Shown: positions 1-64,000 of the stretch, piece after piece
Numbering within the stretch: the first letter of the stretch is position 1
Layout of the letters: each line of letters opens with the position of its first letter
From: Acidimicrobiia bacterium
GTDB taxonomy: Bacteria; Actinomycetota; Acidimicrobiia; Acidimicrobiales; Bin134
Reading direction: 5' to 3'
Assembly: GCA_022819825.1 (NCBI GenBank)
Contig: JAJEGM010000053.1
Coordinates: 129,722-193,721, forward strand
DNA length: 64,000 bases
Made by a program: the position numbers and the translations under genes
The notes under the pieces: model-generated
Database searches by the model: none
What the model saw: the letters and a program-made list of their open reading frames with translations, nothing else
Told to the model about the DNA's origin: nothing

Positions 1-1086
1 CGCCACGTCGATGATGGTCTCAGGAATCGGCTGGTCGCCCAAGCGCAATATGTCGGTCTCCATGTGCAGTCCCACGCTGCGGATCAACATGACACTGCGC
101 CGCCGGACCGTCTTCGGATTCCCCGACGGGTCTATCACCACGGAGTCCTCATTCAGGCTGCGGGTCGCGGCCTGTCCGCCTTTGGTGAACGAGGCGGTGA
201 GACTCCCCTGCATCAGGCCGAGCCAGTTGGCATAGGCCGCTGTCTTGTCCTCCGCGTCCACCGCGGCCACTGAATCCTCCAAGTCCATGATGGTGGTCAG
301 GGCAGATTCCATCATCACATCGGCCACCCCTGCGGGGTCATCTCGACCGATGGGGTGGTCGCGATCAATCACCAGTTCGATGTGGAGGCCGTGCTTGCGC
401 AGCAACACCGTGTCTGGAGCCGAGGCTGTGCCGGTATACCCGACGAACTGTTCGGGATTGGCCAGACCTGCGGCTGCGCCATTGGCAAGATCAACTCGAA
501 GAGCCTCGGCCGACACCGAATAGGCCACCGCGTCGCCATGCGATCCCGAAGCCAGCGGAACATGGCTGTCCAGAAGTGCTCGAACCCGGTCGATTACTCG
601 CTGGCCCCGCACCGGGTTGTACGGCCCTCTTCGATCCGCGCCACCCGCCTCGTCGATGGCGTCGGTTCCGTAGAAGGCGTCGTACAGGCTGCCCCAGCGG
701 GCGTTGGCCGCATTGAGGGCATAGCGGGCGTTGTCCACCGGCACCACCAGCTGCGGCCCGGCCTGATGGGCAACTTCCGGGTCGACCCCCGCGGTGGTCA
801 CTGCTTCCGGTGGCGGTTCTTCCACCAAATAGCCGATTGAGTGCAAGAAGTCGATCGGGCTAGCCGGCAGGTCATCCTTATTCCGATGCCAAGAGTCGAT
901 CCGGGCCTGCAAGTCATCGCGCTCGTCCAAGCAGGCTCTAATCCTTGGGCCGAAATGCTCGATGATCTGTTCCAGGGAGGACCAGAACTGCTCGACGCCC
1001 ACGTCGGTGCTTGGAGCCAAGCGACTGTCGACGAAGTCGGCCAACGGCTTGGACACCTCGAGTCTCCCGAAAGTCTCGTAGGTCAC
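1..1086 (-). CDS. glcB: malate synthase G, N-terminal half (cut by window start)
   Basis: Condenses glyoxylate with acetyl-CoA to malate in the cytoplasm, the second step of the glyoxylate shunt. The minus frame is open from 1086 to base 1, giving 362 codons of a family usually about 720-730 residues, so the C-terminal half lies outside. Hand translation shows the family block with [18 protein letters not shown], then [11 protein letters not shown] and [18 protein letters not shown], in the same order as mycobacterial GlcB. I chose the GTG at 1086 because the N-terminus ([19 protein letters not shown]) then matches the GlcB start in length; in-frame GTG 1092, GTG 1098 and TTG 1116 are alternatives, and no clear ribosome site decides. 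It is divergent from isocitrate lyase. Confidence 0.95.
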
Positions 1087-1227
1087 GACCACGGCCACAG
1101 GGTAGAAGTTGTCCAAGCCGGATTCTCAAGCAAAGTCATGTTTCCTGAAAATAAAGGTGCAGTTAGAAGCGACGCTGTTGCTATCGTGCCCAAACAACCA
1201 CCCCCACCACACCAAAGAGGTATCAGC
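1087..1227. promoter_or_regulatory. divergent glcB/aceA intergenic region
   Basis: These about 140 bases separate the divergent starts of malate synthase and isocitrate lyase and must hold both promoters. An inverted repeat TTTC-CT-GAAA lies at 1141-1150 in an AT-richer patch, a possible operator. A Shine-Dalgarno-like AAAGAGG at 1214-1220 precedes the aceA ATG. No -10/-35 pair is convincing. Confidence 0.35.
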
Positions 1228-3498
1228 ATGGCCGCCAACGCTGTCGGTTCATTCGATGCCGAGGTCCGGTCCACCCAAGCGTGGATGGCCTCGCCCCGCT
1301 TCGAGGGGATCACCCGCCTGTACTCGGCTCGCCAAGTAGTGGAACAACGCGGAGCTCTCAACGAGGACCACACCGTGGCCCGGTTCGCGTCCGAGCAGTT
1401 CTACGCCCGTCTGCGGGAGTTGTTCGAACAGGGGAGGTGCATCTCAACCTTCGGCCCCTATTCGCCAGGCCAGGCAGTAGCGATGAAACGGGCGGGTATC
1501 GAGGGTATCTACCTGGGCGGATGGGCCACTTCGGCAAAGGGATCCCTGCACGAAGATCCCGGCCCCGACCTGGCCAGCTATCCGCTGAACATGGTTCCCG
1601 ACGAGGCCGCGGGTTTGGTTAGGGCTCTGTTGACCGCCGATCGCAACCAGCGGTTCGCCCGCTCGCGAATGAGCATCGAAGAGCGCATGCGCACCCCAGA
1701 GGTGGATTTCACCCCGTCGATAATCGCCGATGCCGACACCGGCCACGGCGGTGATGCCCACGTCCGAAATCTGATCCGCCGATTCGTCGAGGCCGGAGTA
1801 CCCGGCTATCACATCGAGGACCAGAAACCCGGCGTCAAGAAGTGCGGGCATCAGGGCGGCAAGGTGTTGGTGCCCTGCGACGAGCAGATCAAGCGGCTCA
1901 ATGCGGCTCGATTCCAGTTGGACGTGATGGGTGTGCCGGGCATCATCGTGGCTCGTACCGACGCCGAGGCAGCCAACCTGCTGGACGGCGGTGCCGATGA
2001 GCGCGATCACCCGTACATCATGGGCGCAACCCAGCTGTCGGTCCCGTCTTATAAGGATGCCTACCTGGCGGTCTTGCGCCGCCTGGCCGAAGTCGGCGTT
2101 GAGGGGGTGAACGGGCATCTGCTTTATGCAGTGCCCGAGACCCGCTACAAGCGAGCGATGGCCTGGCTTGATCAGACGGGGGTCAACCAGATCATCGAGA
2201 AGGCAGCCGTCACCTTCCACTCCTCACCTGATCCCCGAGCCGACGAAGCGGTGGACCGGGCCTCCGATGCTCTGGCCGAGGCGTGGCACCGGGCGTCGGG
2301 TTTGGCCACCTATTCCCAGGCGGTAGCCGATCAGATGGCGCTGCGATCGTCGGAGGGGGAGAGCTTCGGCATGGAGGTGGGGGAGTGGCTCAGCTTCGCC
2401 CGCTCGTTGGACACCGAAACCGCCCGAGATGCAGCCGCCGAGATGGGCCTCGACGTGGCCTGGGATCCCGAGGTGGCCCGGACCACCGAGGGGTACTACC
2501 AGGTGCAGGGCGGCATCCCCTACGCGGTGGCCAAATCCCTGGCTGTGGCTCCCTTCTGCGATCTGTTGTGGATGGAGACCAAGACCGCCGACCTCGACGA
2601 TGCTCGGGAATTCGCCGAGGCGATCCACGCGGTGTATCCCGACAAGATGCTGGCCTACAACCTGTCGCCGTCGTTCAACTGGGACACCACCGGCATGTCC
2701 GACGACGAGATGCGGGAGTTTCCCGCCGAGTTGGGCCGACTGGGATTCGTGTTCAACTTCATCACCTACGGCGGACACCAAGTGGACGGCATGGCGGGCG
2801 AGGAGTTCGCTGCCTCCCTCCAGCAAGACGGCATGCTGGCGCTCGCCCGGCTTCAACGGAGATTCCGTCTGGTTGACTCTCCCTACAAGACTCCCCAGAC
2901 CTTGGTGGGCGGCCCTCGACTGGATGCCGCGCTCATGGCCAGTTCGGGGCGCACTTCCACTACCCGAGCCATGGGCAAAGGCTCAACCCAGTTCCAGCAT
3001 TTGGTTCAGACCGAAGTGCCCACCCGCGAATTGGAAGCCTGGTTGGAGTACTGGGCGGACCACAACAGCGTCGACGCGCATCTGAGAGTCCGGCTGCGGC
3101 CCTATACCGCGGGATCGGAGGTACTCGAACTGGTGGTGTACAGCGGGGACAACGACTTGGCCAACGTTGTATTCGGAGTCCTGAACGACCGGCGGGGCCG
3201 AGCCATCTTGTCAGTCCGAGACCAGAACACCCATAGTCCCGCGCTACGCCGCAAGCGTTTGATGGCACTCATGCACCTGTACCTGATCCGGCGGTACAAC
3301 GCGGTGTCCATCCAATACCTGACCCCGACAGAGGACAACTATCGCCAGGCTGTGGGCATGAAAGAACTGGGCTTTTTCGCCTCAGTGTCAGACGAGGTGG
3401 GCGAAATCATCGTCGCCGACGTGGACGAGGCGATCGTGGCCAAGCTGGTCAGCGACGACCGCGCCTTGCAGGAGCTCATCAAGGGCAGGGAGGTATAG
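1228..3498 (+). CDS. aceA: isocitrate lyase, long ICL2-like form
   Basis: Cleaves isocitrate to succinate and glyoxylate, the first step of the glyoxylate shunt. The open frame begins upstream at 841, but the ATG at 1228 follows AAAGAGG by 7 bases and starts clean homology; upstream codons overlap glcB on the other strand. The 756-residue product has the lyase signature KKCGHQ at about 204-209 with catalytic Cys206, and the metal-site region [10 protein letters not shown] at about 166-175. At 756 residues it is far longer than the roughly 430-residue classical enzyme. The last 150 or so residues resemble the GNAT-like C-terminal domain of mycobacterial ICL2, which is known to respond to acetyl-CoA. 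Divergent malate synthase supports a shunt pair. Confidence 0.95.
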
Positions 3499-3525
3499 CG
3501 GTTAGCGATGGCTCGCGGACAGAGG
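3496..3525. repeat. 30-bp direct repeat, copy 1
   Basis: Begins TAGCGGTTAGCG at the isocitrate lyase stop codon and matches 4312-4341 at 26 of 30 positions. The second copy encodes the C-terminal CPRATANRY of the MFS gene on the minus strand, and this copy still reads CPRAIANRY in that sense, so it looks like a decayed duplicate of the MFS gene end. The two copies flank the secreted-protein gene at 3638-4162. Confidence 0.6.
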
Positions 3526-3637
3526 TGTCCCTGTGTTGTTGTCAAGCTGCGGGGGCTGGTTTTTCTAGTTGGTTCGGGTGAGGTTCCTCCTCTCTCCAGG
3601 ATTAGGAGGGAAACTCACAGAGATTTAGCATGTGGGC

Positions 3638-4162
3638 ATGGATACACAGAGAAACCATCAAGGCAGACGCGCCCGCACGACAGCCGCCGCGGCCGCGCTC
3701 GTGGCCGCCGGGATCGCCGTCGGGTTGGCGCTCGCCCCCGCCGCGGTGCAGGGCGACTCAGTGACCGAGACGATGGCCGACCACGAGCGCCGCATCGCAG
3801 TGTTGGAGAACACGACCGGAGCTCCGGCGACGACGGACCTCGACGCCTCCCACTTCTTCGCCTGCGCCGACCCGCCCGACAGTTGGTTCCCCAAGTACTC
3901 GATGTGCTCGCGAACCACGAACAACATCGGGGCGGTGGGCCGCTGGCGGGTGGACTACGGCCCCGACACCAAAGAGGCCATGTTGTGCGCCGTCACTGGC
4001 CCCAACCTGAGAAACGCCCCGAACCCCTGGGCCGCAGACTGCACCGTTCTCCAAGAAGGCAGCACCCACGACATACCCCCCCGCCACTCCATCCTCACAG
4101 CCCGATACACCCCCGGCCCCGACACCACCGGGCTTATGCTGACACTGGTCCCCATGCCCTGA
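3638..4162 (+). CDS. small secreted or membrane-anchored protein, unknown function
   Basis: About 174 residues, no family recognised. The N-terminus is basic (RNHQGRRARTT), followed by an Ala/Val-rich hydrophobic segment at about 15-36, a signal peptide or membrane anchor. A short heptad-like stretch (MADHERRIAVLEN) follows, then a domain with five cysteines (FACADP, SMCSR, MLCAV, ADCTV region) that would suit disulfides outside the cell. ATG 3638 is chosen over GTG 3632; AGGAGGG lies rather far upstream at 3604-3610, so the start is uncertain. The gene sits alone between aceA and the convergent MFS gene and is flanked by diverged 30-bp direct repeats, which suggests insertion or rearrangement here. 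Confidence 0.6.
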   Translation: MDTQRNHQGRRARTTAAAAALVAAGIAVGLALAPAAVQGDSVTETMADHERRIAVLENTTGAPATTDLDASHFFACADPPDSWFPKYSMCSRTTNNIGAVGRWRVDYGPDTKEAMLCAVTGPNLRNAPNPWAADCTVLQEGSTHDIPPRHSILTARYTPGPDTTGLMLTLVPMP

Positions 4163-4283
4163 CCCGCCCGGCCGCCCTGGGCGCTCTATGGGCCGCTGGT
4201 GTCGCTGTAGGCCCGCTGGGCACTCAGCCCCAACACTCCCACGGTCGGAGCCACCCAACAACATAAAGGGGGATACTCAGCAC

Positions 4284-5543
4284 CTATCGCCGTTTGCTGA
4301 TCGGGGTGTCGTAGCGGTTAGCGGTGGCTCGTGGGCAGGGGGCGCTGGACATCGCCGAACGGAGCAAAAGGGCGAGCGCTGCGGTGGCCAAGGTCACACC
4401 GGTTAGCAAGATTAGGCCCGCGGTCGATCCACCGATGTCGGACAGCACGCCGAAGAGAATGGGGCCGGCCACGCCTCCAGCTTCTCCGGCGGTGAAGAAC
4501 AGCCCTCCAGCTGCACCCATATTGCGCTGGGTGACACCGGGGAGTTGCATCATCACCAATAGGGCCACCGGCACGGCCAGTCCCTTGCTGAAGCCGATGA
4601 CGGTCAACCCGATGAACGTGGCTGGCCTGCCGTCCAAGCTGAGTAATATGGTGGCCACTCCGAATGCCGCGAAAATCACGGCCATGGCCGCGATTCGGCT
4701 GCTTACCGGGATTGCGCGCGGTCCGAATAGCGCGCCGAAGATGCCGAGAGCAGTCACGGTACCGGCCAGGTAGCCCGCCACCGAACTGGAGAATCCCTGG
4801 TCTTCGATCACCGTTGGCAACCACCCATTGAGGGAGTGGTTGTAAAAGAACATACCCAAAGCAAAGACCAGCATCAGCTGCACCGCGCGGTGGCGCAAAA
4901 GCCCCCAAGCACCGGAGAACCCAGGAGCTGCATCGTGGTCGCGGTCGGTACCGGGAGCGACACGGTCGGCTACTATCGCCGCTAAGAGCCAAATGGCAAT
5001 GACTGCCACGCTGACCAGGGCGTAGACCAGCAGCGTGGCCCGCCAGCTCTGGTCGAACGCGGGCATAAGCACGCTGTTTGCGGTCACCAATGCGAGGACT
5101 CCGCCAATTGCCGGACCGGTCATCGTGATGCCCATGGCTAGCGCCCGCTCTTCATCGTCGAACCAGACGCTGACCAATTTGGGCGCACCCACCGACACCA
5201 GCGGACCGCCGAGGCCGAATACCGCTACCGCGCCGAACATCGCGACAAAGCTGTCGGCCACTGTGCGCAATAGCGCGGACGCCGAGATGAGCACTGTGGC
5301 GATAGCTAGCGAGCGGCGGAGTCCGAGGCGATCGATCATCGCGCCCGAAGGGAGCGCGGCAACCAAATACACCAGCGGCCAAGCCGCTAGCACGGTTCCC
5401 ATGGCTCCCTTGCTCAGACCGAGGTCATCGCGGATGGTCTCCACCAGTGGCGCCATGGAGAACACCGCGAGGCCGAAGGCGAAGTACACCATCCACAGCG
5501 CGCTCAGCATCACCCAGCGGTAAGGATGGCGGCGATGCTGCAC
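4284..5543 (-). CDS. MFS transporter
   Basis: A 419-residue integral membrane protein with about twelve hydrophobic segments, the usual length for the major facilitator superfamily. The loop after TM2 (GAMIDRLGLRRS) fits the MFS G-x-x-x-D-R-x-G-R-R motif, and a second half begins near the central hydrophilic loop (about residues 195-210). The overall pattern resembles the CynX/NimT-like branch, but the substrate cannot be read from sequence. It starts at GTG 5543, 47 bases from the divergent SDR gene, with which it may share a regulatory region. Its 3' end is echoed by a decayed copy at 3496-3525. Confidence 0.85.
   Translation of the reverse strand: MQHRRHPYRWVMLSALWMVYFAFGLAVFSMAPLVETIRDDLGLSKGAMGTVLAAWPLVYLVAALPSGAMIDRLGLRRSLAIATVLISASALLRTVADSFVAMFGAVAVFGLGGPLVSVGAPKLVSVWFDDEERALAMGITMTGPAIGGVLALVTANSVLMPAFDQSWRATLLVYALVSVAVIAIWLLAAIVADRVAPGTDRDHDAAPGFSGAWGLLRHRAVQLMLVFALGMFFYNHSLNGWLPTVIEDQGFSSSVAGYLAGTVTALGIFGALFGPRAIPVSSRIAAMAVIFAAFGVATILLSLDGRPATFIGLTVIGFSKGLAVPVALLVMMQLPGVTQRNMGAAGGLFFTAGEAGGVAGPILFGVLSDIGGSTAGLILLTGVTLATAALALLLRSAMSSAPCPRATANRYDTPISKRR
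4312..4341. repeat. 30-bp direct repeat, copy 2 (within MFS 3' end)
   Basis: Partner of 3496-3525, 26 of 30 bases identical. It lies inside the MFS coding sequence near its C-terminus and is therefore probably the ancestral copy. Confidence 0.6.
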
Positions 5544-5590
5544 CCCGGGAACCTAGCAAGCAGCCAAGGTTGGCCTATCATGCTGGCCCA

Positions 5591-6304
5591 ATGGGTACAG
5601 CAGTGGTAACCGGTGCCGGTCAGGGACTCGGACGGGCAATCTCTATGCGCCTAGCCACCGATGGGCATCATATTGTGGCGGTAGATCTGAACCCCGACAC
5701 TGCCGCGTCCACGGCGGAAATGCTCAACGGCGAATGGCGACAGTGCGACGTCTCCGATCCTGAATCGGTAGCCGCGCTCGCCGATTCGCTCGACCAAGTG
5801 GAGGTGCTGGTGAACAACGCCGGCATCTGGATCTTCGCTGGGATGGATGCCATGACCCCAGAGGATGTGCGCCGGGTGCTTGAGGTGAATGTGATGGGCG
5901 TGTTCTATTGCACCCAGGCGTTGGCGCCGCTGATGGGGCCGGGGTCAGCTATCGTCAACCTCTCTTCCAACGCCGCGTATTCCAACTCGCCGGGGGTGGG
6001 CATCTACCCTCCGTCCAAAGCCGCGGTGGAGAGCTTTACCAGGCAAACAGCCCTGGAGTTAGGCGCTCGGGGCATTAGGGCCAATGCAGTTGGGCCGGGA
6101 ATGATCCTAACCGAGGGCACCCAGGCCAACTACGAGGGCGAAATGGGAAGAAGGCGGGCACGAGCCGTGCCCTTGGGCCGAAACGGCTACCCCGAAGATA
6201 TCGCCGATGTGGTGGGCTTTTTAGCCTCCGACGATGCCCGCTATGTGACGGGCCAAGTCATCTACGTCGACGGTGGTCTCAGCGCAGGCCGAGCCGCTCT
6301 TTAG
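5591..6304 (+). CDS. short-chain dehydrogenase/reductase (SDR)
   Basis: NAD(P)-dependent oxidoreductase of the classical SDR family, 237 residues. It has the nucleotide-binding TGAGQGLGRA near the N-terminus, the NNAG motif (VLVNNAGIWIF), a catalytic Ser in NLSSNAA and the active-site YPPSK (YxxxK), and ends with the usual VDGGLSAG. The frame is open further upstream, but ATG 5591 begins exactly at the family start (MGTAVVTGAGQG). The acidic residue after beta-2 (AVDLNP) suggests NAD rather than NADP, as inference. The substrate is unknown. The stop codon overlaps that of the convergent MMPL gene by 4 bases. Confidence 0.9.
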   Translation: MGTAVVTGAGQGLGRAISMRLATDGHHIVAVDLNPDTAASTAEMLNGEWRQCDVSDPESVAALADSLDQVEVLVNNAGIWIFAGMDAMTPEDVRRVLEVNVMGVFYCTQALAPLMGPGSAIVNLSSNAAYSNSPGVGIYPPSKAAVESFTRQTALELGARGIRANAVGPGMILTEGTQANYEGEMGRRRARAVPLGRNGYPEDIADVVGFLASDDARYVTGQVIYVDGGLSAGRAAL

Positions 6305-8772
6305 CCGCTGCCGGCCAGACTGGATCTTTGGGCACGCCAGCAGTGGTAACGGGCCCAGAGCGCCAGGAGCGATGGGAGCACGGTGAATGTGGCAATGAGG
6401 CCGAACAGGATGGCCACCGCGGCGAGTATCCCCAGTTCCTGCATCGGCACAAGGGGAGAAAAGAGCAGCGCCAATAGCCCGAGGGCGGTGGTGAGTGCGC
6501 TGGCCAAAAGAGCTCCGCCGGTGGTGGTCATGGCATTCCGTATACCGTCAACAACCTGGTCCGCCTCCTCGTGCTCTTCCAAGAAGCGATGCGTCAGGTG
6601 GATCGTGTAGTCAACGCCAATTCCGATCGTGAGCACCACCATGAGTGCTGTGCCCATGTTGTAGGAGATTCCGAACACCCACATGGCCCCAAGCAGCCAG
6701 GCAAGGGTTACCGCTATGGGAATGATGGTGATCAACCCGAGCGCAGGGCGGGATCGGCTGATTCCGAAGTACGCAACGAGGATCGCCAGCGCGGCGGCGA
6801 TGACGAGAGCAACACTGAGCGCCTGGCTGGCCGCCAGTTCCTCGGTGATCAAGGCGATGAGGGCGTCGCCTCCGGTAACGTTGACTTCCCCGCCGGCGCC
6901 TCCCCAAAGAGACTCGATTTCCTCGATCAGCACTTGAAGTGCCTCGTTGTCTTCCACCGCTACGGGTATCTGAATGATGGTGCGGTCGAGTCCGTCGGGG
7001 CGGAGGTCTATCACCTCCGCGAAACCTTCGGGGTCCGCCATCCTCAAGGTCTCCCAGGCCCGACGGACCTCCTCCTCGGTGGCCACACCTCCGGCTGCCG
7101 GTTTCTCGAAAGCAGCAGCGACGTCGGCATCGTAACTGTCGCCGACCTGTCCGCTGCCGTCCGTCCAATCGGCAAGGAGTGTCCCAGCAGAGGCCAATGG
7201 GGGGCCCACTATGCCATTCGGTCGGCGTTCTGAGTCAACCAGTGTGGAGTGAAGTCCGTTCAGGTCGCTAACGGCTGTGCTGCTGTCGAGGTCGGTCTCA
7301 ATGAGCACTGTCATTAGCGTGGCGCTGCCGTCGAAGTTCTCTTCCAGGAAGTCGAAGCTCTTGAACGTGTCAGAGTCCTTAGGCAAGAAGTCTTTGACGG
7401 CAAAGGTTGTGCTGAGGTTGCCGGCAGCAACGACGGCCAGTGCCGTCAAGACCATGGCCGCGCCCAGAACCGGAATTGGGCGGCGCACAACGGCGGTAGC
7501 AACACGGGGCAAAACGGCGGCTGCTCCAGGAATGGTGTCGGCTACGGGGCGAGATGTCGGTTTCTTTCCTTTAGCGGCCCGTCGCCGATCCAGCAACAGT
7601 CGGGCGGCTGGCACAAAACTGGACATCACAATCCAACCCGAGATGACTCCGATGCTGGCGATGATTCCGAAGTCGGCGATGGGTTCGAACCGGCTGCTCA
7701 GGTTGGCCAGCAGACTGACCGCGGTTGTGCCCGCGGCCAGCAGTACCGGTACACCGCAGAGCCGGACGGATCGGGCGATGGCCCGACCCGAGGCATCGTC
7801 GTCGGCCTCGGAATCGTCCCGCAGAGCTTCTCGGTAGCGACTGATGACCTGAAGGGCGTAGTCCACCGACAAGCTGATCAAAAGGACGGGGACCAGAGTG
7901 AGGAGGATGTTGTCGGGGTCGACAATGCCGACGCCGCCGGGGGAGAGCCAGGATATGGCGCCAAGCGTCCAGAGGATCGTCATGCCCAGGCCCAACATGG
8001 TGATGTGGACGCACGACTGAGTCCGGTAGAAGAGGGCCAGCAGGACCACGATGATGACGAGGGCGACCACGGTGAGAACCACCAGGTTCTCCTCCCGGGC
8101 GTCCCTGCCCTCGGCGTCGCTCTTGGCCAGTGTGATAATCGTGACGTCAAGGGATGCCGCATCGAATCCCTTGGCGATCTCGTGGGCCCGTAGCTGCGCC
8201 CTCTCTTGGCCGAGCGCATCACCGACGTCATCGAGGATGACCAGCGAGAGCCCGGCCAGGGGCGTGCCGGCGTCGTCACGGGCCACGAAACGGCTGAGCA
8301 GGTCGTTCAGCTCGGCCTGCGAGGGATCCTGCGCCATCTGGGCCAGCCCAAGGGCGACCTGGATGTCGGTAATCGTGTCCAGACTGAGCCCTGCATCGGC
8401 TGCGGCGAGTTCGATCAGTTGGACGTAGCCATAGAGGGGCTCGTCTACCAGGAATGGTGCAATCTCCGGATCGCTGATGAGGGCCGCTTGCAGGTCTCTA
8501 ACGGTCCGAAGGGACTCAGCGGTGAGAACGTCGCCCTTGGCCAGTATCTGGACCACCCTCAGGTCTGCCGCCGCGGGGAAGCTCTCCCTGATCGCGTCGG
8601 TGGCCTCGGCGAGTTCGCTGTCGGCAGGAAGGAATATGCCCGTCGAGTCGATGGGGCCCTCGGGCCGGTCTCTAACCAGGAATCCGGCCAGAAGGGCCAG
8701 CGTCACTGCCCCCAAGACCAGAAGGACGAGTTGGGGGGATCTCTGGATGCTGCGGGCCTGCCAGCGGAACAT
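6301..8772 (-). CDS. MMPL/RND-family exporter
   Basis: An 823-residue RND-superfamily membrane protein of the MMPL type, probably a proton-driven exporter of lipids or hydrophobic compounds. It has two repeats, each with one N-terminal membrane helix, a large extracytoplasmic loop, and a cluster of five helices. Conserved Asp residues occur in the membrane in both halves (SVDYALQVISRY and GVDYTIHLTHRF), the expected proton-relay sites. Length and topology match actinobacterial MMPL-like transporters. It lies 37 bases downstream of the MpaB-like oxygenase on the same strand and is probably co-transcribed with it, suggesting export or uptake of a hydrophobic substrate or product (inference). 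Confidence 0.9.
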   Translation of the reverse strand: MFRWQARSIQRSPQLVLLVLGAVTLALLAGFLVRDRPEGPIDSTGIFLPADSELAEATDAIRESFPAAADLRVVQILAKGDVLTAESLRTVRDLQAALISDPEIAPFLVDEPLYGYVQLIELAAADAGLSLDTITDIQVALGLAQMAQDPSQAELNDLLSRFVARDDAGTPLAGLSLVILDDVGDALGQERAQLRAHEIAKGFDAASLDVTIITLAKSDAEGRDAREENLVVLTVVALVIIVVLLALFYRTQSCVHITMLGLGMTILWTLGAISWLSPGGVGIVDPDNILLTLVPVLLISLSVDYALQVISRYREALRDDSEADDDASGRAIARSVRLCGVPVLLAAGTTAVSLLANLSSRFEPIADFGIIASIGVISGWIVMSSFVPAARLLLDRRRAAKGKKPTSRPVADTIPGAAAVLPRVATAVVRRPIPVLGAAMVLTALAVVAAGNLSTTFAVKDFLPKDSDTFKSFDFLEENFDGSATLMTVLIETDLDSSTAVSDLNGLHSTLVDSERRPNGIVGPPLASAGTLLADWTDGSGQVGDSYDADVAAAFEKPAAGGVATEEEVRRAWETLRMADPEGFAEVIDLRPDGLDRTIIQIPVAVEDNEALQVLIEEIESLWGGAGGEVNVTGGDALIALITEELAASQALSVALVIAAALAILVAYFGISRSRPALGLITIIPIAVTLAWLLGAMWVFGISYNMGTALMVVLTIGIGVDYTIHLTHRFLEEHEEADQVVDGIRNAMTTTGGALLASALTTALGLLALLFSPLVPMQELGILAAVAILFGLIATFTVLPSLLALWARYHCWRAQRSSLAGSG

Positions 8773-8809
8773 GTTCAGGCCCTAGGAGTGCGCCACCAGT
8801 CCGCCAGCA

Positions 8810-9988
8810 TCACCACTGGCTGGACTCCTCGGCGTAGACGTGGTCGGGCAAGCTATATGTGATGCCTTCGTCGTGATACCAGGATCCGGACATAAGCGTT
8901 TCGAAGTTGGAAATATTGCTCTTGCGGGCGATCTTGGGGAGGAATCGCAATGTTAAGCGGTCGTACCTGGCCTGCACTCGGAACCATGGAAGCACGCCGA
9001 GGGTTGACTGCTTGGGATAGTTCAACTGATCGGCCAATAAGTCTCCGATAAGCGCCCTCGACACCTTGTAGACGTATTGCGACAGTTTCTGTCCCTCGAA
9101 GGGGTCGTTGATGCCGACAATGAGGGGTGCTGAGTTGACCAGCGAATTGGCTAAAACGATGGATGAGGTGCTGGGCTCTGGCTCGCACATGGTGCCGATC
9201 TCGTACAGCTTCAGCGCATCGTCTTCGCCGTGAAAAAGGATCGACTCGGGAATCCCCATGAGCAAACCCGAGTAGCGCCATGTCGCCATGAAGCTCGCCG
9301 CCTCTTCCTCGCTGAATTTCGCTCCCAAACTCCTCATGTGCATGAGAAGCCGGGCGGAAAACGCCGTGATCGCATAACCCACATGGGCCGCGCTCAACGG
9401 TACGCCCAGAGCGTCCGTGTCCCATTCCCGAGCGTTCTTGAGCAAATACCTCACTTGGGCATGGACAAGGCGGATCCGAAATGAGAGTCTCCACCCGTCT
9501 CCGTATGGCCCCATGCCGCCGGGGAGGAAGATCTCCACCATGTGGCGGTTGTTCTGCTGGAGGCGTCGGACACCCTGATCGCGCAAACGGCCGGTGACGA
9601 AGAACGATTCGCTGATGTTGGTGGAGAAGCCCTCTATGAGGACTCCGGCCAGCATTCCGACCACAACCATCTTCCGGTTCCTATGGAACATGTGAATGCC
9701 AGACGTCAGTGCAGGAAGATCGAGCCAGTCTGGTGGCGTCATTACGTCGTCAATGAGCGCTTCGACCTCCGGAGGGATGACGGGCCGCTCATTCCCGTCA
9801 GGGGGACTCATGTAGGCCGCAATGATCCGGCTCGATTCTGACCGCTTCATTGAGGAGAGCGCCTCGACGGCGGCGTCGGCCAAAGGATCACCGATCATGG
9901 TGTGCTCGACGTAGTTGTCGGCCATCTCAGGCTCGAGGGCACGGGCCCGCTCGCAGCCAGGGTTGTCGTAATCGGTGGGAACTTTCAT
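8810..9988 (-). CDS. oxygenase of the MpaB/latex-clearing-protein (DUF2236) family
   Basis: A 392-residue cytoplasmic protein. The block RIRLVHAQVRYLL (His176) matches the family's heme-region motif found in MpaB and rubber oxygenase Lcp, and the helical flanks (HVGYAITAFSARLLMHM, WRYSGLLMGIPESIL) fit DUF2236. Family members are heme-dependent oxygenases on hydrophobic substrates; the substrate here is unknown. ATG 9988 gives MKVPTDYDNPG. A diverged duplicate of this start (MNVPTPY) lies 82 bases upstream at 10070. The gene is followed closely by the MMPL exporter. The family is well supported; the enzymatic role is inferred from the family. Confidence 0.8.
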   Translation of the reverse strand: MKVPTDYDNPGCERARALEPEMADNYVEHTMIGDPLADAAVEALSSMKRSESSRIIAAYMSPPDGNERPVIPPEVEALIDDVMTPPDWLDLPALTSGIHMFHRNRKMVVVGMLAGVLIEGFSTNISESFFVTGRLRDQGVRRLQQNNRHMVEIFLPGGMGPYGDGWRLSFRIRLVHAQVRYLLKNAREWDTDALGVPLSAAHVGYAITAFSARLLMHMRSLGAKFSEEEAASFMATWRYSGLLMGIPESILFHGEDDALKLYEIGTMCEPEPSTSSIVLANSLVNSAPLIVGINDPFEGQKLSQYVYKVSRALIGDLLADQLNYPKQSTLGVLPWFRVQARYDRLTLRFLPKIARKSNISNFETLMSGSWYHDEGITYSLPDHVYAEESSQW

Positions 9989-10112
9989 CAGCGTTCTCGG
10001 GAGAGCTTACTTTGCGGACTCTGGAGCAAAAGAAATCCCACTGCTTTACATAAGGGGTGGGAACGTTCATGAGCGGGTTCCGGGCCATAGGAAGTCGCAT
10101 CACTTTACATAA
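9975..10112. repeat. duplicated promoter/start region upstream of the MpaB-like gene
   Basis: On the minus strand, CGCTCATGAACGTTCCCACC (ATG at 10070) and CGCTGATGAAAGTTCCCACC (the real start, ATG 9988) are near copies. Each is preceded by TTATGTAAAG (10103-10112 and 10044-10053), which begins a diverged 28-bp block with about 21 matches. This looks like an old tandem duplication of promoter plus start region. The upstream ATG runs in another frame into the gene. Confidence 0.6.
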
Positions 10113-10183
10113 CATGCATTCTCAACGCTTCAGGGGAAATCGTTAGACGGAATTTATTGAAATTGGCTATAGACATCTGAAAG

Positions 10184-11539
10184 ATGGCCAACTATAGTCG
10201 CACCACTGGTTCAGGCCAGGGTTATCGGCCTCACAGGCCCCCCACCGAGAAGCGTCGAACGGAGGGCCTTATGGTTGCCGCCTGGCAGGTTTCCCTGGTT
10301 GCTGCGCTGTTGCTGGTGGCTTGCGCCGGGACCTCCGATGAGCCCGCTGACCGTCCGTTGGCATCTGCGGAGGACCCAGCCGCCTTGGGGCCCCAGATCG
10401 CGCTGCCGGCGTCAGCAGCCCCTGAGTCGATAGCCTCTTCAACCCCACATCCGGAACCTGTTCCCGCGGTGCGGGCCAGCGACGGCGTGATCGAGCCCTC
10501 CAGCGCCGACCATTCGGCTGTTCTTCCCCATGCCGATTGGTTTCGCGACCCGACTTGCCGCCATGAACTGCGGTGGTGGTCGGGGCTGGGATGGACAGAC
10601 ACTGTTTCCGGAGATGGCGGCAATGCCGAGGATCCCTTGACTGAATCCGATGCCCTGATGCCGCCCGACATCGTCTGGCCGGTAGATCCCTGCGAGACCC
10701 TGGGCATCATGTTCACGGCGTTTCCGCTCACCGCTGAAGAGCTGGGATGTGTCGGGCCTTACCCGGCCTGTGTAATAGACGACAGCGGACTGCCTCGAGC
10801 CACCCGACTGGTCACCTACCAGGAACTGCTCGACTCTGGCGGATACCACCGAAGCCTTCTCCACGACCATGCGCCGGAAGGGCTCCCCGAGAATGTTGTG
10901 CTCGGATACCTGAGCGAGTGCCTCGTGGAGTGGCCCGGATTCAGCCGCCAGAAACTTCAGTATGGGGGGACGCCGGTTCAGACGTGCAGCATGGTCTGGC
11001 GCGACATGGCATACCCGATCACTTATCTGGGAGCACGCGACGACCACCGTTGCGTGTGGGATGCCTACAAGGCGTTTTACTTGCGCACTGGCCAGCGCGC
11101 CGCCCCCTATATTCGCACCGGCTGGGCAGAGAATTGCGCGAGTTGGCTCGATCCGCACCCCGTCCGGCCGGTGGCGGATGAGTGCCGACTCCCCGACGGC
11201 TATTACCGGCGCCTGAGCGCTGACGACCGGTTTGCCGACTACGGCCTGTCGCTCGACGATCCTGAGCTGTCCCCGGAAGCCGTTCGTCAGCGGTGGTGCA
11301 GTCTTCTTGCTCGATGCGACGACCTGTGGCGGCAAGTGGCCCCCACTCGGTCTGCCCGCTTTGCCGAGGCCGGATGGGCCAGCCCGTGCGTTCAAAGGGT
11401 GTCAGGCCATGAGATCAACACCGTCCGCAGAGGCCGGTGCGAAGAACTGGACATCCTGGCCAGCCTGGTGAGGAGTGAGGGCGAAGACGGCCTGCCTACC
11501 GTGCCGCCCATTCCCTCCGGGCTCTGGCTCAGTTGCTAG
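10184..11539 (+). CDS. putative lipoprotein with a DUF2510-like motif, first gene of the Tad-like locus
   Basis: A 451-residue protein with a basic N-terminus (HRPPTEKRRTEG), a hydrophobic core and a lipobox LLVAC, so probably a lipoprotein anchored outside the membrane. After a Ser/Pro/Ala-rich linker comes WFRDPTCRHELRWWSGLGW, which fits the actinobacterial DUF2510 pattern (W-x-x-D-P-x-x-R-x-x-x-R-[WY]-W-x-G-x-x-W), normally found near membrane segments. The rest is Cys- and Trp-rich, with about 18 cysteines suggesting a disulfide-bonded extracellular domain. ATG 10184 is used; an internal ATG at 10271 would leave no positive N-region. A possible -10 TATAGA lies just upstream. It heads a co-directional run ending with TadE-like genes. 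Function unknown. Confidence 0.75.
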   Translation: MANYSRTTGSGQGYRPHRPPTEKRRTEGLMVAAWQVSLVAALLLVACAGTSDEPADRPLASAEDPAALGPQIALPASAAPESIASSTPHPEPVPAVRASDGVIEPSSADHSAVLPHADWFRDPTCRHELRWWSGLGWTDTVSGDGGNAEDPLTESDALMPPDIVWPVDPCETLGIMFTAFPLTAEELGCVGPYPACVIDDSGLPRATRLVTYQELLDSGGYHRSLLHDHAPEGLPENVVLGYLSECLVEWPGFSRQKLQYGGTPVQTCSMVWRDMAYPITYLGARDDHRCVWDAYKAFYLRTGQRAAPYIRTGWAENCASWLDPHPVRPVADECRLPDGYYRRLSADDRFADYGLSLDDPELSPEAVRQRWCSLLARCDDLWRQVAPTRSARFAEAGWASPCVQRVSGHEINTVRRGRCEELDILASLVRSEGEDGLPTVPPIPSGLWLSC

Positions 11540-11562
11540 GAGGTTGAGGAGATGGAGCCCAC

Positions 11563-13050
11563 ATGAACCAGATGCCAAAATCAAAGCGGCGGAGGCAACG
11601 GGTTGTCCGGCAATTGATGTTCAACCGCCGCAAGCTGGCCTTTGTGATGCTGGTGTTCGCACTAGTCACAACTGCCGACACCTGCACCGACCCGAATACG
11701 GGCCAACCGGTCCCCCATGAGCACACACCGGTGCCGGCGCCGGACCCAACCCCTGAGCCGGAGGATCCCGATCCTCCGCCGACATGTCCGCCGGGTCAGA
11801 TTCCCTGGGGCTTGTTCAACGAGTGGATCGGCTGCATGGATGATCCCAACACGTCGAGCCCCGAAGACCCTGAAGACGACGAGGAGGACACAACTGCCCC
11901 TCTCCCGGACGATAGAGAAGAGTCGGATGACGGTACCGGAACCTCATCGAAGCCGGCGCCGGGAACCTACACCGTGAAGCCTGGGGCAACCGAGGACGGC
12001 ACGGAAGTCCTGGTTGAGCGCCCTCCCTTGTGCAGCACGGTAACCGGCGATGACCCGTGCATCGTCAGCTATCACCAAGACGAAGAGGGCAACGAGGTTT
12101 GGGTGCTGCCCGAGAGGGATGGTGGGAACACCGAGGACAACGTGGACACCGTGTATTGCGGCAGTCTCGGCGACTCTTTGGATCACAGCAGCGCTCCGAC
12201 ACCGCACACTCACCCCGCCCCATTCCCCTACGACCACGATGGCAATCCGAACACCCCTGACATCTGTTCGCACAACAGCGAGAACTGTGCGTGGCACGGT
12301 ACTTGTCCCAGCTCGCAGCCCCCCAGCGCTCCCTTTGTCAACCCGCCTGCTCCAACCCCTGCCCCCAAGGTGTGTACAAGCTCGTGGAGCGACTCCAACC
12401 GCCAGGGCCTTCTCAGCTCTCTGCGGTGGGAGTCGATCGTTCCCTATGCCCAGGGATTTACCGGCCATCACCACCCGGAGGTGCCTGGTGGCCGGATGTT
12501 CTTGACCGCCGCGTCCACCCCTGAGAGTCCAGCCCGCCACTGGATCGCGCTGAAGTCGGGTCACTCTCTCGATGTGGTGGACGCCCCGAAGGATGGATGT
12601 TTGTGGACGGCAACGGCAGTTGGGGTATCCCTGAGAGAGCTACTCCCCCACCAGGCGTCTGATCTGGCCAAACTTCGATCACCGGGCACCACAGCCGCGG
12701 CCAACGAAGCCCGTAGTGCGGCGGCGTTGTGGGATGGCCTCAGCCAACAGCGCAAGGAGTGGTATACCGCGGCATTCCCCCGCAACGATCCAACCACCAC
12801 ATGGTGCCCACCGGGTGACTTGCCAGTCTGGACCACACCGACGACCGGGGTGCTGACGCTCTCGGAGAACTGGAAGAGCAGCCACGGGAAGTGCCGCTGG
12901 TCTATCCCCCGTCAGGGCTTCTGGGAGTGGCAGCTCCTCATCAGATACACCTCTGAGCAGGGCGATCTCCATACCGAGATCGTGGCCTCCGACTTGTCCT
13001 GGTTCCGTGATCCGGCAGGGTATCTGGGCCAGCAGGTGATCCTGTGGTAG
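11563..13050 (+). CDS. secreted Pro/Asp-rich protein of the Tad-like locus
   Basis: 495 residues, no family recognised. A basic N-terminus (KSKRRRQRVVRQ) and one hydrophobic segment at about 25-40 direct it to the membrane or outside. An extended Pro/Glu/Asp/Thr-rich, probably disordered stretch follows (about 45-145), with cysteines in WIGCMDDP and similar contexts. The C-terminal 200 residues look globular and Trp-rich (WEWQLL). It lies 23 bases after the lipoprotein gene and overlaps the next gene by 7 bases, so the three are translated as an operon. Its position suggests a surface component or adhesin of the pilus-like structure (inference). Confidence 0.75.
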   Translation: MNQMPKSKRRRQRVVRQLMFNRRKLAFVMLVFALVTTADTCTDPNTGQPVPHEHTPVPAPDPTPEPEDPDPPPTCPPGQIPWGLFNEWIGCMDDPNTSSPEDPEDDEEDTTAPLPDDREESDDGTGTSSKPAPGTYTVKPGATEDGTEVLVERPPLCSTVTGDDPCIVSYHQDEEGNEVWVLPERDGGNTEDNVDTVYCGSLGDSLDHSSAPTPHTHPAPFPYDHDGNPNTPDICSHNSENCAWHGTCPSSQPPSAPFVNPPAPTPAPKVCTSSWSDSNRQGLLSSLRWESIVPYAQGFTGHHHPEVPGGRMFLTAASTPESPARHWIALKSGHSLDVVDAPKDGCLWTATAVGVSLRELLPHQASDLAKLRSPGTTAAANEARSAAALWDGLSQQRKEWYTAAFPRNDPTTTWCPPGDLPVWTTPTTGVLTLSENWKSSHGKCRWSIPRQGFWEWQLLIRYTSEQGDLHTEIVASDLSWFRDPAGYLGQQVILW

Positions 13051-13664
13051 CCGGCCTCAACCGCGAGCAGTGGTCGCCGACTTCCTGGCCGGTGAGCTTC
13101 CGGCGGCGCTTGCTAGCGGCGGCAATAGTCCTCGCTGCCACAGCGGCAGCGGTTATTGCCCTTTCACATGACGGTGACGTCGTGGCGGAAGTGCCAGTGG
13201 TTGCCGCCACACAACGATGGCCTGCGGGGCATCCTCCCGGCGATCACACCTTGGTCAACATGCCTGCTGATTTGGCGGTGCTCTTCATTCATCCCTCGGA
13301 GCTGGCCGGAACTGTGGCCGCGGTTGATGTGCCCGAGGGCACCCTGGTCTCAGCCAAGATGTTGAGCTCTCACCAAGACGGCGACGATGTCCGCACAACC
13401 GCGCTGATGCGGTTCACGGTGAGCGACGAGCTGTGGCCCGAGCCGGGTCCGGTGGCCGGAAAGCGAGCCGTGTTCTCGTCGTCTCCTGGAGGCTGTGCGG
13501 CTGCCTTGGTGACTGTGGTGGCAGCCGACGGCGATGGCGCCTCCACCAGCGTCACGGTGGAGGCGGACCCCGAATTGGCTGCTGTACTGTCCGATGAGCA
13601 GTGGTGGATCTGGGAGTCGCCTCCCGGAAGTTGGCCCCTGTGCCATGGCGAGGACGTTCGCTGA
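13044..13664 (+). CDS. SAF-domain protein, CpaB/RcpC-like
   Basis: 206 residues. The N-terminal membrane helix (LLAAAIVLAATAAAVIAL) is followed by a SAF-like domain: VPVVAATQRWPAGHPPGDHTL and AVDVPEGTLVSAKML match the CpaB/RcpC pattern of Flp pilus assembly, where the protein sits in the periplasm or cell envelope. It is shorter than classical CpaB (about 250-300 residues). It starts with GTG overlapping the previous stop and overlaps the TadA gene by one base (TGATG), so coupling is tight. Confidence 0.7.
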   Translation: MVAGLNREQWSPTSWPVSFRRRLLAAAIVLAATAAAVIALSHDGDVVAEVPVVAATQRWPAGHPPGDHTLVNMPADLAVLFIHPSELAGTVAAVDVPEGTLVSAKMLSSHQDGDDVRTTALMRFTVSDELWPEPGPVAGKRAVFSSSPGGCAAALVTVVAADGDGASTSVTVEADPELAAVLSDEQWWIWESPPGSWPLCHGEDVR

Positions 13665-15292
13665 TGCTCTTGGCCATAGGAGATCGATGGCTCAGCCCCG
13701 AGGCGGTAAAGCGAGTACTCGATGAAGTGCTTGAGGGTATGGCCGACGCGGCCCCCGGTGTTGTTCTTGCTACCTCTCCAGCCGAAGTCGACGAGGCATT
13801 GGCGGCCGGCCACCCCACGGTCTTGTCGATGGGAGACGACCAACCGGAGCTTCGCCTCGAGTCGGCGGTTGCATCGGCCGCCGCGGTGCTGTGGATCACT
13901 GCATCCGACAGCACCGACGTGCGCTCCCAGCTCCGGCTGGACACAGGATCGCGCCGCGTCACCCCCATCGTGTCGATTGTCGTGTCCGCCGAGCCACCCG
14001 AGCTCGGTCGAAACAGCGGCCAAGGGGTCGCAAACCAGTGGGTTTCCTCCGAGCCGACCCGTCGCGATCAGCGTCGTCTGCACCGGGTCGGACGCCGATT
14101 GGCGTGGACCGCAGTCGCCCCCCGTCGACTCGATCCGCTTGACCGCGAGACCCATCTCTGGTCGGCATCGCAGGCCGCCCAGACCCGCCTCGCCGGCCTG
14201 CTTGAAGAAACCGGGGTTGAGGAGTTCCAGATTCGGGGCGGCGAGTGCACGATTGTCCACCGAGCCGACGGCCAACGCGAACGGCGACCTTCGCCGTTTG
14301 CATCCAACGATGAACTGATCGAGACAGCTCGCCACTTGGCCAGCTTCTCGGGCGGGCAGCCTCAACGCTTCGACGTGCTCGACAGCCGCCTGGATATTCG
14401 CCTCGGTGACCGATGGAGGCTCCACGCCGAAGCGTTCATGTGCCATCCCCCCACTATGGTGCTGCGCTCCAACATGGCGGGTAAGGCCACCCTTGACGAC
14501 CTCAACGTGGCTGCCCCCTTGCTTCAGAAGATCCTGGTGGGAGCGGTTTCAGGTCCGGTTCGGGCCAACGTAGTGATCGCGGCGGCCATGGGCGGGGGCA
14601 AGACCACGCTTTGCCAGGCTCTGCTGGCCACCGTCGATGGCTCGGAGAGGATTGACACCATTGAGGACACCCCCGAGCTGCGGTTGGCCCAATATGACAT
14701 CCACCCCAACAGCTTCGAACGCCTCACTCGGGATGCCAACAACGACGGCGTGGGGAAGCTCTCCATGAGCGACCATATCCGCGACGCCAAGCGGGCCAAC
14801 TCGTCGAAACTGGTGATCGGCGAAACCAGGGGTGAGGGAACCCTTGCGCTGTTGGATGCCATGAGCAGCGGGCTCAACGGCTGCCTGGTCACCTTGCACA
14901 GTCAGCCTGGCCCGGGGGTGCTGGCCAAGCTGCTGTCGTACGCGTGCAGCGAGGGTGCCGACCCCCGATTCGCCCGACAGCAGATCGCCATCGCGGTTCA
15001 CCTGCTGGTCTGGATGGGCCGCAATGAACTCGGGGGGCGGGTGATCTCTGACGTCTCCCAGATCGTCAGCTACGACGACCGCCACGACACCATCAAAACC
15101 CAATGTCTTTGGTCGCTTCGCCCCGGGCAGCGATGGGCCGTCCCGGTTGGCCGGCCCCAAGGGCAGATCGAGGGGCTGTACCAGTCAGTGGGAATCGATC
15201 TCCGACCGGCGGACAGTTCCCACCGCGGCCCCGATAGAGCGCCGGCTGTAGCCTCTCCGCCGCCATTGGCTTCCGCAACGAGGGACAAGTGA
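13664..15292 (+). CDS. TadA/CpaF-like secretion ATPase
   Basis: Type II/IV secretion-superfamily ATPase powering Tad/Flp pilus assembly at the inner face of the membrane, 542 residues from ATG 13664. Walker A is AAMGGGKTTLC, the Asp-box region ERIDTIEDTPEL fits, and the Walker B/His-box region reads LVIGETRGEGTLALL followed by GCLVTLHS. The N-terminal 150 residues are an added region without recognised motifs, in the place where TadZ-like or FHA parts occur elsewhere. Upstream in-frame codons from 13601 lie inside the preceding gene and are rejected. The stop overlaps the TadB start as GTGA. Confidence 0.9.
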   Translation: MLLAIGDRWLSPEAVKRVLDEVLEGMADAAPGVVLATSPAEVDEALAAGHPTVLSMGDDQPELRLESAVASAAAVLWITASDSTDVRSQLRLDTGSRRVTPIVSIVVSAEPPELGRNSGQGVANQWVSSEPTRRDQRRLHRVGRRLAWTAVAPRRLDPLDRETHLWSASQAAQTRLAGLLEETGVEEFQIRGGECTIVHRADGQRERRPSPFASNDELIETARHLASFSGGQPQRFDVLDSRLDIRLGDRWRLHAEAFMCHPPTMVLRSNMAGKATLDDLNVAAPLLQKILVGAVSGPVRANVVIAAAMGGGKTTLCQALLATVDGSERIDTIEDTPELRLAQYDIHPNSFERLTRDANNDGVGKLSMSDHIRDAKRANSSKLVIGETRGEGTLALLDAMSSGLNGCLVTLHSQPGPGVLAKLLSYACSEGADPRFARQQIAIAVHLLVWMGRNELGGRVISDVSQIVSYDDRHDTIKTQCLWSLRPGQRWAVPVGRPQGQIEGLYQSVGIDLRPADSSHRGPDRAPAVASPPPLASATRDK

Positions 15293-16104
15293 CCGCGCAA
15301 ACTGCGGTCTTTCTGACCGCAGGGCTCGCCCTCATGGCCGTGATCTGGTGGCCGGCTTCAACGGGAAACCCGGTCGGGCTCCTGGTCGGCAGCATGGTGT
15401 TGGCTCAGCGACACAGGATCCGAGTCGAACCCCTCGCCGCTACAGCCATGATTGTTCTCGGATTTCTGGTTGGGCAGATTTTGCTGGGACCCATCACGGG
15501 GCTGGCAGCGATGATCCTTACCGGTGTAGGCCTCTGGGCCATCGCCATACAGATCCGGTCGCGCCGCAGCTTGCGGGAGGCCGACAAACTGGCTCAACTA
15601 ACCAACGGGCTGGCCAATCAGGCTTTGGTGGCCCCCACTGTGGTGGAAGCCGTGCGCCAAGCCGCGCCGCTGATTCCCGGCCGGGTCGGGGCCGCCGCTC
15701 GGGTGATGGGCGCTGAGTGCCAGACTGGCGGTTTAGTAGAAGCGGCCAACCGCTTTGCTGCCACCATCCAGCGGCCGGTTGCCGAAATGTTGGCCACCGT
15801 GCTGGCCGAGGCGTTTCGGGGTGGTTCCCAGTGGGTGGGCTTGGCTGGAGTCTTGGCCGACGAGGCCACTGAGGCCGCCGAGACTTCCCGGCACTTCCAC
15901 CGATACGCGGCTGCTCTCATGCCTCAGATCGCCGTTACGGTGGTGATGGCCGTCGGCATGCTGGCCATAACCGGATTTGCCGCCAGAGACGTGGGCCGCT
16001 GGCTGGCCTCCCCAGTGGGGCAGCAGCTTCTGCTGCTTCTCGCGGTGCTGACCGCGGCGCTCTGCGCTCGAGTACTGGCCCCGGCCTGGAGAATGAGCCG
16101 ATGA
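15289..16104 (+). CDS. TadB-like membrane platform protein
   Basis: 271 residues with two N-terminal hydrophobic segments, a cytoplasmic T2SSF-like helical domain (ADKLAQLTNGLANQALVAPT to FRGGSQWVGLAGVL) and two C-terminal membrane segments, the expected TadB layout. It would form the inner-membrane platform with TadC on which TadA works. It starts at GTG overlapping the TadA stop and ends by overlapping the TadC start by 4 bases. Sequence divergence is high, so the assignment rests on topology and position. Confidence 0.75.
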   Translation: MTAQTAVFLTAGLALMAVIWWPASTGNPVGLLVGSMVLAQRHRIRVEPLAATAMIVLGFLVGQILLGPITGLAAMILTGVGLWAIAIQIRSRRSLREADKLAQLTNGLANQALVAPTVVEAVRQAAPLIPGRVGAAARVMGAECQTGGLVEAANRFAATIQRPVAEMLATVLAEAFRGGSQWVGLAGVLADEATEAAETSRHFHRYAAALMPQIAVTVVMAVGMLAITGFAARDVGRWLASPVGQQLLLLLAVLTAALCARVLAPAWRMSR

Positions 16105-16814
16105 TCTTTCTGGCCGGATTGTCGGGAGCAGGCGCAGTAGCAGTACTACTACTGATCCGCCCCAAAACCAGTGGCCACCTCGCAGTTCAGGCTGCGGCCA
16201 TGGGATGGCCGCCCAATCAGATTTCCACAACCGGCTGGCTTCTGGCTGCTGTCGGCACAGTGGCGGGTGGTGTGGCAGGAAGGGTGATGTTTGGCTGGGC
16301 TGAAGGTCTGGCCTTAGCCGTTGTCACCGGAACGTGGATACCTTGGTTGGCACCGGCGGCCATTCGGGCACTGGCTGCCGCGGCCTACCGCAGCGAGCGA
16401 GATCAGAAGATGCTCGAATGGATGAGGAAGCTGCGGCTGTTAACCTCGGCGGGCCAACCCATCAATGCGGCCGCGGTCAACGCGGCGCTGACCGTTTCCG
16501 GCCGGGCCTTCACCCTGGCCCAGGGCGCCATTGGAGCCGCCCTCGATGCCGGGCGGGATCCGCTGCCCGCGGTCTCCGCGGCCATTGCCGGCTCGCCCGC
16601 CGAGCCGCTGCTGGCCTCGGTGGTGGCTGCTGAGCGGGCGGGGGCGGCGTCATCTGACCTTTTGGACAAGTCACTGTCGCGATCGGTTCGGACCCTGGAG
16701 TCCGAGCGGCGCCTGGCGATCGACCAGCTCAGCCGGGCCATCGGAACCACGGTCACCCTGGTGGCCGCCATCGCTGGTCTTGTCGTCATGGCCGCCGTGG
16801 TCTTCGTCATCTGA
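16101..16814 (+). CDS. TadC-like membrane platform protein
   Basis: 237 residues with N-terminal hydrophobic segments, a T2SSF-like helical domain (LEWMRKLRLLTSAGQPINAA and ERRLAIDQLSRAIGT) and a C-terminal membrane helix (LVAAIAGLVVMAAVVFV). This is the partner expected beside TadB. ATG 16101 overlaps the TadB stop. The next gene, a pilin-like peptide, begins 40 bases later after a strong ribosome site. Confidence 0.75.
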   Translation: MIFLAGLSGAGAVAVLLLIRPKTSGHLAVQAAAMGWPPNQISTTGWLLAAVGTVAGGVAGRVMFGWAEGLALAVVTGTWIPWLAPAAIRALAAAAYRSERDQKMLEWMRKLRLLTSAGQPINAAAVNAALTVSGRAFTLAQGAIGAALDAGRDPLPAVSAAIAGSPAEPLLASVVAAERAGAASSDLLDKSLSRSVRTLESERRLAIDQLSRAIGTTVTLVAAIAGLVVMAAVVFVI

Positions 16815-16854
16815 AGCTCGGCGGCGGCCATACAGCCTGAAGGAGAAACCCAAC

Positions 16855-17061
16855 GTGCAATCCGCCATCGTGCAAATGATCTTGATCGTGGTCGGCATCG
16901 CCGCCGCGGCCATCGTGTCCATAATCGTCTACACCCAGCTCAGCTCCAACGCGCCTGACGCCGATGCTGACGACAACATCGACAAGAGTCGGATAACGAC
17001 TGAGACGCTGTGCAAAGCGGTAGGCGGCACTTGGACATCTGGCACGAAGACGTGCGCGTAG
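16855..17061 (+). CDS. small Flp-pilin-like membrane peptide
   Basis: 68 residues starting at GTG 16855, 9 bases after AAGGAG (16840-16845), the best ribosome site in the locus, consistent with a highly made structural subunit. The N-terminal helix is strongly hydrophobic (IVQMILIVVGIAAAAIVSII) and is followed by an acidic linker and a two-Cys tail (LCKAVGGTWTSGTKTCA) that could form a disulfide. The classical Flp cleavage pattern with Gly then Glu-Tyr is not present, so it may not be processed like ordinary Flp. Its position after TadC fits a major pilin. Confidence 0.7.
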   Translation: MQSAIVQMILIVVGIAAAAIVSIIVYTQLSSNAPDADADDNIDKSRITTETLCKAVGGTWTSGTKTCA

Positions 17062-17067
17062 CCAGCC

Positions 17068-17469
17068 ATGACCACCGCCCTGGTCGTATTGCGCACATCA
17101 GTGCTGCTCATGTTCTTGCTGATAACGATCACCGGACTGTACGTGCGCCACGTCACCCGGCTGTCGGCCGACGCCGCGGCCCAGGCAGCCGCTACTGCCG
17201 CGGCCCAGGCAGCCGTGGCCGCCGGGTGGCAGTGTCAACCCACTCCCCCGCCGGAGGCACTCACCGCCGCGGCCCAAGCGACTCTCAGCCAGATGGATCA
17301 TTTGGCCGTGCAACCGGTGGCGGTGGAGGTGTTTGCCGAAGCCTGCAACCTGTTCTCCTCAGTCACGGCCGCGCCGTTGGACTCTCGGATGTCTGCGCTG
17401 CGCACCACCGCCACTGCCTGCCGCTCGGCAACCCAAGCTGCGGTTCTCATGGTTCCCGGATCGTGTTAG
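17068..17469 (+). CDS. TadE-like pseudopilin 1
   Basis: 133 residues. One N-terminal membrane helix (VLLMFLLITITGLYV) leads into a helical Ala-rich segment (AAAQAAATAAAQAAVAAG), as in TadE/TadF minor pilins whose bulk lies outside the cell. Four cysteines near the middle and the C-terminus probably form disulfides. It begins six bases after the pilin-like gene. Its family is inferred mainly from topology and gene order. Confidence 0.6.
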   Translation: MTTALVVLRTSVLLMFLLITITGLYVRHVTRLSADAAAQAAATAAAQAAVAAGWQCQPTPPPEALTAAAQATLSQMDHLAVQPVAVEVFAEACNLFSSVTAAPLDSRMSALRTTATACRSATQAAVLMVPGSC

Positions 17470-17479
17470 AGGCAACCAG

Positions 17480-17899
17480 ATGAGCGATGCCATCGCGTTC
17501 TTGCTGATCCTGCCTTCCCTGGCGCTGGGCGTGGTAGTGCTCGACGCGGCCGGGACGTTGGGAACAGCTCGCTACCGAGCATCGACCTTCACCGAAGCCG
17601 CCGCGGTTCATGCCGCCGACACCCTGACTCAATCCCCAGCCAATGGCACCCTGCCTTCCGACCGGGCCCGATGGGCCGAGGTCGCCGCCACAGTGGAGCA
17701 ATCTGGCCTGGCTGCTACCGCCGGCGTCTGCAATCAAACCGATACTGAGTTCGGTGTCAGTCTGGTCTCCCAACCCCGACCGGTGAGCAGCCCCGGCATT
17801 CCGCCGTCTGTTGCCGTAGTAGTGAGCTGTCCTATCGAACTAGGCCGACTGCTCAAGACCAACCGGATCGTCGCCGCCAGCGTCGAACCCGTCGGATAG
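17480..17899 (+). CDS. TadE-like pseudopilin 2
   Basis: 139 residues from ATG 17480, with AGAGG at 17468-17472 as ribosome site. The N-terminal hydrophobic helix (AIAFLLILPSLALGVVVLDA) is followed by an Ala-rich helix and a small outside domain with two cysteines (GVCNQT, VVSCPI). It belongs to the run of three small one-helix proteins behind the pilin-like gene and is probably a minor pilin or assembly factor. Confidence 0.6.
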   Translation: MSDAIAFLLILPSLALGVVVLDAAGTLGTARYRASTFTEAAAVHAADTLTQSPANGTLPSDRARWAEVAATVEQSGLAATAGVCNQTDTEFGVSLVSQPRPVSSPGIPPSVAVVVSCPIELGRLLKTNRIVAASVEPVG

Positions 17900-17903
17900 C
17901 GCT

Positions 17904-18275
17904 ATGCACACATCCATCGTGCTGTTGACCCTCGGCGTGGCCGTGGCAGTGGTCACCGGCTCGCTCACCGACCATGCAGAGTTGATCGTCAACCGCAACT
18001 TGGCCGCCGACCGAGCTGATCGAGCGGCGGTGGCATTCATCAACGGTTGCGGCGGTGACGGGTGCAACTCTGCCTCCCTGAATGCCACCCGCGTCGACGG
18101 CACGGGTGTGTCCGGCTGCGTCAGACAGTCCCCTAGCGGAGCCGTCCTTCTTGTAGAGGCCCAAGTCCCCTGGAACCCCACGGTGCTCACCGGGCTATCC
18201 CCCTCCTTCGCGACGACCGCAGTAGAACTCGAGGGTTTCAGCGTGGCCGCGACCAGCGTATTGGGATCGTGTTAG
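17904..18275 (+). CDS. TadE-like pseudopilin 3
   Basis: 123 residues, starting four bases after the previous stop. Hydrophobic N-terminal helix (SIVLLTLGVAVAVVTGSL), then a helical stretch (NLAADRADRAAVAFING), a Cys-rich turn (GCGGDGCNS) and a beta-like tail ending in a Cys. Last gene of the Tad-like operon; the ends LGSC here and PGSC in pseudopilin 1 suggest that the two share an origin. Function is inferred from position. Confidence 0.6.
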   Translation: MHTSIVLLTLGVAVAVVTGSLTDHAELIVNRNLAADRADRAAVAFINGCGGDGCNSASLNATRVDGTGVSGCVRQSPSGAVLLVEAQVPWNPTVLTGLSPSFATTAVELEGFSVAATSVLGSC

Positions 18276-18371
18276 GTGTCTGCCCAAAGCACACCAGCAC
18301 CTCTGCGCCTGACTGCCGAAAGCGCGCCAGCAGTTCTGTGGCTGAGCTCTCATGCGGTAGCGTGACCGCCG

Positions 18372-19694
18372 GTGTCTCGGAGAATAGAGATCGAGCTAAC
18401 CAGCCAGCGGCCCGATGGCTCCTGGACGTGGCGAGCAGCTGGAGCGCGCGAGCCCAAGGGTGAACTATCCGGTGATCTGATCTCCTTTGCCGCCAGCGTG
18501 GGCGACGAGCTGACCGTCGAGGCCGAATTCCATATGGACGGCATTGAGATCATTGAGGTGTTTGAAGCCAAAGAGAAGCGCCCCATGCCGGAGACACTGG
18601 AGATCCTGGGCTCAGGTCGAGATCAGCCGCTGGTGACCACCCAGCTGGTGTCCAACCGAAAGAACCGGGGGCGCGACCGCGGCGACCGAGGAGAGGGTCA
18701 AGACCGCCGGGGCCGAGGAGACAGGAAGGACCGCGACCGGCAGGAGTCCCGTCGTGAGGATGACCGTCCCAAGGCCAAACGTCTGCGCCCGGACCGCGCC
18801 CACCGTCAGCGTTTGATCGAAAGCTTGCCTGAGGAGCAACAGCCCGTAGCCGAGAAGATGATGCGTGATGGCATCACTTCGGTCGAACAAGCCCTGCGAG
18901 ATCAGCGCAAGAAGGCTCGCGATGCCGCCCAAGCCAAGAAAAAGGCAGCTGAAGAGGCAGCCAAACCCGAAGATTCGGCCGAGTCAAAGAGCCCCGAAGC
19001 CGACGCCAAACCCGAAGAGCCCATTCCTGATACCGATGCCAAGCCTGAGAAACAACCGTCGAAAGGGAAGGCACCCGATTCAGACTCGTCTGACGATTTC
19101 CTGACTGTGGCCGTCAAGCTGCTTCCCGGCATGCGAACTGCGGAATGGCGGGATCGAGTTGAGGCCGCATTGGCTGGCATCGACGAGCTTGATCTCCGCG
19201 ATCTCCGATCTGTGGTGGTGGCCTCGGAGTCTGGAGCAACAGACGAAGATGCCAAAGCGCTGGCTGAGGAGCTTCGCACCAAGCTCACCGAGCGGGTTGA
19301 CCGGGAACACGCCGAATGGTTGGCCGAGGTCGCGGCCACGCTGGCCGATGGCCGGATGGTGCGGGCCCTGCGGCTCAGTTCCCGCCCTCCGAAGGCCGGG
19401 GTGCCCCTTCCTCAAGACATCGTTACCCGCCTCACCGAGGCGGCGAACGCGGCATTGACCAGCGAGACTCCATCCAAGCGCTGGATAACCGTTATGGGTG
19501 CGGTGGCCTTTTCCCCGGTGCGCCGAACCGTGGAGCCCATGGGAATCCCAGAGAAGCCCGATGAAGAACTGCTGGCTGAGGTCAAGAAGCTATCGGAGCG
19601 GATTCCCCACATTGCGGCTCTGTTCGGAGTGGAGCCCACCCCTCCCCCGAAGCGCCCCCGCCGACGGGCAGGCACTCCGGCGGCTAGCCGATAA
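18372..19694 (+). CDS. charged conserved-type protein of unknown function
   Basis: 440 residues, probably cytoplasmic. A small N-terminal beta-rich domain (about 1-75: RIEIELTSQRPDGSWTWRAA) is followed by an Arg/Asp/Gly-rich linker (RGRDRGDRGEGQDRRGRGD) typical of RNA-associated tails, a long Lys/Glu/Ala/Pro-rich low-complexity segment (about 165-245), and a helical C-terminal domain. I do not recognise the family. It begins at GTG 18372 and its end overlaps the convergent Nudix gene by 11 bases. RNA or ribosome association is only a guess from composition. Confidence 0.7.
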   Translation: MSRRIEIELTSQRPDGSWTWRAAGAREPKGELSGDLISFAASVGDELTVEAEFHMDGIEIIEVFEAKEKRPMPETLEILGSGRDQPLVTTQLVSNRKNRGRDRGDRGEGQDRRGRGDRKDRDRQESRREDDRPKAKRLRPDRAHRQRLIESLPEEQQPVAEKMMRDGITSVEQALRDQRKKARDAAQAKKKAAEEAAKPEDSAESKSPEADAKPEEPIPDTDAKPEKQPSKGKAPDSDSSDDFLTVAVKLLPGMRTAEWRDRVEAALAGIDELDLRDLRSVVVASESGATDEDAKALAEELRTKLTERVDREHAEWLAEVAATLADGRMVRALRLSSRPPKAGVPLPQDIVTRLTEAANAALTSETPSKRWITVMGAVAFSPVRRTVEPMGIPEKPDEELLAEVKKLSERIPHIAALFGVEPTPPPKRPRRRAGTPAASR

Positions 19695-20121
19695 CTTGAT
19701 GATCGCTCAGGAACTCCAGCAAGCCGTCTACCAAGTCCCACTCTTCTAGGTCATCAAGAGCCACCCACGCCGCGTCTGAGGCATCGGTAGCCGCCGTTGG
19801 CACCGCATCGGGCGCCACTGTGACCCAGTAGTCCACCACCACGTAGTGGCGTCGTCGGCCGATGAGCTCAGTCCAGCCCACCGCCTGGCCCACTTCTCCA
19901 TCAAGGGAGGTCTCCTCTCGCAGCTCGCGGCGAACAGCCTCAGCTAGAGTTTCCCCTTTCTTCACCCGCCCACCGGGTACCGACCACAGCCCTTCTCCTG
20001 GAGGACTACCCCGACGGATCAATAGAATGGCGCCGTCGCGAACCACTACAGCCCCGACACATAGCTCCGGTCCGCTCATATCTGCCCCATCAGCGTCGGC
20101 ACCTTCTGGAGTCCGGTTCAC
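19684..20121 (-). CDS. Nudix hydrolase
   Basis: Hydrolyses a nucleoside-diphosphate-linked substrate. The 145-residue protein has the full Nudix box (G-x5-E-x7-R-E-x-x-E-E) in GGRVKKGETLAEAV followed by RRELREET, which binds the metal. Substrate unknown; the family includes housecleaning pyrophosphatases such as MutT. GTG 20121 overlaps the GNAT stop; ATG 20079 is an alternative that still keeps the whole domain. Last gene of a four-gene overlapping operon. Confidence 0.9.
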   Translation of the reverse strand: MNRTPEGADADGADMSGPELCVGAVVVRDGAILLIRRGSPPGEGLWSVPGGRVKKGETLAEAVRRELREETSLDGEVGQAVGWTELIGRRRHYVVVDYWVTVAPDAVPTAATDASDAAWVALDDLEEWDLVDGLLEFLSDHQVIG

Positions 20122-20618
20122 GCTTCTGGCTCTTGATCGAGCTGCGTGTGCACGATGAGCGCATGGGCCGTCAGTTTGAACGTCTCGAAGAAGTTCTTGG
20201 CCTCGCGGTGGCCCGGAAGCACGAAAGCATCAATCGCCACCAGACCCTGTTCCTGAGCCCACTTCTTCAGGGCACCGAACAGTGACTCTCCCACTCCCAC
20301 CGAACGGGCATCAGGGGTCACGTATAGCTCGTCGATTCGAGCAATGAAGGATCCGTCCCGGCGCACAACCCGCTGAGCCCACCCGTATCCCACTACCGCT
20401 TCTTCCCATATCCCAACGACCACGAGAGCCTCTGGATCAGCCAACAGCTCGGCGAGATGATCTTCAAGAGGCTCGGAGGCGGCTTCCGTGGCCATCCAGC
20501 GCTCCCCTCCCCGGTATTCGAGGGCCTCGCGGCGGGCCTCCCGAGCTAAGTCGGCCACAATGCCAACTTCATCGAAATGAGCTGGTCGGGCCGTACCCTC
20601 TTTTGGCCGATCGCTCAC
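20118..20618 (-). CDS. GNAT-family N-acetyltransferase
   Basis: 166 residues. The acetyl-CoA-binding core is seen as ARIDELYVTPDARSVGVGESL (beta4-alpha3, with R-x-x-G-V-G replacing the usual Q/R-x-x-G-x-G/A), and VAIDAFVLPGHREAKNFFETF follows as beta5 and the last helix. Target unknown. GTG 20618 is favoured because CAGGT sits at good spacing; TTG 20624 overlapping the previous stop is possible. Translationally coupled to its neighbours. Confidence 0.85.
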   Translation of the reverse strand: MSDRPKEGTARPAHFDEVGIVADLAREARREALEYRGGERWMATEAASEPLEDHLAELLADPEALVVVGIWEEAVVGYGWAQRVVRRDGSFIARIDELYVTPDARSVGVGESLFGALKKWAQEQGLVAIDAFVLPGHREAKNFFETFKLTAHALIVHTQLDQEPEA

Positions 20619-20620
20619 GT

Positions 20621-20875
20621 TCAACCTGGCTCTAAATCAACGGGGTCGACGCTGGCCCCCGAAGGCTTCGAGGAATGGTCCAAAGCCATGCGGCCGAGCA
20701 GGCGAGCCGCTTCCAAATGGCGGCGACCCCGGGCCGCCAACTCGGAAGGCGGCGAGTCAACCGACAGCAAAAGCCCCACGGGAGCGTAGAGCACCGTATC
20801 AAGCAGACGGTCCATCGACTCGCGGGAGGAACCAGTCACCTCCCGGGAGGAATCGGCGTCATCGGTCGGGCTCAT
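20621..20875 (-). CDS. small conserved-type protein, unknown function
   Basis: 84 residues starting at ATG 20875, which overlaps the stop of the DUF4193-like gene (ATGA). A hydrophobic helix LLDTVLYAPVGLLLSV is followed by a basic helix (ELAARGRRHLEAARLLGRM). The pattern suggests peripheral membrane contact or a helical adaptor. I do not recognise the family. It sits between the DUF4193-like and GNAT genes in one operon. Confidence 0.7.
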   Translation of the reverse strand: MSPTDDADSSREVTGSSRESMDRLLDTVLYAPVGLLLSVDSPPSELAARGRRHLEAARLLGRMALDHSSKPSGASVDPVDLEPG

Positions 20876-21378
20876 AGCCGGGCCAAAGACGGACAGGGCT
20901 CTTCCCCCGAAGGACACCGGGGGTTCTCGCGGGACCCGAACTGGCTTGAGCTGACGATCAGGAAACACCCCTCGCAGGTCCACTCATTGTCTCGCTTGGG
21001 CGCGACCTGACCCGAGGCCTCAGGCGACGGGTCGGGAGTCTCCTCCTCGTCGTCCTCGTCGTCACCGGCGGCCAGGCGGTCTTTCAAAATGGTGTCGAGA
21101 TCGGCCTCGACGTTGTCGGGGTCGATGTCCTCCCCTTCGCCATCCTCATCATCGCCCGCGTTTGCGTTGCGAGCTGGCCCGTTGCTCCCGCTCTCTTCCT
21201 CTTCCTCGAGTTCCTCGTCGAGATCATCGTCGAGGTCGTCGTCTTCAAGATCGCCGTCTCCGAGGACAGCTTCGAACTCATCATCGAGGTCCTCGCCGAT
21301 GTCTTCGTCGAGGTCGTCGATGGCGCTTTCGTCGAACTCCTCGTCCGGCATCTCGTCGTGCTCGTCAGGGTCTGTCAT
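20872..21378 (-). CDS. DUF4193-like acidic protein with Cys-pair tail
   Basis: 168 residues. The first 115 or so are extraordinarily acidic (runs such as DDLDDDLDEELEEEEE), probably disordered. The C-terminal tail reads WTCEGCFLIVSSSQF, then PRCPSGEEPCP, a four-cysteine zinc-ribbon-like end that resembles DUF4193 proteins of actinobacteria (which have CxxCFL). DUF4193 proteins are usually about 100 residues, so the acidic part is extended here. First gene of the operon with the small helical protein, GNAT and Nudix; AGCAGGGGAGC is its ribosome site. Confidence 0.75.
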   Translation of the reverse strand: MTDPDEHDEMPDEEFDESAIDDLDEDIGEDLDDEFEAVLGDGDLEDDDLDDDLDEELEEEEESGSNGPARNANAGDDEDGEGEDIDPDNVEADLDTILKDRLAAGDDEDDEEETPDPSPEASGQVAPKRDNEWTCEGCFLIVSSSQFGSRENPRCPSGEEPCPSLARL

Positions 21379-21494
21379 GCTCCCCTGCTACCTCCTCAGG
21401 CAATCCGATCAGCGCGGATCATAGACACCGGCGCGCCCACAATGTGCGCACTTACCCGTTCAATCTTCCATTTGGCCAAAAGAGCATCTCTAGC

Positions 21495-23111
21495 TCATGC
21501 CCGCTCTCGAACCTGGCGACGCTCTTCTGCTCGAAGTTCGGCATCCAGGCGGCCAAGCGGTGGTTCTTCGCTGAGGTCGACAAAACGCATCATCTCTGCC
21601 ACTGCCGGGTGGCCGGCCTCATCGCGGATAAGCCGCCACATGTCCTGCCCGATCTCCCGGTACACCGAGTGGCCCTGAGGAGTGGTGCGCAGCTCGATAA
21701 GGTGCATTGCGGCCCTGGCGTTGATGCTCATGTTGAAGCGCACCTTGTAGGCAAAGCTCACCGCATAGGGAGCCTGTTCGGGGAAATCTCGGTTCAAGAG
21801 GCCGTACAAGTCGGCTGAGCGATCCATGGCCTCTTTGAAGACCGGAGCACATCCCGCGGCTTTCACCGACTCAGGAAGGGTGAAGCCGTGTCGGGGGCTG
21901 AGCTTCTGCCATTCAAGGGTGAGCATGCGATGGCGCTGGAGATCCCGAAAGGCACCGTAGTCGGCCAATATGTCGAACCGGTAGAAGGAACGCTCCAAGG
22001 CCCGTCCGGGCTTGTGGCGGCGATTGGCCCGTTCGCCGACGTATGCCCGCACGACGGAGAGGCGGTCTTCTGCCCCCATCGCCCGAACCTCTCGTTCTAG
22101 TTGCTCTTCCGAGAAATGGGTGTAGGGATAGAGCATGGACGCCACCATCTTGATCTCGGCGTCTGGGTCGAAATCCACCAACCGCACCGTCGGAGCTTCA
22201 TCGATTGGCAGGTCGGCCGGCAGTAGGTAGTCGACCACGCTCTCCATCGACTCTTGGACGTCGCCCATGTAGCGACTCCACGCCACCCCTCGGTTCTCTA
22301 GATCCACCCGCTTCAAGAAGGAAGGGATGACCTTGCGCAGCTCGGTCAACATCAATTCGGCATAGGCCTGCACTTCCGGTAGTTCGTGAGCCCGCATTCG
22401 AAGCAGCAGCAGTTCGTAGGATTGGCCGGTGCCGTAGATGCCCACGTTGGACACGGTTGCCGCAGGCAGCACCCCCCGAACCGCATCCAGGGCCTTAGCC
22501 CGGATCGCTTGGCGATAGGCGAAGTCGGAGGAGTCCGAGTCCCTGGGGGTGTGCTCGCGGTAGAAGTCGGTCATGGCAGGCAGGAGTTGGCCGTAGGCCT
22601 CGAACATTCGGTCCATGTCGCTCACGTAGCGGCCCGACAGAGGAGACTCCCCAACCTGGGGATCGCGGTAGTAGCGATAACGGCCGCCGATCCGAGCGAG
22701 GTAGTCGATATACCGCGTGGACTGCTCCAGATATGACATAAGCCGACCCCACTCCAGCACCTTGGTCAAGATGTTGGAGGCCTGCTCGCAGGCCAAGTGG
22801 ACGCCGCCCAACTGGGCAACCGAATCGTCCCCATATTCAAAGAAAACCCGGTCGTATAGCTCCTCGGCTCGGCGCAACCCCACGGTGGCGTCGATAGTCA
22901 CGTCACCACTGATGTCCAGTTCGCCGACAAACTCGTCCAAGAACAGCCGACGCAGCGACTTGGCCGAACGGCTATAGCGGGCAAACAGTGCCCCCTTGAC
23001 CACCTCGGGCAGGTTGACGAGGGCGAACACCGGCTGATCCAGGTTGGTGAAGTACCGGCGGAGGATGTCCGCCTCTTCATTGGTGAACTGTTCAGCGACG
23101 TACTGAGTCAT
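21495..23111 (-). CDS. thyX: fused double-domain ThyX-like protein
   Basis: 538 residues, about twice a normal flavin-dependent thymidylate synthase, with two ThyX-like halves. Half 1 has WGRLMSYLEQSTRYIDY (121-137), matching the motif R-H-R-x-x-S-x-x-E-x-S-x-R except that the first R-H is lost, and ends with ARGVLPAAT-like VRGVLPAATVS. Half 2 has LQRHRMLTLEW (391-401), keeping R-H-R but losing the Ser/Glu/Ser/Arg part, and ends with NMSINARAAMHLIELRTTPQG. ThyX converts dUMP to dTMP using FAD and methylene-tetrahydrofolate in a tetramer. Whether this fused protein is active is open. It overlaps the M20 peptidase stop as ATGA. Confidence 0.85.
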   Translation of the reverse strand: MTQYVAEQFTNEEADILRRYFTNLDQPVFALVNLPEVVKGALFARYSRSAKSLRRLFLDEFVGELDISGDVTIDATVGLRRAEELYDRVFFEYGDDSVAQLGGVHLACEQASNILTKVLEWGRLMSYLEQSTRYIDYLARIGGRYRYYRDPQVGESPLSGRYVSDMDRMFEAYGQLLPAMTDFYREHTPRDSDSSDFAYRQAIRAKALDAVRGVLPAATVSNVGIYGTGQSYELLLLRMRAHELPEVQAYAELMLTELRKVIPSFLKRVDLENRGVAWSRYMGDVQESMESVVDYLLPADLPIDEAPTVRLVDFDPDAEIKMVASMLYPYTHFSEEQLEREVRAMGAEDRLSVVRAYVGERANRRHKPGRALERSFYRFDILADYGAFRDLQRHRMLTLEWQKLSPRHGFTLPESVKAAGCAPVFKEAMDRSADLYGLLNRDFPEQAPYAVSFAYKVRFNMSINARAAMHLIELRTTPQGHSVYREIGQDMWRLIRDEAGHPAVAEMMRFVDLSEEPPLGRLDAELRAEERRQVRERA

Positions 23112-24286
23112 TGCAGGCTGTGAACGAGCTCATCGCTAGCCCGCTCCAACGCGTCTGGATCCAACCACAGATCGGCCACTGTCATAGCCATGATCTTTGC
23201 TCCGTCCAACACCGCCTGGTCGCCGCTCTGCGATTCCGCATAGTGAGCGAATTCCGGGGTGTGGATGGCCACATGCTCGGGGGCAACCTTGATCATGGGA
23301 TGGATCGACGGCACAGCATGGCTCACATTTCCCATGTCGGTGCTGCCCACCACTGCATAGGACGACCGAGGCTCGCTCACCACTCTCCCGGTGGCCGCGG
23401 CATTCCCGGCATAGAACTCCAGCATGACTTGGTTGTTGATCATGTCGGCATAAATCGGTGCCTTGCACCGGCATTCGATATCCACCCCAGCGGCGGCAGC
23501 ACCGGCTTTAAGACAAGACACAACCCTTTCCCGCAGCTCCGCGAGACTATCGAGCTTGGGGGATCGGACGTACCACTCCGCAGCAGCCTCGTGGGGAACG
23601 ATGTTCGGCTTATCTCCCGCCCGAGTGAAAATGCCATGGATCCGCTCGTCGGGCCGTATGTGCTGGCGGAGCGCAGCCACATTCATGTATCCCAAGACCG
23701 CGCCGTCGAGGGCGTTGCGGCCCTTGTGGGGCGCGGCGGACGCGTGGGCCGACTGGCCGGTGTAGGTCACATCCAATTGCTCTACCGCGATGGCGTTCAT
23801 CAAGGTGAGCTCGTGGTTGGCGGGATGAACCATCATGGCCGCGCTGATGCCCTCGAAGGCCCCCCTCTCCAACAGGAAGCACTTGCCTCCCCCGCCTTCC
23901 TCGGCGGGTGTGCCGATGATGCTGACCCGCCCGCCAATTTCTTCAGCTAGCGAAGCTGCCGCCAACCCGGCGCCTAGCCCGGCTGCTGCGATCACGTTGT
24001 GACCGCAAGCGTGCCCAATCTCGGGCAACGCGTCGTACTCGCAAATCACCGCAATATGAGGACCGGCCTGGCCGGCTCGGGCTACGAACGCCGTGTCGAG
24101 GCCGAATGCCGACCGCTCCACCTCCAGACCCTCGTCTTCCAAGACGGAGCAGAGCAGATCGTGGGCGGTGTGCTCCTCAAAACACAGTTCTGGGGTTTCG
24201 TGGATTTGATGGGAGACGCTGAGCAGGCGCGCTTCTCGGGCATTGACCTCCGAGACCATCTGCTGCTTGGCCACATCGGGAGTCAT
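23108..24286 (-). CDS. M20-family metallopeptidase/amidohydrolase
   Basis: 392 residues from ATG 24286; the open frame extends to 24742 but the extra part overlaps the next gene and has no homology. Metal-site motifs are visible: CEYDALPEIGHACGHN and PAEEGGGGK, followed by the dimerisation insert (YTGQSAHASAAPHKGRNALD). The set resembles the AbgB/amidohydrolase branch that cleaves N-acyl or aminobenzoyl-glutamate-type bonds. Overlap with the ThyX-like start suggests co-translation, which would suit a folate-related hydrolase, but that is inference. Confidence 0.9.
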   Translation of the reverse strand: MTPDVAKQQMVSEVNAREARLLSVSHQIHETPELCFEEHTAHDLLCSVLEDEGLEVERSAFGLDTAFVARAGQAGPHIAVICEYDALPEIGHACGHNVIAAAGLGAGLAAASLAEEIGGRVSIIGTPAEEGGGGKCFLLERGAFEGISAAMMVHPANHELTLMNAIAVEQLDVTYTGQSAHASAAPHKGRNALDGAVLGYMNVAALRQHIRPDERIHGIFTRAGDKPNIVPHEAAAEWYVRSPKLDSLAELRERVVSCLKAGAAAAGVDIECRCKAPIYADMINNQVMLEFYAGNAAATGRVVSEPRSSYAVVGSTDMGNVSHAVPSIHPMIKVAPEHVAIHTPEFAHYAESQSGDQAVLDGAKIMAMTVADLWLDPDALERASDELVHSLQ

Positions 24287-24339
24287 TGGGCGAATGCTAC
24301 TTGTCTCGTCGTGGATCATCGCGGCATTGCAGTCGTCAC

Positions 24340-24951
24340 TCACACCACGACAATGAGTGCTGCTGGCTCCACTCGGATCGACAAGTTGGAGGCCTTTTGC
24401 ACTGGCTGTCCGTCTAGCTCCACCATCAGCGGCCGCTCGAGCTCTACTTGGAAAGCCCCAATGCGGCGGTACCGAATCTGGGGATGGGGCAGGTGGTCTC
24501 CGGTGCCCACCCGGCGTAGGGCCCGCAGCCGGTCTCGGACCGATAGACGGCCATGGGAGACGTCTAGCAATCCGTCTCCTGGATGGGCCTTGGGTCCAAG
24601 GTTCCAGCTTTCCCACCAGGCCGCGTTCATGGCCACTAGCGCCTCGCCAGCCCACCCCTTTCTCCGAGCCGCGAGGTGGGCGCAGAACCAGAACAGACGC
24701 CCATCCAGCAGTACTGCTCCGAGGTCCACTGCGAACCTCCACGCTTCCGGTGAGCGAATGGCCTCGGCATCACCCCTTCCTCCGAGGGTGCGGCACAGAT
24801 CACCTCCCAACAACCCCAGCTCGGGCAGCGGACGATTGGCCCGACGGGCATCTTCGATCACTGACCGGGCCTCGGCGTCGCTGCTCACCAACACGCCGTC
24901 AGCGCCAAGACCTCCAGATTCGCCCCAATCCTTACCCTGCTGTATCGGCAT
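24340..24951 (-). CDS. diacylglycerol-kinase-like protein, truncated and degenerate
   Basis: 203 residues against about 300 for DAGK/YegS lipid kinases. The C-terminal lipid-kinase domain is recognisable (HPGDGLLDVSHGRLSVRDRL and FQVELERPLMVELDGQPV). The N-terminal catalytic domain is shortened: the ATP-site G-G-D-G-T appears to be replaced by VSSDAEARS, and the G-T-x-N-D-x-A-R region reads GGDLCRTLG. It is therefore probably not an active kinase and may be a lipid-binding relic. ATG 24951 lies inside the end of tatC (20-base overlap). Confidence 0.6.
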   Translation of the reverse strand: MPIQQGKDWGESGGLGADGVLVSSDAEARSVIEDARRANRPLPELGLLGGDLCRTLGGRGDAEAIRSPEAWRFAVDLGAVLLDGRLFWFCAHLAARRKGWAGEALVAMNAAWWESWNLGPKAHPGDGLLDVSHGRLSVRDRLRALRRVGTGDHLPHPQIRYRRIGAFQVELERPLMVELDGQPVQKASNLSIRVEPAALIVVV

Positions 24952-25771
24952 TGGCTTCTACCTCTTCGACCGCCTGACGCCGTTGTCGGCGGTCCCGCAA
25001 CCAGCCGATTCCTATTGCAGCCTCATAGAACAGGTACATGGGCGCCGACAGCACCATGAGTGTGAACGGGTCTCCGCTAGGAGTAATCACCGCAACCAGG
25101 GCGACAATGCCCACAATGGCGAATCGCCTCCCTCGTATCAGCTGTCGGTAGTGGATGATCCCGGCCATCTGCAAGAACACCAGCAGGATGGGGAATTCGA
25201 AGCCGATTCCGAACGCAGCCATCATCTTGATGACGAACGACAAGTACTTGGCCGGCGAGAAGCCGGTCACCAAGTCTTCGCCGCCGATGGAGGCCAAGAA
25301 ATTAAGCGCCCGGGGGATGCTCCAATACGCGAGGCCAGCTCCCAAGGCAAAGAGCAGGGCTCCTATCACGGTGAAGGCGGCCGCGTGACGGCGCTCGCGG
25401 GGATACAGGCCGGGCTGCACGAACCTCCATATCTGCCAGAGCACCACCGGGATTGCCAGCGTGAGCCCTCCGTAGCCCGCCACGGTCAAACGCACCGAGA
25501 ACGGCTCCAGCGGGTCGAGCACCAACAGCTCACAGCCACCGAAGAGGTTTTGACGGGTTGCCTCTTCGGCCACCGCTTCTTCGGGGACCACGTCGCAATA
25601 GGGCTGGACCAACCGGTCCAATATCTGGGGGTAGAACACCCAGCACACAACTGCGCCGGCCACCACGGCCAAAATGCTCTTGATGAGCCGTGATCGCAAC
25701 TCGACCAGGTGCCCCATCAAGGGCATGGTTCCATCGCTGGACCGGAGGCGGCCCTCCCCCTGGTCGCTCAC
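24932..25771 (-). CDS. tatC: Sec-independent translocase TatC
   Basis: Core membrane receptor of the twin-arginine export pathway for folded proteins. 279 residues with six hydrophobic segments. The N-terminal MGHLVELRSRL matches the family's H-L-x-E-L-R-x-R, and GIGFEFPILLVFL carries the conserved F-E-x-P in TM4. A first periplasmic loop with two cysteines is longer than usual. GTG 25771 overlaps the TatA stop (GTGA), so the two are made together. It lies downstream of the proteasome region, as in mycobacteria, where tatAC follow pafABC. Confidence 0.97.
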   Translation of the reverse strand: MSDQGEGRLRSSDGTMPLMGHLVELRSRLIKSILAVVAGAVVCWVFYPQILDRLVQPYCDVVPEEAVAEEATRQNLFGGCELLVLDPLEPFSVRLTVAGYGGLTLAIPVVLWQIWRFVQPGLYPRERRHAAAFTVIGALLFALGAGLAYWSIPRALNFLASIGGEDLVTGFSPAKYLSFVIKMMAAFGIGFEFPILLVFLQMAGIIHYRQLIRGRRFAIVGIVALVAVITPSGDPFTLMVLSAPMYLFYEAAIGIGWLRDRRQRRQAVEEVEANADTAG

Positions 25772-26067
25772 TGGCTGCTTGGCGGTGGGTCGGAGGTCTG
25801 TTCAGTCTGTGTCTTCGACTCCTCGTTCCCCGGGCTGCTTCCCTGCCTGCTCTGTTCAACGGCAAGCTGGCCGCGCTGGCGGGCTTCAGCCTCTATGGGC
25901 TCGTCCAGGGCATTTTGCAGCTCCTGCTGAAACCCAGTGGAGATCTTTCGGACTTGACGAAGGACGTTCCCGATCTGGCGAGCTGCTCCCGGCAATTTCT
26001 CTGGTCCAAGCACAACCAGGGCCACCACCACAATCACCGCGATCTCAGCCCATCCGAGGTTGCCCAC
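25768..26067 (-). CDS. tatA: TatA/TatB-type translocase subunit
   Basis: 99 residues: short N-terminal membrane helix (LGWAEIAVIVVVALVVLGP), the F/L-G-P-x-K-L-P hinge (LGPEKLP), an amphipathic helix (GAARQIGNVLRQVRKI) and a disordered Gln/Ser/Glu tail. It oligomerises with TatC to form the export pore. Glu after the GP hinge and the longish tail would also fit TatB. It starts at GTG 26067. Confidence 0.9.
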   Translation of the reverse strand: MGNLGWAEIAVIVVVALVVLGPEKLPGAARQIGNVLRQVRKISTGFQQELQNALDEPIEAEARQRGQLAVEQSRQGSSPGNEESKTQTEQTSDPPPSSQ

Positions 26068-26082
26068 ACCGAGAGGCTACCG

Positions 26083-26159
26083 CTACCTATCCTTTACAGG
26101 GCTGCTCAAGGCGTGACCATCACTACCTATACTCCGCAAGGCTGCTCAAGGTTTGACTA
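26083..26159. repeat. duplicated block in the tatA/GDPD divergent spacer
   Basis: Two diverged copies of 37 bases (26083-26119 and 26123-26159; about 29 matches; period 40) fill the gap between divergent tatA and the GDPD gene. Each begins CTACCTAT and holds GGCTGCTCAAGG. The second copy contains TATACT (26128-26133), a good -10 for the GDPD gene, and the first copy has TATCCT there. Confidence 0.55.
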
Positions 26160-26906
26160 ATGGCCCCAAGGATTCCCGCCCTTCTCATACCCCCAATTGG
26201 ATTCGCCCATCGGGGGGCTCGAGCCCACGAACAGGAGAACACGCTGGCCGCGTTCAGCCGGGCATTGGAAATGGGGGCCACTGGCTTGGAGAGCGATGCC
26301 TGGGTGACCGCCGATGGGCTGGCCGTGCTTGACCATGACGGTGTTGTTCGGATGGGCCGCTGGCAGCGGAAACGGCCCATTCCCGATTGCCGGCGAGACG
26401 AACTTCCCGACCACATCCCCAGCCTGGCCGAGCTCTATAGCAAGTGCGGCGGAGGTTTCGAGCTGTCCCTTGACCTGAAAGATCCTGACGCGGCTTCCGC
26501 GGTGGTCGCCAGTGTGGACGAGGCCGCAGACCGCACCGGGCTTCCACTTCGTCGGCGGCTATGGCTGTGCCACCCCGATGTGGACACCCTGGTCGAACTC
26601 CGAAACCTCTGGCCCGATGTGCGCCTGTGCAATTCCACCCGGCTGAGTCGTATGGACGGGGGGCCGGAGCGACGCGCCGCAGTGCTGGCCGAGGCCGCCA
26701 TCGACTCGGTGAACCTGCATCAGACCGACTGGACCGGTGGTCTGGTAACCCTCTTCCACCGGTTTGGAATCCTCTGCTTCGGCTGGGATGCCCAGCAACC
26801 CCGAGTGCTCAGAGAGCTGCTGGACATGGGCATCGACGCGGTGTACAGCGACCACGTCGACCGCATGAGAGAGGCGCTGACAAGCTGGTACCCTGAGGAG
26901 CAATGA
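26160..26906 (+). CDS. glycerophosphodiester phosphodiesterase (GDPD)
   Basis: 248 residues. Hydrolyses glycerophosphodiesters to glycerol 3-phosphate and an alcohol. The catalytic His-Arg-Gly is FAHRGA (H17), followed by QENTLAAF, the metal-site LESDAW and the second catalytic His in VLDHDG. Later ELSLDLKDPD and the C-terminal MGIDAVYSD also fit GDPD. There is no signal peptide, so it is probably cytoplasmic. The stop overlaps the next start (ATGA), pairing it with a metal-type ABC ATPase, an unusual partner. Confidence 0.9.
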   Translation: MAPRIPALLIPPIGFAHRGARAHEQENTLAAFSRALEMGATGLESDAWVTADGLAVLDHDGVVRMGRWQRKRPIPDCRRDELPDHIPSLAELYSKCGGGFELSLDLKDPDAASAVVASVDEAADRTGLPLRRRLWLCHPDVDTLVELRNLWPDVRLCNSTRLSRMDGGPERRAAVLAEAAIDSVNLHQTDWTGGLVTLFHRFGILCFGWDAQQPRVLRELLDMGIDAVYSDHVDRMREALTSWYPEEQ

Positions 26907-27772
26907 GCGACCAAGCCGCCTTCACCAAGGCTCTGATTACTCAGAACAAAGATCCCATTTCCTTCACCGATGTCACCGCTAAGTACGGCAACGGCCACAT
27001 TGCCCTCGCTGGCGTCACCTGCCAATTCGAGCACGGAACGTCTACTGCTCTGGTTGGGGCAAACGGCTCGGGCAAGACCACATTGCTCCGAATGATGTGC
27101 GGTCTTGCCCAACCAACGCATGGGACAATCCACCCAGAACCCTCCAAGAAGACGATCGCTCTGGTGGCCCAGCAGCACGGACAGCGGGGATGGATGCCGT
27201 TGACTGTTTCCAACGTGTTGCGCATGTCCCGCTTCCGCGACCGGGGTTTGATCAAGCGTTTCGGGGCAGCGGACCGCATACTGATCGAGGATGCGGCCGA
27301 ACGCCTCCAGGTGTCCGACCTGGGCACTCGTCAGTTCGGAGAGCTGTCGGGAGGCCAGCGCCAACGGGTAATGGTGGCCCAGGCCTTAGCTCACGATGCC
27401 GATGTGCTGTTGATGGATGAGCCCATAACCGGTTTGGACATGCCCAGTCAGGAGACGATCCTTCGCATCATCGATGAAGAGCGCAGACGGGGTCGAATCG
27501 TGGTTATCTCGACCCATCACATGGACGAGGCCGAACTCTGCGACGAGGTGATTCTCATGGCCAACCGGATAATCGCGTCGGGCACGCCTGGCAAAGTTCT
27601 GACCAACAAGAACCTGCAAGAGGCCTTTGGCCTCCGCATGGCCCACGGCGATGAAGACGATTGCGTGTTCCATGGGGAGCACGACGACCACGCTGACGGG
27701 GTAATTCACGTGTTCAGTGATCATGGTCACGGCCACGACCATGGCCATGGCCACGACCACTACGACTGCTAA
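26903..27772 (+). CDS. ABC transporter ATPase, zinc/manganese type, with His-rich tail
   Basis: 289 residues. Walker A GANGSGKTT, signature LSGGQRQR, Walker B VLLMDEP and the switch His in ISTHHMDE are all present, so the ATPase should be active. It resembles ZnuC-like metal transporters. The C-terminus carries an unusual run of His-Gly/His-Asp (HGHGHDHGHGHDHYDC), a metal-binding tail. No permease or binding protein is in the window, so it must work with a partner encoded elsewhere or as a soluble metal sensor (inference). It is co-transcribed with the GDPD gene. Confidence 0.85.
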   Translation: MSDQAAFTKALITQNKDPISFTDVTAKYGNGHIALAGVTCQFEHGTSTALVGANGSGKTTLLRMMCGLAQPTHGTIHPEPSKKTIALVAQQHGQRGWMPLTVSNVLRMSRFRDRGLIKRFGAADRILIEDAAERLQVSDLGTRQFGELSGGQRQRVMVAQALAHDADVLLMDEPITGLDMPSQETILRIIDEERRRGRIVVISTHHMDEAELCDEVILMANRIIASGTPGKVLTNKNLQEAFGLRMAHGDEDDCVFHGEHDDHADGVIHVFSDHGHGHDHGHGHDHYDC

Positions 27773-27793
27773 ACCTAGGACAACGGCGAGCGG

Positions 27794-28483
27794 TTAGAGC
27801 CGGCCGAACTCGGTTACCGGCCAGAGCCGCAGGAAGGCCTGTCCCACTATCAGGCGTTCTGAGATCGGACCGAACGACCGGCTGTCGGTGGAATTGGCGC
27901 GGTTGTCACCCATAACGAACACATCGCCTGTCCCGATCAAGCAGCCCCCCTCGACGATTGCCGCGCACCCGGAAGGCACATTGCCAGTGGTGATTCCAGG
28001 AGAATGCAGATAAGGCTCATGAAGCCGCTGGCCGTTGATGTACACATCCCCCTCGACAAAGCGGATGACCTCGCCAGGCAGGGCGATGACCCGTTTGATG
28101 AGGTCATCCTCCTGTCGGCCGCTGACTCCCGAGGGCCGCTCGAACACCACAAGGTCGCCGCGATTCACATCGTTGAGGTCATAGCCCAGCTTGTTCACCA
28201 AGACCCGGTCGCCGTTGCCCAGGGTGGGCTCCATGGAAGTGAAACGGATGTAGTAGGCCTGGAACAGCACCGAGCGCAGCACTAGGGCCAACACCAGGGC
28301 CCCAGCCAATACCAGAACCCACTCGGCGACGACCCGGGCACTGGACTTCTTCCGTTTGCCGTCTGTTCCGCTCTCCCGACTGTCCTCAGGAGTCGGCGCG
28401 AACACCGGCTGATCGGCATGCTGGTCCTGCGAAGCTGGCGCAGCTACCGGGCCTGCTTGCTGGTCAGGCTGATCGATGCTCAT
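27794..28483 (-). CDS. lepB: signal peptidase I
   Basis: Removes signal peptides from exported proteins at the outer face of the membrane. 229 residues: a Pro/Gln-rich cytoplasmic N-terminus, one membrane helix (VLVLAGALVLALVLRSVLF), the catalytic Ser83 in FTSMEPTL and the general-base Lys130 in DDLIKRVIALPGE, then GDVFVMGDNRANSTDSRSFG (box E). All family boxes are intact. It lies 14 bases after pafC on the same strand and probably shares its transcript. Confidence 0.95.
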   Translation of the reverse strand: MSIDQPDQQAGPVAAPASQDQHADQPVFAPTPEDSRESGTDGKRKKSSARVVAEWVLVLAGALVLALVLRSVLFQAYYIRFTSMEPTLGNGDRVLVNKLGYDLNDVNRGDLVVFERPSGVSGRQEDDLIKRVIALPGEVIRFVEGDVYINGQRLHEPYLHSPGITTGNVPSGCAAIVEGGCLIGTGDVFVMGDNRANSTDSRSFGPISERLIVGQAFLRLWPVTEFGRL

Positions 28484-28497
28484 GGCGTCGAATACCC

Positions 28498-29475
28498 CTA
28501 TTGGTACCGGGCCAGTACGCGCTGGGCAGCGAGACGAGTCTGGTCCGGGGCTACCGGTGGGTCAGCGCGCCGCAACTCAGCCTGAGACCCGAGCTGGAGC
28601 AACAGCCGCTCGAGCCTGCTGACATGGCTCACGGGCATGGTGGCGTCGACCTCTCCGCTGCTTAGAACCACCTGGTCTTCGGTGGGGTACTTCTCAATGG
28701 CCCAAGAAGCCCCTGGCGATAGCCGCAGCACAACCCGGGGGTCGGTTTCGCGGGCTTCGAAGGCTGAGGGTGCGCCGGTCTCGTCGGGCGGGTCGAACCG
28801 CGCCTCCAACAGTTCTAGCGATCTGATCCGATCAATTCGGAATACCCGCACCCCTTCGGCCTGCTGACAGTGGCCCTGCACATACCAGTTGCCCATATCC
28901 GAGAAAACTCGGAATGGATGAATAACGCGATCGGATTCCTGGCCTCTTCCGAAGCTGAAGTAGCGGACCCTCACTTGGCGGCAATCAGCAACCGCGGCCA
29001 GCAGAGGCTGGACCCATTCGTCGGCCAGCTCTCCCAGGCTGACCGCGAGGTCCTCGCCCATACTCACTCCAAGCCCATCGGCCAGCTTGGCCAATCCCCG
29101 GCTCAAGGGGCCTTCAGGGTCGGCACCGGACAACAGAGCCTCCCCAGCCCCAATAAGACCCAGCGCCTGGCCAGGGGTGAGCCGGAGTGGCCGGGAGAAA
29201 TAGTCGGCGTTGCTGATCGCCACCCAACCGCCGTTGTCATCTTCATCCAGCCCCATCACGTATATCAGCTCGTCTGGCGTGAACGGGTGCAGCCCAACCA
29301 CAAACAGCACTTTCACCAAGTCTTCCCGCAGCTCTGTCTCCGGGTAGTCGAAGCGCTGGGACACCTCGCTCAGCTCGGCGCCTCCTTGGGACATCACCCA
29401 CGGAACCAGTTCCAGCATCCTCCGCAGACGGTCACCAGCGCTCAACCGGCTCATCGGCTCAGTCCTTCGAGCCAA
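28498..29475 (-). CDS. pafC: WYL-domain regulator PafC
   Basis: 325 residues with an N-terminal winged-helix-like DNA-binding part (RLRRMLELVPWVMSQGG), a WYL domain (VRYFSFGRGQESDRVIHPF, then NWYVQGHC) and a C-terminal WCX-like region. With PafB it forms the transcription activator of the LexA-independent DNA-damage response in mycobacteria. It overlaps pafB by 25 bases, so the two are made together. Confidence 0.9.
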   Translation of the reverse strand: MARRTEPMSRLSAGDRLRRMLELVPWVMSQGGAELSEVSQRFDYPETELREDLVKVLFVVGLHPFTPDELIYVMGLDEDDNGGWVAISNADYFSRPLRLTPGQALGLIGAGEALLSGADPEGPLSRGLAKLADGLGVSMGEDLAVSLGELADEWVQPLLAAVADCRQVRVRYFSFGRGQESDRVIHPFRVFSDMGNWYVQGHCQQAEGVRVFRIDRIRSLELLEARFDPPDETGAPSAFEARETDPRVVLRLSPGASWAIEKYPTEDQVVLSSGEVDATMPVSHVSRLERLLLQLGSQAELRRADPPVAPDQTRLAAQRVLARYQ

Positions 29476-30416
29476 GCCACAATGTCGGTGCGGAGTTCAG
29501 GAGGTCCGAGCACTTCGGCATGTTCAAGGAACTCCAAAGCTAGGGATCGGAAGGCGTCTGGGCTTCGAACCACTACCTCGAACACAGCCGAGCCGTCGGA
29601 ACCCCTCTCCGAGGGCTCTTGGCCGAGCCGCCGAGCGGCCCAAACCGCCTGATCGGGATCAACCTTCAATCGGGCGGTGACAGCCGGGCCGCTTCCGAAC
29701 TTCCAGGGCTGGAATGGCGCCCAGCCTGTGGTTCCCTCCCGCTGCTGAAAGCCGCCTGGCGATCCCAAAGACATATCGCCTTCAATCCGGTCCACCCGGA
29801 AGGTGCGCTTGTCTTCCCGCCCTCGGTCGTGTCCGACCACGTACCAGTGGCCTTGGTCGAAGGCCAGAGTCCAAGGCTCCACTGAACGGGGCTGACCGCC
29901 ATAGGTGAACTCGGCCACCCGCTGTTCGGTGACTGCCTGGAAGAGCTCAGCCAGGGCGGGATGCACAGGCACCGCGGCCAACTCAGCCTCGGTCCCCTCC
30001 CCCACTCGACCGCCTAGCTTCCACAGGGCCTCGGTGCCTGAGACCCCGTCGAAACGAACCGCAGTGGCGGCCCGGTGTAAAGCGGCGAGCTCGTCAGCCT
30101 CAAAATCCATCTCTGGCAGTGAGTAGTCCTGCTTGCGAATCCGGTACCCCCAGGTCTCCCGTTCTTGGCCGGGTACTGGTCCGGCGATAACCGGTATGCC
30201 GGCATCGGCCAACTGGTTCATATCCCGGTGGAAGGCCCTCTTGGCGGCGGCTCCGTTTTCGGGGTAGCCAGCCGAATCGTCTCCTCGGGAAGTCCCAACC
30301 CTTTCCAGCAACTCTTCAATGGACAAAAAGCGGGGAGTCTCGATCAGTGCGGCTATGAGTCGAAGCAAGCGCTCCAGCCTTACCTGCTCTGGCTTTCGTC
30401 TCGACCCGGCAACCAT
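29451..30416 (-). CDS. pafB: WYL-domain regulator PafB
   Basis: 321 residues. N-terminal helix-turn-helix (RLLRLIAALIETPRFLSIEEL), WYL domain (AEFTYGGQPRSVEPWTLAF, then GHWYVVGHD) and C-terminal WCX part. Partner of PafC; PafBC activates DNA-repair genes. It starts 31 bases after pafA on the same strand, the standard actinobacterial pafA-pafB-pafC order. Confidence 0.9.
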   Translation of the reverse strand: MVAGSRRKPEQVRLERLLRLIAALIETPRFLSIEELLERVGTSRGDDSAGYPENGAAAKRAFHRDMNQLADAGIPVIAGPVPGQERETWGYRIRKQDYSLPEMDFEADELAALHRAATAVRFDGVSGTEALWKLGGRVGEGTEAELAAVPVHPALAELFQAVTEQRVAEFTYGGQPRSVEPWTLAFDQGHWYVVGHDRGREDKRTFRVDRIEGDMSLGSPGGFQQREGTTGWAPFQPWKFGSGPAVTARLKVDPDQAVWAARRLGQEPSERGSDGSAVFEVVVRSPDAFRSLALEFLEHAEVLGPPELRTDIVAWLEGLSR

Positions 30417-30447
30417 CAGCGCCCCTGCTCTGGCTTGCGCCCGGACA

Positions 30448-31806
30448 TCACAAGGATTCGATCAGCTTTTCCACCCGCTCGTCATGGGCTCGGAACGGGT
30501 CTTTGCAGAGGACGGTCCGTTGGGCTTGGTCGTTCAACTTCAGATGCACCCAGTCCACGGTGTAGTCCCGCTTGCGCTCCTTTGCCCGTCGAATGAACTC
30601 TCCCCGGAGTCGGGCCCGAGTAGTGGCGGGCGGGTGCTCGACCGCATGGCTGATCTCGTCGTCGACGCACATCCGCTCGGCCAAGCCCCGATTCTGCATC
30701 CGGTAGAACAAGCTGCGCGAGCGGTTCACGTCGTGGTACTGAAGATCCAGCAGGGCCACCCGGGAGTCGCCGAGACCAAGGCCGTGGCGTTCACGGTAGG
30801 CTTCGATTAGGTGGTACTTCATCACCCAATCGCATTCCCGGGTCAAACCTAGGGGATCCTTGGCGATCTGGACCAGGCAATGCTCCCACATCTGCAGGGC
30901 CTGCTTGTCTTGGGGCTCTAGCTCCCGACTGTCGGCGTACTTGAGCGCCCGGTCGAGGTACTCAGACTGGATATCCAGTGCGCTGACCTCACGGCCGCTG
31001 GCCAGGCGTATCCGCCGAGTGCAGGTGGGGTCATGGCTGATTTCTCGGATAGCCCGGATCGGGTTGTCCAGGGTCATGTCTCTCAACGCCACCGATGGGT
31101 CTTCCAACATCCGCAGCAGGATGCTGGTCGCTCCTGTCTTCAAGAATGTGGCGTATTCGCTCATATTGGAATCGCCCACGATCACGTGCAGCCTCCGATA
31201 CCGCTCAGCGTCAGCGTGGGGCTCATCGCGGGTGTTGATGATCGGCCGAGAACGGGTGGTCGCGCTGGAAACCCCCTCCCAGATGTGCTCGGCTCTTTGG
31301 CTCATGCAGTAGGTGGCCCCGCGAGCCGTCTGGAGCACCTTGCCCGCCCCGGCATAGATCTGGCGGCTGACCAGGAACGGAATCAGGACCTCCGCGTACT
31401 CGGAGAAGTCGTCGCGCCGACTGGTCAGGTAGTTCTCGTGGCAGCCATAACTGTTGCCCGCCGAATCGGTGTTGTTCTTGAACAGGTAGATGTCCCCCTG
31501 AATCCCTTCTTCCCGCAACCGCTGCTCGGCGCTCTCAATAAGCGTTTCCAGAATCCGTTCGCCGGCCTTGTCATGGGCCACCAAGTCGTAGACAGAGTCG
31601 CACTCTGGGGTGGCGTACTCGGGGTGCGAACCCACGTCGAGGTAGAGCCGGGCGCCATTGACCAGAAAGACATTGCTGCTACGGCCCCATGACACAACCC
31701 GGCGGAACAGATAGCGGGCCACCTCGTCGGGGCTGAGCCGGCGATGTCCGCGCAGCGCGCAGGTAACGCCGTACTCATTCTCTATCCCGAAAATGCGCCG
31801 CTCCAT
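30448..31806 (-). CDS. pafA: Pup-protein ligase PafA
   Basis: Attaches Pup through its C-terminal Glu to lysines of target proteins, using ATP. 452 residues, the usual length. The N-terminus [13 protein letters not shown] carries the ATP/metal-site Glu of the carboxylate-amine-ligase fold; [17 protein letters not shown] and [16 protein letters not shown] are family blocks. ATG 31806 is preceded two bases earlier by the stop of a tiny ORF that duplicates this start (31809-31844). It sits between prcA and pafB. Confidence 0.97.
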
Positions 31807-31808
31807 GC

Positions 31809-31844
31809 CTACTCGTTCTCGATCCCGAGATCCCGCCGGTTCAT
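31809..31844 (-). other. 11-codon coupled mini-ORF duplicating the pafA start
   Basis: ATG at 31844 overlaps the prcA stop (TGATG) and encodes [11 protein letters not shown] followed by TAG, two bases before the pafA ATG. It mirrors pafA's own start, [11 protein letters not shown], with 8 of 11 residues the same and about 79 percent DNA identity over 38 bases. A one-base deletion (TACGGC to TAGGC) makes the stop. It may be only a decayed duplicate, or it may act in re-initiation. Confidence 0.45.
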
Positions 31845-32521
31845 CAGTTCAACAACTCGGCCAGTTCGTCGCCTTCGATCCTCTGGAACGCCCTCCGACC
31901 GGTCTCCCGAACCAAGAGAGCCACCTCGAGGTCGTCGGCTTCCAGTGTGCGCTCCTGACCGCTCAGCGCGGCCGAGGAGGCCTTGACGGCATCGCCCACT
32001 TCCCATTCACCGTCGTAGGTCTGACCCAATTGCTCGGCAATCGAGTCGGCCTCTCCCCCCAACACGGTGTAGCCGGACTCATCGTTGACAGTGCCGTCGT
32101 AGAGCACGTGGAACATCTGATCGCCACCGGGATCAGACGCCACTTCAGCCACCAGTATTTCCACTTCCATCGGCTTCATCTCATGGGTGAAGGTCTGGCC
32201 TAGAACTTGGGCATATTGATTGGCCAGACTCCGGGCGTCCACGTCGTCGCGGCTGTAGGTGTAGCCCTTGAGGTCGGCATGGCGCACGCCGGCGATACGG
32301 AGCTGATCAAACTCGTTGTAGCGGCCGACACCAGCAAATGCGATCCGATCGTAGATTTCGCTCACCTTCCGCAACGTGTTCGACCGATTCTCCGCACAGA
32401 TCAAAATGCCGTTGCTGATGCTGAGCGCAGTCAGGGCCCGACCTCGGGCGATTCCCTTGCGGGCAAAGTCAGCCCGATCCTTCATCAGCTGCTCGGGCGC
32501 GACGTAGAAGGGCATGGTCAT
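31844..32521 (-). CDS. prcA: 20S proteasome alpha subunit
   Basis: 225 residues. Forms the outer seven-membered rings that gate the proteasome and receive Mpa. The N-terminus [20 protein letters not shown] is the gate region and alpha H0 helix; [21 protein letters not shown] begins the Ntn-hydrolase fold, without a catalytic Thr as expected for alpha. It overlaps the prcB stop by 4 bases (ATGA), ensuring equal production. Confidence 0.97.
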
Positions 32522-33318
32522 TCGAAATCACCCCCCTGGCTCTCCAAACTGGCCAGGAGATCCCGGAACCGTGCCTCCACATCGGCATCGGCCACTCGCT
32601 CGAACCCATCGGCACCGATAACCGCCACCACCGGGTATATGCCCCGCACTAAATCGGGACCGCCAGTGGCGGAGTCCTCCTCTGCGGTGCGGAACAGAGC
32701 CGACACCGCCAAATCAATCATCTCATCGGCGTCAGCCCCAGGTCGGTACCCCAATTTGATCACCGTTCCTGCATGCAGGCTTCCGGAACCACCGACCGCG
32801 TATTCCCGCTCTTCGTAACGGCCTCCGGTCACGTCGTACTGGAACAGCCGACCGACTTCTCGAGTCGTGTCGTAGCCGGCAAACAGCGGGACCACGGCAA
32901 ACCCCTGCATGGCCGCGGGCAAGTTGTTCCGAACCATCATGCCCAGCTGATTGGCCTTTCCGTCCAGGCTGAGACCCTTGCCCTCCACCTTCTCATAATG
33001 CTCAAGCTGCAACTGGAACAGCCGAACCATCTCCATGGCCGGCCCGGCAGCTCCGGCGATGGCCACCCCGGAATGCCGGTCGGCGGGGAAAACCTTCTCA
33101 ATCGTGCGATGGCTGATGAGGTGCCCTGCAGTGGCTCGACGGTCCCCCGCCATCACCACTCCCTGCTGGCAGCGAATGGCGACCACGGTGGTGGCATGAG
33201 TTATAGCGAGATCGGCAGCCGGGACGTCGGGATCGGGCGGCGCCAACCCGGTGGAGCGAAGCAAAGCCGCAAAGTTGGGGCCCGGGTCGCCCCCGGCTTC
33301 AAATAGGGGCAACGTCAC
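32518..33318 (-). CDS. prcB: 20S proteasome beta subunit
   Basis: 266 residues. Catalytic subunit of the proteasome. An N-terminal propeptide of about 42 residues ends at HA, and the mature chain begins at Thr43 (TTVVAIRCQQGVVMAGDRRA), the N-terminal nucleophile exposed by autocleavage. The Asp and Lys-equivalent neighbourhood (AGDRRATAG) is intact. It starts at GTG 33318, 65 bases after pup, and overlaps prcA. Confidence 0.97.
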   Translation of the reverse strand: MTLPLFEAGGDPGPNFAALLRSTGLAPPDPDVPAADLAITHATTVVAIRCQQGVVMAGDRRATAGHLISHRTIEKVFPADRHSGVAIAGAAGPAMEMVRLFQLQLEHYEKVEGKGLSLDGKANQLGMMVRNNLPAAMQGFAVVPLFAGYDTTREVGRLFQYDVTGGRYEEREYAVGGSGSLHAGTVIKLGYRPGADADEMIDLAVSALFRTAEEDSATGGPDLVRGIYPVVAVIGADGFERVADADVEARFRDLLASLESQGGDFE

Positions 33319-33383
33319 AATTGGCAGACTACCGCGATGAGGTCTAAACCGCGCCGGTCCAAACGATCGACTGCCACAAAGGG

Positions 33384-33578
33384 CTACTGCCCGCCCTTCT
33401 GGATATATGACTTCACGAAGTCCTCGGCATTGGTCTCCAACACCTCGTCGATCTCATCCAGCAGGTCGTCGAGTTCGGCCTTCAACTCCTCGACTTGTTC
33501 CGAGGCCGCCGGAGCGTCTTCAACTTCAGTCTGCTCGCGTTGAGGCGCCGGTTTCTTAATCTGCTCTCTTTCCGCCAT
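33384..33578 (-). CDS. pup: prokaryotic ubiquitin-like protein Pup
   Basis: 64 residues, the small disordered tag joined to proteins for degradation. It is rich in Glu/Gln/Asp, with the coiled-coil segment SEQVEELKAELDDLLDEIDE that binds Mpa, and ends ...YIQKGGQ. The C-terminal Gln needs deamidation to Glu by Dop before ligation, and Dop is the gene just upstream. ATG 33578 is preferred to the upstream codon at 33632 because it gives the standard Pup length and follows GAGGGGAATGAG. Confidence 0.97.
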   Translation of the reverse strand: MAEREQIKKPAPQREQTEVEDAPAASEQVEELKAELDDLLDEIDEVLETNAEDFVKSYIQKGGQ

Positions 33579-33657
33579 CTCATTCCCCTCATGCCCGAGT
33601 TCGTGTGGATCACGATATCGCGCCCACACCAAGGTGAGGGCAATTCGCGGAGGGGCT

Positions 33658-35181
33658 TCAGCGGGTGCCTGATTCTCTTAGCCGATTCAACAGATCAGCA
33701 GCGGTGTCGCAGTCAGCCAAGAGTTGACCGACATGGTCTGCGGTTCCCCGGGAGGGCTCCATCATGGGCACCCGCCGCAGCGGCTCGTCGCCCACATCGA
33801 ACACGATCGAGTCCCAGTTGGCGGCCACAATGCTGGAGGCCCATCGTTTGAGGCACTGACCTCGAAAATAGGCCCGAGTGTCCAATGGCGGCTCGGTGAT
33901 GGCTGCTTGCGCGCCGTCGGCGGAGATCAACGATTCCAAACCCGCCCTGGCCGCAACCGACCGCTCGGGCCGCAAGTCGTGGTACTGGAGGTCGAGTGCA
34001 GCCAACCGAGCATCGTCAGGGCGCAGGTCGTGGCGCCGGGCCAAGCCCTGGATCAGCCGATACTTCGCCACCCAGTCAAGCTGGCCGGCCAGGGTTACCG
34101 GATCGGCTTCCAGACCGGCCAAGACCTGCTCCCACCGGTCGATAACCATCTCGCCCACCGAGCCGCCCACTGTGTCGAGCCCATGGCTGTCGGCATACTT
34201 CCGGGCCTGGTCCAACAGGTCCCACTGGATCTCCAGCGCAGTGGCAGATGTTCCATCGGCCAGCTCCAGGGGTTTGGCCAGGCTCAGGTCGTAGGACACC
34301 TGCCGCATGGCGAGCACTGGCATTCGAAAGCGAAACTCCCGGGGCAAGACGTTGTCCTCCACCATGGCCAGGACGATGGCAGTGGTTCCCACCTTGAGGA
34401 AGGTCGCCACCTCCGACATGTTGGCGTCACCGGCGATCACGTGAAGGCGGCGATAGTGCCGGGCATCGGCGTGAGGCTCATCCCGGGTGTTGATGATGGG
34501 GCGTTTGAGGGTGGTTTCCAGCCCCACCTCCTCTTCAAAGAAATCGGCCCGCTGGGTGATCTGGAACGGAACGTCTTCGGTAGTCAGACCCGGTGCCTCG
34601 GAGCCCACTTTGCCCGAGCCGGTGAAGATCTGGCGAGTCACCAAATGGGCGGTGGCATGGACCACTATCTGGGAAAAAGGAGTGGCGCGCGCCATGAGGT
34701 AGTTCTCATGGCACCCATAACTGTTGCCCTTGCCGTCGGAATTGTTCTTGTACACCACGAGCTCTTGGCCCGGGGGCAGCATCTGGGCGGCCGCTTCCAT
34801 GGAGCGCCTGAGAATCAGTTCGGCGGCCTTGTCATAGCGAGTCACGTCCAAGGCATTGCTGCACTCGGGGGTGGACAACTCGGGATGAGCATGGTCCACG
34901 TAGTAGCGAGCTCCGTTGGTAAGCACGGCATTCACCAAATGGGTCTCGATCTCGGGGGCCAACGACCCCAAAGGAGCAATGCCCCGGATGTCATTGCCCG
35001 GCATCTCGTCTTCGAAATCCCAGGTCACTCCGGCAGCCGGTCCACCCTCCCCCGTGCGCTCAACTTCAGACAGATAGGAGTTGATGAGCAGGGACGAAGC
35101 CGCGATCGGATTGGCATCGTCGGTGCCGGTGTGTGCGATCCCGAACTCGGTCTCGATGCCGCAGATCTTGGGAACCGCCAT
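33658..35181 (-). CDS. dop: Pup deamidase/depupylase Dop
   Basis: 507 residues from ATG 35181 (MAVPKICGIETEFG). Paralogue of PafA that converts the Pup C-terminal Gln to Glu and also removes Pup from targets. Shared fold blocks are GIETEFG, YYVDHAHPELSTPECS and [17 protein letters not shown]. The Dop-specific insertion early in the protein (VTWDFEDEMPGNDIRG) contains the flexible Dop loop region. It is followed 79 bases later by pup and preceded by mpa. Confidence 0.95.
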   Translation of the reverse strand: MAVPKICGIETEFGIAHTGTDDANPIAASSLLINSYLSEVERTGEGGPAAGVTWDFEDEMPGNDIRGIAPLGSLAPEIETHLVNAVLTNGARYYVDHAHPELSTPECSNALDVTRYDKAAELILRRSMEAAAQMLPPGQELVVYKNNSDGKGNSYGCHENYLMARATPFSQIVVHATAHLVTRQIFTGSGKVGSEAPGLTTEDVPFQITQRADFFEEEVGLETTLKRPIINTRDEPHADARHYRRLHVIAGDANMSEVATFLKVGTTAIVLAMVEDNVLPREFRFRMPVLAMRQVSYDLSLAKPLELADGTSATALEIQWDLLDQARKYADSHGLDTVGGSVGEMVIDRWEQVLAGLEADPVTLAGQLDWVAKYRLIQGLARRHDLRPDDARLAALDLQYHDLRPERSVAARAGLESLISADGAQAAITEPPLDTRAYFRGQCLKRWASSIVAANWDSIVFDVGDEPLRRVPMMEPSRGTADHVGQLLADCDTAADLLNRLRESGTR

Positions 35182-35220
35182 GCAGGGCACGCTACATGAC
35201 TTAGGGGGTGGGTCTGGGGC

Positions 35221-37020
35221 TCAGAGGTATTGGCCGGGGCCGATGGCCTCTATGGAGCGCCCGCCTTGGCTCGACTCCTCGTCGGACAAGAGCGTGCGGA
35301 CGAACACGATTCGCTCCCCCTTCTTGCCCGAGATCTTGGCCCAGTCGTCGGGGTTGGTGGTGTTGGGCAGATCCTCGTGCTCCCGATACTCCTGATTCAC
35401 CGACTTCAGCAGGTCGGTGACGTGGATGCCCGGCGCACCGCCGGCCAACAAACGCTTGATAGCCAGCTTCTTGGCCCGCCGTACCACGTTCTCGATCATG
35501 GCTCCGGAAGCAAAGTCCTTGAAGTACATGATCTCTTTGTCACCGTTCTGGTAGGTGACCTCCAAGAACTGGTTGCGCTCCTCTTCCAAGAACATCTCGG
35601 TCACGGTCTGCTCAATCATGGCCTGGATGGCCTTGTCGGGGTCGCCACCGCCAAGACCCTCCACCATCTCGGCGGCGATCGGCAGCTCAGAGGTGAGATA
35701 GCGGGAGAAAATGGCGCAGGCCGCGTCGGCGTCGGGACGCTGGATCTTGATCTTCACATCTAGACGCCCCGGCCTCAGAATCGCCGGGTCGATGAGGTCT
35801 TCCCGGTTCGAAGCGCCGATCACGATCACATTCCGCAGAGTCTCCACCCCGTCGATCTCGGCCAAGAGCTGGGGCACCACGGTGGACTCCATATCAGAGC
35901 TGATCCCGGTGCCCCGGGTTCGGAAGAGAGACTCCATCTCGTCGAAGAACACGATCACCGGCCAACCCTCGGCCGACTTCTCCCGAGCCCGTTGGAACAC
36001 CAGACGGATCTGGCGCTCGGTCTCACCCACGTACTTGTTCAGCAGTTCCGGACCCTTGATATTCAAAAAATAGGAGCGTGCTTCCCGGTCCGAGCTCATA
36101 TCGGCCACTTTGCTGGCCAGGGAGTTGGCCACCGCCTTGGCGATCAGGGTCTTGCCGCAACCCGGCGGCCCGTACAACAAGATGCCCTTGGGTGCAGGCA
36201 ACTGGTACTCGGCGAACAGATCCTGGTGAACGAAGGGGAGCTCAACCGCATCGGTGATCTGCTCGATCTGCTCGTCCAAGCCGCCGACCTGCTCGTAGGT
36301 GATATCGGGAACTTCCTCTAGCACTAGGTCTTCTACTTCGGGCCGGGGCAGGCGCTCGACGAGCAGACCCGAGCGAGAGTCCATAAGCGCAGTGTCCCCG
36401 CTCTTGAGCGGCTGGTCGATCATCTCGGTGGCCAACTCCACCACGCGCTCCTCGTCGGCCCGCCCGACAATGAGCGCCCGCAGACCGCCGGCCAATACCT
36501 CCTTGATGGTCACCACTTCGCCGGTGCCATCGCCCACCCGGGAAAGAACGACGTTCAGCGATTCGTTCAGAACAACCTCCTGTCCCCGGCTCAGCTCCTC
36601 AGACTCGATCTCGGGATGGAGGGCGACCCGCATCTTGCGACCCCCCGAGAACACATCCACCGTCCCGTCCTCGTTGCGACCCAACAGAGTCCCGTACGCC
36701 GACGGGGGCTGGGTGAGCTTGTCCACCTCATCCCGCAGTGCGGAAATATGCTCACGGGCTTCGCGAAGGGTATAGGTGAGCTTCTCGTTCTGGGAGACAG
36801 CCTTGGCCAGCTGTCCCTTGGTCTCCAAGAGCCGCTCTTCCAGGGTGCGGACCCGCTTGGGGGCATCCTGAAGCCGCTGGCGGAGAACGGCAATCTCTTC
36901 TTCAAGCGCTGCTACCTGCTCGGCTGGAGAAGACTCCTCTGGTGCGATACCTGCTTGCTCGGCTGGAGAAGACTCCTCTGGTGCGATACCTGTATCTGCC
37001 GCTGCGTCGCCGTCTGTCAT
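35221..37020 (-). CDS. mpa: proteasomal AAA ATPase Mpa/ARC
   Basis: Hexameric unfoldase that recognises Pup and feeds substrates into the 20S core. 599 residues: N-terminal coiled coil (about 34-80; [13 protein letters not shown]), two OB-fold interdomains, then the AAA domain with Walker A GPPGCGKT, Walker [11 protein letters not shown] and the sensor [15 protein letters not shown]. The C-terminus ends GPGQYL, the QYL docking tail that enters the alpha-ring pockets. The N-terminus carries a perfect-looking 13-residue tandem repeat. First gene of the proteasome run. Confidence 0.97.
36917..36994. repeat. 39-bp tandem duplication inside mpa
   Basis: Two adjacent 39-bp copies (36917-36955, 36956-36994), identical over the first 37 bases, encode [12 protein letters not shown] twice in the disordered N-terminus before the coiled coil. 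The near identity implies a recent duplication. Confidence 0.8.
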
Positions 37021-37158
37021 ACCAACGCGACTTTACACGCGCTTTATTCAATTTCCGCTGTATGGCCAAGGTCGACTTCCGGTCGGTTACACTGAAGGCC
37101 CACCCAGCGTCTACCATGCTTGCCGTCCGCTGCCTGTAATGAAAGGGCCACTGCACCG

Positions 37159-37398
37159 ATGCAAATGAAGGTCTGGATCGATCAAGATCTCTGCACTGGT
37201 GACGGTCTCTGCGAAGAGATCGCCCCCGATGTCTTCACTCTGCTCGATGACGGTCTTGCCTACGTGAAAGAAGGCGACAAGGTCTTCAGCGAGCCGGGCG
37301 GCGTCGAAGGGCTGGCCATCGTGCCCGAAGGGCAGGAAGAGGCCACCATCGAGTCAGCCGAGGAATGCCCTGGGGAGTGCATCTTCATCGAGGTCTGA
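37159..37398 (+). CDS. single-cluster ferredoxin
   Basis: 79 residues from ATG 37159 (ATG 37165 also possible), with GAAAGGG at 37141-37147. Electron carrier with motif CTGDGLC near the N-terminus and CPGEC near the C-terminus; the second Cys of a normal 4Fe-4S set is replaced by Asp, as in 3Fe-4S or Asp-ligated ferredoxins of actinobacteria. Highly acidic. It is divergent from mpa across about 140 bases, and a ferredoxin at this place beside ARC/Mpa and TrmI is a recurrent actinobacterial arrangement. It may serve a cytochrome P450, but none is in the window. Confidence 0.9.
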   Translation: MQMKVWIDQDLCTGDGLCEEIAPDVFTLLDDGLAYVKEGDKVFSEPGGVEGLAIVPEGQEEATIESAEECPGECIFIEV

Positions 37399-37420
37399 GC
37401 CTCTCCTCTAGATTCCCCTC

Positions 37421-38194
37421 CTAATCAGCGAGTCGACGGGCAGCAGTCACAAACCCGGTGTGGCCCACCATGCGATGCTCGGGCCTGACCGCGTCGCCTT
37501 TGATGTGCCAGCCACGATGAAGGACTTCCATGGTGGAAGCAAAGGCCCAAGGTCCGGAGTCGCAGGCTTCTCGCAGTTGCACTGCCTGAATGATGCTCGG
37601 GGTGTAGGCCACCAGGATCCCGCCGGGACACAGTGAAGCAGCCGCGTGAGGCACCACCCGCCAAGGCTCTGGCAGGTCGAGCACAATCCGATCCAAGCCC
37701 TCGGCGTCGATTCCCTGGTAACAGTCCCTGATTTCCACCTGGAAGCGATCAACGGCCTTCGCGCCGAGAAAGCCGGTTACGTTCTCGACCGCCTGTTGGG
37801 CGAAGTCCTCTCTGACCTCATAGCCCACCACCACTGCTCCAGCTCTCAGCAGGCTCAGCGACAGCGCCCCCGATCCCACTCCTGATTCCAATACCCGAGC
37901 ACCGGGGAAGACGTCGGCGTGCATCAAGATGGCCGCGCTGTCCTTGGGGTACACCACCTGTGCTCCACGAGGCATCTTCAGCACATAGTCGCGGAGCGTG
38001 GGGCGCCAGCCGGTCAGCTCAGCATTGCGGGTCGTACGTACCTGCGTTCCCTCGGGGCCGCCGATCAGCTCGTCGTGAGCCACCGACCCCGCGTGGGTGT
38101 GGAATTCACCGCCCTCGACCAGTGTGAGCAGATAACGGCGACCCTTTCGGTCGGTCAGCAAGACCAACTCGCCGGCTTCGAGCGCCCGGCTCAC
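37421..38194 (-). CDS. trmI: tRNA (adenine-58-N1)-methyltransferase TrmI
   Basis: 257 residues from GTG 38194, which overlaps the stop of the upstream small gene (GTGA); the frame is open further upstream but would run through that gene. Methylates A58 in the T-loop of tRNA using S-adenosylmethionine. SAM-binding VLESGVGSGALSLSLLRAG and the catalytic LDLPEPW are clear; the small N-terminal beta domain (GELVLLTDRKGRRYLLTL) is present. Confidence 0.93.
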   Translation of the reverse strand: MSRALEAGELVLLTDRKGRRYLLTLVEGGEFHTHAGSVAHDELIGGPEGTQVRTTRNAELTGWRPTLRDYVLKMPRGAQVVYPKDSAAILMHADVFPGARVLESGVGSGALSLSLLRAGAVVVGYEVREDFAQQAVENVTGFLGAKAVDRFQVEIRDCYQGIDAEGLDRIVLDLPEPWRVVPHAAASLCPGGILVAYTPSIIQAVQLREACDSGPWAFASTMEVLHRGWHIKGDAVRPEHRMVGHTGFVTAARRLAD

Positions 38195-38403
38195 TGCGAT
38201 TCGTCTGAAAGATGGGAGATAATCAGGCTCTCGCCGGGCCGCAGTTCCTGGGACAACACCTTTCGCATCTGGCGGGTGCTCGCCATCCGCCGCAAGAGTC
38301 GGACCCCCCAAACCGCCCCGCCCAAGATGAGCCACACCCGGCTCCCGCCCACCACGCCACGCCTGATGGCCTGTCGACGCAAGTACCCCAGAGGATCTGG
38401 CAT
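38191..38403 (-). CDS. small basic membrane-associated protein
   Basis: 70 residues from ATG 38403. Basic N-terminus (GYLRRQAIRRGVV), one weak hydrophobic helix (SRVWLILGGAVWGVRLL), another basic stretch and a short tail. No family recognised. It overlaps the trmI start and follows the 73-residue membrane gene by 4 bases, so it is the third gene of a four-gene operon. Confidence 0.7.
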   Translation of the reverse strand: MPDPLGYLRRQAIRRGVVGGSRVWLILGGAVWGVRLLRRMASTRQMRKVLSQELRPGESLIISHLSDESQ

Positions 38404-38407
38404 CCGA

Positions 38408-38629
38408 TCAGACCCGGCGGACTTCGACCACGGTCCGGCTGGCCCGCCCGCGGCGACGCCCCAACATGAATGCCAACGCAACCAGCACGGCCAACACCAC
38501 TACTCCCCCGGCCAGCGCCGGAGTGCGGGCCGCCTCTGCGGTGCCGTCCAAACTGTGCTTCAGTTCTTCGAACTTGGCCTGGATGTCGTCTCTGTTTATC
38601 GCCTCGCGGCCCAAGTCCAGATCGCTCAC
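38408..38629 (-). CDS. small one-helix membrane protein
   Basis: 73 residues: amphipathic cytoplasmic helix (DDIQAKFEELKHSLDGT), one membrane helix (GGVVVLAVLVALAFMLG) and a basic end (RRRGRASR). No family recognised. It overlaps the preceding gene by 4 bases (ATGA). Confidence 0.7.
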   Translation of the reverse strand: MSDLDLGREAINRDDIQAKFEELKHSLDGTAEAARTPALAGGVVVLAVLVALAFMLGRRRGRASRTVVEVRRV

Positions 38630-38967
38630 GAACGGTCTCCTCTCGATGCTTGGCTTCTGAGCGCGAACATACTGGCCAGAACGACAAGCAGTCCGACCAG
38701 CACAACTACATAGGGCAGGGCGCTCATGTTGCCGCCGAACACCCCAGAGGCCTCGGTTTGGAGCAGGCGCAATCCGGCAATGGTCAGGAAGATCAGCCCG
38801 ATCCCGATGCTCAGCGCGCCAAGTACGCCGAGCTTGAGCGTCTTCCCCAAGTGGGTGAGCGGCGTGACGATCTCCTGTCGGCCATAGCCGATGAGCAGCG
38901 TCTTCAATTCGGCCAACGTTGCGTTGGGCGAATTCCCCTCTCGGGCAGCTCTTGAACGTTTGGACAC
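38626..38967 (-). CDS. holin-superfamily-like small membrane protein
   Basis: 113 residues from GTG 38967, placed after AGGAGGA. An N-terminal amphipathic region (LAELKTLLIGYGRQEIV) precedes two membrane helices (GVLGALSIGIGLIFLTIAG and ALPYVVVLVGLLVVLASMF). This two-helix layout resembles the 'phage holin family/Actinobacteriophage holin superfamily III' proteins common in actinobacterial chromosomes. There are no phage genes nearby, so a housekeeping envelope role is more likely. Confidence 0.65.
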   Translation of the reverse strand: MSKRSRAAREGNSPNATLAELKTLLIGYGRQEIVTPLTHLGKTLKLGVLGALSIGIGLIFLTIAGLRLLQTEASGVFGGNMSALPYVVVLVGLLVVLASMFALRSQASRGDRS

Positions 38968-39009
38968 GGGCTCCTCCTGCAACCGCTCAGCCTACCCGGG
39001 TGGTTCCCG

Positions 39010-39642
39010 CTACCCCATTTCGATTCTGGCTCGAATGACCTCTTCGGCGTCAGACAGAAGTTCGGCCAACAGGCCCAAGCGGAAAGTCGCATTGTCTGCG
39101 GTTAGCAGCTTCTGTCGGTCGAGCGGCCCCATCGGAGAGAGAGCCGAGAGCTGCCAGACCGCAGTCGAGGGATCCTCAGATATCTCGAAGTCGGCGGGAG
39201 GCCCGGGAGCCCCCAATTCTGATTGCAATGCCAGCACCCGGCGCCACTGCGCCACCACCGAGGGCAGCTGGCGGGCTGCGTCTTCATCGTTGACTTGGCC
39301 GGTGTCGGGCCAATCTTGGACTTCGGCCCGAGGATAGGGGTCATCCTCCAGCCAGTGGGAAACTTGAACCCGGCGTGTACCCCCGACCATGAGGCCCCAG
39401 CGGCCATCGGGAAACTCTTGGGCGTCGATGATCTTGGCCACCGTTCCGGCACAGGTGCGGGTATCACCGCCCCCGACCTCGCTGCCCCGCTCGATGAGCA
39501 CCACCCCGAACTCTCGGTCGCCGTCCAGGCAGTCTCTTGTCATCTGCCGGTACCGGGGCTCGAACACATGGATCGGCACCACCATGGTGGGCAACAGCAC
39601 CATCCCCAGTGGGAACATGGGCATCGTGGTTGCCTCGGTCAT
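39010..39642 (-). CDS. stand-alone Lon substrate-binding-domain protein
   Basis: 210 residues. The N-terminal part (MFPLGMVLLPTMVVPIHVFEPRY) is the hallmark of the Lon protease N-terminal (LON_substr_bdg) domain, followed by a helical bundle. The ATPase and protease parts of Lon are absent. Such proteins are common in actinobacteria; their partner is not known. It lies 23 bases after the PBP4-like gene on the same strand. Confidence 0.85.
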   Translation of the reverse strand: MTEATTMPMFPLGMVLLPTMVVPIHVFEPRYRQMTRDCLDGDREFGVVLIERGSEVGGGDTRTCAGTVAKIIDAQEFPDGRWGLMVGGTRRVQVSHWLEDDPYPRAEVQDWPDTGQVNDEDAARQLPSVVAQWRRVLALQSELGAPGPPADFEISEDPSTAVWQLSALSPMGPLDRQKLLTADNATFRLGLLAELLSDAEEVIRARIEMG

Positions 39643-39665
39643 GTTGGCGTGATCCCGCGTCGACG

Positions 39666-41168
39666 TCAGCCGAGCCGAAGTGGTGCTAGTTGGATGTCGT
39701 CGAGGGTCGGCTTCGCTTCCAGGCTGGCCAAATGGCCGACGACACGGCTCTCAAGTTCCTTCAGAGCCTGGTTGTTCGGCGGGCCCTGCTGGTTGGCGAT
39801 GAAAGCAAAGGTCAACTCTTGGCCACGGCCGATGTCGATATACCCCATCATCACCGAAGTGCCCGATGTCCCGCCTGACAGCGCTCTGATCCGCCCGGGG
39901 TTCTCGACGCTGGTGAATCGGCTCTGAAGCGGTCCGGCCTCGGCCGCGGTGGGCAGCAACTCACGGAACAGCGGGGCGTACTCATTGCTGTCTAGGAGTG
40001 CCGTGAACACCGGGCAGGTGGCCACATTGTCCGGATCAAGTCCCGAGCCGTCGTCGAATTTGAGGGGTTGGAACTGATCGGAGTTGATCCCGACCCTGGC
40101 CAGCGTGTTGTTCATCGCCTGAAGTCCGGCTTGGGTGCTGCCCACCCCCGTGGTGACCCATCCGATTTCCTTGATCAGCATCTCGATGGTCTCGATATCC
40201 CGGTTGTCGAGAATCTGCCGATAGTAGGCAGAAAGCGGCGCTGATTCGATTGACGCCAGGATGTAGAGCTCTTCTCCCTCCGGCACTCCCTCCGAGCGAG
40301 GGGTGCGGCGTATGACCACGTCCCGCGCCTCGAGCATGTCGTCGAACAGCGCCGCGGCATACCACGGTGGATCGTCCGCGACCACATAACCAACCGCCTC
40401 CTCATTGGCTTGAGTCGCGGTCTCTTCGGCTTCTAACTCTGGGTCCGAAACCGGGAACTGCCGCCAGCCGTCGTCGAATTGCAAAGCCAGCAGGGTGCCG
40501 ATGTTCTGGGACTCAATGGTCTCCTCCGGCCAAGAACCGTAGAACAGGTCGTCATAGCGAGTGGCGTCGCCCACCACCGCACCTGTCACCAGAGCCAAGC
40601 CATCGTCCACTAGATCCTGAGCCAGTTCCTCGATGGGAGTGCGGAGTTGGTTCTGGCCCAATTCCAGGGTGGCAGCAAACTCGCGGGTCAACAACAAGGG
40701 ATCGCCTCCACCGACTAGGTAGACATCTCCGTTGATCACGCCGCCCTCCATCGGAACCACCGACTGGACCGAGGTTGTAAAGGTGTGACTAGGTCCCAGC
40801 GTCTGGTGAGCCGTGGCCAGGGTGAGCAGCAAGGTGGCATCAGAAGGTGAAACCGGAGTGTTGGCGTAACCGTTCTCGCGAGGGTCAAAGGAGCTTCCAT
40901 TCTGAGTCACATGGAGGCATGCAGAGACGGGGGAGCTAGCCATCAACTCGTCCAAAGTGTCGAAGAAGTCAGGCTCAGTGAGCGACGGGGCCAGCATGGA
41001 GGTGAGACGGCGGGTGGAGACCAAAGGAGTACCCACACCCGGTGGAACAGTGTCGTCAGTGGCCACCTCCCCCAGATCGTCATGAAGCTGGTCGCTGAGC
41101 TGGTTCGAGCCGAATAGCGCGACAAGGGCAATCACAAGCAGCAGAACGGGCATCACGATTCGGCGCAC
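39666..41168 (-). CDS. PBP4/DacB-fold protein lacking all catalytic motifs
   Basis: 500 residues from GTG 41168 (AGGA upstream; the open frame begins at 41213 inside the next gene). N-terminal membrane anchor (MPVLLLVIALVALFG). The fold of D-alanyl-D-alanine carboxypeptidase class C is visible in NGDVYLVGGGDPLLL, LKFDDGSGLD and RALSGGTSGTSVMMGYI. By hand alignment, however, S-x-x-K is D-A-T-L (110-113), S-x-N is R-D-I (323-325) and K-T-G is L-S-G (430-432). It therefore should not act as a peptidase and may be a structural or regulatory envelope protein. Preceded by the acyl-CoA synthetase genes. Confidence 0.85.
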   Translation of the reverse strand: MRRIVMPVLLLVIALVALFGSNQLSDQLHDDLGEVATDDTVPPGVGTPLVSTRRLTSMLAPSLTEPDFFDTLDELMASSPVSACLHVTQNGSSFDPRENGYANTPVSPSDATLLLTLATAHQTLGPSHTFTTSVQSVVPMEGGVINGDVYLVGGGDPLLLTREFAATLELGQNQLRTPIEELAQDLVDDGLALVTGAVVGDATRYDDLFYGSWPEETIESQNIGTLLALQFDDGWRQFPVSDPELEAEETATQANEEAVGYVVADDPPWYAAALFDDMLEARDVVIRRTPRSEGVPEGEELYILASIESAPLSAYYRQILDNRDIETIEMLIKEIGWVTTGVGSTQAGLQAMNNTLARVGINSDQFQPLKFDDGSGLDPDNVATCPVFTALLDSNEYAPLFRELLPTAAEAGPLQSRFTSVENPGRIRALSGGTSGTSVMMGYIDIGRGQELTFAFIANQQGPPNNQALKELESRVVGHLASLEAKPTLDDIQLAPLRLG

Positions 41169-41173
41169 TGGAA

Positions 41174-42637
41174 TTATCCTAGGAGGCGCTTGCGCCAGCG
41201 GGCGTACCACCACATGTGGTGCAAAGCTCTCACCGTCCGGTCAGCGGAAGGAAAGCAATAGCTGCCCTGGGCAGCCAGCGTGGCCGGACCGGCGTTGTCA
41301 GGCTGGGTTATCCCCAGTTCGGTCGCGGCCAAAATGGGCTTGCCCGTTCGAGCGGAGGCATCGGCTGCGGCTTGGGCGAAGCGGCTGTCCTGGCGCTCAT
41401 GGTACTCACAGATACGGGCCAGTTCGGCCGCCTCGAAGTACGGGCCCGACCGCAAGTGGGACGCAGTATTGGCTTGAATCCCCATACCCAGATAAATCAC
41501 CGCGTCGACTTCTGGATGATCGGCAACGAGGTCAATGACCTCGGGAATGGTGTCGCGGCTCTCGCCCCCAGCCAGGTCGATCGGATTGCTGCGACTCCAG
41601 CGGGGCGGTACCAACCCATCGATGGCCTCCTTCAAGTCGGCGGGGAGGGGAATCAACTCAAGTTTCGACTTCGAGAGCGCGTCAGCGGCGATAACCCCCC
41701 ATCCGCCCGCGCTGGACAGCACCAGAGTACGGGGCCCCGCAGGAAGGGGCTGGGTGGCGAAGGCGGCCACCGCGTCATAGGCCTCTTCGATGGTTTGAGC
41801 CCGTACCGCACCGCTCTGGCGCACCATCCCGTCGAAAATCCGATCGTCGGTTGCCAGCGCTCCCGTGTGGCTGGCCGCGGCCTGCGCTCCCCGCGGGGTG
41901 GTTCCCCCTTTGACCAGTACGACCGGCTTTGCCGCGGCCACTCTCTTGACAGCTGCGGCAAATGCTGGGCCGTCTTCTACTCCTTCGACGTAGGCAGCCA
42001 TGGCCTTGGTGTGGGGATCGCTAGCAAACCACCCCAGATAGTCCACCACTCCCAACATGGCGGCGTTTCCCGCACTCACCGCTCGGCTGATGCCGACCCC
42101 GCTCTGTGCCGCGTAGTTCATGAACGCCGAGACCAGATTGCCCGACTGGCTGGCTACTGCAATCGGCCCAGGGGGCGGAATGGGCGCCACGATCTGGGCG
42201 GCCAGCTTGGCCGGATTGGAAATCAGCCCCTGCCCATTCGGTCCCGCCACCACCATGCCCAGCGACCGGGCCAGTTGCACCAGTTCCTTTTCGGCTCGAG
42301 CCCCTTCGGAACCTGCTTCCCGAAAGCCGCCTGAGGCAACGAATGCCGCGCCAATCCCTCTGCTGGCCGCCGATCTCAAGATCTCAGAGCATGTGTGGGG
42401 CGGAGTGCAGACGAAGACCAGGTCGGCTGCCCCCTCAGGTATATCGGCGACCGACTCCAATGCGTCGACTCCCAAAATGCTGGGTTGATCGGGGTTGGTG
42501 GCGAAGACCGGCCCGTCGAACCCTCCGGCCAACACGTTGTGAAGAGCAACGAATCCGAACTTGCCTGGATGGGTGGACGCGCCAGCTACCACGATGCCCT
42601 GGGGGTTGAATAGAAGATCTAACGGTGGCCGACTCAT
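41174..42637 (-). CDS. ADP-forming acyl-CoA synthetase, alpha (CoA-ligase) subunit
   Basis: 487 residues from ATG 42637, which overlaps the beta-subunit stop; upstream in-frame codons lie within that gene. Makes or uses acyl-CoA with ATP through a phospho-His. The N-terminal CoA-binding domain (GIVVAGASTHPGKFG), the succinyl-CoA-ligase-like domain (AVASQSGNLVSAFMNY) and the active-site His in ASHTGALATDD are visible. The acid substrate is unknown. Confidence 0.85.
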   Translation of the reverse strand: MSRPPLDLLFNPQGIVVAGASTHPGKFGFVALHNVLAGGFDGPVFATNPDQPSILGVDALESVADIPEGAADLVFVCTPPHTCSEILRSAASRGIGAAFVASGGFREAGSEGARAEKELVQLARSLGMVVAGPNGQGLISNPAKLAAQIVAPIPPPGPIAVASQSGNLVSAFMNYAAQSGVGISRAVSAGNAAMLGVVDYLGWFASDPHTKAMAAYVEGVEDGPAFAAAVKRVAAAKPVVLVKGGTTPRGAQAAASHTGALATDDRIFDGMVRQSGAVRAQTIEEAYDAVAAFATQPLPAGPRTLVLSSAGGWGVIAADALSKSKLELIPLPADLKEAIDGLVPPRWSRSNPIDLAGGESRDTIPEVIDLVADHPEVDAVIYLGMGIQANTASHLRSGPYFEAAELARICEYHERQDSRFAQAAADASARTGKPILAATELGITQPDNAGPATLAAQGSYCFPSADRTVRALHHMWWYARWRKRLLG

Positions 42638-43287
42638 GAGCCCGTCGTCACCACCAGAGCGTCTACAGCCACCGGCAACCCGTCCCGGATCACCAGGGGA
42701 TTTACATCGATAGCCTCGACCCCTCCCCCTCCTCCGGCCTGAGCCAAGCCCAACAACGAGTCCACCAACGCACCCTGGTCCACCGCAGGTTCGCCCCGGA
42801 GCGGAGCCATGAGAGCGGGGATGTCCAAGTCTTCGATCATGTCCTTGCAGTCGGCCTCGCTCACCGGAAGAAGCCGGAACACTGCCTCCCCCACTGCTTC
42901 GGCCAGAACCCCTCCCAAACCGAGCATGAGCGCGGCACCGAACTGCTCGGTGTGTACTACGCCGGCGATGAACTCTCGATACCCGGCAACCATCTCCGAT
43001 ACCAGCAGGGCCACCTCGCCGTCGTCTTCGACGGCTGCGGCCAGCAGGTCGTCGGCTGCGCTGCGCACCGCAGAGGAGTTGTCGAGACCCAGCCGCACCA
43101 ACCCCCGTTCGCTCTTGTGTGCCAGCGACGAGCCGCACAGCTTTACCGCCACCGGACCGCCGATTTCGACCGCTGCGGCCACCGCCTCGTCGGCTGAGTG
43201 CGCCAGTTTGTCTCTGCTCACGGCAACGCCATGGCGAGCGAGAAGCTGCTTCGACTCGAACTCCGACAACACCCCCACCCCGAACAC
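42634..43287 (-). CDS. ADP-forming acyl-CoA synthetase, beta (ATP-grasp) subunit
   Basis: 217 residues. ATP-grasp subunit: ESKQLLARHGVAVSRDK, VAVKLCGSSLAHKSERG and GLGGVLAEAVGEAVFRLLP are the family blocks, and EAIDVNPLVI lies at the end. Together with the alpha gene it forms the split version of an enzyme that is a single 700-residue chain in many bacteria. Start GTG 43287; a later in-frame GTG (43272) is also possible. Confidence 0.85.
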   Translation of the reverse strand: MFGVGVLSEFESKQLLARHGVAVSRDKLAHSADEAVAAAVEIGGPVAVKLCGSSLAHKSERGLVRLGLDNSSAVRSAADDLLAAAVEDDGEVALLVSEMVAGYREFIAGVVHTEQFGAALMLGLGGVLAEAVGEAVFRLLPVSEADCKDMIEDLDIPALMAPLRGEPAVDQGALVDSLLGLAQAGGGGGVEAIDVNPLVIRDGLPVAVDALVVTTGS

Positions 43288-43445
43288 GCTACTTGCCTGT
43301 CTCCCCCTTTCTCACCCTGACGCCTCAGCGTTAGGCACTAGGTTCTGGGTCGTTCAACCTTCATGTAACCCCCCTCTGTCCTCTAGGGTCACATCCGTGG
43401 CTGTTGTTATCAGCAGCCGGTCCTAACCCATTGGGAGTTCAACTC

Positions 43446-44198
43446 GTGCAGATAGTGATCGCGATTGCAGTAGGCCTCGCGCTTACCCAGCTGGCCAATC
43501 TCGCCACCACCGTGTATTTGCACCGGGACCTGGCCCATAAGGCTGTTCAGATGCATCCCGCCATTCGCAGCTTCTTCAAAGTGTTCCTCTGGATGGCGAC
43601 CGGAATCTCAGCCCGGCAGTGGGCCGCAGTCCACCGCAAGCACCATGCGTACACCGATGCCCCTGAAGACCCCCACTCACCAGCCCGGTTGGGCTGGCTT
43701 CGCGTGCAGCTCACCAATGCCGCCCTCTATCGGCGATCGGCCCGCGACCCCCGCACCACTGAGCGCTACGCCAAAGACATCCCCATCACCCTGCCCGACC
43801 GCATCCTGCTAAACCGGGGGATCATCGGTTTGGCCTTGGGAGTCGCCATTCTGGTGTTCTGGCTGGGCTGGGTGCCCGGTCTAGTGGCCTCAGCGGTCCA
43901 TACCGTGGGCTATATCGGCTTGGGCGGCTCGGTAAACGGGGTGGCCCACACATTCGGCCGCCGCCCCTTCGACAACAGCGCCACTAACGTCACCTGGTTG
44001 GCCTGGCTCACCTGCGGCGAGGGCTACCACAACAACCATCATGCCGCCCCAACATCGGCTCGCTTCGCCCGACGGTGGCATCAATTCGACTTGGGCTGGT
44101 GGTTCATCTGCGTGGCCAGCTGGCTCGGTTTGGCTCAAATTCGCCATGCCGACGTCGACGCGCTGGCCTCTCGCTCCACTACATCTGTTCAGGTTTGA
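43446..44198 (+). CDS. acyl-CoA/acyl-lipid fatty-acid desaturase
   Basis: 250 residues from GTG 43446 (GGGAG at 43431-43435; the frame opens at TTG 43404). Membrane di-iron desaturase that introduces a double bond, probably delta-9. Three His boxes are present: HRDLAH, HRKHHAYTD and HNNHHAAP, separated by paired membrane helices. It is shorter than classical enzymes (about 300), mainly at the C-terminus. It stands alone between the divergent acyl-CoA synthetase pair and the FIST gene. Confidence 0.85.
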   Translation: MQIVIAIAVGLALTQLANLATTVYLHRDLAHKAVQMHPAIRSFFKVFLWMATGISARQWAAVHRKHHAYTDAPEDPHSPARLGWLRVQLTNAALYRRSARDPRTTERYAKDIPITLPDRILLNRGIIGLALGVAILVFWLGWVPGLVASAVHTVGYIGLGGSVNGVAHTFGRRPFDNSATNVTWLAWLTCGEGYHNNHHAAPTSARFARRWHQFDLGWWFICVASWLGLAQIRHADVDALASRSTTSVQV

Positions 44199-44266
44199 CG
44201 AAGAACCTCCCCCCATTTGTGTAACGCAACGTTTTTTCCGCTGACGGAGCGCGCCGTCGGACTAGC

Positions 44267-45391
44267 GTGCAGGTAGTGAGCAGGTATGGGGCCGCTTTAT
44301 CCGAGCATCCTGACTCGGCTAACGCCGCGGGAGAGGTAATCGGCGAGATCCTCGAAGCGGTGGGACCCTCCCCCGACTTAGCCGTGCTGTTCACCTCGGC
44401 CTCCCATCAGGAAGCGATCAACGAAATTGCCGATGCCATCCACCAGGTCTTGGCTCCGTCTGTTCTCATCGGCGCCACCGCGGTGTCGGTGATCGGCGGC
44501 CCGCTCGAAGTCGAGGAGCGCCCGGCTGTTTCCCTTTGGGCCGCAGCCCAATGCTCCGCCCGTGCGGTGCGGCTCGAAGCAGTCCGCGGCCCCGACGGCT
44601 GGGCAGTGGGCGGGATTCCCGTCGATGCCGAGGGAACACTGCTGGTGGTCCCCGATCCATTCACCTTCCCCAGTGATGCCTTGTTGAATGCGGGACCGCC
44701 TATGACCGTGGTGGGAGGTCTGGCCTCTGCTGCCGGCCGGCCGGGAGGCAATCGCCTGGTTCTGGGCCATCAGGTCTACGACGATGGTGCGGTAGGCGTC
44801 ATCCTCGATCCCCAGGTAAAGGTTCGCACCGTTGTCTCTCAGGGTTGTCGCCCCATTGGCCAGCCCTTCACCGTGACCAAGTCTGAGGACAACATCGTCT
44901 CGGAGATGGGAGGCCGCCCGGCGGTGGACCGCCTGCGGGAGACCCTTTTGGCGCTAGACGAGGCCGACCGGGCCCTGGTATCGAGAGGACTCCATATCGG
45001 CATTGTCATCGACGAGCACAAATCAGAATTCCACCGGGGCGACTTTTTGATCCGGGGATTGATCGGTGCCGACGAGCAAACTGGCGCACTGGCGGTGGGC
45101 GACTCGGTCGAAGTCGGCACCACAGTCCAATTCCAAGTGCGGGACGCTGCCACCGCCGACGAGGATCTGCGCGAGCTGATGGCTGACGCTTCCGCTGGGT
45201 CGGCCTTGGTATTCACGTGCAACGGCAGGGGGACCCACCTGTTCGAAGGCCCCGACCACGACGCGGCCGTGGTCCACGAGGCTCTGGAGAGAGCGCCGGT
45301 GGCCGGAATGTTCTGCGCCGGCGAACTCGGCCCGATCGGGGGCCGCAATTTCCTCCACGGATTCACCGCTTCGGTGGTGCTGTTCCCATGA
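44267..45391 (+). CDS. FIST-domain protein
   Basis: 374 residues. Both FIST N-terminal (AVLFTSASHQEAINEI, GATAVSVIGG) and C-terminal (LVFTCNGRGTHLF, PVAGMFCAGELGPIGGRNFLHG) parts are recognisable. FIST domains are thought to bind small ligands in signal transduction. GTG 44267 is used; GTG 44276 is an alternative. It is followed 44 bases later by tkt, so it probably shares the tkt-tal-fbiC transcript. Confidence 0.85.
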   Translation: MQVVSRYGAALSEHPDSANAAGEVIGEILEAVGPSPDLAVLFTSASHQEAINEIADAIHQVLAPSVLIGATAVSVIGGPLEVEERPAVSLWAAAQCSARAVRLEAVRGPDGWAVGGIPVDAEGTLLVVPDPFTFPSDALLNAGPPMTVVGGLASAAGRPGGNRLVLGHQVYDDGAVGVILDPQVKVRTVVSQGCRPIGQPFTVTKSEDNIVSEMGGRPAVDRLRETLLALDEADRALVSRGLHIGIVIDEHKSEFHRGDFLIRGLIGADEQTGALAVGDSVEVGTTVQFQVRDAATADEDLRELMADASAGSALVFTCNGRGTHLFEGPDHDAAVVHEALERAPVAGMFCAGELGPIGGRNFLHGFTASVVLFP

Positions 45392-45416
45392 CCATCCGAC
45401 ATTTCCCATGACCATC
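45383..45416. repeat. duplicated FIST gene end
   Basis: TTCCCATGACCATC occurs at 45383-45396, spanning the FIST stop codon, and again at 45403-45416, period 20. It is a small duplication of a gene end just past its stop. Confidence 0.5.
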
Positions 45417-45435
45417 TGAAAGGACCGGCCGATTT

Positions 45436-47418
45436 ATGCCCGCGTTCCCCGCCGCTCTCGAAAGCCAAGGCATCAGCGTGATCCGCGGCCTTGCCATGGA
45501 CGCCCCTCACCGCGCCCGCTCCGGGCATCAGGGGACGGCCATGGCTATGGCACCACTGGCTCATGTGCTTTGGACCCGAATAATGAGCTACGACGCCGAC
45601 GACCCGACTTGGCCCGACCGGGACCGGTTCGTGCTCAGCGCCGGCCACGCCTCCATCCTGCTGTACTCGATGCTCCATTTGACCGGCCAAGGGCTGACCC
45701 TGGACGACCTGCGGGACTTCCGCCAGTGGGGAAGCCGCACTCCCGGACATCCTGAGGCCGGCCACACCGCGGGTGTGGAGGTAACAACCGGGCCGCTAGG
45801 CCAAGGAATCGCCAACGCGGTGGGAATGGCCCTGGCCGAGCGCTGGCTGCGTCACCGTTTCGGCGCCGATGTCTGCGATCACCGAGTGTTCGCTCTATGC
45901 AGCGACGGCGACCTCTCCGAGGGGATCAGCCATGAGGCCGCCTCGCTGGCTGGACATCAGCGCCTCGACCGGCTGGTCTGCCTGTACGACGACAACCGGA
46001 TCACGATTGACGGGCCGACCGACCTGTCACTGTCTGACGACGCGGCCCAGCGATTCGAGGCCTACGGCTGGCATGTGGTGGACCTGGGTGAGGCTGCCGA
46101 GGATCTTGATGCCCTCGAAACAGGAATCAGAACGGCAATGGCAGTGGACGACGCTCCGTCGATGGTCATTGTCCGCAGTCATGTCGCTTTTCCATCCCCG
46201 GGCCAAACCGATAACCACGAGGCCCACGGCTATTCGCTGTTCGACGAGGAGATCGCGGCTACCAAGGCAGTGATGGGGCTGCCGGCCGACAGGTCCTTCT
46301 ATGTACCCGACGACGTGCTCGATGCCTACCGGGCGGCTGGTCGCCGGGGTGCCTCCGAACGGTTGGCCTGGCGACAACAGGTGGAAGCACTTGGACCCCA
46401 GCGTTCGGAGTACGAGGCTTGCCTGGCTGGTCGGGGGCTTCCCGGCTGGGAGAACAAGCTCCCGTCGTGGCCCGCCGGCGAGTCGGTAGCCACCCGCAAG
46501 GCCAGCTCCGCCTGCCTCAATGCCATGGCCGATGTCGTCCCGGGCCTGATCGCGGGCGGCGCCGACCTCACCGGCAACACCGGAACCAGCCTCTCCGACG
46601 CCGAACCGCTCAGCTCGACCCACCCTGCCGGACGCCAGATCTACTTCGGCATCCGAGAGCATGCCATGGGTGCGGTGCTCAACGGAGCCGCTCTACACGG
46701 AGGCGTGGTCCCGATAGGGGGCACCTTCCTAGTGTTCAGCGACTACATGCGGCCCGCGGTTCGATTGGCTGCATTGTCGGGGGCCCACAGCATCTTCGTG
46801 TGGAGCCACGATTCTGTGGGGGTTGGCGAGGACGGCCCCACCCACCAGCCGATCGAGCACGTCATGTCGCTACGGGCCATTCCCGGCCTGCGAGTGTTCC
46901 GTCCGTCCGACGGCAACGAGGTGGCGGAAGCGTGGCGGCTGGCTGTCGATCTTGATGGCCCCAGCGCCATGATCCTGACGCGACAGAACGTGCCTGTCTT
47001 GGAGGGAACCGCAGCTGACGACGGCGTGGCCCGAGGCGCCTACACCTTGGTCGACCGGCCCAACCCCGAGGTGATACTGGTGGGCTCCGGCAGCGAGGTA
47101 TCGCTCTGTGTCGACGCGGCAACCGCTCTGTCGGAGCAGGGCGTAAGCGCTCGAGTGGTCTCTATGCCCTGCTGGGAGTTGTTCGCCGAACAAGATCCGG
47201 CCTACCAGGAAGGCGTGCTGTTGCCGGGAGTGCCCAAGCTGTCGGTGGAAGCCGGGGTAACACTGGGCTGGGAGCGTTGGGTGGACCTTCCTGTGGGCAT
47301 CGACCGCTTCGGGGCGTCGGCACCAGGGTCAGAAGTGCTGGACAAGCTGGGGATGAACCCGGCCAACGTAGCCGCTCAGGCGGTATCGCTGATCGAGAGC
47401 GAGGAGCAACAAAGATGA
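45436..47418 (+). CDS. tkt: transketolase
   Basis: 660 residues. Thiamine-diphosphate enzyme of the pentose phosphate pathway, moving two-carbon units between sugars. The TPP motif is CSDGDLSEGISHEA to YDDNRITIDG, and the N-terminal RARSGHQGTAM fits family start motifs. The middle domain has TGNTGTSL and FVWSHDSVGVGEDGPTHQP. AAAGGACC precedes ATG 45436. The stop overlaps tal (ATGA). Confidence 0.97.
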   Translation: MPAFPAALESQGISVIRGLAMDAPHRARSGHQGTAMAMAPLAHVLWTRIMSYDADDPTWPDRDRFVLSAGHASILLYSMLHLTGQGLTLDDLRDFRQWGSRTPGHPEAGHTAGVEVTTGPLGQGIANAVGMALAERWLRHRFGADVCDHRVFALCSDGDLSEGISHEAASLAGHQRLDRLVCLYDDNRITIDGPTDLSLSDDAAQRFEAYGWHVVDLGEAAEDLDALETGIRTAMAVDDAPSMVIVRSHVAFPSPGQTDNHEAHGYSLFDEEIAATKAVMGLPADRSFYVPDDVLDAYRAAGRRGASERLAWRQQVEALGPQRSEYEACLAGRGLPGWENKLPSWPAGESVATRKASSACLNAMADVVPGLIAGGADLTGNTGTSLSDAEPLSSTHPAGRQIYFGIREHAMGAVLNGAALHGGVVPIGGTFLVFSDYMRPAVRLAALSGAHSIFVWSHDSVGVGEDGPTHQPIEHVMSLRAIPGLRVFRPSDGNEVAEAWRLAVDLDGPSAMILTRQNVPVLEGTAADDGVARGAYTLVDRPNPEVILVGSGSEVSLCVDAATALSEQGVSARVVSMPCWELFAEQDPAYQEGVLLPGVPKLSVEAGVTLGWERWVDLPVGIDRFGASAPGSEVLDKLGMNPANVAAQAVSLIESEEQQR

Positions 47419-48518
47419 GCAGTCTCCACGACTTGTACCGCGAGCACGGGCAGAGCCCTTGGCTCGACAATCTGCGCCGAGAGTGGATCGTCAACGGTGA
47501 GCTGGACCGCTGGGTTGAGCGCGGCGTGCGAGGACTCACTTCCAATCCCAGCATCTTTCAGAAGGCCATGACCTCGGGGCGCGAATACGACGAGCAGTTC
47601 GCCGGATTGCTGGCCGACGGATTGAGCGTTGCCGATGGCTATTGGGAGCTCGTGCTCACCGACATCGGGGGTGCTCTTGACGCGCTCGCCCCGGTACACG
47701 ACACCAGTGACGGCCTGGATGGCTTCGTCTCGGTGGAGGTCGATCCCAAGCTGGCCCGCGATACCGATGGCACCCTGGCCGCGGCCCGGGCGCTCCACCA
47801 GCGCGTCAACCGCTCCAATCTCTACGTGAAGATCCCCGGGACCGCTGAGGGCCTTCCCGCCATCGAGGCCATGACCGCTGAAGGGCGCAGCATCAACGTG
47901 ACCCTCTTGTTCTCGTTGTCCCGCTACGCCGAGGTGATCGAGGCCTATCTCCGCGGCCTAGAGGCTTGCCCCGGCGACCTGTCATCAGTTTCCGGGGTGG
48001 CCTCCTTCTTCATCAGCCGCACCGACACCGAAGTGGACCGACGTCTGGAGGCCATCGGCACTCCGGAGGCGCTGACCCTGCGGGGTCAAACTGCGGTGGC
48101 CCAAGGCCAAGTGGCCTACAAATTGTTCACAGAGCAGTTCACCGGGCCCCGCTGGGAGGCTCTGAAAGCCCGAGGGGCACGAGTGCAAAGGCCGCTGTGG
48201 GCTTCCACTTCCACCAAGAACCCGGCTTATCCTGACACCCTGTATGTGGATCAGCTCATCGGGCCCAACACTGTGAACACGCTGCCTGACGCCACCCTGG
48301 AAGCGTTCACTGACCACGGAACACTGGCCCGTACCGTGGATGCCGACCCCGACGCCGCCCAGTCGATTCTGGATAGAGTCGCCAATGTCGGCGTAGACCT
48401 CGATGCGGTGGCCGACCGGCTGGAGCACGAGGGGGTGTCAGCCTTCGTGAAGTCATTCGACGACTTGCTGGAAAGCCTGGCCACAACCGCCGATCGATTG
48501 ACGGAAGGCCATCGGTGA
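47415..48518 (+). CDS. tal: transaldolase
   Basis: 367 residues. Transfers dihydroxyacetone units between sugar phosphates. VRGLTSNPSIFQKAM is the N-terminal signature, the Schiff-base Lys is in NLYVKIPGTAEG, and INVTLLFSLSRY follows; length fits the actinobacterial class. ATG 47415 overlaps the tkt stop; the open frame upstream of it lies inside tkt. The end overlaps fbiC (GTGA), an uncommon coupling of sugar metabolism to F420 synthesis. Confidence 0.95.
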   Translation: MSSLHDLYREHGQSPWLDNLRREWIVNGELDRWVERGVRGLTSNPSIFQKAMTSGREYDEQFAGLLADGLSVADGYWELVLTDIGGALDALAPVHDTSDGLDGFVSVEVDPKLARDTDGTLAAARALHQRVNRSNLYVKIPGTAEGLPAIEAMTAEGRSINVTLLFSLSRYAEVIEAYLRGLEACPGDLSSVSGVASFFISRTDTEVDRRLEAIGTPEALTLRGQTAVAQGQVAYKLFTEQFTGPRWEALKARGARVQRPLWASTSTKNPAYPDTLYVDQLIGPNTVNTLPDATLEAFTDHGTLARTVDADPDAAQSILDRVANVGVDLDAVADRLEHEGVSAFVKSFDDLLESLATTADRLTEGHR

Positions 48519-50794
48519 CAATTACCGCCACCGGCAGTCATAGCCTTCTGGATCTGGACCTGGCCGAACTCATGGCCCAGGCCCGAGAGATTCGGGATCG
48601 AGCGCACGGTGCCCGGGTGACCTATTCCCCGAAGGTGTTCATCCCACTCACCATGCTGTGCCGGGACAAATGCGGCTACTGCACCTTCGCCCAGCCTCCG
48701 GCTCGGTTGGAGTCGCCCTACCTCAGCGATCACGACGTGCTGGCCATCGCCGAATCGGGAGCGGCCGCCGGCTGCCACGAAGCGCTCTTCACCTTGGGCG
48801 AGCGCCCCGAACTGCGCTACCCCGATGCCGCAAAGTGGCTGAATCAGCACGGATTTGCCTCCACCGTGGACTACCTGGCCCATGCCACCCGGCTCGTGGT
48901 GGACAAGACCGGGCTGCTCCCCCACGCCAACGCCGGGGCGCTTTATTCCGAGGAACTGGCCCTGCTCCGCAAGACCTCCCCATCGCAGGGGATGATGCTC
49001 GAGACCCTGGCCGATCTGGACTGCCATCGGGGATCACCCGACAAGACCCCCGACCGGCGCCTGGCCACTTTGGAGGCCGCGGGTCGACTGGCCATCCCGT
49101 TCACTACCGGAATCCTGGTGGGGATCGGGGAAACTCGCGCCGACCGAGTCGACGCCCTAGAGGCCATCGCTGAATCTCATCGGCGCTGGGGCCACATTCA
49201 AGAGGTCATTGTCCAGAATTTCCTGCCCAAGCCGGGCACGGCCATGCACGCCGCTCCGCCCTGCGAGGGCGACGAGTATCTGGAAGCCATCGCTCTCGCT
49301 CGTCTCATCTTGCCTGAGGAGATCCACCTTCAGGCCCCGCCCAACCTCTCTGACGACTTCGGTCGGCTGCTCGATGCGGGCATCGACGATTGGGGAGGGG
49401 TCTCCCCCGTCACCGCTGACCACGTGAATCCTGAGCGCCCATGGCCTGCCCTCGAACGATTGCGGGCAGTCACAGAGACCAAAGGGTTCGCTTTGGCACC
49501 CCGGCTGACCGTGTATCCCGAGTACGCGCTCGACTCCGAGCGATGGCTCGATCAGGACATGCGGTTCCCAGTGCTTGACCGCAGCGATGCCGAGGGTCTG
49601 GGACGATCCGATGACGGCGGCTGGTACTCCGGCGCTGATGCCGCACCGCCGCAGTTGCTCACGCCACCGCCTAGCCGCGGCACTGCCGGAGGTGCGGTAG
49701 GCGAAGTAATTGCCGGGGTCCGGGCTGGCCAAGAAGTCGGGGTCGAAGAGATCGTGACCCTATTTGGTGCTCGGGGACCCGAAGTCCGATCGGTGGCTGC
49801 GCTGGCCGACGAGCTACGCCAAAGCGCGGTGGGAGACGAGGTCACCTGGGTGTCCAACCGCAACATCAACTACACCAACGTGTGTACGTTCAAGTGCCGG
49901 TTTTGTGGATTCTCCAAGGGCCCGCTGTCGCTCAACCTGAGAGGCGACCCCTACTTGCTGAGCCTGGACGACATCGCCGAGCGCACGGTAGAGGCGGCCG
50001 AGGCCGGTGCCACGGAGGTCTGCTTGCAAGGCGGCATCCACCCCAACTTCGATGGCGACTACTACATCGACGTCACCCGGGCCGTGAAAGACGCGGTCCC
50101 CGACATCCATGTCCACGGATTCACCGCCCTCGAGGTCACTGAGGGCGCCCGACGGCTGGAAGAGCCGCTGGCCGACTATCTGCGCCGGTTGATGGACGCC
50201 GGCCTCCGCTCACTGCCCGGCACGGCCGCGGAGATTCTCGACGATGAGATTCGGGCAGTGATCTGCCCCGACAAGATCGACACCGGCGAGTGGTTGGAGG
50301 CTCACCGCACCGCCCACGGGCTCGGCTTGCGGTCCAACGTGACCATCATGTTCGGCACGGTCGAGCAGCCCGTGCACTGGGCTCGCCACCTGGTCCGCAC
50401 CCGCGAGCTCCAAAAGGAGACCGGCGGGTTCACCGAATTCGTCCCGCTGCCGTTCGTTCACATGGCCGCTCCCATCTACTTGCAAAAGCGATCCCGACGG
50501 GGTCCCACCTTCCGGGAGGCATTGCTGATGCACGCCGTGGGCCGTATCGCCTACCACGGCTGGATCCACAACATCCAGGCCTCCTGGGTGAAGTTGGGCA
50601 TGGCGGGGGCCGCCCAGATGCTCCAAGCCGGCGTGAACGACTTGGGCGGCACCCTAATCAACGAGAACATCTCCCGGGCCGCCGGCGCCTCCCACGGCCA
50701 AGAAGCCACCGAGGGCGACCTTCAGGCCATCTGCGCCCCCCTAGGCCGCACCCTCCACCAACGCACCACGCTTTATGACGCAGTAGCGGGATAG
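48515..50794 (+). CDS. fbiC: FbiC, F0 synthase (CofG-CofH fusion)
   Basis: 759 residues. Makes the F0 chromophore of coenzyme F420 from tyrosine and a flavin-pathway intermediate. It has two radical-SAM domains: the CofG half with CRDKCGYC (C-x3-C-x2-C) and the CofH half with CTFKCRFC, each followed by family blocks (FTLGERPELRYP; CLQGGIHPNF). GTG 48515 overlaps the tal stop. Although near the peptide export module, it is a housekeeping F420 gene and not a RiPP enzyme. Confidence 0.97.
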   Translation: MTITATGSHSLLDLDLAELMAQAREIRDRAHGARVTYSPKVFIPLTMLCRDKCGYCTFAQPPARLESPYLSDHDVLAIAESGAAAGCHEALFTLGERPELRYPDAAKWLNQHGFASTVDYLAHATRLVVDKTGLLPHANAGALYSEELALLRKTSPSQGMMLETLADLDCHRGSPDKTPDRRLATLEAAGRLAIPFTTGILVGIGETRADRVDALEAIAESHRRWGHIQEVIVQNFLPKPGTAMHAAPPCEGDEYLEAIALARLILPEEIHLQAPPNLSDDFGRLLDAGIDDWGGVSPVTADHVNPERPWPALERLRAVTETKGFALAPRLTVYPEYALDSERWLDQDMRFPVLDRSDAEGLGRSDDGGWYSGADAAPPQLLTPPPSRGTAGGAVGEVIAGVRAGQEVGVEEIVTLFGARGPEVRSVAALADELRQSAVGDEVTWVSNRNINYTNVCTFKCRFCGFSKGPLSLNLRGDPYLLSLDDIAERTVEAAEAGATEVCLQGGIHPNFDGDYYIDVTRAVKDAVPDIHVHGFTALEVTEGARRLEEPLADYLRRLMDAGLRSLPGTAAEILDDEIRAVICPDKIDTGEWLEAHRTAHGLGLRSNVTIMFGTVEQPVHWARHLVRTRELQKETGGFTEFVPLPFVHMAAPIYLQKRSRRGPTFREALLMHAVGRIAYHGWIHNIQASWVKLGMAGAAQMLQAGVNDLGGTLINENISRAAGASHGQEATEGDLQAICAPLGRTLHQRTTLYDAVAG

Positions 50795-50827
50795 GCACCC
50801 GCCGCTACTGCCTCCACTCAGAGGCAG
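50780..50827 (+). terminator. two mutually exclusive hairpins at the fbiC 3' end
   Basis: Hairpin 1 pairs GCAGTAGCGG (50780-50789) with CCGCTACTGC (50802-50811), spanning the fbiC stop. Hairpin 2 pairs CTGCCTC (50808-50814) with GAGGCAG (50821-50827). They share 50808-50811, so only one can form. A pyrimidine-rich run (C9-T-C6, 50839-50854) follows instead of a T-tract, so simple intrinsic termination is uncertain. Confidence 0.45.
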
Positions 50828-50863
50828 ACGGGTTATTGCCCCCCCCCTCCCCCCTAAGCTAGA

Positions 50864-50877
50864 TTGGCATTCGCCAA
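50864..50877. promoter_or_regulatory. inverted repeat before the leader-peptide gene
   Basis: TTGGC-ATTC-GCCAA is a perfect 5-bp inverted repeat, 26 bases before the peptide ATG. TTGGCA could also serve as a -35 with TAGACT (50885-50890) as -10, though the 15-base spacing is short. An operator over the promoter is plausible. Confidence 0.35.
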
Positions 50878-50902
50878 ATATTCCTAGACTGAAGGCAGGC
50901 AA

Positions 50903-51085
50903 ATGTCGGACACAGCCAAGAAGAATCACCAGGATGGGGTTGAGTTGACCGAATCCGAGTTGGAGCAAATCCAAGGCGCCAGCGGCGGCAGCGGGAGCAC
51001 AACTCCGTCTGTCGGCCATACAACCGGAAACATTGGCCCCGGTGCCGCTTCTGCCAATGCCAGATATAACGCGGCCAACCCGTAG
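50903..51085 (+). CDS. double-glycine leader peptide, putative NHLM-type precursor
   Basis: 60 residues. The leader (1-26) ends LTESELEQIQGA, which fits the consensus L-S-x-x-E-L-x-x-I-x-G-[GA] cut by C39 peptidases, so cleavage after Ala26 is expected. The predicted core of 34 residues (SGGSGSTTPSVGHTTGNIG and on to ARYNAANP) is rich in Gly, Ser, Thr, Ala and Asn, has one Tyr, one His and one Arg, and has no Cys. AAGG (50892-50895) precedes ATG 50903. It faces, tail to tail, three export genes whose first ABC protein carries a C39 peptidase. No modification enzyme is seen. It may be exported unmodified. Confidence 0.75.
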   Translation: MSDTAKKNHQDGVELTESELEQIQGASGGSGSTTPSVGHTTGNIGPGAASANARYNAANP

Positions 51086-51107
51086 CGGGCGCCTCTCAGC
51101 ACCGCGC

Positions 51108-54101
51108 CTATGCCAGTTGGCGCTCCACTAGCCGCCGGAACACACCGCCAGCGTCGTAGAGTTCTTTGAAGTCTCCAGCTTGCACGACGCGCCCCGATTG
51201 CATCACATAGATGCGGTCGGCTTGACGGATTGTGGAGAGCCGGTGCGCGATCACGATGCGGGTGGCGGCGAGGCGCTCAATGCCGGCCATAACCTGAGCC
51301 TGGCTGCGCGAGTCCAGCCAACTCGTTGCCTCGTCTAACCACACCACGCGCGGGTTGCGCGCCAGCGCCGCTGCTATGCGGATTCTCTGCGTCTGCCCAC
51401 CCGAGAACATCGAGCCTTCAGTGACCACGGTGTGAAGCTGCATCGGCATGTCGGAGATCTCATCGGCAATGTCGGCCCGACGGGCCGCGCTCCATGCGTC
51501 TTCAATGGTCAAGTCGTCGCCCATTCCGATGATGTTGTCGGAGAGGGTGCCGGGTTGCAGCGCGCCGTCCTGGGTCACCACGCCTAATTGCCGGCGCAGC
51601 GCATAGCGGTCGAGGAAGGCCACATCGCGACCGTCGTAGTACACGCTGCCTGATATCGGCGCCTCGAGTCCGAGCCCGAGGCGCATCAGAGTGCTCTTGC
51701 CGGAGCCGGAGTCGCCGACTATCGCGATGAACTCGCCCGGGCGCGCGGCGATCGACACCTCAGTGATGAGCTCCACATCTGGGTCGTAGCGGAAGCTGAC
51801 ATGGTCGAAGCGAACGTCGCCTCCGATTTCAAAAGCACTGTCGCCCCGACCTGAAGGCTCGGGGCGCTCCCGCAGCACCGGCTTGACCTGCTCGTATGCA
51901 GGCACCGCCGCCGCCACAGCCTCGAAGGAGCGGGTGAGGCTGGCCGCAGCACCGTAGAAGGTCATTGCCACGGCGTAGACGACGAGGAAGTCGCTGACCG
52001 AGAGTCGGCCGCTTCCCCGCGACAAGGCGACGCCGCACAGGACCGCGCCGATCAACGCCGGCATCGCCGCGCCCAGCGATACCAGGTGCTCGTTCATGCG
52101 GGATACCGCAATAGCCGCCAAATGGCGCTCGCGATAATGGCGAGCCCATCGGGCGAAGGCGGAGGGCTCGGCCCCGGCCCCGCGCAGCTTGCTGATCCCG
52201 CCGATGAACTGGAGCAGGTCGCTGGTGGCGCGGCGCTCCGCGGCGAAACCGCGTCGCTGCGGTCCGAACTGCCGGAACCCGACCACCGCCCCGATTGCCA
52301 CGCTCAGAACAGCCAGCGAGAGGCTCACCACCGCGAGGGTTACGTCGTACACAAAGGGGATGGCAAGCGTGGGCGCCAAGAACACAACCGCCAGAAGCGA
52401 GTTCGCCACCAGGCCCGAGATCTGGTCGCGCATCCACTGGAAGCTCGCCATGCGCGTGGCGAGATCGCCGGTGGTGAATGTCCGCAGAAAGCTCGGCGGA
52501 AGAGACAGCACACGATCCCAGGCCGCCGCGCTGACGCGGGCGGCAACACGGCCTTCGAGGCGCATCAGCGAGGTTCCCAGTAGAACCTGTAGCACCACCC
52601 CCACAACGGCAAAGCTGCCGAGCGCCACGACCACTTGAACGAGCATGCCGCCGGACGCGCTCACGAGGACCCAGTCGGTGAGCACACCGATCGCCACTGC
52701 GGGCGCCTGCATCAAGACCGCGGCAGCAATCCCGGCAATCGCGAAGCGCGCCAAATCGCCGGCAATTCCCTGACTCGCGACGCTGGCGAGGTTGAGCACT
52801 CCTGCCTGTTGCTCTTTCGGAAAGGTCGGATAGCAGAGCCAGGCCTCATCGGCCAGTTCCTGGGCCGCCTCGGCGCTTAGCCGGCGCGTCGTTCCTTTGA
52901 CGGGATCGACCATGCGATACCGGCCGGTCCAATGCGGAAGCAGGGCAACGGGCTGGCCGTCTGCGGCGCGAAAACCGAGCATGGCACCGCTGTCGCCAAG
53001 CCACCACCGGTCCTCCCGGTCAAGCCGCACCTTACGCGCTCGCACACCCGATGAGCGCAAGACCTCAGGCAGGCTGGGGGCCTCGTCGGCGGTACCCGCT
53101 CGGCGAACTGGAGACTTGAAAACGATGCCTTGCCGCTGGCCGATCAGAGCCAACGCCGACATCAGGACAGATCCGTCATTCGCGGTGTAGGCGTGCTGGC
53201 GATCGAGGAGTCGATTGAGCGCCGACGCAGCCGACTCAGCGTCGCGGCGGCGCAGCGCCTCTCGCGTGGCCTGTTCGTTGACCGCGTCGGCTTGTAGCAG
53301 CAGCCGGTTGAGCTGCTCTGCGCTCAGCACAAGCCGGTGGAAATCCTCGAGGCACTCCAGAAGACGCCCCTCGTTGGCTAGTTGAGCAGAAGTGGCGAGG
53401 CGAGTTTCACTGCGCTGGGCCAGGGCGAGCCAGGTATCGGAGTTCAATGGCACGAACCCGGAGCCATCGCGGGGCAACTCCTCGGTGCCCAGATAGGAGG
53501 GCTCGCCTCCGCTGGCAGCAATCCACATGACGGTGCCGGGGCGAGATGACACGATTTTGGCAGAGACTTCCAGAGACGTGGGCGCCGATGCTGGGTCTAT
53601 CACCAGATCTGGGCGCGGGCGCGGTTCAATCGGTTCGGCGACTGCACTCGAGACCGCTGAGATCCAAACGTCTACCTGCGAGGCCAATTCTTCGGCCAGG
53701 GCGATGTCGGCGAGAGCTGATCTTTGCATCTTTGCCAGACGGGTGCCCGGGAGTCCCTTGCCGATGGCCACCAGCGATGAGTCGTCCGCTTCGAGGCCGA
53801 AGACGAGGTGTCCGGCTTCGGCCCGTACCAAGTGCCGTGCGTTGGAGGCGAGCTTGCCGTCATGGACTTCGAACAAGAACACATCGACCGCTCCAGAGAC
53901 CACGAGGTAAACCTGCGACGGGTCATCAAGAGTGACAGGCTTGTTGGCCGCGCTCAGCACATCTTCGCTCTCGCCCAACACGACCATCGCAATCTGAGAC
54001 GTATCGCTCATCTGTGCCAGACCAGCGTCCAAATGCGGTACCTCGCCTGGTCGCCGGTGAGAGCTCTCGGCCCAATGGTGCTGCGGAGGGAGGGGGTTCA
54101 T
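51108..54101 (-). CDS. NHLM-type ABC exporter, ATP-binding/permease without peptidase
   Basis: 997 residues from ATG 54101, which overlaps the stop of the peptidase-ABC gene (ATGA); the extra upstream frame is inside that gene. The N-terminal 400 or so residues form an NHLM-family regulatory domain with a beta-roll-like part (VYLVVSGAVDVFLF) reminiscent of cyclic-nucleotide-binding folds. Then come six membrane helices and an ABC domain with Walker A GDSGSGKST, signature FSGGQTQR and Walker B VVWLDEATSWLD. Pairs with the peptidase ABC protein to form the exporter. Confidence 0.9.
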   Translation of the reverse strand: MNPLPPQHHWAESSHRRPGEVPHLDAGLAQMSDTSQIAMVVLGESEDVLSAANKPVTLDDPSQVYLVVSGAVDVFLFEVHDGKLASNARHLVRAEAGHLVFGLEADDSSLVAIGKGLPGTRLAKMQRSALADIALAEELASQVDVWISAVSSAVAEPIEPRPRPDLVIDPASAPTSLEVSAKIVSSRPGTVMWIAASGGEPSYLGTEELPRDGSGFVPLNSDTWLALAQRSETRLATSAQLANEGRLLECLEDFHRLVLSAEQLNRLLLQADAVNEQATREALRRRDAESAASALNRLLDRQHAYTANDGSVLMSALALIGQRQGIVFKSPVRRAGTADEAPSLPEVLRSSGVRARKVRLDREDRWWLGDSGAMLGFRAADGQPVALLPHWTGRYRMVDPVKGTTRRLSAEAAQELADEAWLCYPTFPKEQQAGVLNLASVASQGIAGDLARFAIAGIAAAVLMQAPAVAIGVLTDWVLVSASGGMLVQVVVALGSFAVVGVVLQVLLGTSLMRLEGRVAARVSAAAWDRVLSLPPSFLRTFTTGDLATRMASFQWMRDQISGLVANSLLAVVFLAPTLAIPFVYDVTLAVVSLSLAVLSVAIGAVVGFRQFGPQRRGFAAERRATSDLLQFIGGISKLRGAGAEPSAFARWARHYRERHLAAIAVSRMNEHLVSLGAAMPALIGAVLCGVALSRGSGRLSVSDFLVVYAVAMTFYGAAASLTRSFEAVAAAVPAYEQVKPVLRERPEPSGRGDSAFEIGGDVRFDHVSFRYDPDVELITEVSIAARPGEFIAIVGDSGSGKSTLMRLGLGLEAPISGSVYYDGRDVAFLDRYALRRQLGVVTQDGALQPGTLSDNIIGMGDDLTIEDAWSAARRADIADEISDMPMQLHTVVTEGSMFSGGQTQRIRIAAALARNPRVVWLDEATSWLDSRSQAQVMAGIERLAATRIVIAHRLSTIRQADRIYVMQSGRVVQAGDFKELYDAGGVFRRLVERQLA

Positions 54102-56281
54102 TGCGAATGCACTAACTGGGTATAGAGGCCGTTGGGATCGGCAAGCAGCATCTCGTGGCTGCCCCGTTGCGTCTCGCGGCCTCGGTCCAAGACGATGATC
54201 TCGTCGCAGTCGCGGATCGTGCTGAGCCGATGCGCGACTATCAGGCACGAGCAACCTCGGCGGCGCAGCGCATCATCTATGCGTCTTTCGGTTTCGGCGT
54301 CGAGGGTGCTGGTAGCTTCATCGAGAAGCAACACCGACGGACGGGCGACAAGGGCGCGCGCTATCTCAAGGCGCTGGCGCTGTCCCCCGCTGAAGTTGGT
54401 TCCCCCCTCTCGGACATGGGCTTCGTACCCTCCGCGCCGGCGCATGATGTCGTCATGGATCATGGCATCGCGCGCCGCTGCGACCATGTCCGACTCCGAC
54501 GCGGCGGTGTTCCACATCGTGATGTTGTCGCGCACGCTGCCGTCGAAGAGCGTTACCTGTTGGTCTACCGTGGCCACCGAGCCGACGAACACCGGGCGCG
54601 GCACTTCGTGTGCGGGGACGCCGTCGAAGAGGATCTCACCCGACCACGGCTCGAACTCGCCGCTGATCAGACGCAGCAGGGTCGACTTTCCCGAGCCGGT
54701 CGGCCCCACCACCGCGACGCGCTGGCCGGGTTCGATCGTGAGGCTGAGCCCGTCGATGAGCGGTTCGGTCCTTCCTCTATAGCCGAACCCGAGCTCGCGC
54801 ACCTCCACACGGCCCGCCAACCGCAGACGCCCATCCAAAGTCGTCACATGCTCGGTTTGCAATCTGCGCTCGGAAGCGACCGCGGGGTCCTGCTCGGCGA
54901 CCACGATGTCGCGCACTCGCTGGACATCGGCGCCGAGGAGTTTGAATTCGTCTGCATACAGCGCAAAACGCCCGACGGGGGCCAAGAAACTGCCGGCCAA
55001 GACATACGCAGCAATAAGGTGGCCGACGCTGAGGTCTCCTTCGATGACGCGCCATCCGCCCAGCCCCAGAACAACCATCGCACCGAGGGCGAGGAACAGC
55101 CCTGGCAGGGCCGCGTTCACATAAGCCAATTCGACAGCCCGCTGTCGAGCCGAGAGCTCGCGCGCTTGGTGCCCGCCCCAGCGAACGAAAAAGTCATTCT
55201 CAGAAGCAGTGGCCCGCAGCGTGTCGATCTGACGCAGGCCGGCGGTCTCGATGCCGAACAGCAGAGCCTGCTCGCGGCGCAGCAGTCGCTGGTGATCCGT
55301 GCGACGCCCGCTCACCAGCCGCGCGGCCACCATATTGACCAGCGCCACAGCCAGCACGCTGGCGGCTATCAGCGGGTCGTAAACGGCGAGCAGCGCCAGC
55401 AGCAAAACACTCGTCACCAGTTCGACCGCGAGGCCGACGAGATGGCGGCCCGCTCCATCGGCGATCTCGTCCACAAGTCCCACCCGAGTGGTGAGATCGC
55501 CCGCATAGCGGTGGGCGAAGAACTGCTTCGGCAGACGCATCAGATGCCAAAGCACCCGCTGGGCCTGGGATACGGCCACGCCCACCGAGATCCGCCGCAG
55601 CATGCGCTGCTGCAACCAGGTGAGCAGATAGATCGCAGCACCGGCCAGTGCCATAGCCGCAACCACCCAGCCGCCCCAGTCGCGGGCTTCGCCGCCCAAA
55701 ACGCTGTCAACGAAGACGCCCAGCAAAACCGGCACTCCGAGGCTGGGGACAGCCATCAGCAGTCCGGCCAGCACAACATAGGCGAGCGCGCCGCGTGTCG
55801 CCCTCAGCCACGGCCACAGCGAGCGCCATACGCTGGGACGCTCCCCCGCTGCCTCGAACGAATCAGTCGGCTCAGCCGTGAGCACCACGCCGGTATAGGC
55901 ATCCTCTAGGGTCTGACGGCTCACGCTGCGACGGCCGTTGGCCGGATCGTTCAGGTGGTAGCGGCCGTCGGAGGCGCCCTCCAATACCAGGAAATGGTTG
56001 AACTCCCAGAACAGAATGGCCGGCAGGGCAAGCTCGTCGAGTGAGTCAATGTCCTTGCGCCAGCCGCGGACGGCCAACCCGTGCTTTCTCCCAGCGCGGA
56101 CGATCCCGGCGGCGCTGGCGCCGTCGCGTCCGACGCCGCATTCGTCCCGCAACTCCTCCAGGGGAACCCAGCGTCCGAAGTGCGCCAAGATGGCGGCCAA
56201 TGAGGCTGCCCCGCACTCCGCCGCCTCGAGCTGCGGAATCAGCGGTGTGCGAAGCCTGTGGCGCGGCAACAGGGTCGGCAT
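54098..56281 (-). CDS. C39 peptidase-containing ABC exporter (PCAT, NHLM type)
   Basis: 727 residues. The N-terminal C39 peptidase has its Cys23 in EAAECGAASLAAIL, His96 in FNHFLVLEG and Asp112 in LNDPANG, so the triad is intact. Six membrane helices follow, then an ABC domain with Walker A GPTGSGKST, signature FSGGQRQR and Walker B VLLLDEATSTLD. It should cut the double-glycine leader and export the core peptide. It starts 6 bases after the HlyD-like gene and overlaps the second ABC gene. Confidence 0.95.
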   Translation of the reverse strand: MPTLLPRHRLRTPLIPQLEAAECGAASLAAILAHFGRWVPLEELRDECGVGRDGASAAGIVRAGRKHGLAVRGWRKDIDSLDELALPAILFWEFNHFLVLEGASDGRYHLNDPANGRRSVSRQTLEDAYTGVVLTAEPTDSFEAAGERPSVWRSLWPWLRATRGALAYVVLAGLLMAVPSLGVPVLLGVFVDSVLGGEARDWGGWVVAAMALAGAAIYLLTWLQQRMLRRISVGVAVSQAQRVLWHLMRLPKQFFAHRYAGDLTTRVGLVDEIADGAGRHLVGLAVELVTSVLLLALLAVYDPLIAASVLAVALVNMVAARLVSGRRTDHQRLLRREQALLFGIETAGLRQIDTLRATASENDFFVRWGGHQARELSARQRAVELAYVNAALPGLFLALGAMVVLGLGGWRVIEGDLSVGHLIAAYVLAGSFLAPVGRFALYADEFKLLGADVQRVRDIVVAEQDPAVASERRLQTEHVTTLDGRLRLAGRVEVRELGFGYRGRTEPLIDGLSLTIEPGQRVAVVGPTGSGKSTLLRLISGEFEPWSGEILFDGVPAHEVPRPVFVGSVATVDQQVTLFDGSVRDNITMWNTAASESDMVAAARDAMIHDDIMRRRGGYEAHVREGGTNFSGGQRQRLEIARALVARPSVLLLDEATSTLDAETERRIDDALRRRGCSCLIVAHRLSTIRDCDEIIVLDRGRETQRGSHEMLLADPNGLYTQLVHSQ

Positions 56282-56287
56282 GGGCGA

Positions 56288-56860
56288 CTAGCGGGGGCCG
56301 GCAGCGGCGATGAAGCGGATCGGGGCCCGTTGCCCGGTCACGATGCGCACACCGCATGTGCTGCCGTTTTGCAATGCTGCGGGGGCGTCGTCGATCAAAT
56401 CGAGCCAAACACTGTGAGTAGCACCCTCACTCCACAACGCCCGGCCGGACCAGAAACCACCCCCGTCAGCATCGCCGATCTCGACATTGCGGACCTCGGC
56501 GTGGAGCACGCCGTCCACGCCCAAAGAGGTGATGCGCGCCCTCATGCCCGGCTTGACGCTGTGCGCCTGTTGGGGACTAAGTCTGGTTAGCGCCCGCAGC
56601 TCCGGGGGCCGAGGAGCAAAGGAGTCTTCTTGGCTCACAGCTTGCACCCCGTCTCGCACCACGAATAAGCAGTCCTCTTGGAACCCTCGCTCGATCGTCC
56701 CCAGCACCGCCCAAGCAAGAACTCCCAGCAGAGCCAGACCGAGCAGTAACAAGAACAGCCACTCGTGAGGCGCCGTTATGCGCAGCGCCCCGTCAATCGG
56801 CTCAGCGCGCCCGCGCCGTGCCAAAGCCTGCTCGCGAAACAGCGGCCTGCGTTCAGCCAT
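56288..56860 (-). CDS. short HlyD-like secretion protein, NHLM type
   Basis: 190 residues from ATG 56860 (GTG 56869 also possible). Cytoplasmic N-terminus (FREQALARRGRAEPID, shared by NHLM secretion proteins), one membrane helix (WLFLLLLGLALLGVLAWAVLG), then a short extracytoplasmic domain with a barrel-like end (RITSLGVDGVLHAEVRNVEI). The long coiled coil of classical HlyD is missing, fitting a Gram-positive-type envelope. First gene of the export operon. Confidence 0.8.
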   Translation of the reverse strand: MAERRPLFREQALARRGRAEPIDGALRITAPHEWLFLLLLGLALLGVLAWAVLGTIERGFQEDCLFVVRDGVQAVSQEDSFAPRPPELRALTRLSPQQAHSVKPGMRARITSLGVDGVLHAEVRNVEIGDADGGGFWSGRALWSEGATHSVWLDLIDDAPAALQNGSTCGVRIVTGQRAPIRFIAAAGPR

Positions 56861-56910
56861 CGGGTACACACTTTACCGAAGGCGCACAGCACCTCTGGTA
56901 GATACTGCCG

Positions 56911-56958
56911 ACCCTCCAAGAGTCTGCTGACCCTCCAAGAGTCTGCTAACCCTCCAAG
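56911..56958. repeat. 19-bp tandem repeat, 2.5 copies, at a gene end
   Basis: ACCCTCCAAGAGTCTGCT plus one base is repeated at 56911-56929 and 56930-56948, with a partial third copy to 56958. The last unit overlaps the C-terminal codons and stop of the 59-residue gene, so the gene end has been multiplied downstream of its stop. Confidence 0.7.
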
Positions 56959-57125
56959 ATTGAGATTGCCTTTTCCACGGACCGGCGGGCCCGGGTTAGC
57001 TTTTTCTCTCGCTCGGGGCGGGTTGTGGCCCCTTCTTCCACGGCATCGCGCAGCACTGACATGGCCAGATCGTCGAGTTGCTCAGCGATCTGTTCGAGCT
57101 GCTCACGGATGTGCTCAGCCGTCAT
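56946..57125 (-). CDS. small helical protein downstream of glcF
   Basis: 59 residues, translated by hand: MTAEHIREQLEQIAEQLDD at the start, then a basic middle (RPEREKKLTRARR) and VEKAISILEG at the end. It is nearly all helical, with a leucine heptad pattern, and probably forms a coiled coil. ATG 57125 lies inside the last codons of glcF (11-base overlap), so it is coupled to the glycolate oxidase operon. Family not recognised. Confidence 0.65.
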   Translation of the reverse strand: MTAEHIREQLEQIAEQLDDLAMSVLRDAVEEGATTRPEREKKLTRARRSVEKAISILEG

Positions 57126-58278
57126 AGTCGATTGCCTCGTCCACGATCTCCAAGGGGTGGCGCACGATCACCCCGGCATTGGCCAAGTGAATGGTGCAGC
57201 CGGGATTGGCGCTGGCCACGATATCGGCGCCGGAGCGGTTGATGGCCTCCAGCTTGCGATCACGGATCGATGCTGCAAGTTCCGGTTGCATGGCCGCGTA
57301 GGCACCGCCCGCCCCACAGCACAGGCCCTCGTCGTCCAGAGTCACCACAGTGGCGTAGCGGGACAACACTTCCGCCACCGGCTGATGGACCCGCTGAACA
57401 TGGCGCAGATGGCAAGGGTCATGAACGGCGACGGTCAGAGTCCGCCGCTGCTCCCCTACCGATGGCAGTCGGTCAGCTTGGACCGCCAGCCATTCATGCA
57501 CGTCCACCACCCGCTCGCTGAAGGCAACGGCCTCCGGGGTGCCCAAATGCTTGCCGTACTCCTTGAGGGCGGCCCCGCAACCGGCCGAGTCCACCAGAAT
57601 CGGGGCTGAACCCTCCAATGCCTTCATCGTTCGGGCGGCCAGGGCGTGGGCATGATCTTCCAAGCCAGCATGGAGCGACAAAGCACCACAGCACGCCGCA
57701 CCTGGGCCGGGCAGGGCTACGCCGGCGCCAGCCGACTCCACTAGCCGCTTTACCGCGGCATGGGTTGATCGTTGCCAGGCGTCCATCACGCAGCCGGTGA
57801 ACAGCCATACGTCGTTGCCGGTCGCTCGAAGCCGCTCTTGCGCCAGGGGAATCTTGGGCAACCCCAGCCGCTTGGAAGGCACCAACCGGAGCCGCTGGAC
57901 CACGGCCAGCGACCGAGACAGCAGGTTCAACAGTCTGCGATGGCCGAGAACTCGGAATCCCCACCGGCGCCAGTCCACGCGCCGCCGTCGGGCCAATTCA
58001 GCTTGCGTGGCCTCCATCATCGAGCCGAAGGGCACCCCGGACGGACAGGCCGGCTCGCATCCCCGGCACTGCACACACGAATCCATCGAGGCCAAGAAGG
58101 ACTCGTCCACGGCCATCCCGTGGTCTTGCACCTGGCGCATAGCGCTGATGCGCCCTCGCGGGGAGGCCCACTCTTCGCCGGTCACCCGAAATGTCGGGCA
58201 ATGGGGCAAGCACAGCCCACACGAGACGCATGAGGCCAGTTCCTCGGTGTCGATTCCGAGCGATTGCTTCGCCGTCAT
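57115..58278 (-). CDS. glcF: glycolate oxidase iron-sulfur subunit
   Basis: 387 residues. Electron-transfer subunit of glycolate oxidase. Two 4Fe-4S motifs (CVSCGLCLPHCP and CVQCRGCEPACP) lie near the N-terminus and two CCG-type motifs (GAACCGALS, LCCGAGGAYA) later. ATG 58278 overlaps the glcE stop (ATGA). Electrons go to the quinone pool or another acceptor. Confidence 0.93.
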   Translation of the reverse strand: MTAKQSLGIDTEELASCVSCGLCLPHCPTFRVTGEEWASPRGRISAMRQVQDHGMAVDESFLASMDSCVQCRGCEPACPSGVPFGSMMEATQAELARRRRVDWRRWGFRVLGHRRLLNLLSRSLAVVQRLRLVPSKRLGLPKIPLAQERLRATGNDVWLFTGCVMDAWQRSTHAAVKRLVESAGAGVALPGPGAACCGALSLHAGLEDHAHALAARTMKALEGSAPILVDSAGCGAALKEYGKHLGTPEAVAFSERVVDVHEWLAVQADRLPSVGEQRRTLTVAVHDPCHLRHVQRVHQPVAEVLSRYATVVTLDDEGLCCGAGGAYAAMQPELAASIRDRKLEAINRSGADIVASANPGCTIHLANAGVIVRHPLEIVDEAIDYDG

Positions 58279-59186
58279 CCCGCTGCCAGCGGGTCGCGCC
58301 CGGGATTGAGCCGACCTCGGGGGTCGAACTCGGATTTCAACCGTTTGTGCAGGGTAACCACTGCCGGATCGGCGTCGGGGATCGGCCGGGGCTCAGACAC
58401 ATAGGCCATCCCGGTACCGATCTGCACCAGATAACTGCCCGTTGGCTGCCCCGCCTCCAGCGCTCCAGTCGGCACCCGATAGGCCGGCAGGGGTGGCGGT
58501 CCATCAGTGGGCTTACACCCCAGCGAGCGGGCCAGTTCAGCCTCAGACTTCACATCGGACTCGTGACCCTCCAAATGAACCCACGTAGTCTCGCCGTCCC
58601 ACAGGATGGAAGACGGCCAATACATGCTGCGGCGCAAGTTCACTGGATCGCACGGTCCCGCCAGCCATTGCTGCGCCGCCGGCCGGGGCCACGTGCGCAA
58701 TATAACTTCGCCGAGCAATCCCAGCGTACCCAGCGATCCCGCCAGCAAACGGCACAAGTCGAAGCCCGATACGTTCTTCACCGTCGGGCCGCCTGCGGTT
58801 ACTAGACGACCGTCGTCGGCTACATAGACCACCTCCAGCAGAGCGTCCCGAAGCCGCCCCCGGCCCAGAGCATGCACGTCGTCGCGGCCCACGGCCAGCA
58901 CACCGCCCACGGTGGCTCCAGGCAATACCGGCAAGTTGGCCTGTTGGCCAGCCTCGGCTAGCGCAGCGTCGAGTTCCTCTACCGGTGTACCGGCGCCCAC
59001 TCGAATGGTCATGTCGGCGGGATCAAAGCCACGCACTCCAGCCGGGGCCCGCACCAAGCGGGTCTCCTCCGGGCACTGGCCCCCAATCTCCCATTGAGTG
59101 CGCCCACCGACCACCGCCACCGGGCCATCCGTCCCCACCTCAGCAGCGAACGATTCCAGATCTGCTGGCACCTCTCGGCTAGACAC
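58275..59186 (-). CDS. glcE: glycolate oxidase FAD-binding subunit GlcE
   Basis: 303 residues. FAD-binding type-4 fold shorter than GlcD: PVAVVGGRTQWEIGG, LPGATVGGVLAVGRDD and KNVSGFDLCRLLAGSLGTLG are the pyrophosphate-binding blocks. GTG 59186 directly follows the glcD stop. It forms the GlcDEF complex with its two neighbours. Confidence 0.9.
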   Translation of the reverse strand: MSSREVPADLESFAAEVGTDGPVAVVGGRTQWEIGGQCPEETRLVRAPAGVRGFDPADMTIRVGAGTPVEELDAALAEAGQQANLPVLPGATVGGVLAVGRDDVHALGRGRLRDALLEVVYVADDGRLVTAGGPTVKNVSGFDLCRLLAGSLGTLGLLGEVILRTWPRPAAQQWLAGPCDPVNLRRSMYWPSSILWDGETTWVHLEGHESDVKSEAELARSLGCKPTDGPPPLPAYRVPTGALEAGQPTGSYLVQIGTGMAYVSEPRPIPDADPAVVTLHKRLKSEFDPRGRLNPGRDPLAAG

Positions 59187-60629
59187 TTATCCCCAAACCC
59201 CTTCAGGGATCTTGTCGAGCGCCTTCACGTCGGCGCAGCTCGCTCCGGTGGGCAGCACCTTGCCGGGGTTGGCCATCTCTTCGGGGTCGAATGCCCGCCT
59301 CAACCGCGCTTGGGCATCCAGGTCGGCCTCGCTGAACATCAGTGGCATGAAGTCCCGTTTCTCTATGCCGATGCCGTGCTCGCCCGACAGCACCCCGCCC
59401 ACGGCCAGCGATGCCTCAATGATCGCCGATCCGGCGGCATGCACCCGATCCATGATCCCCGGTTCCCGGCCGTCGTACAGCAAAAGCGGATGGAGGTTGC
59501 CGTCACCGGCATGGAACACATTCATCACCTGTAAGTCGTGCTCGTCGACGATCTCGTACACCTGGTTCATCACCTCAGCCAGCCGAGTCCGGGGAACCAC
59601 CGTGTCGTGCAGGTAGTAGTTGGGCTTGATCTGGGCAATGGCCCCAAACGCGCTCTTACGCCCCTTCCATATCAGAGCCCGCTCTTCGTCGTCGGTTGCC
59701 CGACGGACGCTTCCTTCCCGCTCAACGGCCAGCTCTGCCACTCGATCGGCCTCGGCAGCCACACCGCCGGGAAGGCCGTCTACCTCCACGATCACCACTG
59801 CGGCCGCGTCGGTGGGAAACCCGGCCCCAACGAAGTTCTCCACTGCCCAGATGATGTTCTTGTCCATCATTTCTATAGCCGCGGGCACGATGCCATCGGC
59901 GATTACCGCGCTAACGGTCTGGGCCGCCGCGTCAACCGAGTCGAAGGCCAACAGCAGGGTTTCCACCGCAGGAGGATTGCGGGTAAGCCGTACCGCAATG
60001 GCGGTTGTGATCCCAAGCATCCCCTCAGATCCCACATACGCCCCCCTCAGATCCAAGCCGGGGGTCCAGCCGTCGGCATCGCCTAGCACCACGGACTCGC
60101 CCGACATCAGCACCACTTCGGCGGCCAGCACATGGGCGCTGGTCACCCCAAGGGCCAAACAATGGGGGCCGCCCGCATTGGTGCCCACATTGCCGCCCAA
60201 AGAGCACACCTGCTGGCTTGAGGGGTCAGGAGCAAAATGCAAACCATAGGGCGCAAGAGCTCGACTGAGGTCCAGGTTGATCATGCCTGGCTGCACCCAA
60301 GCCACACGCTGGTCGGCATCCACCGACAGCAAGCGGTTCATCTTGGTGGCAACTACGACCACCGGCTCTTCCAGGGGAACCGCTCCCCCGGCCAGCCCGG
60401 TCCCTGCTCCCCGGGGTACCACCGCCCGGCCATGGCGGCGGGCGGTGTCCACGCAGCCCTGCACTTCCTCAGTGCTGATCGGGAAGCACACCGGTCCGGC
60501 TCGGCCGCCTTCGAAGATCGACGCGTCCCGACCCATGATCGAGCGCTCCAACGGGGCTACCCTCACCCGGTCGGAAGGCAGTACCCGCCGAAGGTCTCGC
60601 ATCAAGGGGTCGGCCTTTCGAAACTTCAT
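59187..60629 (-). CDS. glcD: glycolate oxidase FAD subunit GlcD
   Basis: 480 residues from ATG 60629 (ATG 60602 also possible; further upstream frame is not homologous). Oxidises glycolate to glyoxylate. FAD-binding PRGAGTGLAGGAVPLEE and SLGGNVGTNAGGPHCLALG, and the C-terminal GEHGIGIEKRDFM are characteristic. The product glyoxylate can be used by malate synthase G in this window. It starts 34 bases from the divergent ClC gene. Confidence 0.93.
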   Translation of the reverse strand: MKFRKADPLMRDLRRVLPSDRVRVAPLERSIMGRDASIFEGGRAGPVCFPISTEEVQGCVDTARRHGRAVVPRGAGTGLAGGAVPLEEPVVVVATKMNRLLSVDADQRVAWVQPGMINLDLSRALAPYGLHFAPDPSSQQVCSLGGNVGTNAGGPHCLALGVTSAHVLAAEVVLMSGESVVLGDADGWTPGLDLRGAYVGSEGMLGITTAIAVRLTRNPPAVETLLLAFDSVDAAAQTVSAVIADGIVPAAIEMMDKNIIWAVENFVGAGFPTDAAAVVIVEVDGLPGGVAAEADRVAELAVEREGSVRRATDDEERALIWKGRKSAFGAIAQIKPNYYLHDTVVPRTRLAEVMNQVYEIVDEHDLQVMNVFHAGDGNLHPLLLYDGREPGIMDRVHAAGSAIIEASLAVGGVLSGEHGIGIEKRDFMPLMFSEADLDAQARLRRAFDPEEMANPGKVLPTGASCADVKALDKIPEGVWG

Positions 60630-60663
60630 CCGCCAGTAGAATACCGGCAGTGAGTCACACAGG

Positions 60664-62376
60664 ATGCAAGCACTCCAAGGTCTTTTAACGGGACGAATCG
60701 CACGGTCAGGGGTGGAGCTGCTCGCCTCGTTCCGACCGCGCCGGGCCTTTCCCGCCGTGATGGTGCTCTCCATCGTCACCGGGGCTCTCGTCGGGCTATT
60801 GGTGGCTGGTTTTGAGCAGCTCACCGTTGAAGTGCTGCTCAAGAGGCTCTTGGAGGGCCCACTTTGGTGGCAGGCGGCGGCTCCGGCCATCGGCTTGTTT
60901 GCCGCTGTCGCAATCTTGCGCTATCTCGGGCGGGGCACCTCCCCATCGACGTCCGACGAGTACGTCCGCGCCTTCCACGAACGCCACCCCCGACTGCCCC
61001 TCTCCCAACTTCCCGCCAAGCTCCTCGCCGGTGTGGCCACCATCGGCCTAGGGGGTTCGATGGGATTGGAGGGCCCCTCGGTGTACGCCGGTGCCACCGT
61101 CGGCCACAGCACTCAGGGGCTGTTTTCGCGATGGTTGCGCCGGGAGGAAGCCAAGATGCTGCTCACCGCCGGAGCGGCTGCTGGCATCGCCGCCGTGTTC
61201 AAGACCCCGGCAACCGGGGTGATCTTCGCGTTGGAAGCCCCTTATCGCGACGACGTGGCTCGCCGGGCCCTGTTGCCCGCCCTGCTGGCATCGGCCTCCG
61301 GTTATCTGGTGTACGTGGCCATCCTGGGCACTGATCCGGTTATCGATCTGGGCAGCCACAGCGGCAATCTCAGCATCATCCATTTGGGCGGGGGCGCGCT
61401 CCTTGGCCTCGTGGCCGGTCTTGGGGGACGGGGATTCGCCTGGCTGGTGCGCCAGGCCAAAGGGCTCGAACTGCACTACCCGGTCATTGTCAGGATCCTG
61501 GTGGGCGGTGCGGTGCTGGCTGGACTGGTGGTGGCGACCGAAGCAGTGTTCGATCAACCCCTGAGCCTGGGCCCTGGGGTGGAGGCCACCCAATGGCTGC
61601 AAGACGACAATCACACCCTGCTTCTCATCGGAAGCCTGCTTGCCTTCCGTGTGATCGCCACCCTCACCACCGTGGGCGCCGGAGGCACCGGCGGGCTGTT
61701 CATTCCCCTGGCCGTCCAGGGGGTGATTGTGGGCAGCTTCGTGGGCCAAGCATTGGGAACGGCCGACATCGGGCTGTACCGCACGCTGGGGCTGGCCGCC
61801 TTCTTGGGCGCCGGGTACCGGGCGCCCATCACCGCAGTGATGTTCGTTGCGGAGAGCACCGGCGCATCAGTGTTCGTAGTCCCCGCGCTCATCGCCGCCG
61901 CAGTGTCGCAGCTAGTGGCCGGATCCAGTTCGGTGGCTTCCTATCAGCTCGACAAGCGGGAGGGCCTGGTGGAGCGCCGGCTCGCTCTGCCCCTCACCTC
62001 CGCACTCACCACCGACACCCTGACCGTGCCCCCTGATGCCACGGTCAGTGAATTGGTGTACATCCATCTTCTTGGTCGACGCGAACGAGAAGTACCAGTA
62101 GTCGACGGTGGAACCTATCTCGGGATGTGCGGCTTGGAGCAGATGAGCGATCTAGAACGCGACGTGTGGAACGACACGCTGGTTGCCGACATCGCTCGGC
62201 GCGATCTTCCCACGGCCCGTCCGTCTTGGACGTTGCGCGATGCAGTGGCCCAGATGGACGCCAACGACACCGACCAATTGCCGGTGACCGACGACGACGA
62301 CACGTTCATCGGGGTGGTGCGGGCCGACGACATCCTCCGACTCGACGAGATCCTCGACGAGACCGAGGGAGTGTGA
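60664..62376 (+). CDS. ClC-family chloride channel/transporter with CBS domains
   Basis: 570 residues. Ten or more membrane helices: the selectivity segments GGSMGLEGPSV (with the gating Glu before GP) and GAGGTGGLFIPL are present, and IFALEAPYRDD follows where the E-x-x lining is. Two C-terminal CBS domains (from about residue 440) suggest control by nucleotides. It may be a channel or an anion/proton exchanger. ATG 60664 is 34 bases from divergent glcD, so promoters overlap. Confidence 0.93.
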   Translation: MQALQGLLTGRIARSGVELLASFRPRRAFPAVMVLSIVTGALVGLLVAGFEQLTVEVLLKRLLEGPLWWQAAAPAIGLFAAVAILRYLGRGTSPSTSDEYVRAFHERHPRLPLSQLPAKLLAGVATIGLGGSMGLEGPSVYAGATVGHSTQGLFSRWLRREEAKMLLTAGAAAGIAAVFKTPATGVIFALEAPYRDDVARRALLPALLASASGYLVYVAILGTDPVIDLGSHSGNLSIIHLGGGALLGLVAGLGGRGFAWLVRQAKGLELHYPVIVRILVGGAVLAGLVVATEAVFDQPLSLGPGVEATQWLQDDNHTLLLIGSLLAFRVIATLTTVGAGGTGGLFIPLAVQGVIVGSFVGQALGTADIGLYRTLGLAAFLGAGYRAPITAVMFVAESTGASVFVVPALIAAAVSQLVAGSSSVASYQLDKREGLVERRLALPLTSALTTDTLTVPPDATVSELVYIHLLGRREREVPVVDGGTYLGMCGLEQMSDLERDVWNDTLVADIARRDLPTARPSWTLRDAVAQMDANDTDQLPVTDDDDTFIGVVRADDILRLDEILDETEGV

Positions 62377-62388
62377 CCGGGGTCTAGT

Positions 62389-62453
62389 AAGACCGGCTCG
62401 GTTGGGAAATAGCTCGTCTTGAGAAGACCGGCTCAGTCGGGAAATAGCTCGTC
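62389..62453. repeat. 30-bp duplication of a gene end
   Basis: Copies at 62389-62418 and 62424-62453 differ at 2 of 30 bases, period 35. The second copy encodes the last residues (DELFPD) and stop of the small Cys protein; the first lies beyond its stop, in the gap after the ClC gene. Confidence 0.75.
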
Positions 62454-62651
62454 AACGCTGTCAGCGCTCGGGGTGTCCCGGTATTCGCACCAGGGTTTTG
62501 CCCCAACCTTCACGAGTCGGCATTCCTCACCGGGGATGGCTCCACACTCCACGCATGGATCCTCGTTCTCTTCGAACATAACGTCGAAGTCGTCGCTTGT
62601 GTGCTTCAGCGCACGAGCTTCTTCGTAGCGACGGTGGCGTCCCTTTTTCAT
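62433..62651 (-). CDS. small cysteine-containing protein
   Basis: 72 residues from ATG 62651. Basic N-terminus (MKKGRHRRYEEARALKH), acidic middle, then CVECGAIPGEECRLV and PWCEYRDTP, four cysteines in a zinc-finger-like arrangement (CxxC-x8-C-x11-C). It ends in an acidic tail. No family recognised. About 150 bases lie upstream, holding a GGGGG-AACTCA-CCCCC hairpin (62699-62714) but nothing else clear. Confidence 0.65.
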   Translation of the reverse strand: MKKGRHRRYEEARALKHTSDDFDVMFEENEDPCVECGAIPGEECRLVKVGAKPWCEYRDTPSADSVDELFPD

Positions 62652-62800
62652 GGGCGGCTCCGCAATATCAAGCCGGCGGCTCTTTAGCTCCGGCAGCAGG
62701 GGGAACTCACCCCCTAACCTCTCATAAAGGCCAGTCTAACCACTCGGTTGCCGTATCTTGCACACCGCTAATTCCAAGAATGCCTGGCCGTGACACGCAA

Positions 62801-63313
62801 CTAAGCATCGAGAACCCTATGGCGGGCCTCCTCAGCACTCACCAGGGGTCGATCCGTGGACCACGGGAAGTTGATCCATTGGTCAGTTCGCCTCCACACG
62901 TAGTCGCACTTCACCAGGGAATGCGACTTCTCATAAAGCACCGCGGAGCGCACATCGCCAACCCGCTCAACACAGAAGTCGTAGACCATTTTGAGCGTGT
63001 GACCGGTGTCGGCCACGTCGTCTGCGATGAGGATCTTGGAGTTGCGATGATCCACCAGGTCAACGGCGGGAGGCAGCATCACTGGAACGGGAAGCCGCTC
63101 ATCCACCCCGGTGTAGTACTCGCAGTTCATCACGTAGATGTTCTTGATTGACAGGGCATAGCCGAGTGAGCCTGCGCAGAAGAGGCCGCCTCGGGCGATG
63201 GCCAAGATCATCTCTGGCCGGTAGCCGTCGTCGGCCACCAACGCCGCCAATTCCCGTACGGCCCGACCATAGGATTCCCAGTCAAGCCATTCCCGGTCTG
63301 CTGCTTCGCTCAT
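62801..63313 (-). CDS. purine phosphoribosyltransferase-like protein
   Basis: 170 residues. PRPP-binding loop ILIADDVADTGHTL and an N-terminal WESYGRAVRELAALV helix place it near xanthine/guanine phosphoribosyltransferases used in purine salvage. The second metal-site segment ILAIARGGLFCAG also fits. Exact base unknown. ATG 63313 overlaps the stop of a tiny upstream ORF (63310-63369) whose start region duplicates this one. Confidence 0.85.
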   Translation of the reverse strand: MSEAADREWLDWESYGRAVRELAALVADDGYRPEMILAIARGGLFCAGSLGYALSIKNIYVMNCEYYTGVDERLPVPVMLPPAVDLVDHRNSKILIADDVADTGHTLKMVYDFCVERVGDVRSAVLYEKSHSLVKCDYVWRRTDQWINFPWSTDRPLVSAEEARHRVLDA

Positions 63314-63369
63314 GTGCTTCCTTTCAATGGATCAGCGGAAATCGGTTTCAAAGAGCGCTCCTCACTCAT
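63310..63369 (-). other. 19-codon mini-ORF duplicating the phosphoribosyltransferase start
   Basis: AGGAAACACATGAGTGA (ATG 63369) closely copies AGGAAGCACATGAGCGA at the real start (ATG 63313), 15 of 17 bases, 56 bases apart. The mini-ORF reads MSEERSLKPISADPLKGST and its TGA overlaps the real ATG. It may be a decayed duplicate or a coupled leader. Confidence 0.4.
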
Positions 63370-63376
63370 GTGTTTC

Positions 63377-64000
63377 CTAAATCAGTCGCCCTGAGCGCTC
63401 TTCAAGCGTGAGCTTGCCTTGGCTGTCGAAGGCTACTGCCGCGGTTCCGCTCAACAATCGCTGGACTGGTGCCGCGATGATGTCGGCTCGCCACCCCTTG
63501 AGAGCTCGACAATCTGGATCGCCCCGCAGCAGAGCCTCGATATCGCTGCGGGTGGCTACGAGGGCTGGATCGATATCGGCGTCGGCGGCGTGCTGGGCAG
63601 CCCACGACGTGATGAGGCTGACCGCCGGCTTGAGCGCTGGATCCAACTTGGGCGACTTGCTGGCCGGCTCGACCGCCAATTCAGCGTCTTTGAGCCCGTC
63701 GAGGAAGGCCAACAGCTCCTTGTCGGCACCCTTGCGAAGGTTACGAGGCTCGACACCCCGTATCTCCCGCAACTGGGCGAGTGACTTGGGCATGCGTTGA
63801 GCCACAACCGCAACCCCCAGATCCGACAGCACATGGCGAACGGGCTGATTCAAACGGGCGGCATACTCTTCCCGCCATCGGGCCACTGCTTGGGCTACCC
63901 CCCTTTGTCGACCCTCCATGCGACGGACCTCTTTGATCCGGTGCCAGGCGGTTTCGGGAGACCGGCCTGTGTCGGCCCGTTTCAACAAGAGCGCACACTC
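63377..64000 (-). CDS. rnd: ribonuclease D-like C-terminal part (cut by window end)
   Basis: The frame is open to the window edge, so the start is outside; 207 residues are visible. RSPETAWHRIKEVRRMEGRQ and VARWREEYAARLNQPVRHVL match the first HRDC-like region of RNase D, followed by QLREIRGVE and a second helical domain. RNase D trims 3' ends of tRNA. The exonuclease domain itself lies beyond the window. Followed by the phosphoribosyltransferase on the same strand. Confidence 0.8.
   Translation of the reverse strand, partial: ECALLLKRADTGRSPETAWHRIKEVRRMEGRQRGVAQAVARWREEYAARLNQPVRHVLSDLGVAVVAQRMPKSLAQLREIRGVEPRNLRKGADKELLAFLDGLKDAELAVEPASKSPKLDPALKPAVSLITSWAAQHAADADIDPALVATRSDIEALLRGDPDCRALKGWRADIIAAPVQRLLSGTAAVAFDSQGKLTLEERSGRLI

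What the first reader, a model, noticed from the sequence alone, without database searches (positions are those of the whole stretch)
50903..51085. Cys-free, low-complexity core peptide with a textbook C39 leader
The leader LTESELEQIQGA keeps every consensus position, which is unlikely by chance. The predicted 34-residue core is Gly/Ser/Thr/Ala/Asn-rich with a single His, Arg and Tyr and no Cys. It cannot be a lanthipeptide or sactipeptide. Its Ser/Thr/Asn content would suit azoline, glycosylation or epimerisation chemistry, or a disordered signalling peptide.
Basis: partly seen in the sequence, partly recalled or inferred. Interest (0 to 1): 0.6.

Follow-up and report, generated by a model that had tools for sequence, protein, structure and literature searches.

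The report
Short-leader secreted peptide with NHLM exporter
A marine actinobacterium carries a compact, recently inserted gene module that makes a small polar peptide and the two-part pump that should cut off its leader and export it; close relatives of the pump in sponge bacteria handle bigger, probably enzyme-decorated peptides, so this looks like a stripped-down version of a known secretion system.

Summary
The ORF is real: 60 codons at 50903-51085 (+), with a 26-residue double-glycine-type leader (L-12, E-8, L-7, I-4, G-2, A-1) and a 34-residue Cys-free polar core. The leader motif occurs once in the window and in 0 of 100 shuffles. It lies 22 bp tail-to-tail with a complete NHLM peptide-export operon (HlyD, C39-peptidase ABC1, ABC2) that the finding did not name. 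In other members of the genus the flanking genes abut; here a 6.2-kb insert holds exactly precursor plus exporter. Three other Acidimicrobiia MAGs carry the same module, with an orthologous, equally convergent precursor, at a different housekeeping site. Leaders are conserved (58% identity); cores diverge (29-36%) and lack Cys. In a tree of 89 exporters, the short-leader precursors sit in one clade nested among exporters of long NHLP (proteusin) precursors; that clade also lacks an ABBA-fold prenyltransferase found beside the NHLP systems. No YcaO, LanC-like, SPASM or such prenyltransferase was found in the genome. Most likely: cleaved after Gly25-Ala26 and exported, probably unmodified; role (competition factor or signal) undecided. 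New variant of a known kind.

The parts
50903..50980 (+). leader peptide, residues 1-26, ending Gly25-Ala26
   Evidence: double-glycine consensus complete except Ala at -1, an accepted variant (PMC6959990, PMC10885120); conserved in L042-L044
50981..51085 (+). core peptide, 34 residues (S27-P60), plus stop
   Evidence: Cys-free, about 3.1 kDa, GRAVY -0.53
50788..50902 (.). left edge of the insertion and 5' region of the precursor; C-rich run and TTGGC-ATTC-GCCAA inverted repeat; no sigma-70-type promoter match
51108..54101 (-). ABC2: NHLM permease/ATPase partner; its ATG overlaps the ABC1 stop (ATGA)
   Evidence: TIGR03797 678 bits, E 2e-203, slightly under cut-off 709; the ORF opens further upstream at TTG 54254
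54098..56281 (-). ABC1: C39 peptidase / permease / ATPase; triad Cys23, His96, Asp112 intact
   Evidence: TIGR03796 882 bits, over cut-off 853; C39 domain closest to LahT 6mpz, E 3e-37
56288..56869 (-). short HlyD-like adaptor (193 aa; about 300 aa in sister systems)
   Evidence: TIGR03794 N-terminal part only, E 6e-5, under cut-off; L042-L044 have the same short form
56870..56953 (.). right edge of the insertion, with a 19-bp tandem repeat x 2.9 at 56905-56959

Best explanation
It is the cargo of an NHLM (TIGR03796/03797) peptide exporter in a reduced form of that system. The precursor is made from its own + strand transcript. The C39 domain of ABC1 binds its leader, cuts after Gly25-Ala26, and the ABC1/ABC2 exporter with a short HlyD-like adaptor moves a 34-residue polar, probably unstructured and probably unmodified peptide out of the cell. 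Precursor and exporter move between genomes as one module. Outside the cell I think a competition factor (bacteriocin-like) is somewhat more likely than a signal. Shown: ORF, leader match, intact triad, co-inheritance, empty site, orthologous precursors, absence of the tested modification families. Inferred: cleavage, export, lack of modification, extracellular role (about 0.4 for competition factor).
For: Leader fits the PCAT consensus L-12, E-8, L-7, G-2 with a hydrophobic -4 (PMC6959990; PMC10885120 lists GA as a cleavable motif). Adjacent NHLM operon with intact C39 triad. Empty site: in relatives of the same genus fbiC and the xseB-like gene abut (window 50787 and 56954 are 8 bp apart in L136; likewise L135, L138, L140, L143, L148), so a 6.2-kb block with precursor plus exporter only was gained or lost as a unit. 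L042-L044 carry the module with a convergent orthologous precursor between purM and malic enzyme. 58% leader against 29-36% core identity to them. Short precursors confined to one exporter clade, 17 rows, SH-aLRT 98; no NHLP precursor found in that clade. All 4 Acidimicrobiia-class genomes with a profile hit are among the 11 of 395 with the exporter. No YcaO, LanC-like, SPASM or ABBA prenyltransferase match in the genome.
Against: No immunity gene, regulator or receptor in the module, so the extracellular role is a guess. The core is polar and not amphipathic, unlike pore-forming class II bacteriocins. The genome is 91% complete, so an absent enzyme may be missed; two of the absence searches (LanB N-terminal domain; ABBA prenyltransferase) had no positive control. 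Three members of the exporter clade (L047, L054, L057) show no recognisable precursor. No expression data.
Confidence: 0.65

Rival explanations
1. An extracellular signal (pheromone) sensed by kin, exported and trimmed by the NHLM pump as ComC/BlpC are by ComA-type exporters.
For: Best weak profile matches include pheromone leaders (VP1, ComC; BlpC for L051); small, polar core; core recognisable within a clade (N.G.GAA; APDVPLPDD in L051 and L182).
Against: Those matches cover mainly the generic leader and are far below cut-offs. No histidine kinase, response regulator or Rgg-like gene in the module, which inserted without one. Several different cores per exporter in L043 and L046.
Confidence: 0.25
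2. A modified RiPP whose enzyme acts in trans from elsewhere in the genome (glycosyltransferase, epimerase, prenyltransferase).
For: Sister exporters carry NHLP precursors with an ABBA-fold prenyltransferase; Ser/Thr/Asn/Tyr in the cores could be modified.
Against: No YcaO, LanC-like, SPASM or ABBA match in the genome; 23 of 23 clade loci lack the prenyltransferase; flanking proteins tested are housekeeping or transport genes.
Confidence: 0.2
3. A host-directed or matrix peptide used in sponge symbiosis rather than a weapon or a signal between bacteria.
For: Related cassettes come almost only from marine, largely sponge-derived MAGs of many phyla (sponge origin partly inferred from record names).
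Against: No direct evidence; habitat bias of the MAG collections.
Confidence: 0.1
4. A decaying precursor that is no longer expressed.
For: No recognisable sigma-70 promoter; GC3 lower than neighbours.
Against: Intact frame, intact leader, intact exporter, orthologues with a constrained leader.
Confidence: 0.08

Closest known systems
NHLM export system (TIGR03794/03796/03797; Haft, Basu, Mitchell 2010, PMC2887384)
   Same: C39-peptidase ABC plus peptidase-less ABC plus HlyD-like protein, next to a Gly-Gly-type precursor with variable core
   Different: precursor is 55-75 aa without the nitrile-hydratase-like or Nif11 leader; no modification enzyme; HlyD shortened
Class II (unmodified) bacteriocins and ComC/BlpC pheromones with double-glycine leaders
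   Same: short leader cut by a C39 ABC transporter; no modification genes
   Different: no family model reached; no immunity or two-component genes; polar Gly/Ser/Asn-rich core
Proteusins of sponge symbionts (srp clusters, NHLP families; PMC9426513, PMC10858898)
   Same: related exporters, probably same habitat, same LxxxxL plus GG recognition motif
   Different: long structured leader and maturases are absent here
LahT-type systems with many precursors (PMC10885120)
   Same: several precursors with one leader and diverse cores served by one C39 transporter; C39 domain closest to LahT
   Different: no LanM, no Cys

Membership tests
NHLM exporter | TIGR03796 ABC1 with C39 peptidase over curated cut-off | tested here: met
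   882 against 853 bits; triad aligned to LahT 6mpz
NHLM exporter | TIGR03797 ABC2 partner | tested here: inconclusive
   best family by far, full length, 678 bits but under cut-off 709
NHLM exporter | TIGR03794 HlyD-like protein | tested here: inconclusive
   only 46 N-terminal positions match, E 6e-5, far under cut-off; protein is 193 aa
NHLP / proteusin precursor | nitrile-hydratase-like leader of about 75 aa (TIGR03793) | tested here: not met
   no match for the 60-aa precursor; sister locus L058 peptide scores over cut-off
Nif11 leader precursor (TIGR03798) | Nif11-like leader | tested here: not met
   no match
Class II lanthipeptide | Cys in core and LanM/LanC-like enzyme | tested here: not met
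   no Cys; no PF05147 match in genome; Mersacidin profile E 7e-4 is below its cut-off and covers mainly the leader
TOMM / azoline RiPP | YcaO cyclodehydratase | tested here: not met
   no PF02624 in genome
Sactipeptide | Cys in core and SPASM radical SAM enzyme | tested here: not met
   no Cys; no PF13186 in genome
Double-glycine-leader (PCAT) substrate | hydrophobic -4, -7, -12 and G-2, G/A/S-1 | tested here: met
   L-12, L-7, I-4, G-2, A-1
Double-glycine-leader (PCAT) substrate | actual cleavage and export by the cognate transporter | not testable with these tools
   needs an enzyme assay
Class II bacteriocin | antimicrobial activity and dedicated immunity gene | tested here: inconclusive
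   no immunity-gene candidate in the 6.2-kb insert; activity not testable

The most novel reading that the evidence does not exclude
One lineage of sponge-symbiont NHLM exporters gave up both the proteusin-type leader and its ABBA-fold prenyltransferase and now exports families of minimal, unmodified, Cys-free, fast-changing peptides, spreading as a precursor-plus-pump module among Acidimicrobiia and Chloroflexota.
Probability: 0.45. Interest if true: 0.6.

Novelty: new variant of a known kind. Interest (0 to 1): 0.45.

Why it matters
NHLM exporters are usually read as markers of heavily modified RiPPs. A clade that serves short, enzyme-free precursors would mean that genome-mining tools mislabel or miss these small genes, would show how a RiPP system can lose its chemistry and keep its pump, and gives a 34-residue peptide that can simply be synthesised and tested.

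Tried and rejected
Precursor searched alone: only weak hits in same-genus genomes (the G016 hit proved to be a precursor of another NHLM cassette) and none in plasmids; neighbours were found through the exporter instead. Lantibiotic and pheromone profile matches rejected as generic leader similarity. The adjacent FbiC-like radical SAM protein rejected as a maturase: its orthologue sits next to glcF in cassette-free relatives. Second precursor elsewhere in the genome: none significant. Promoter/terminator scan gave nothing usable. No NHLP precursor was found in the clade. LanB search had no positive control. Paper searches found no description of this short-leader family, but most subscription papers are not held; the srp paper (JACS 2021) could not be read.

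Full report
What is there. The ORF 50903-51085 (+) encodes MSDTAKKNHQDGVELTESELEQIQGA | SGGSGSTTPSVGHTTGNIGPGAASANARYNAANP. Residues 15-26 fill the double-glycine consensus L(-12)xxxE(-8)L(-7)xxxxG(-2)G(-1) given in PMC6959990, with Ile at -4 and Ala at -1; GG, GA and GS are all named as C39 cleavage motifs in PMC10885120. The motif occurs once in six frames of the window and on average 0.0 times in 100 dinucleotide Markov shuffles.

Surroundings. On the opposite strand, 22 bp from the stop codon, ends an operon: HlyD-like (56869-56288), ABC1 with C39 peptidase (56281-54098) and ABC2 (54101-51108; its ATG overlaps the ABC1 stop). ABC1 passes the curated cut-off of TIGR03796; ABC2 is nearest to TIGR03797 but a little under its cut-off. 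The C39 domain aligns to LahT (6mpz) with Cys23, His96 and Asp112 in place. Left neighbours are transketolase/transaldolase-like genes and an FbiC-like radical SAM protein; right neighbours are an xseB-like ORF (weak match) and a glycolate-oxidase-type Fe-S protein (the names of genes not scanned are from sequence inspection).

The module is a unit. In same-genus genomes without this exporter, the FbiC gene and the xseB-like/GlcF genes abut: in L136 (93% identical flanks) window positions 50787 and 56954 are 8 bp apart, and L135, L138, L140, L143, L148 agree. The window thus has a 6.2-kb block that contains only precursor, ABC2, ABC1 and HlyD. I cannot prove whether it was gained here or lost in the others; among the genus members searched only the window genome and G016 have an NHLM ABC1 at the threshold used, and G016's is a more distant copy (57%), so gain is simpler. 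A 19-bp tandem repeat and a C-rich run sit at the two edges; no transposase or integrase is in the block.

Orthologues. Three Acidimicrobiia MAGs (L042-L044; ABC1 83% identical) have the same cassette at another place, between an AIR-synthase gene and a malic enzyme, and each has a convergent precursor in the same position...DELTEAELEQVQGA|TGVSTGGQIVNPGAGAAASGTAKAATGTAAGL. Against the window: leader 58% and core 29-36% identical with indels, while ABC1 is 84% and HlyD 58-60%. Among L042-L044, core dN/dS is about 0.6-0.9, leader about 0.2-0.8, ABC1 about 0.12-0.16; the peptide counts are small, so this shows fast change, not proven positive selection. They also hold further precursors upstream of HlyD (ELTSEELQHVSGG|KGSGSSSSSSPYGTHTTQNNYSGSSK).

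The family. Twenty precursors aligned: only the LxxxELxxxxGG/GA block is common. Seventeen cores (518 residues) contain no Cys (P about 0.0017), are enriched in Asn (4.7-fold), Ser (2.2) and Tyr (2.2) and depleted in Leu (0.16), Val and Arg. One related peptide has one Cys (L182). Of 395 genomes of the class, 4 match the precursor profile and all 4 are among the 11 with the exporter; two of the four were in the profile, so the independent support is the other two (for G096 the precursor lies just behind an ABC2 end on another contig).

Where it came from. A tree of 89 ABC1 proteins (quick method) puts all 17 loci labelled short-leader on one branch (23 rows, SH-aLRT 98), inside exporters of MAGs of many phyla. 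NHLP-type precursors occur in more than thirty other loci, none in this branch. Those NHLP loci also carry, in 28 cases, a protein of about 350 aa with no Pfam or NCBIfam match in the copies scanned, which is absent from all 23 loci of the short branch. AlphaFold2 (pLDDT 87.7) and Foldseek place it with ABBA-fold aromatic prenyltransferases (NphB-type, EpzP, DMATS1, AmbP1; PagF and PatF lower down; best E 3e-6, TM-scores about 0.4-0.55). The simplest reading is that this exporter lineage lost both the proteusin-type leader and that enzyme. Some branch members are cut contigs, so absence there is weak.

Function. Own-genome searches found no YcaO, LanC-like, SPASM or ABBA homologue in a genome 91% complete. 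I therefore favour an unmodified exported peptide. Between weapon, signal and host factor the sequence does not decide: several unlike cores per pump, fast core change and transfer as a module favour competition; lack of an immunity gene and a polar non-amphipathic core speak against a classical pore former.

Limits. Sponge origin is inferred from record names (e.g. rhopaloidicola, lac_sponge, bin codes) and from knowledge of such collections (PMC8163846 describes one of about 1200 sponge MAGs); the window's own source was not given. Cleavage, export, expression and activity are untested.

Noticed in passing
L053:15163-16230 (-), L058:15903-16949 (-), L066:16985-18106 (-) and 25 more loci: Uncharacterised ~350-aa protein near NHLP precursors and NHLM exporters in MAGs of several phyla; no Pfam/NCBIfam match in the copies scanned, but the predicted fold is that of ABBA aromatic prenyltransferases. 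Possible prenylated proteusins.
   Followed up: partly
L078:8718-9137 (-), L068:15185-15454 (+), L071:8447-8812 (+), L098:9231-9554 (-), others: NHLP precursors whose whole core is a run of Cys (AAGLCCCG, AAGRCCCC) in Nitrospirota, Gemmatimonadota, Acidobacteriota and Pseudomonadota MAGs.
   Followed up: no
window 56288-56869 (-); L042-L044 9413-9994 (+): HlyD-like adaptor of only 193 aa against about 295-303 aa in sister cassettes; the part that matches HlyD_3 elsewhere seems to be missing.
   Followed up: partly
L107:15026-15325, L116:15347-15586, L117:7024-7207 (+), behind ABC2: Methylobacteriaceae/Rhizobiales NHLM cassettes have their own short GG/GA-leader peptides, with a shared core GGHWDHSGK.SMW.
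   Followed up: no
window 56905-56959: 19-bp tandem repeat, 2.9 copies, at the right edge of the insertion, overlapping the end of the xseB-like ORF.
   Followed up: no
L066:15189-21973: Nine NHLP precursor ORFs in one gammaproteobacterial locus.
   Followed up: no
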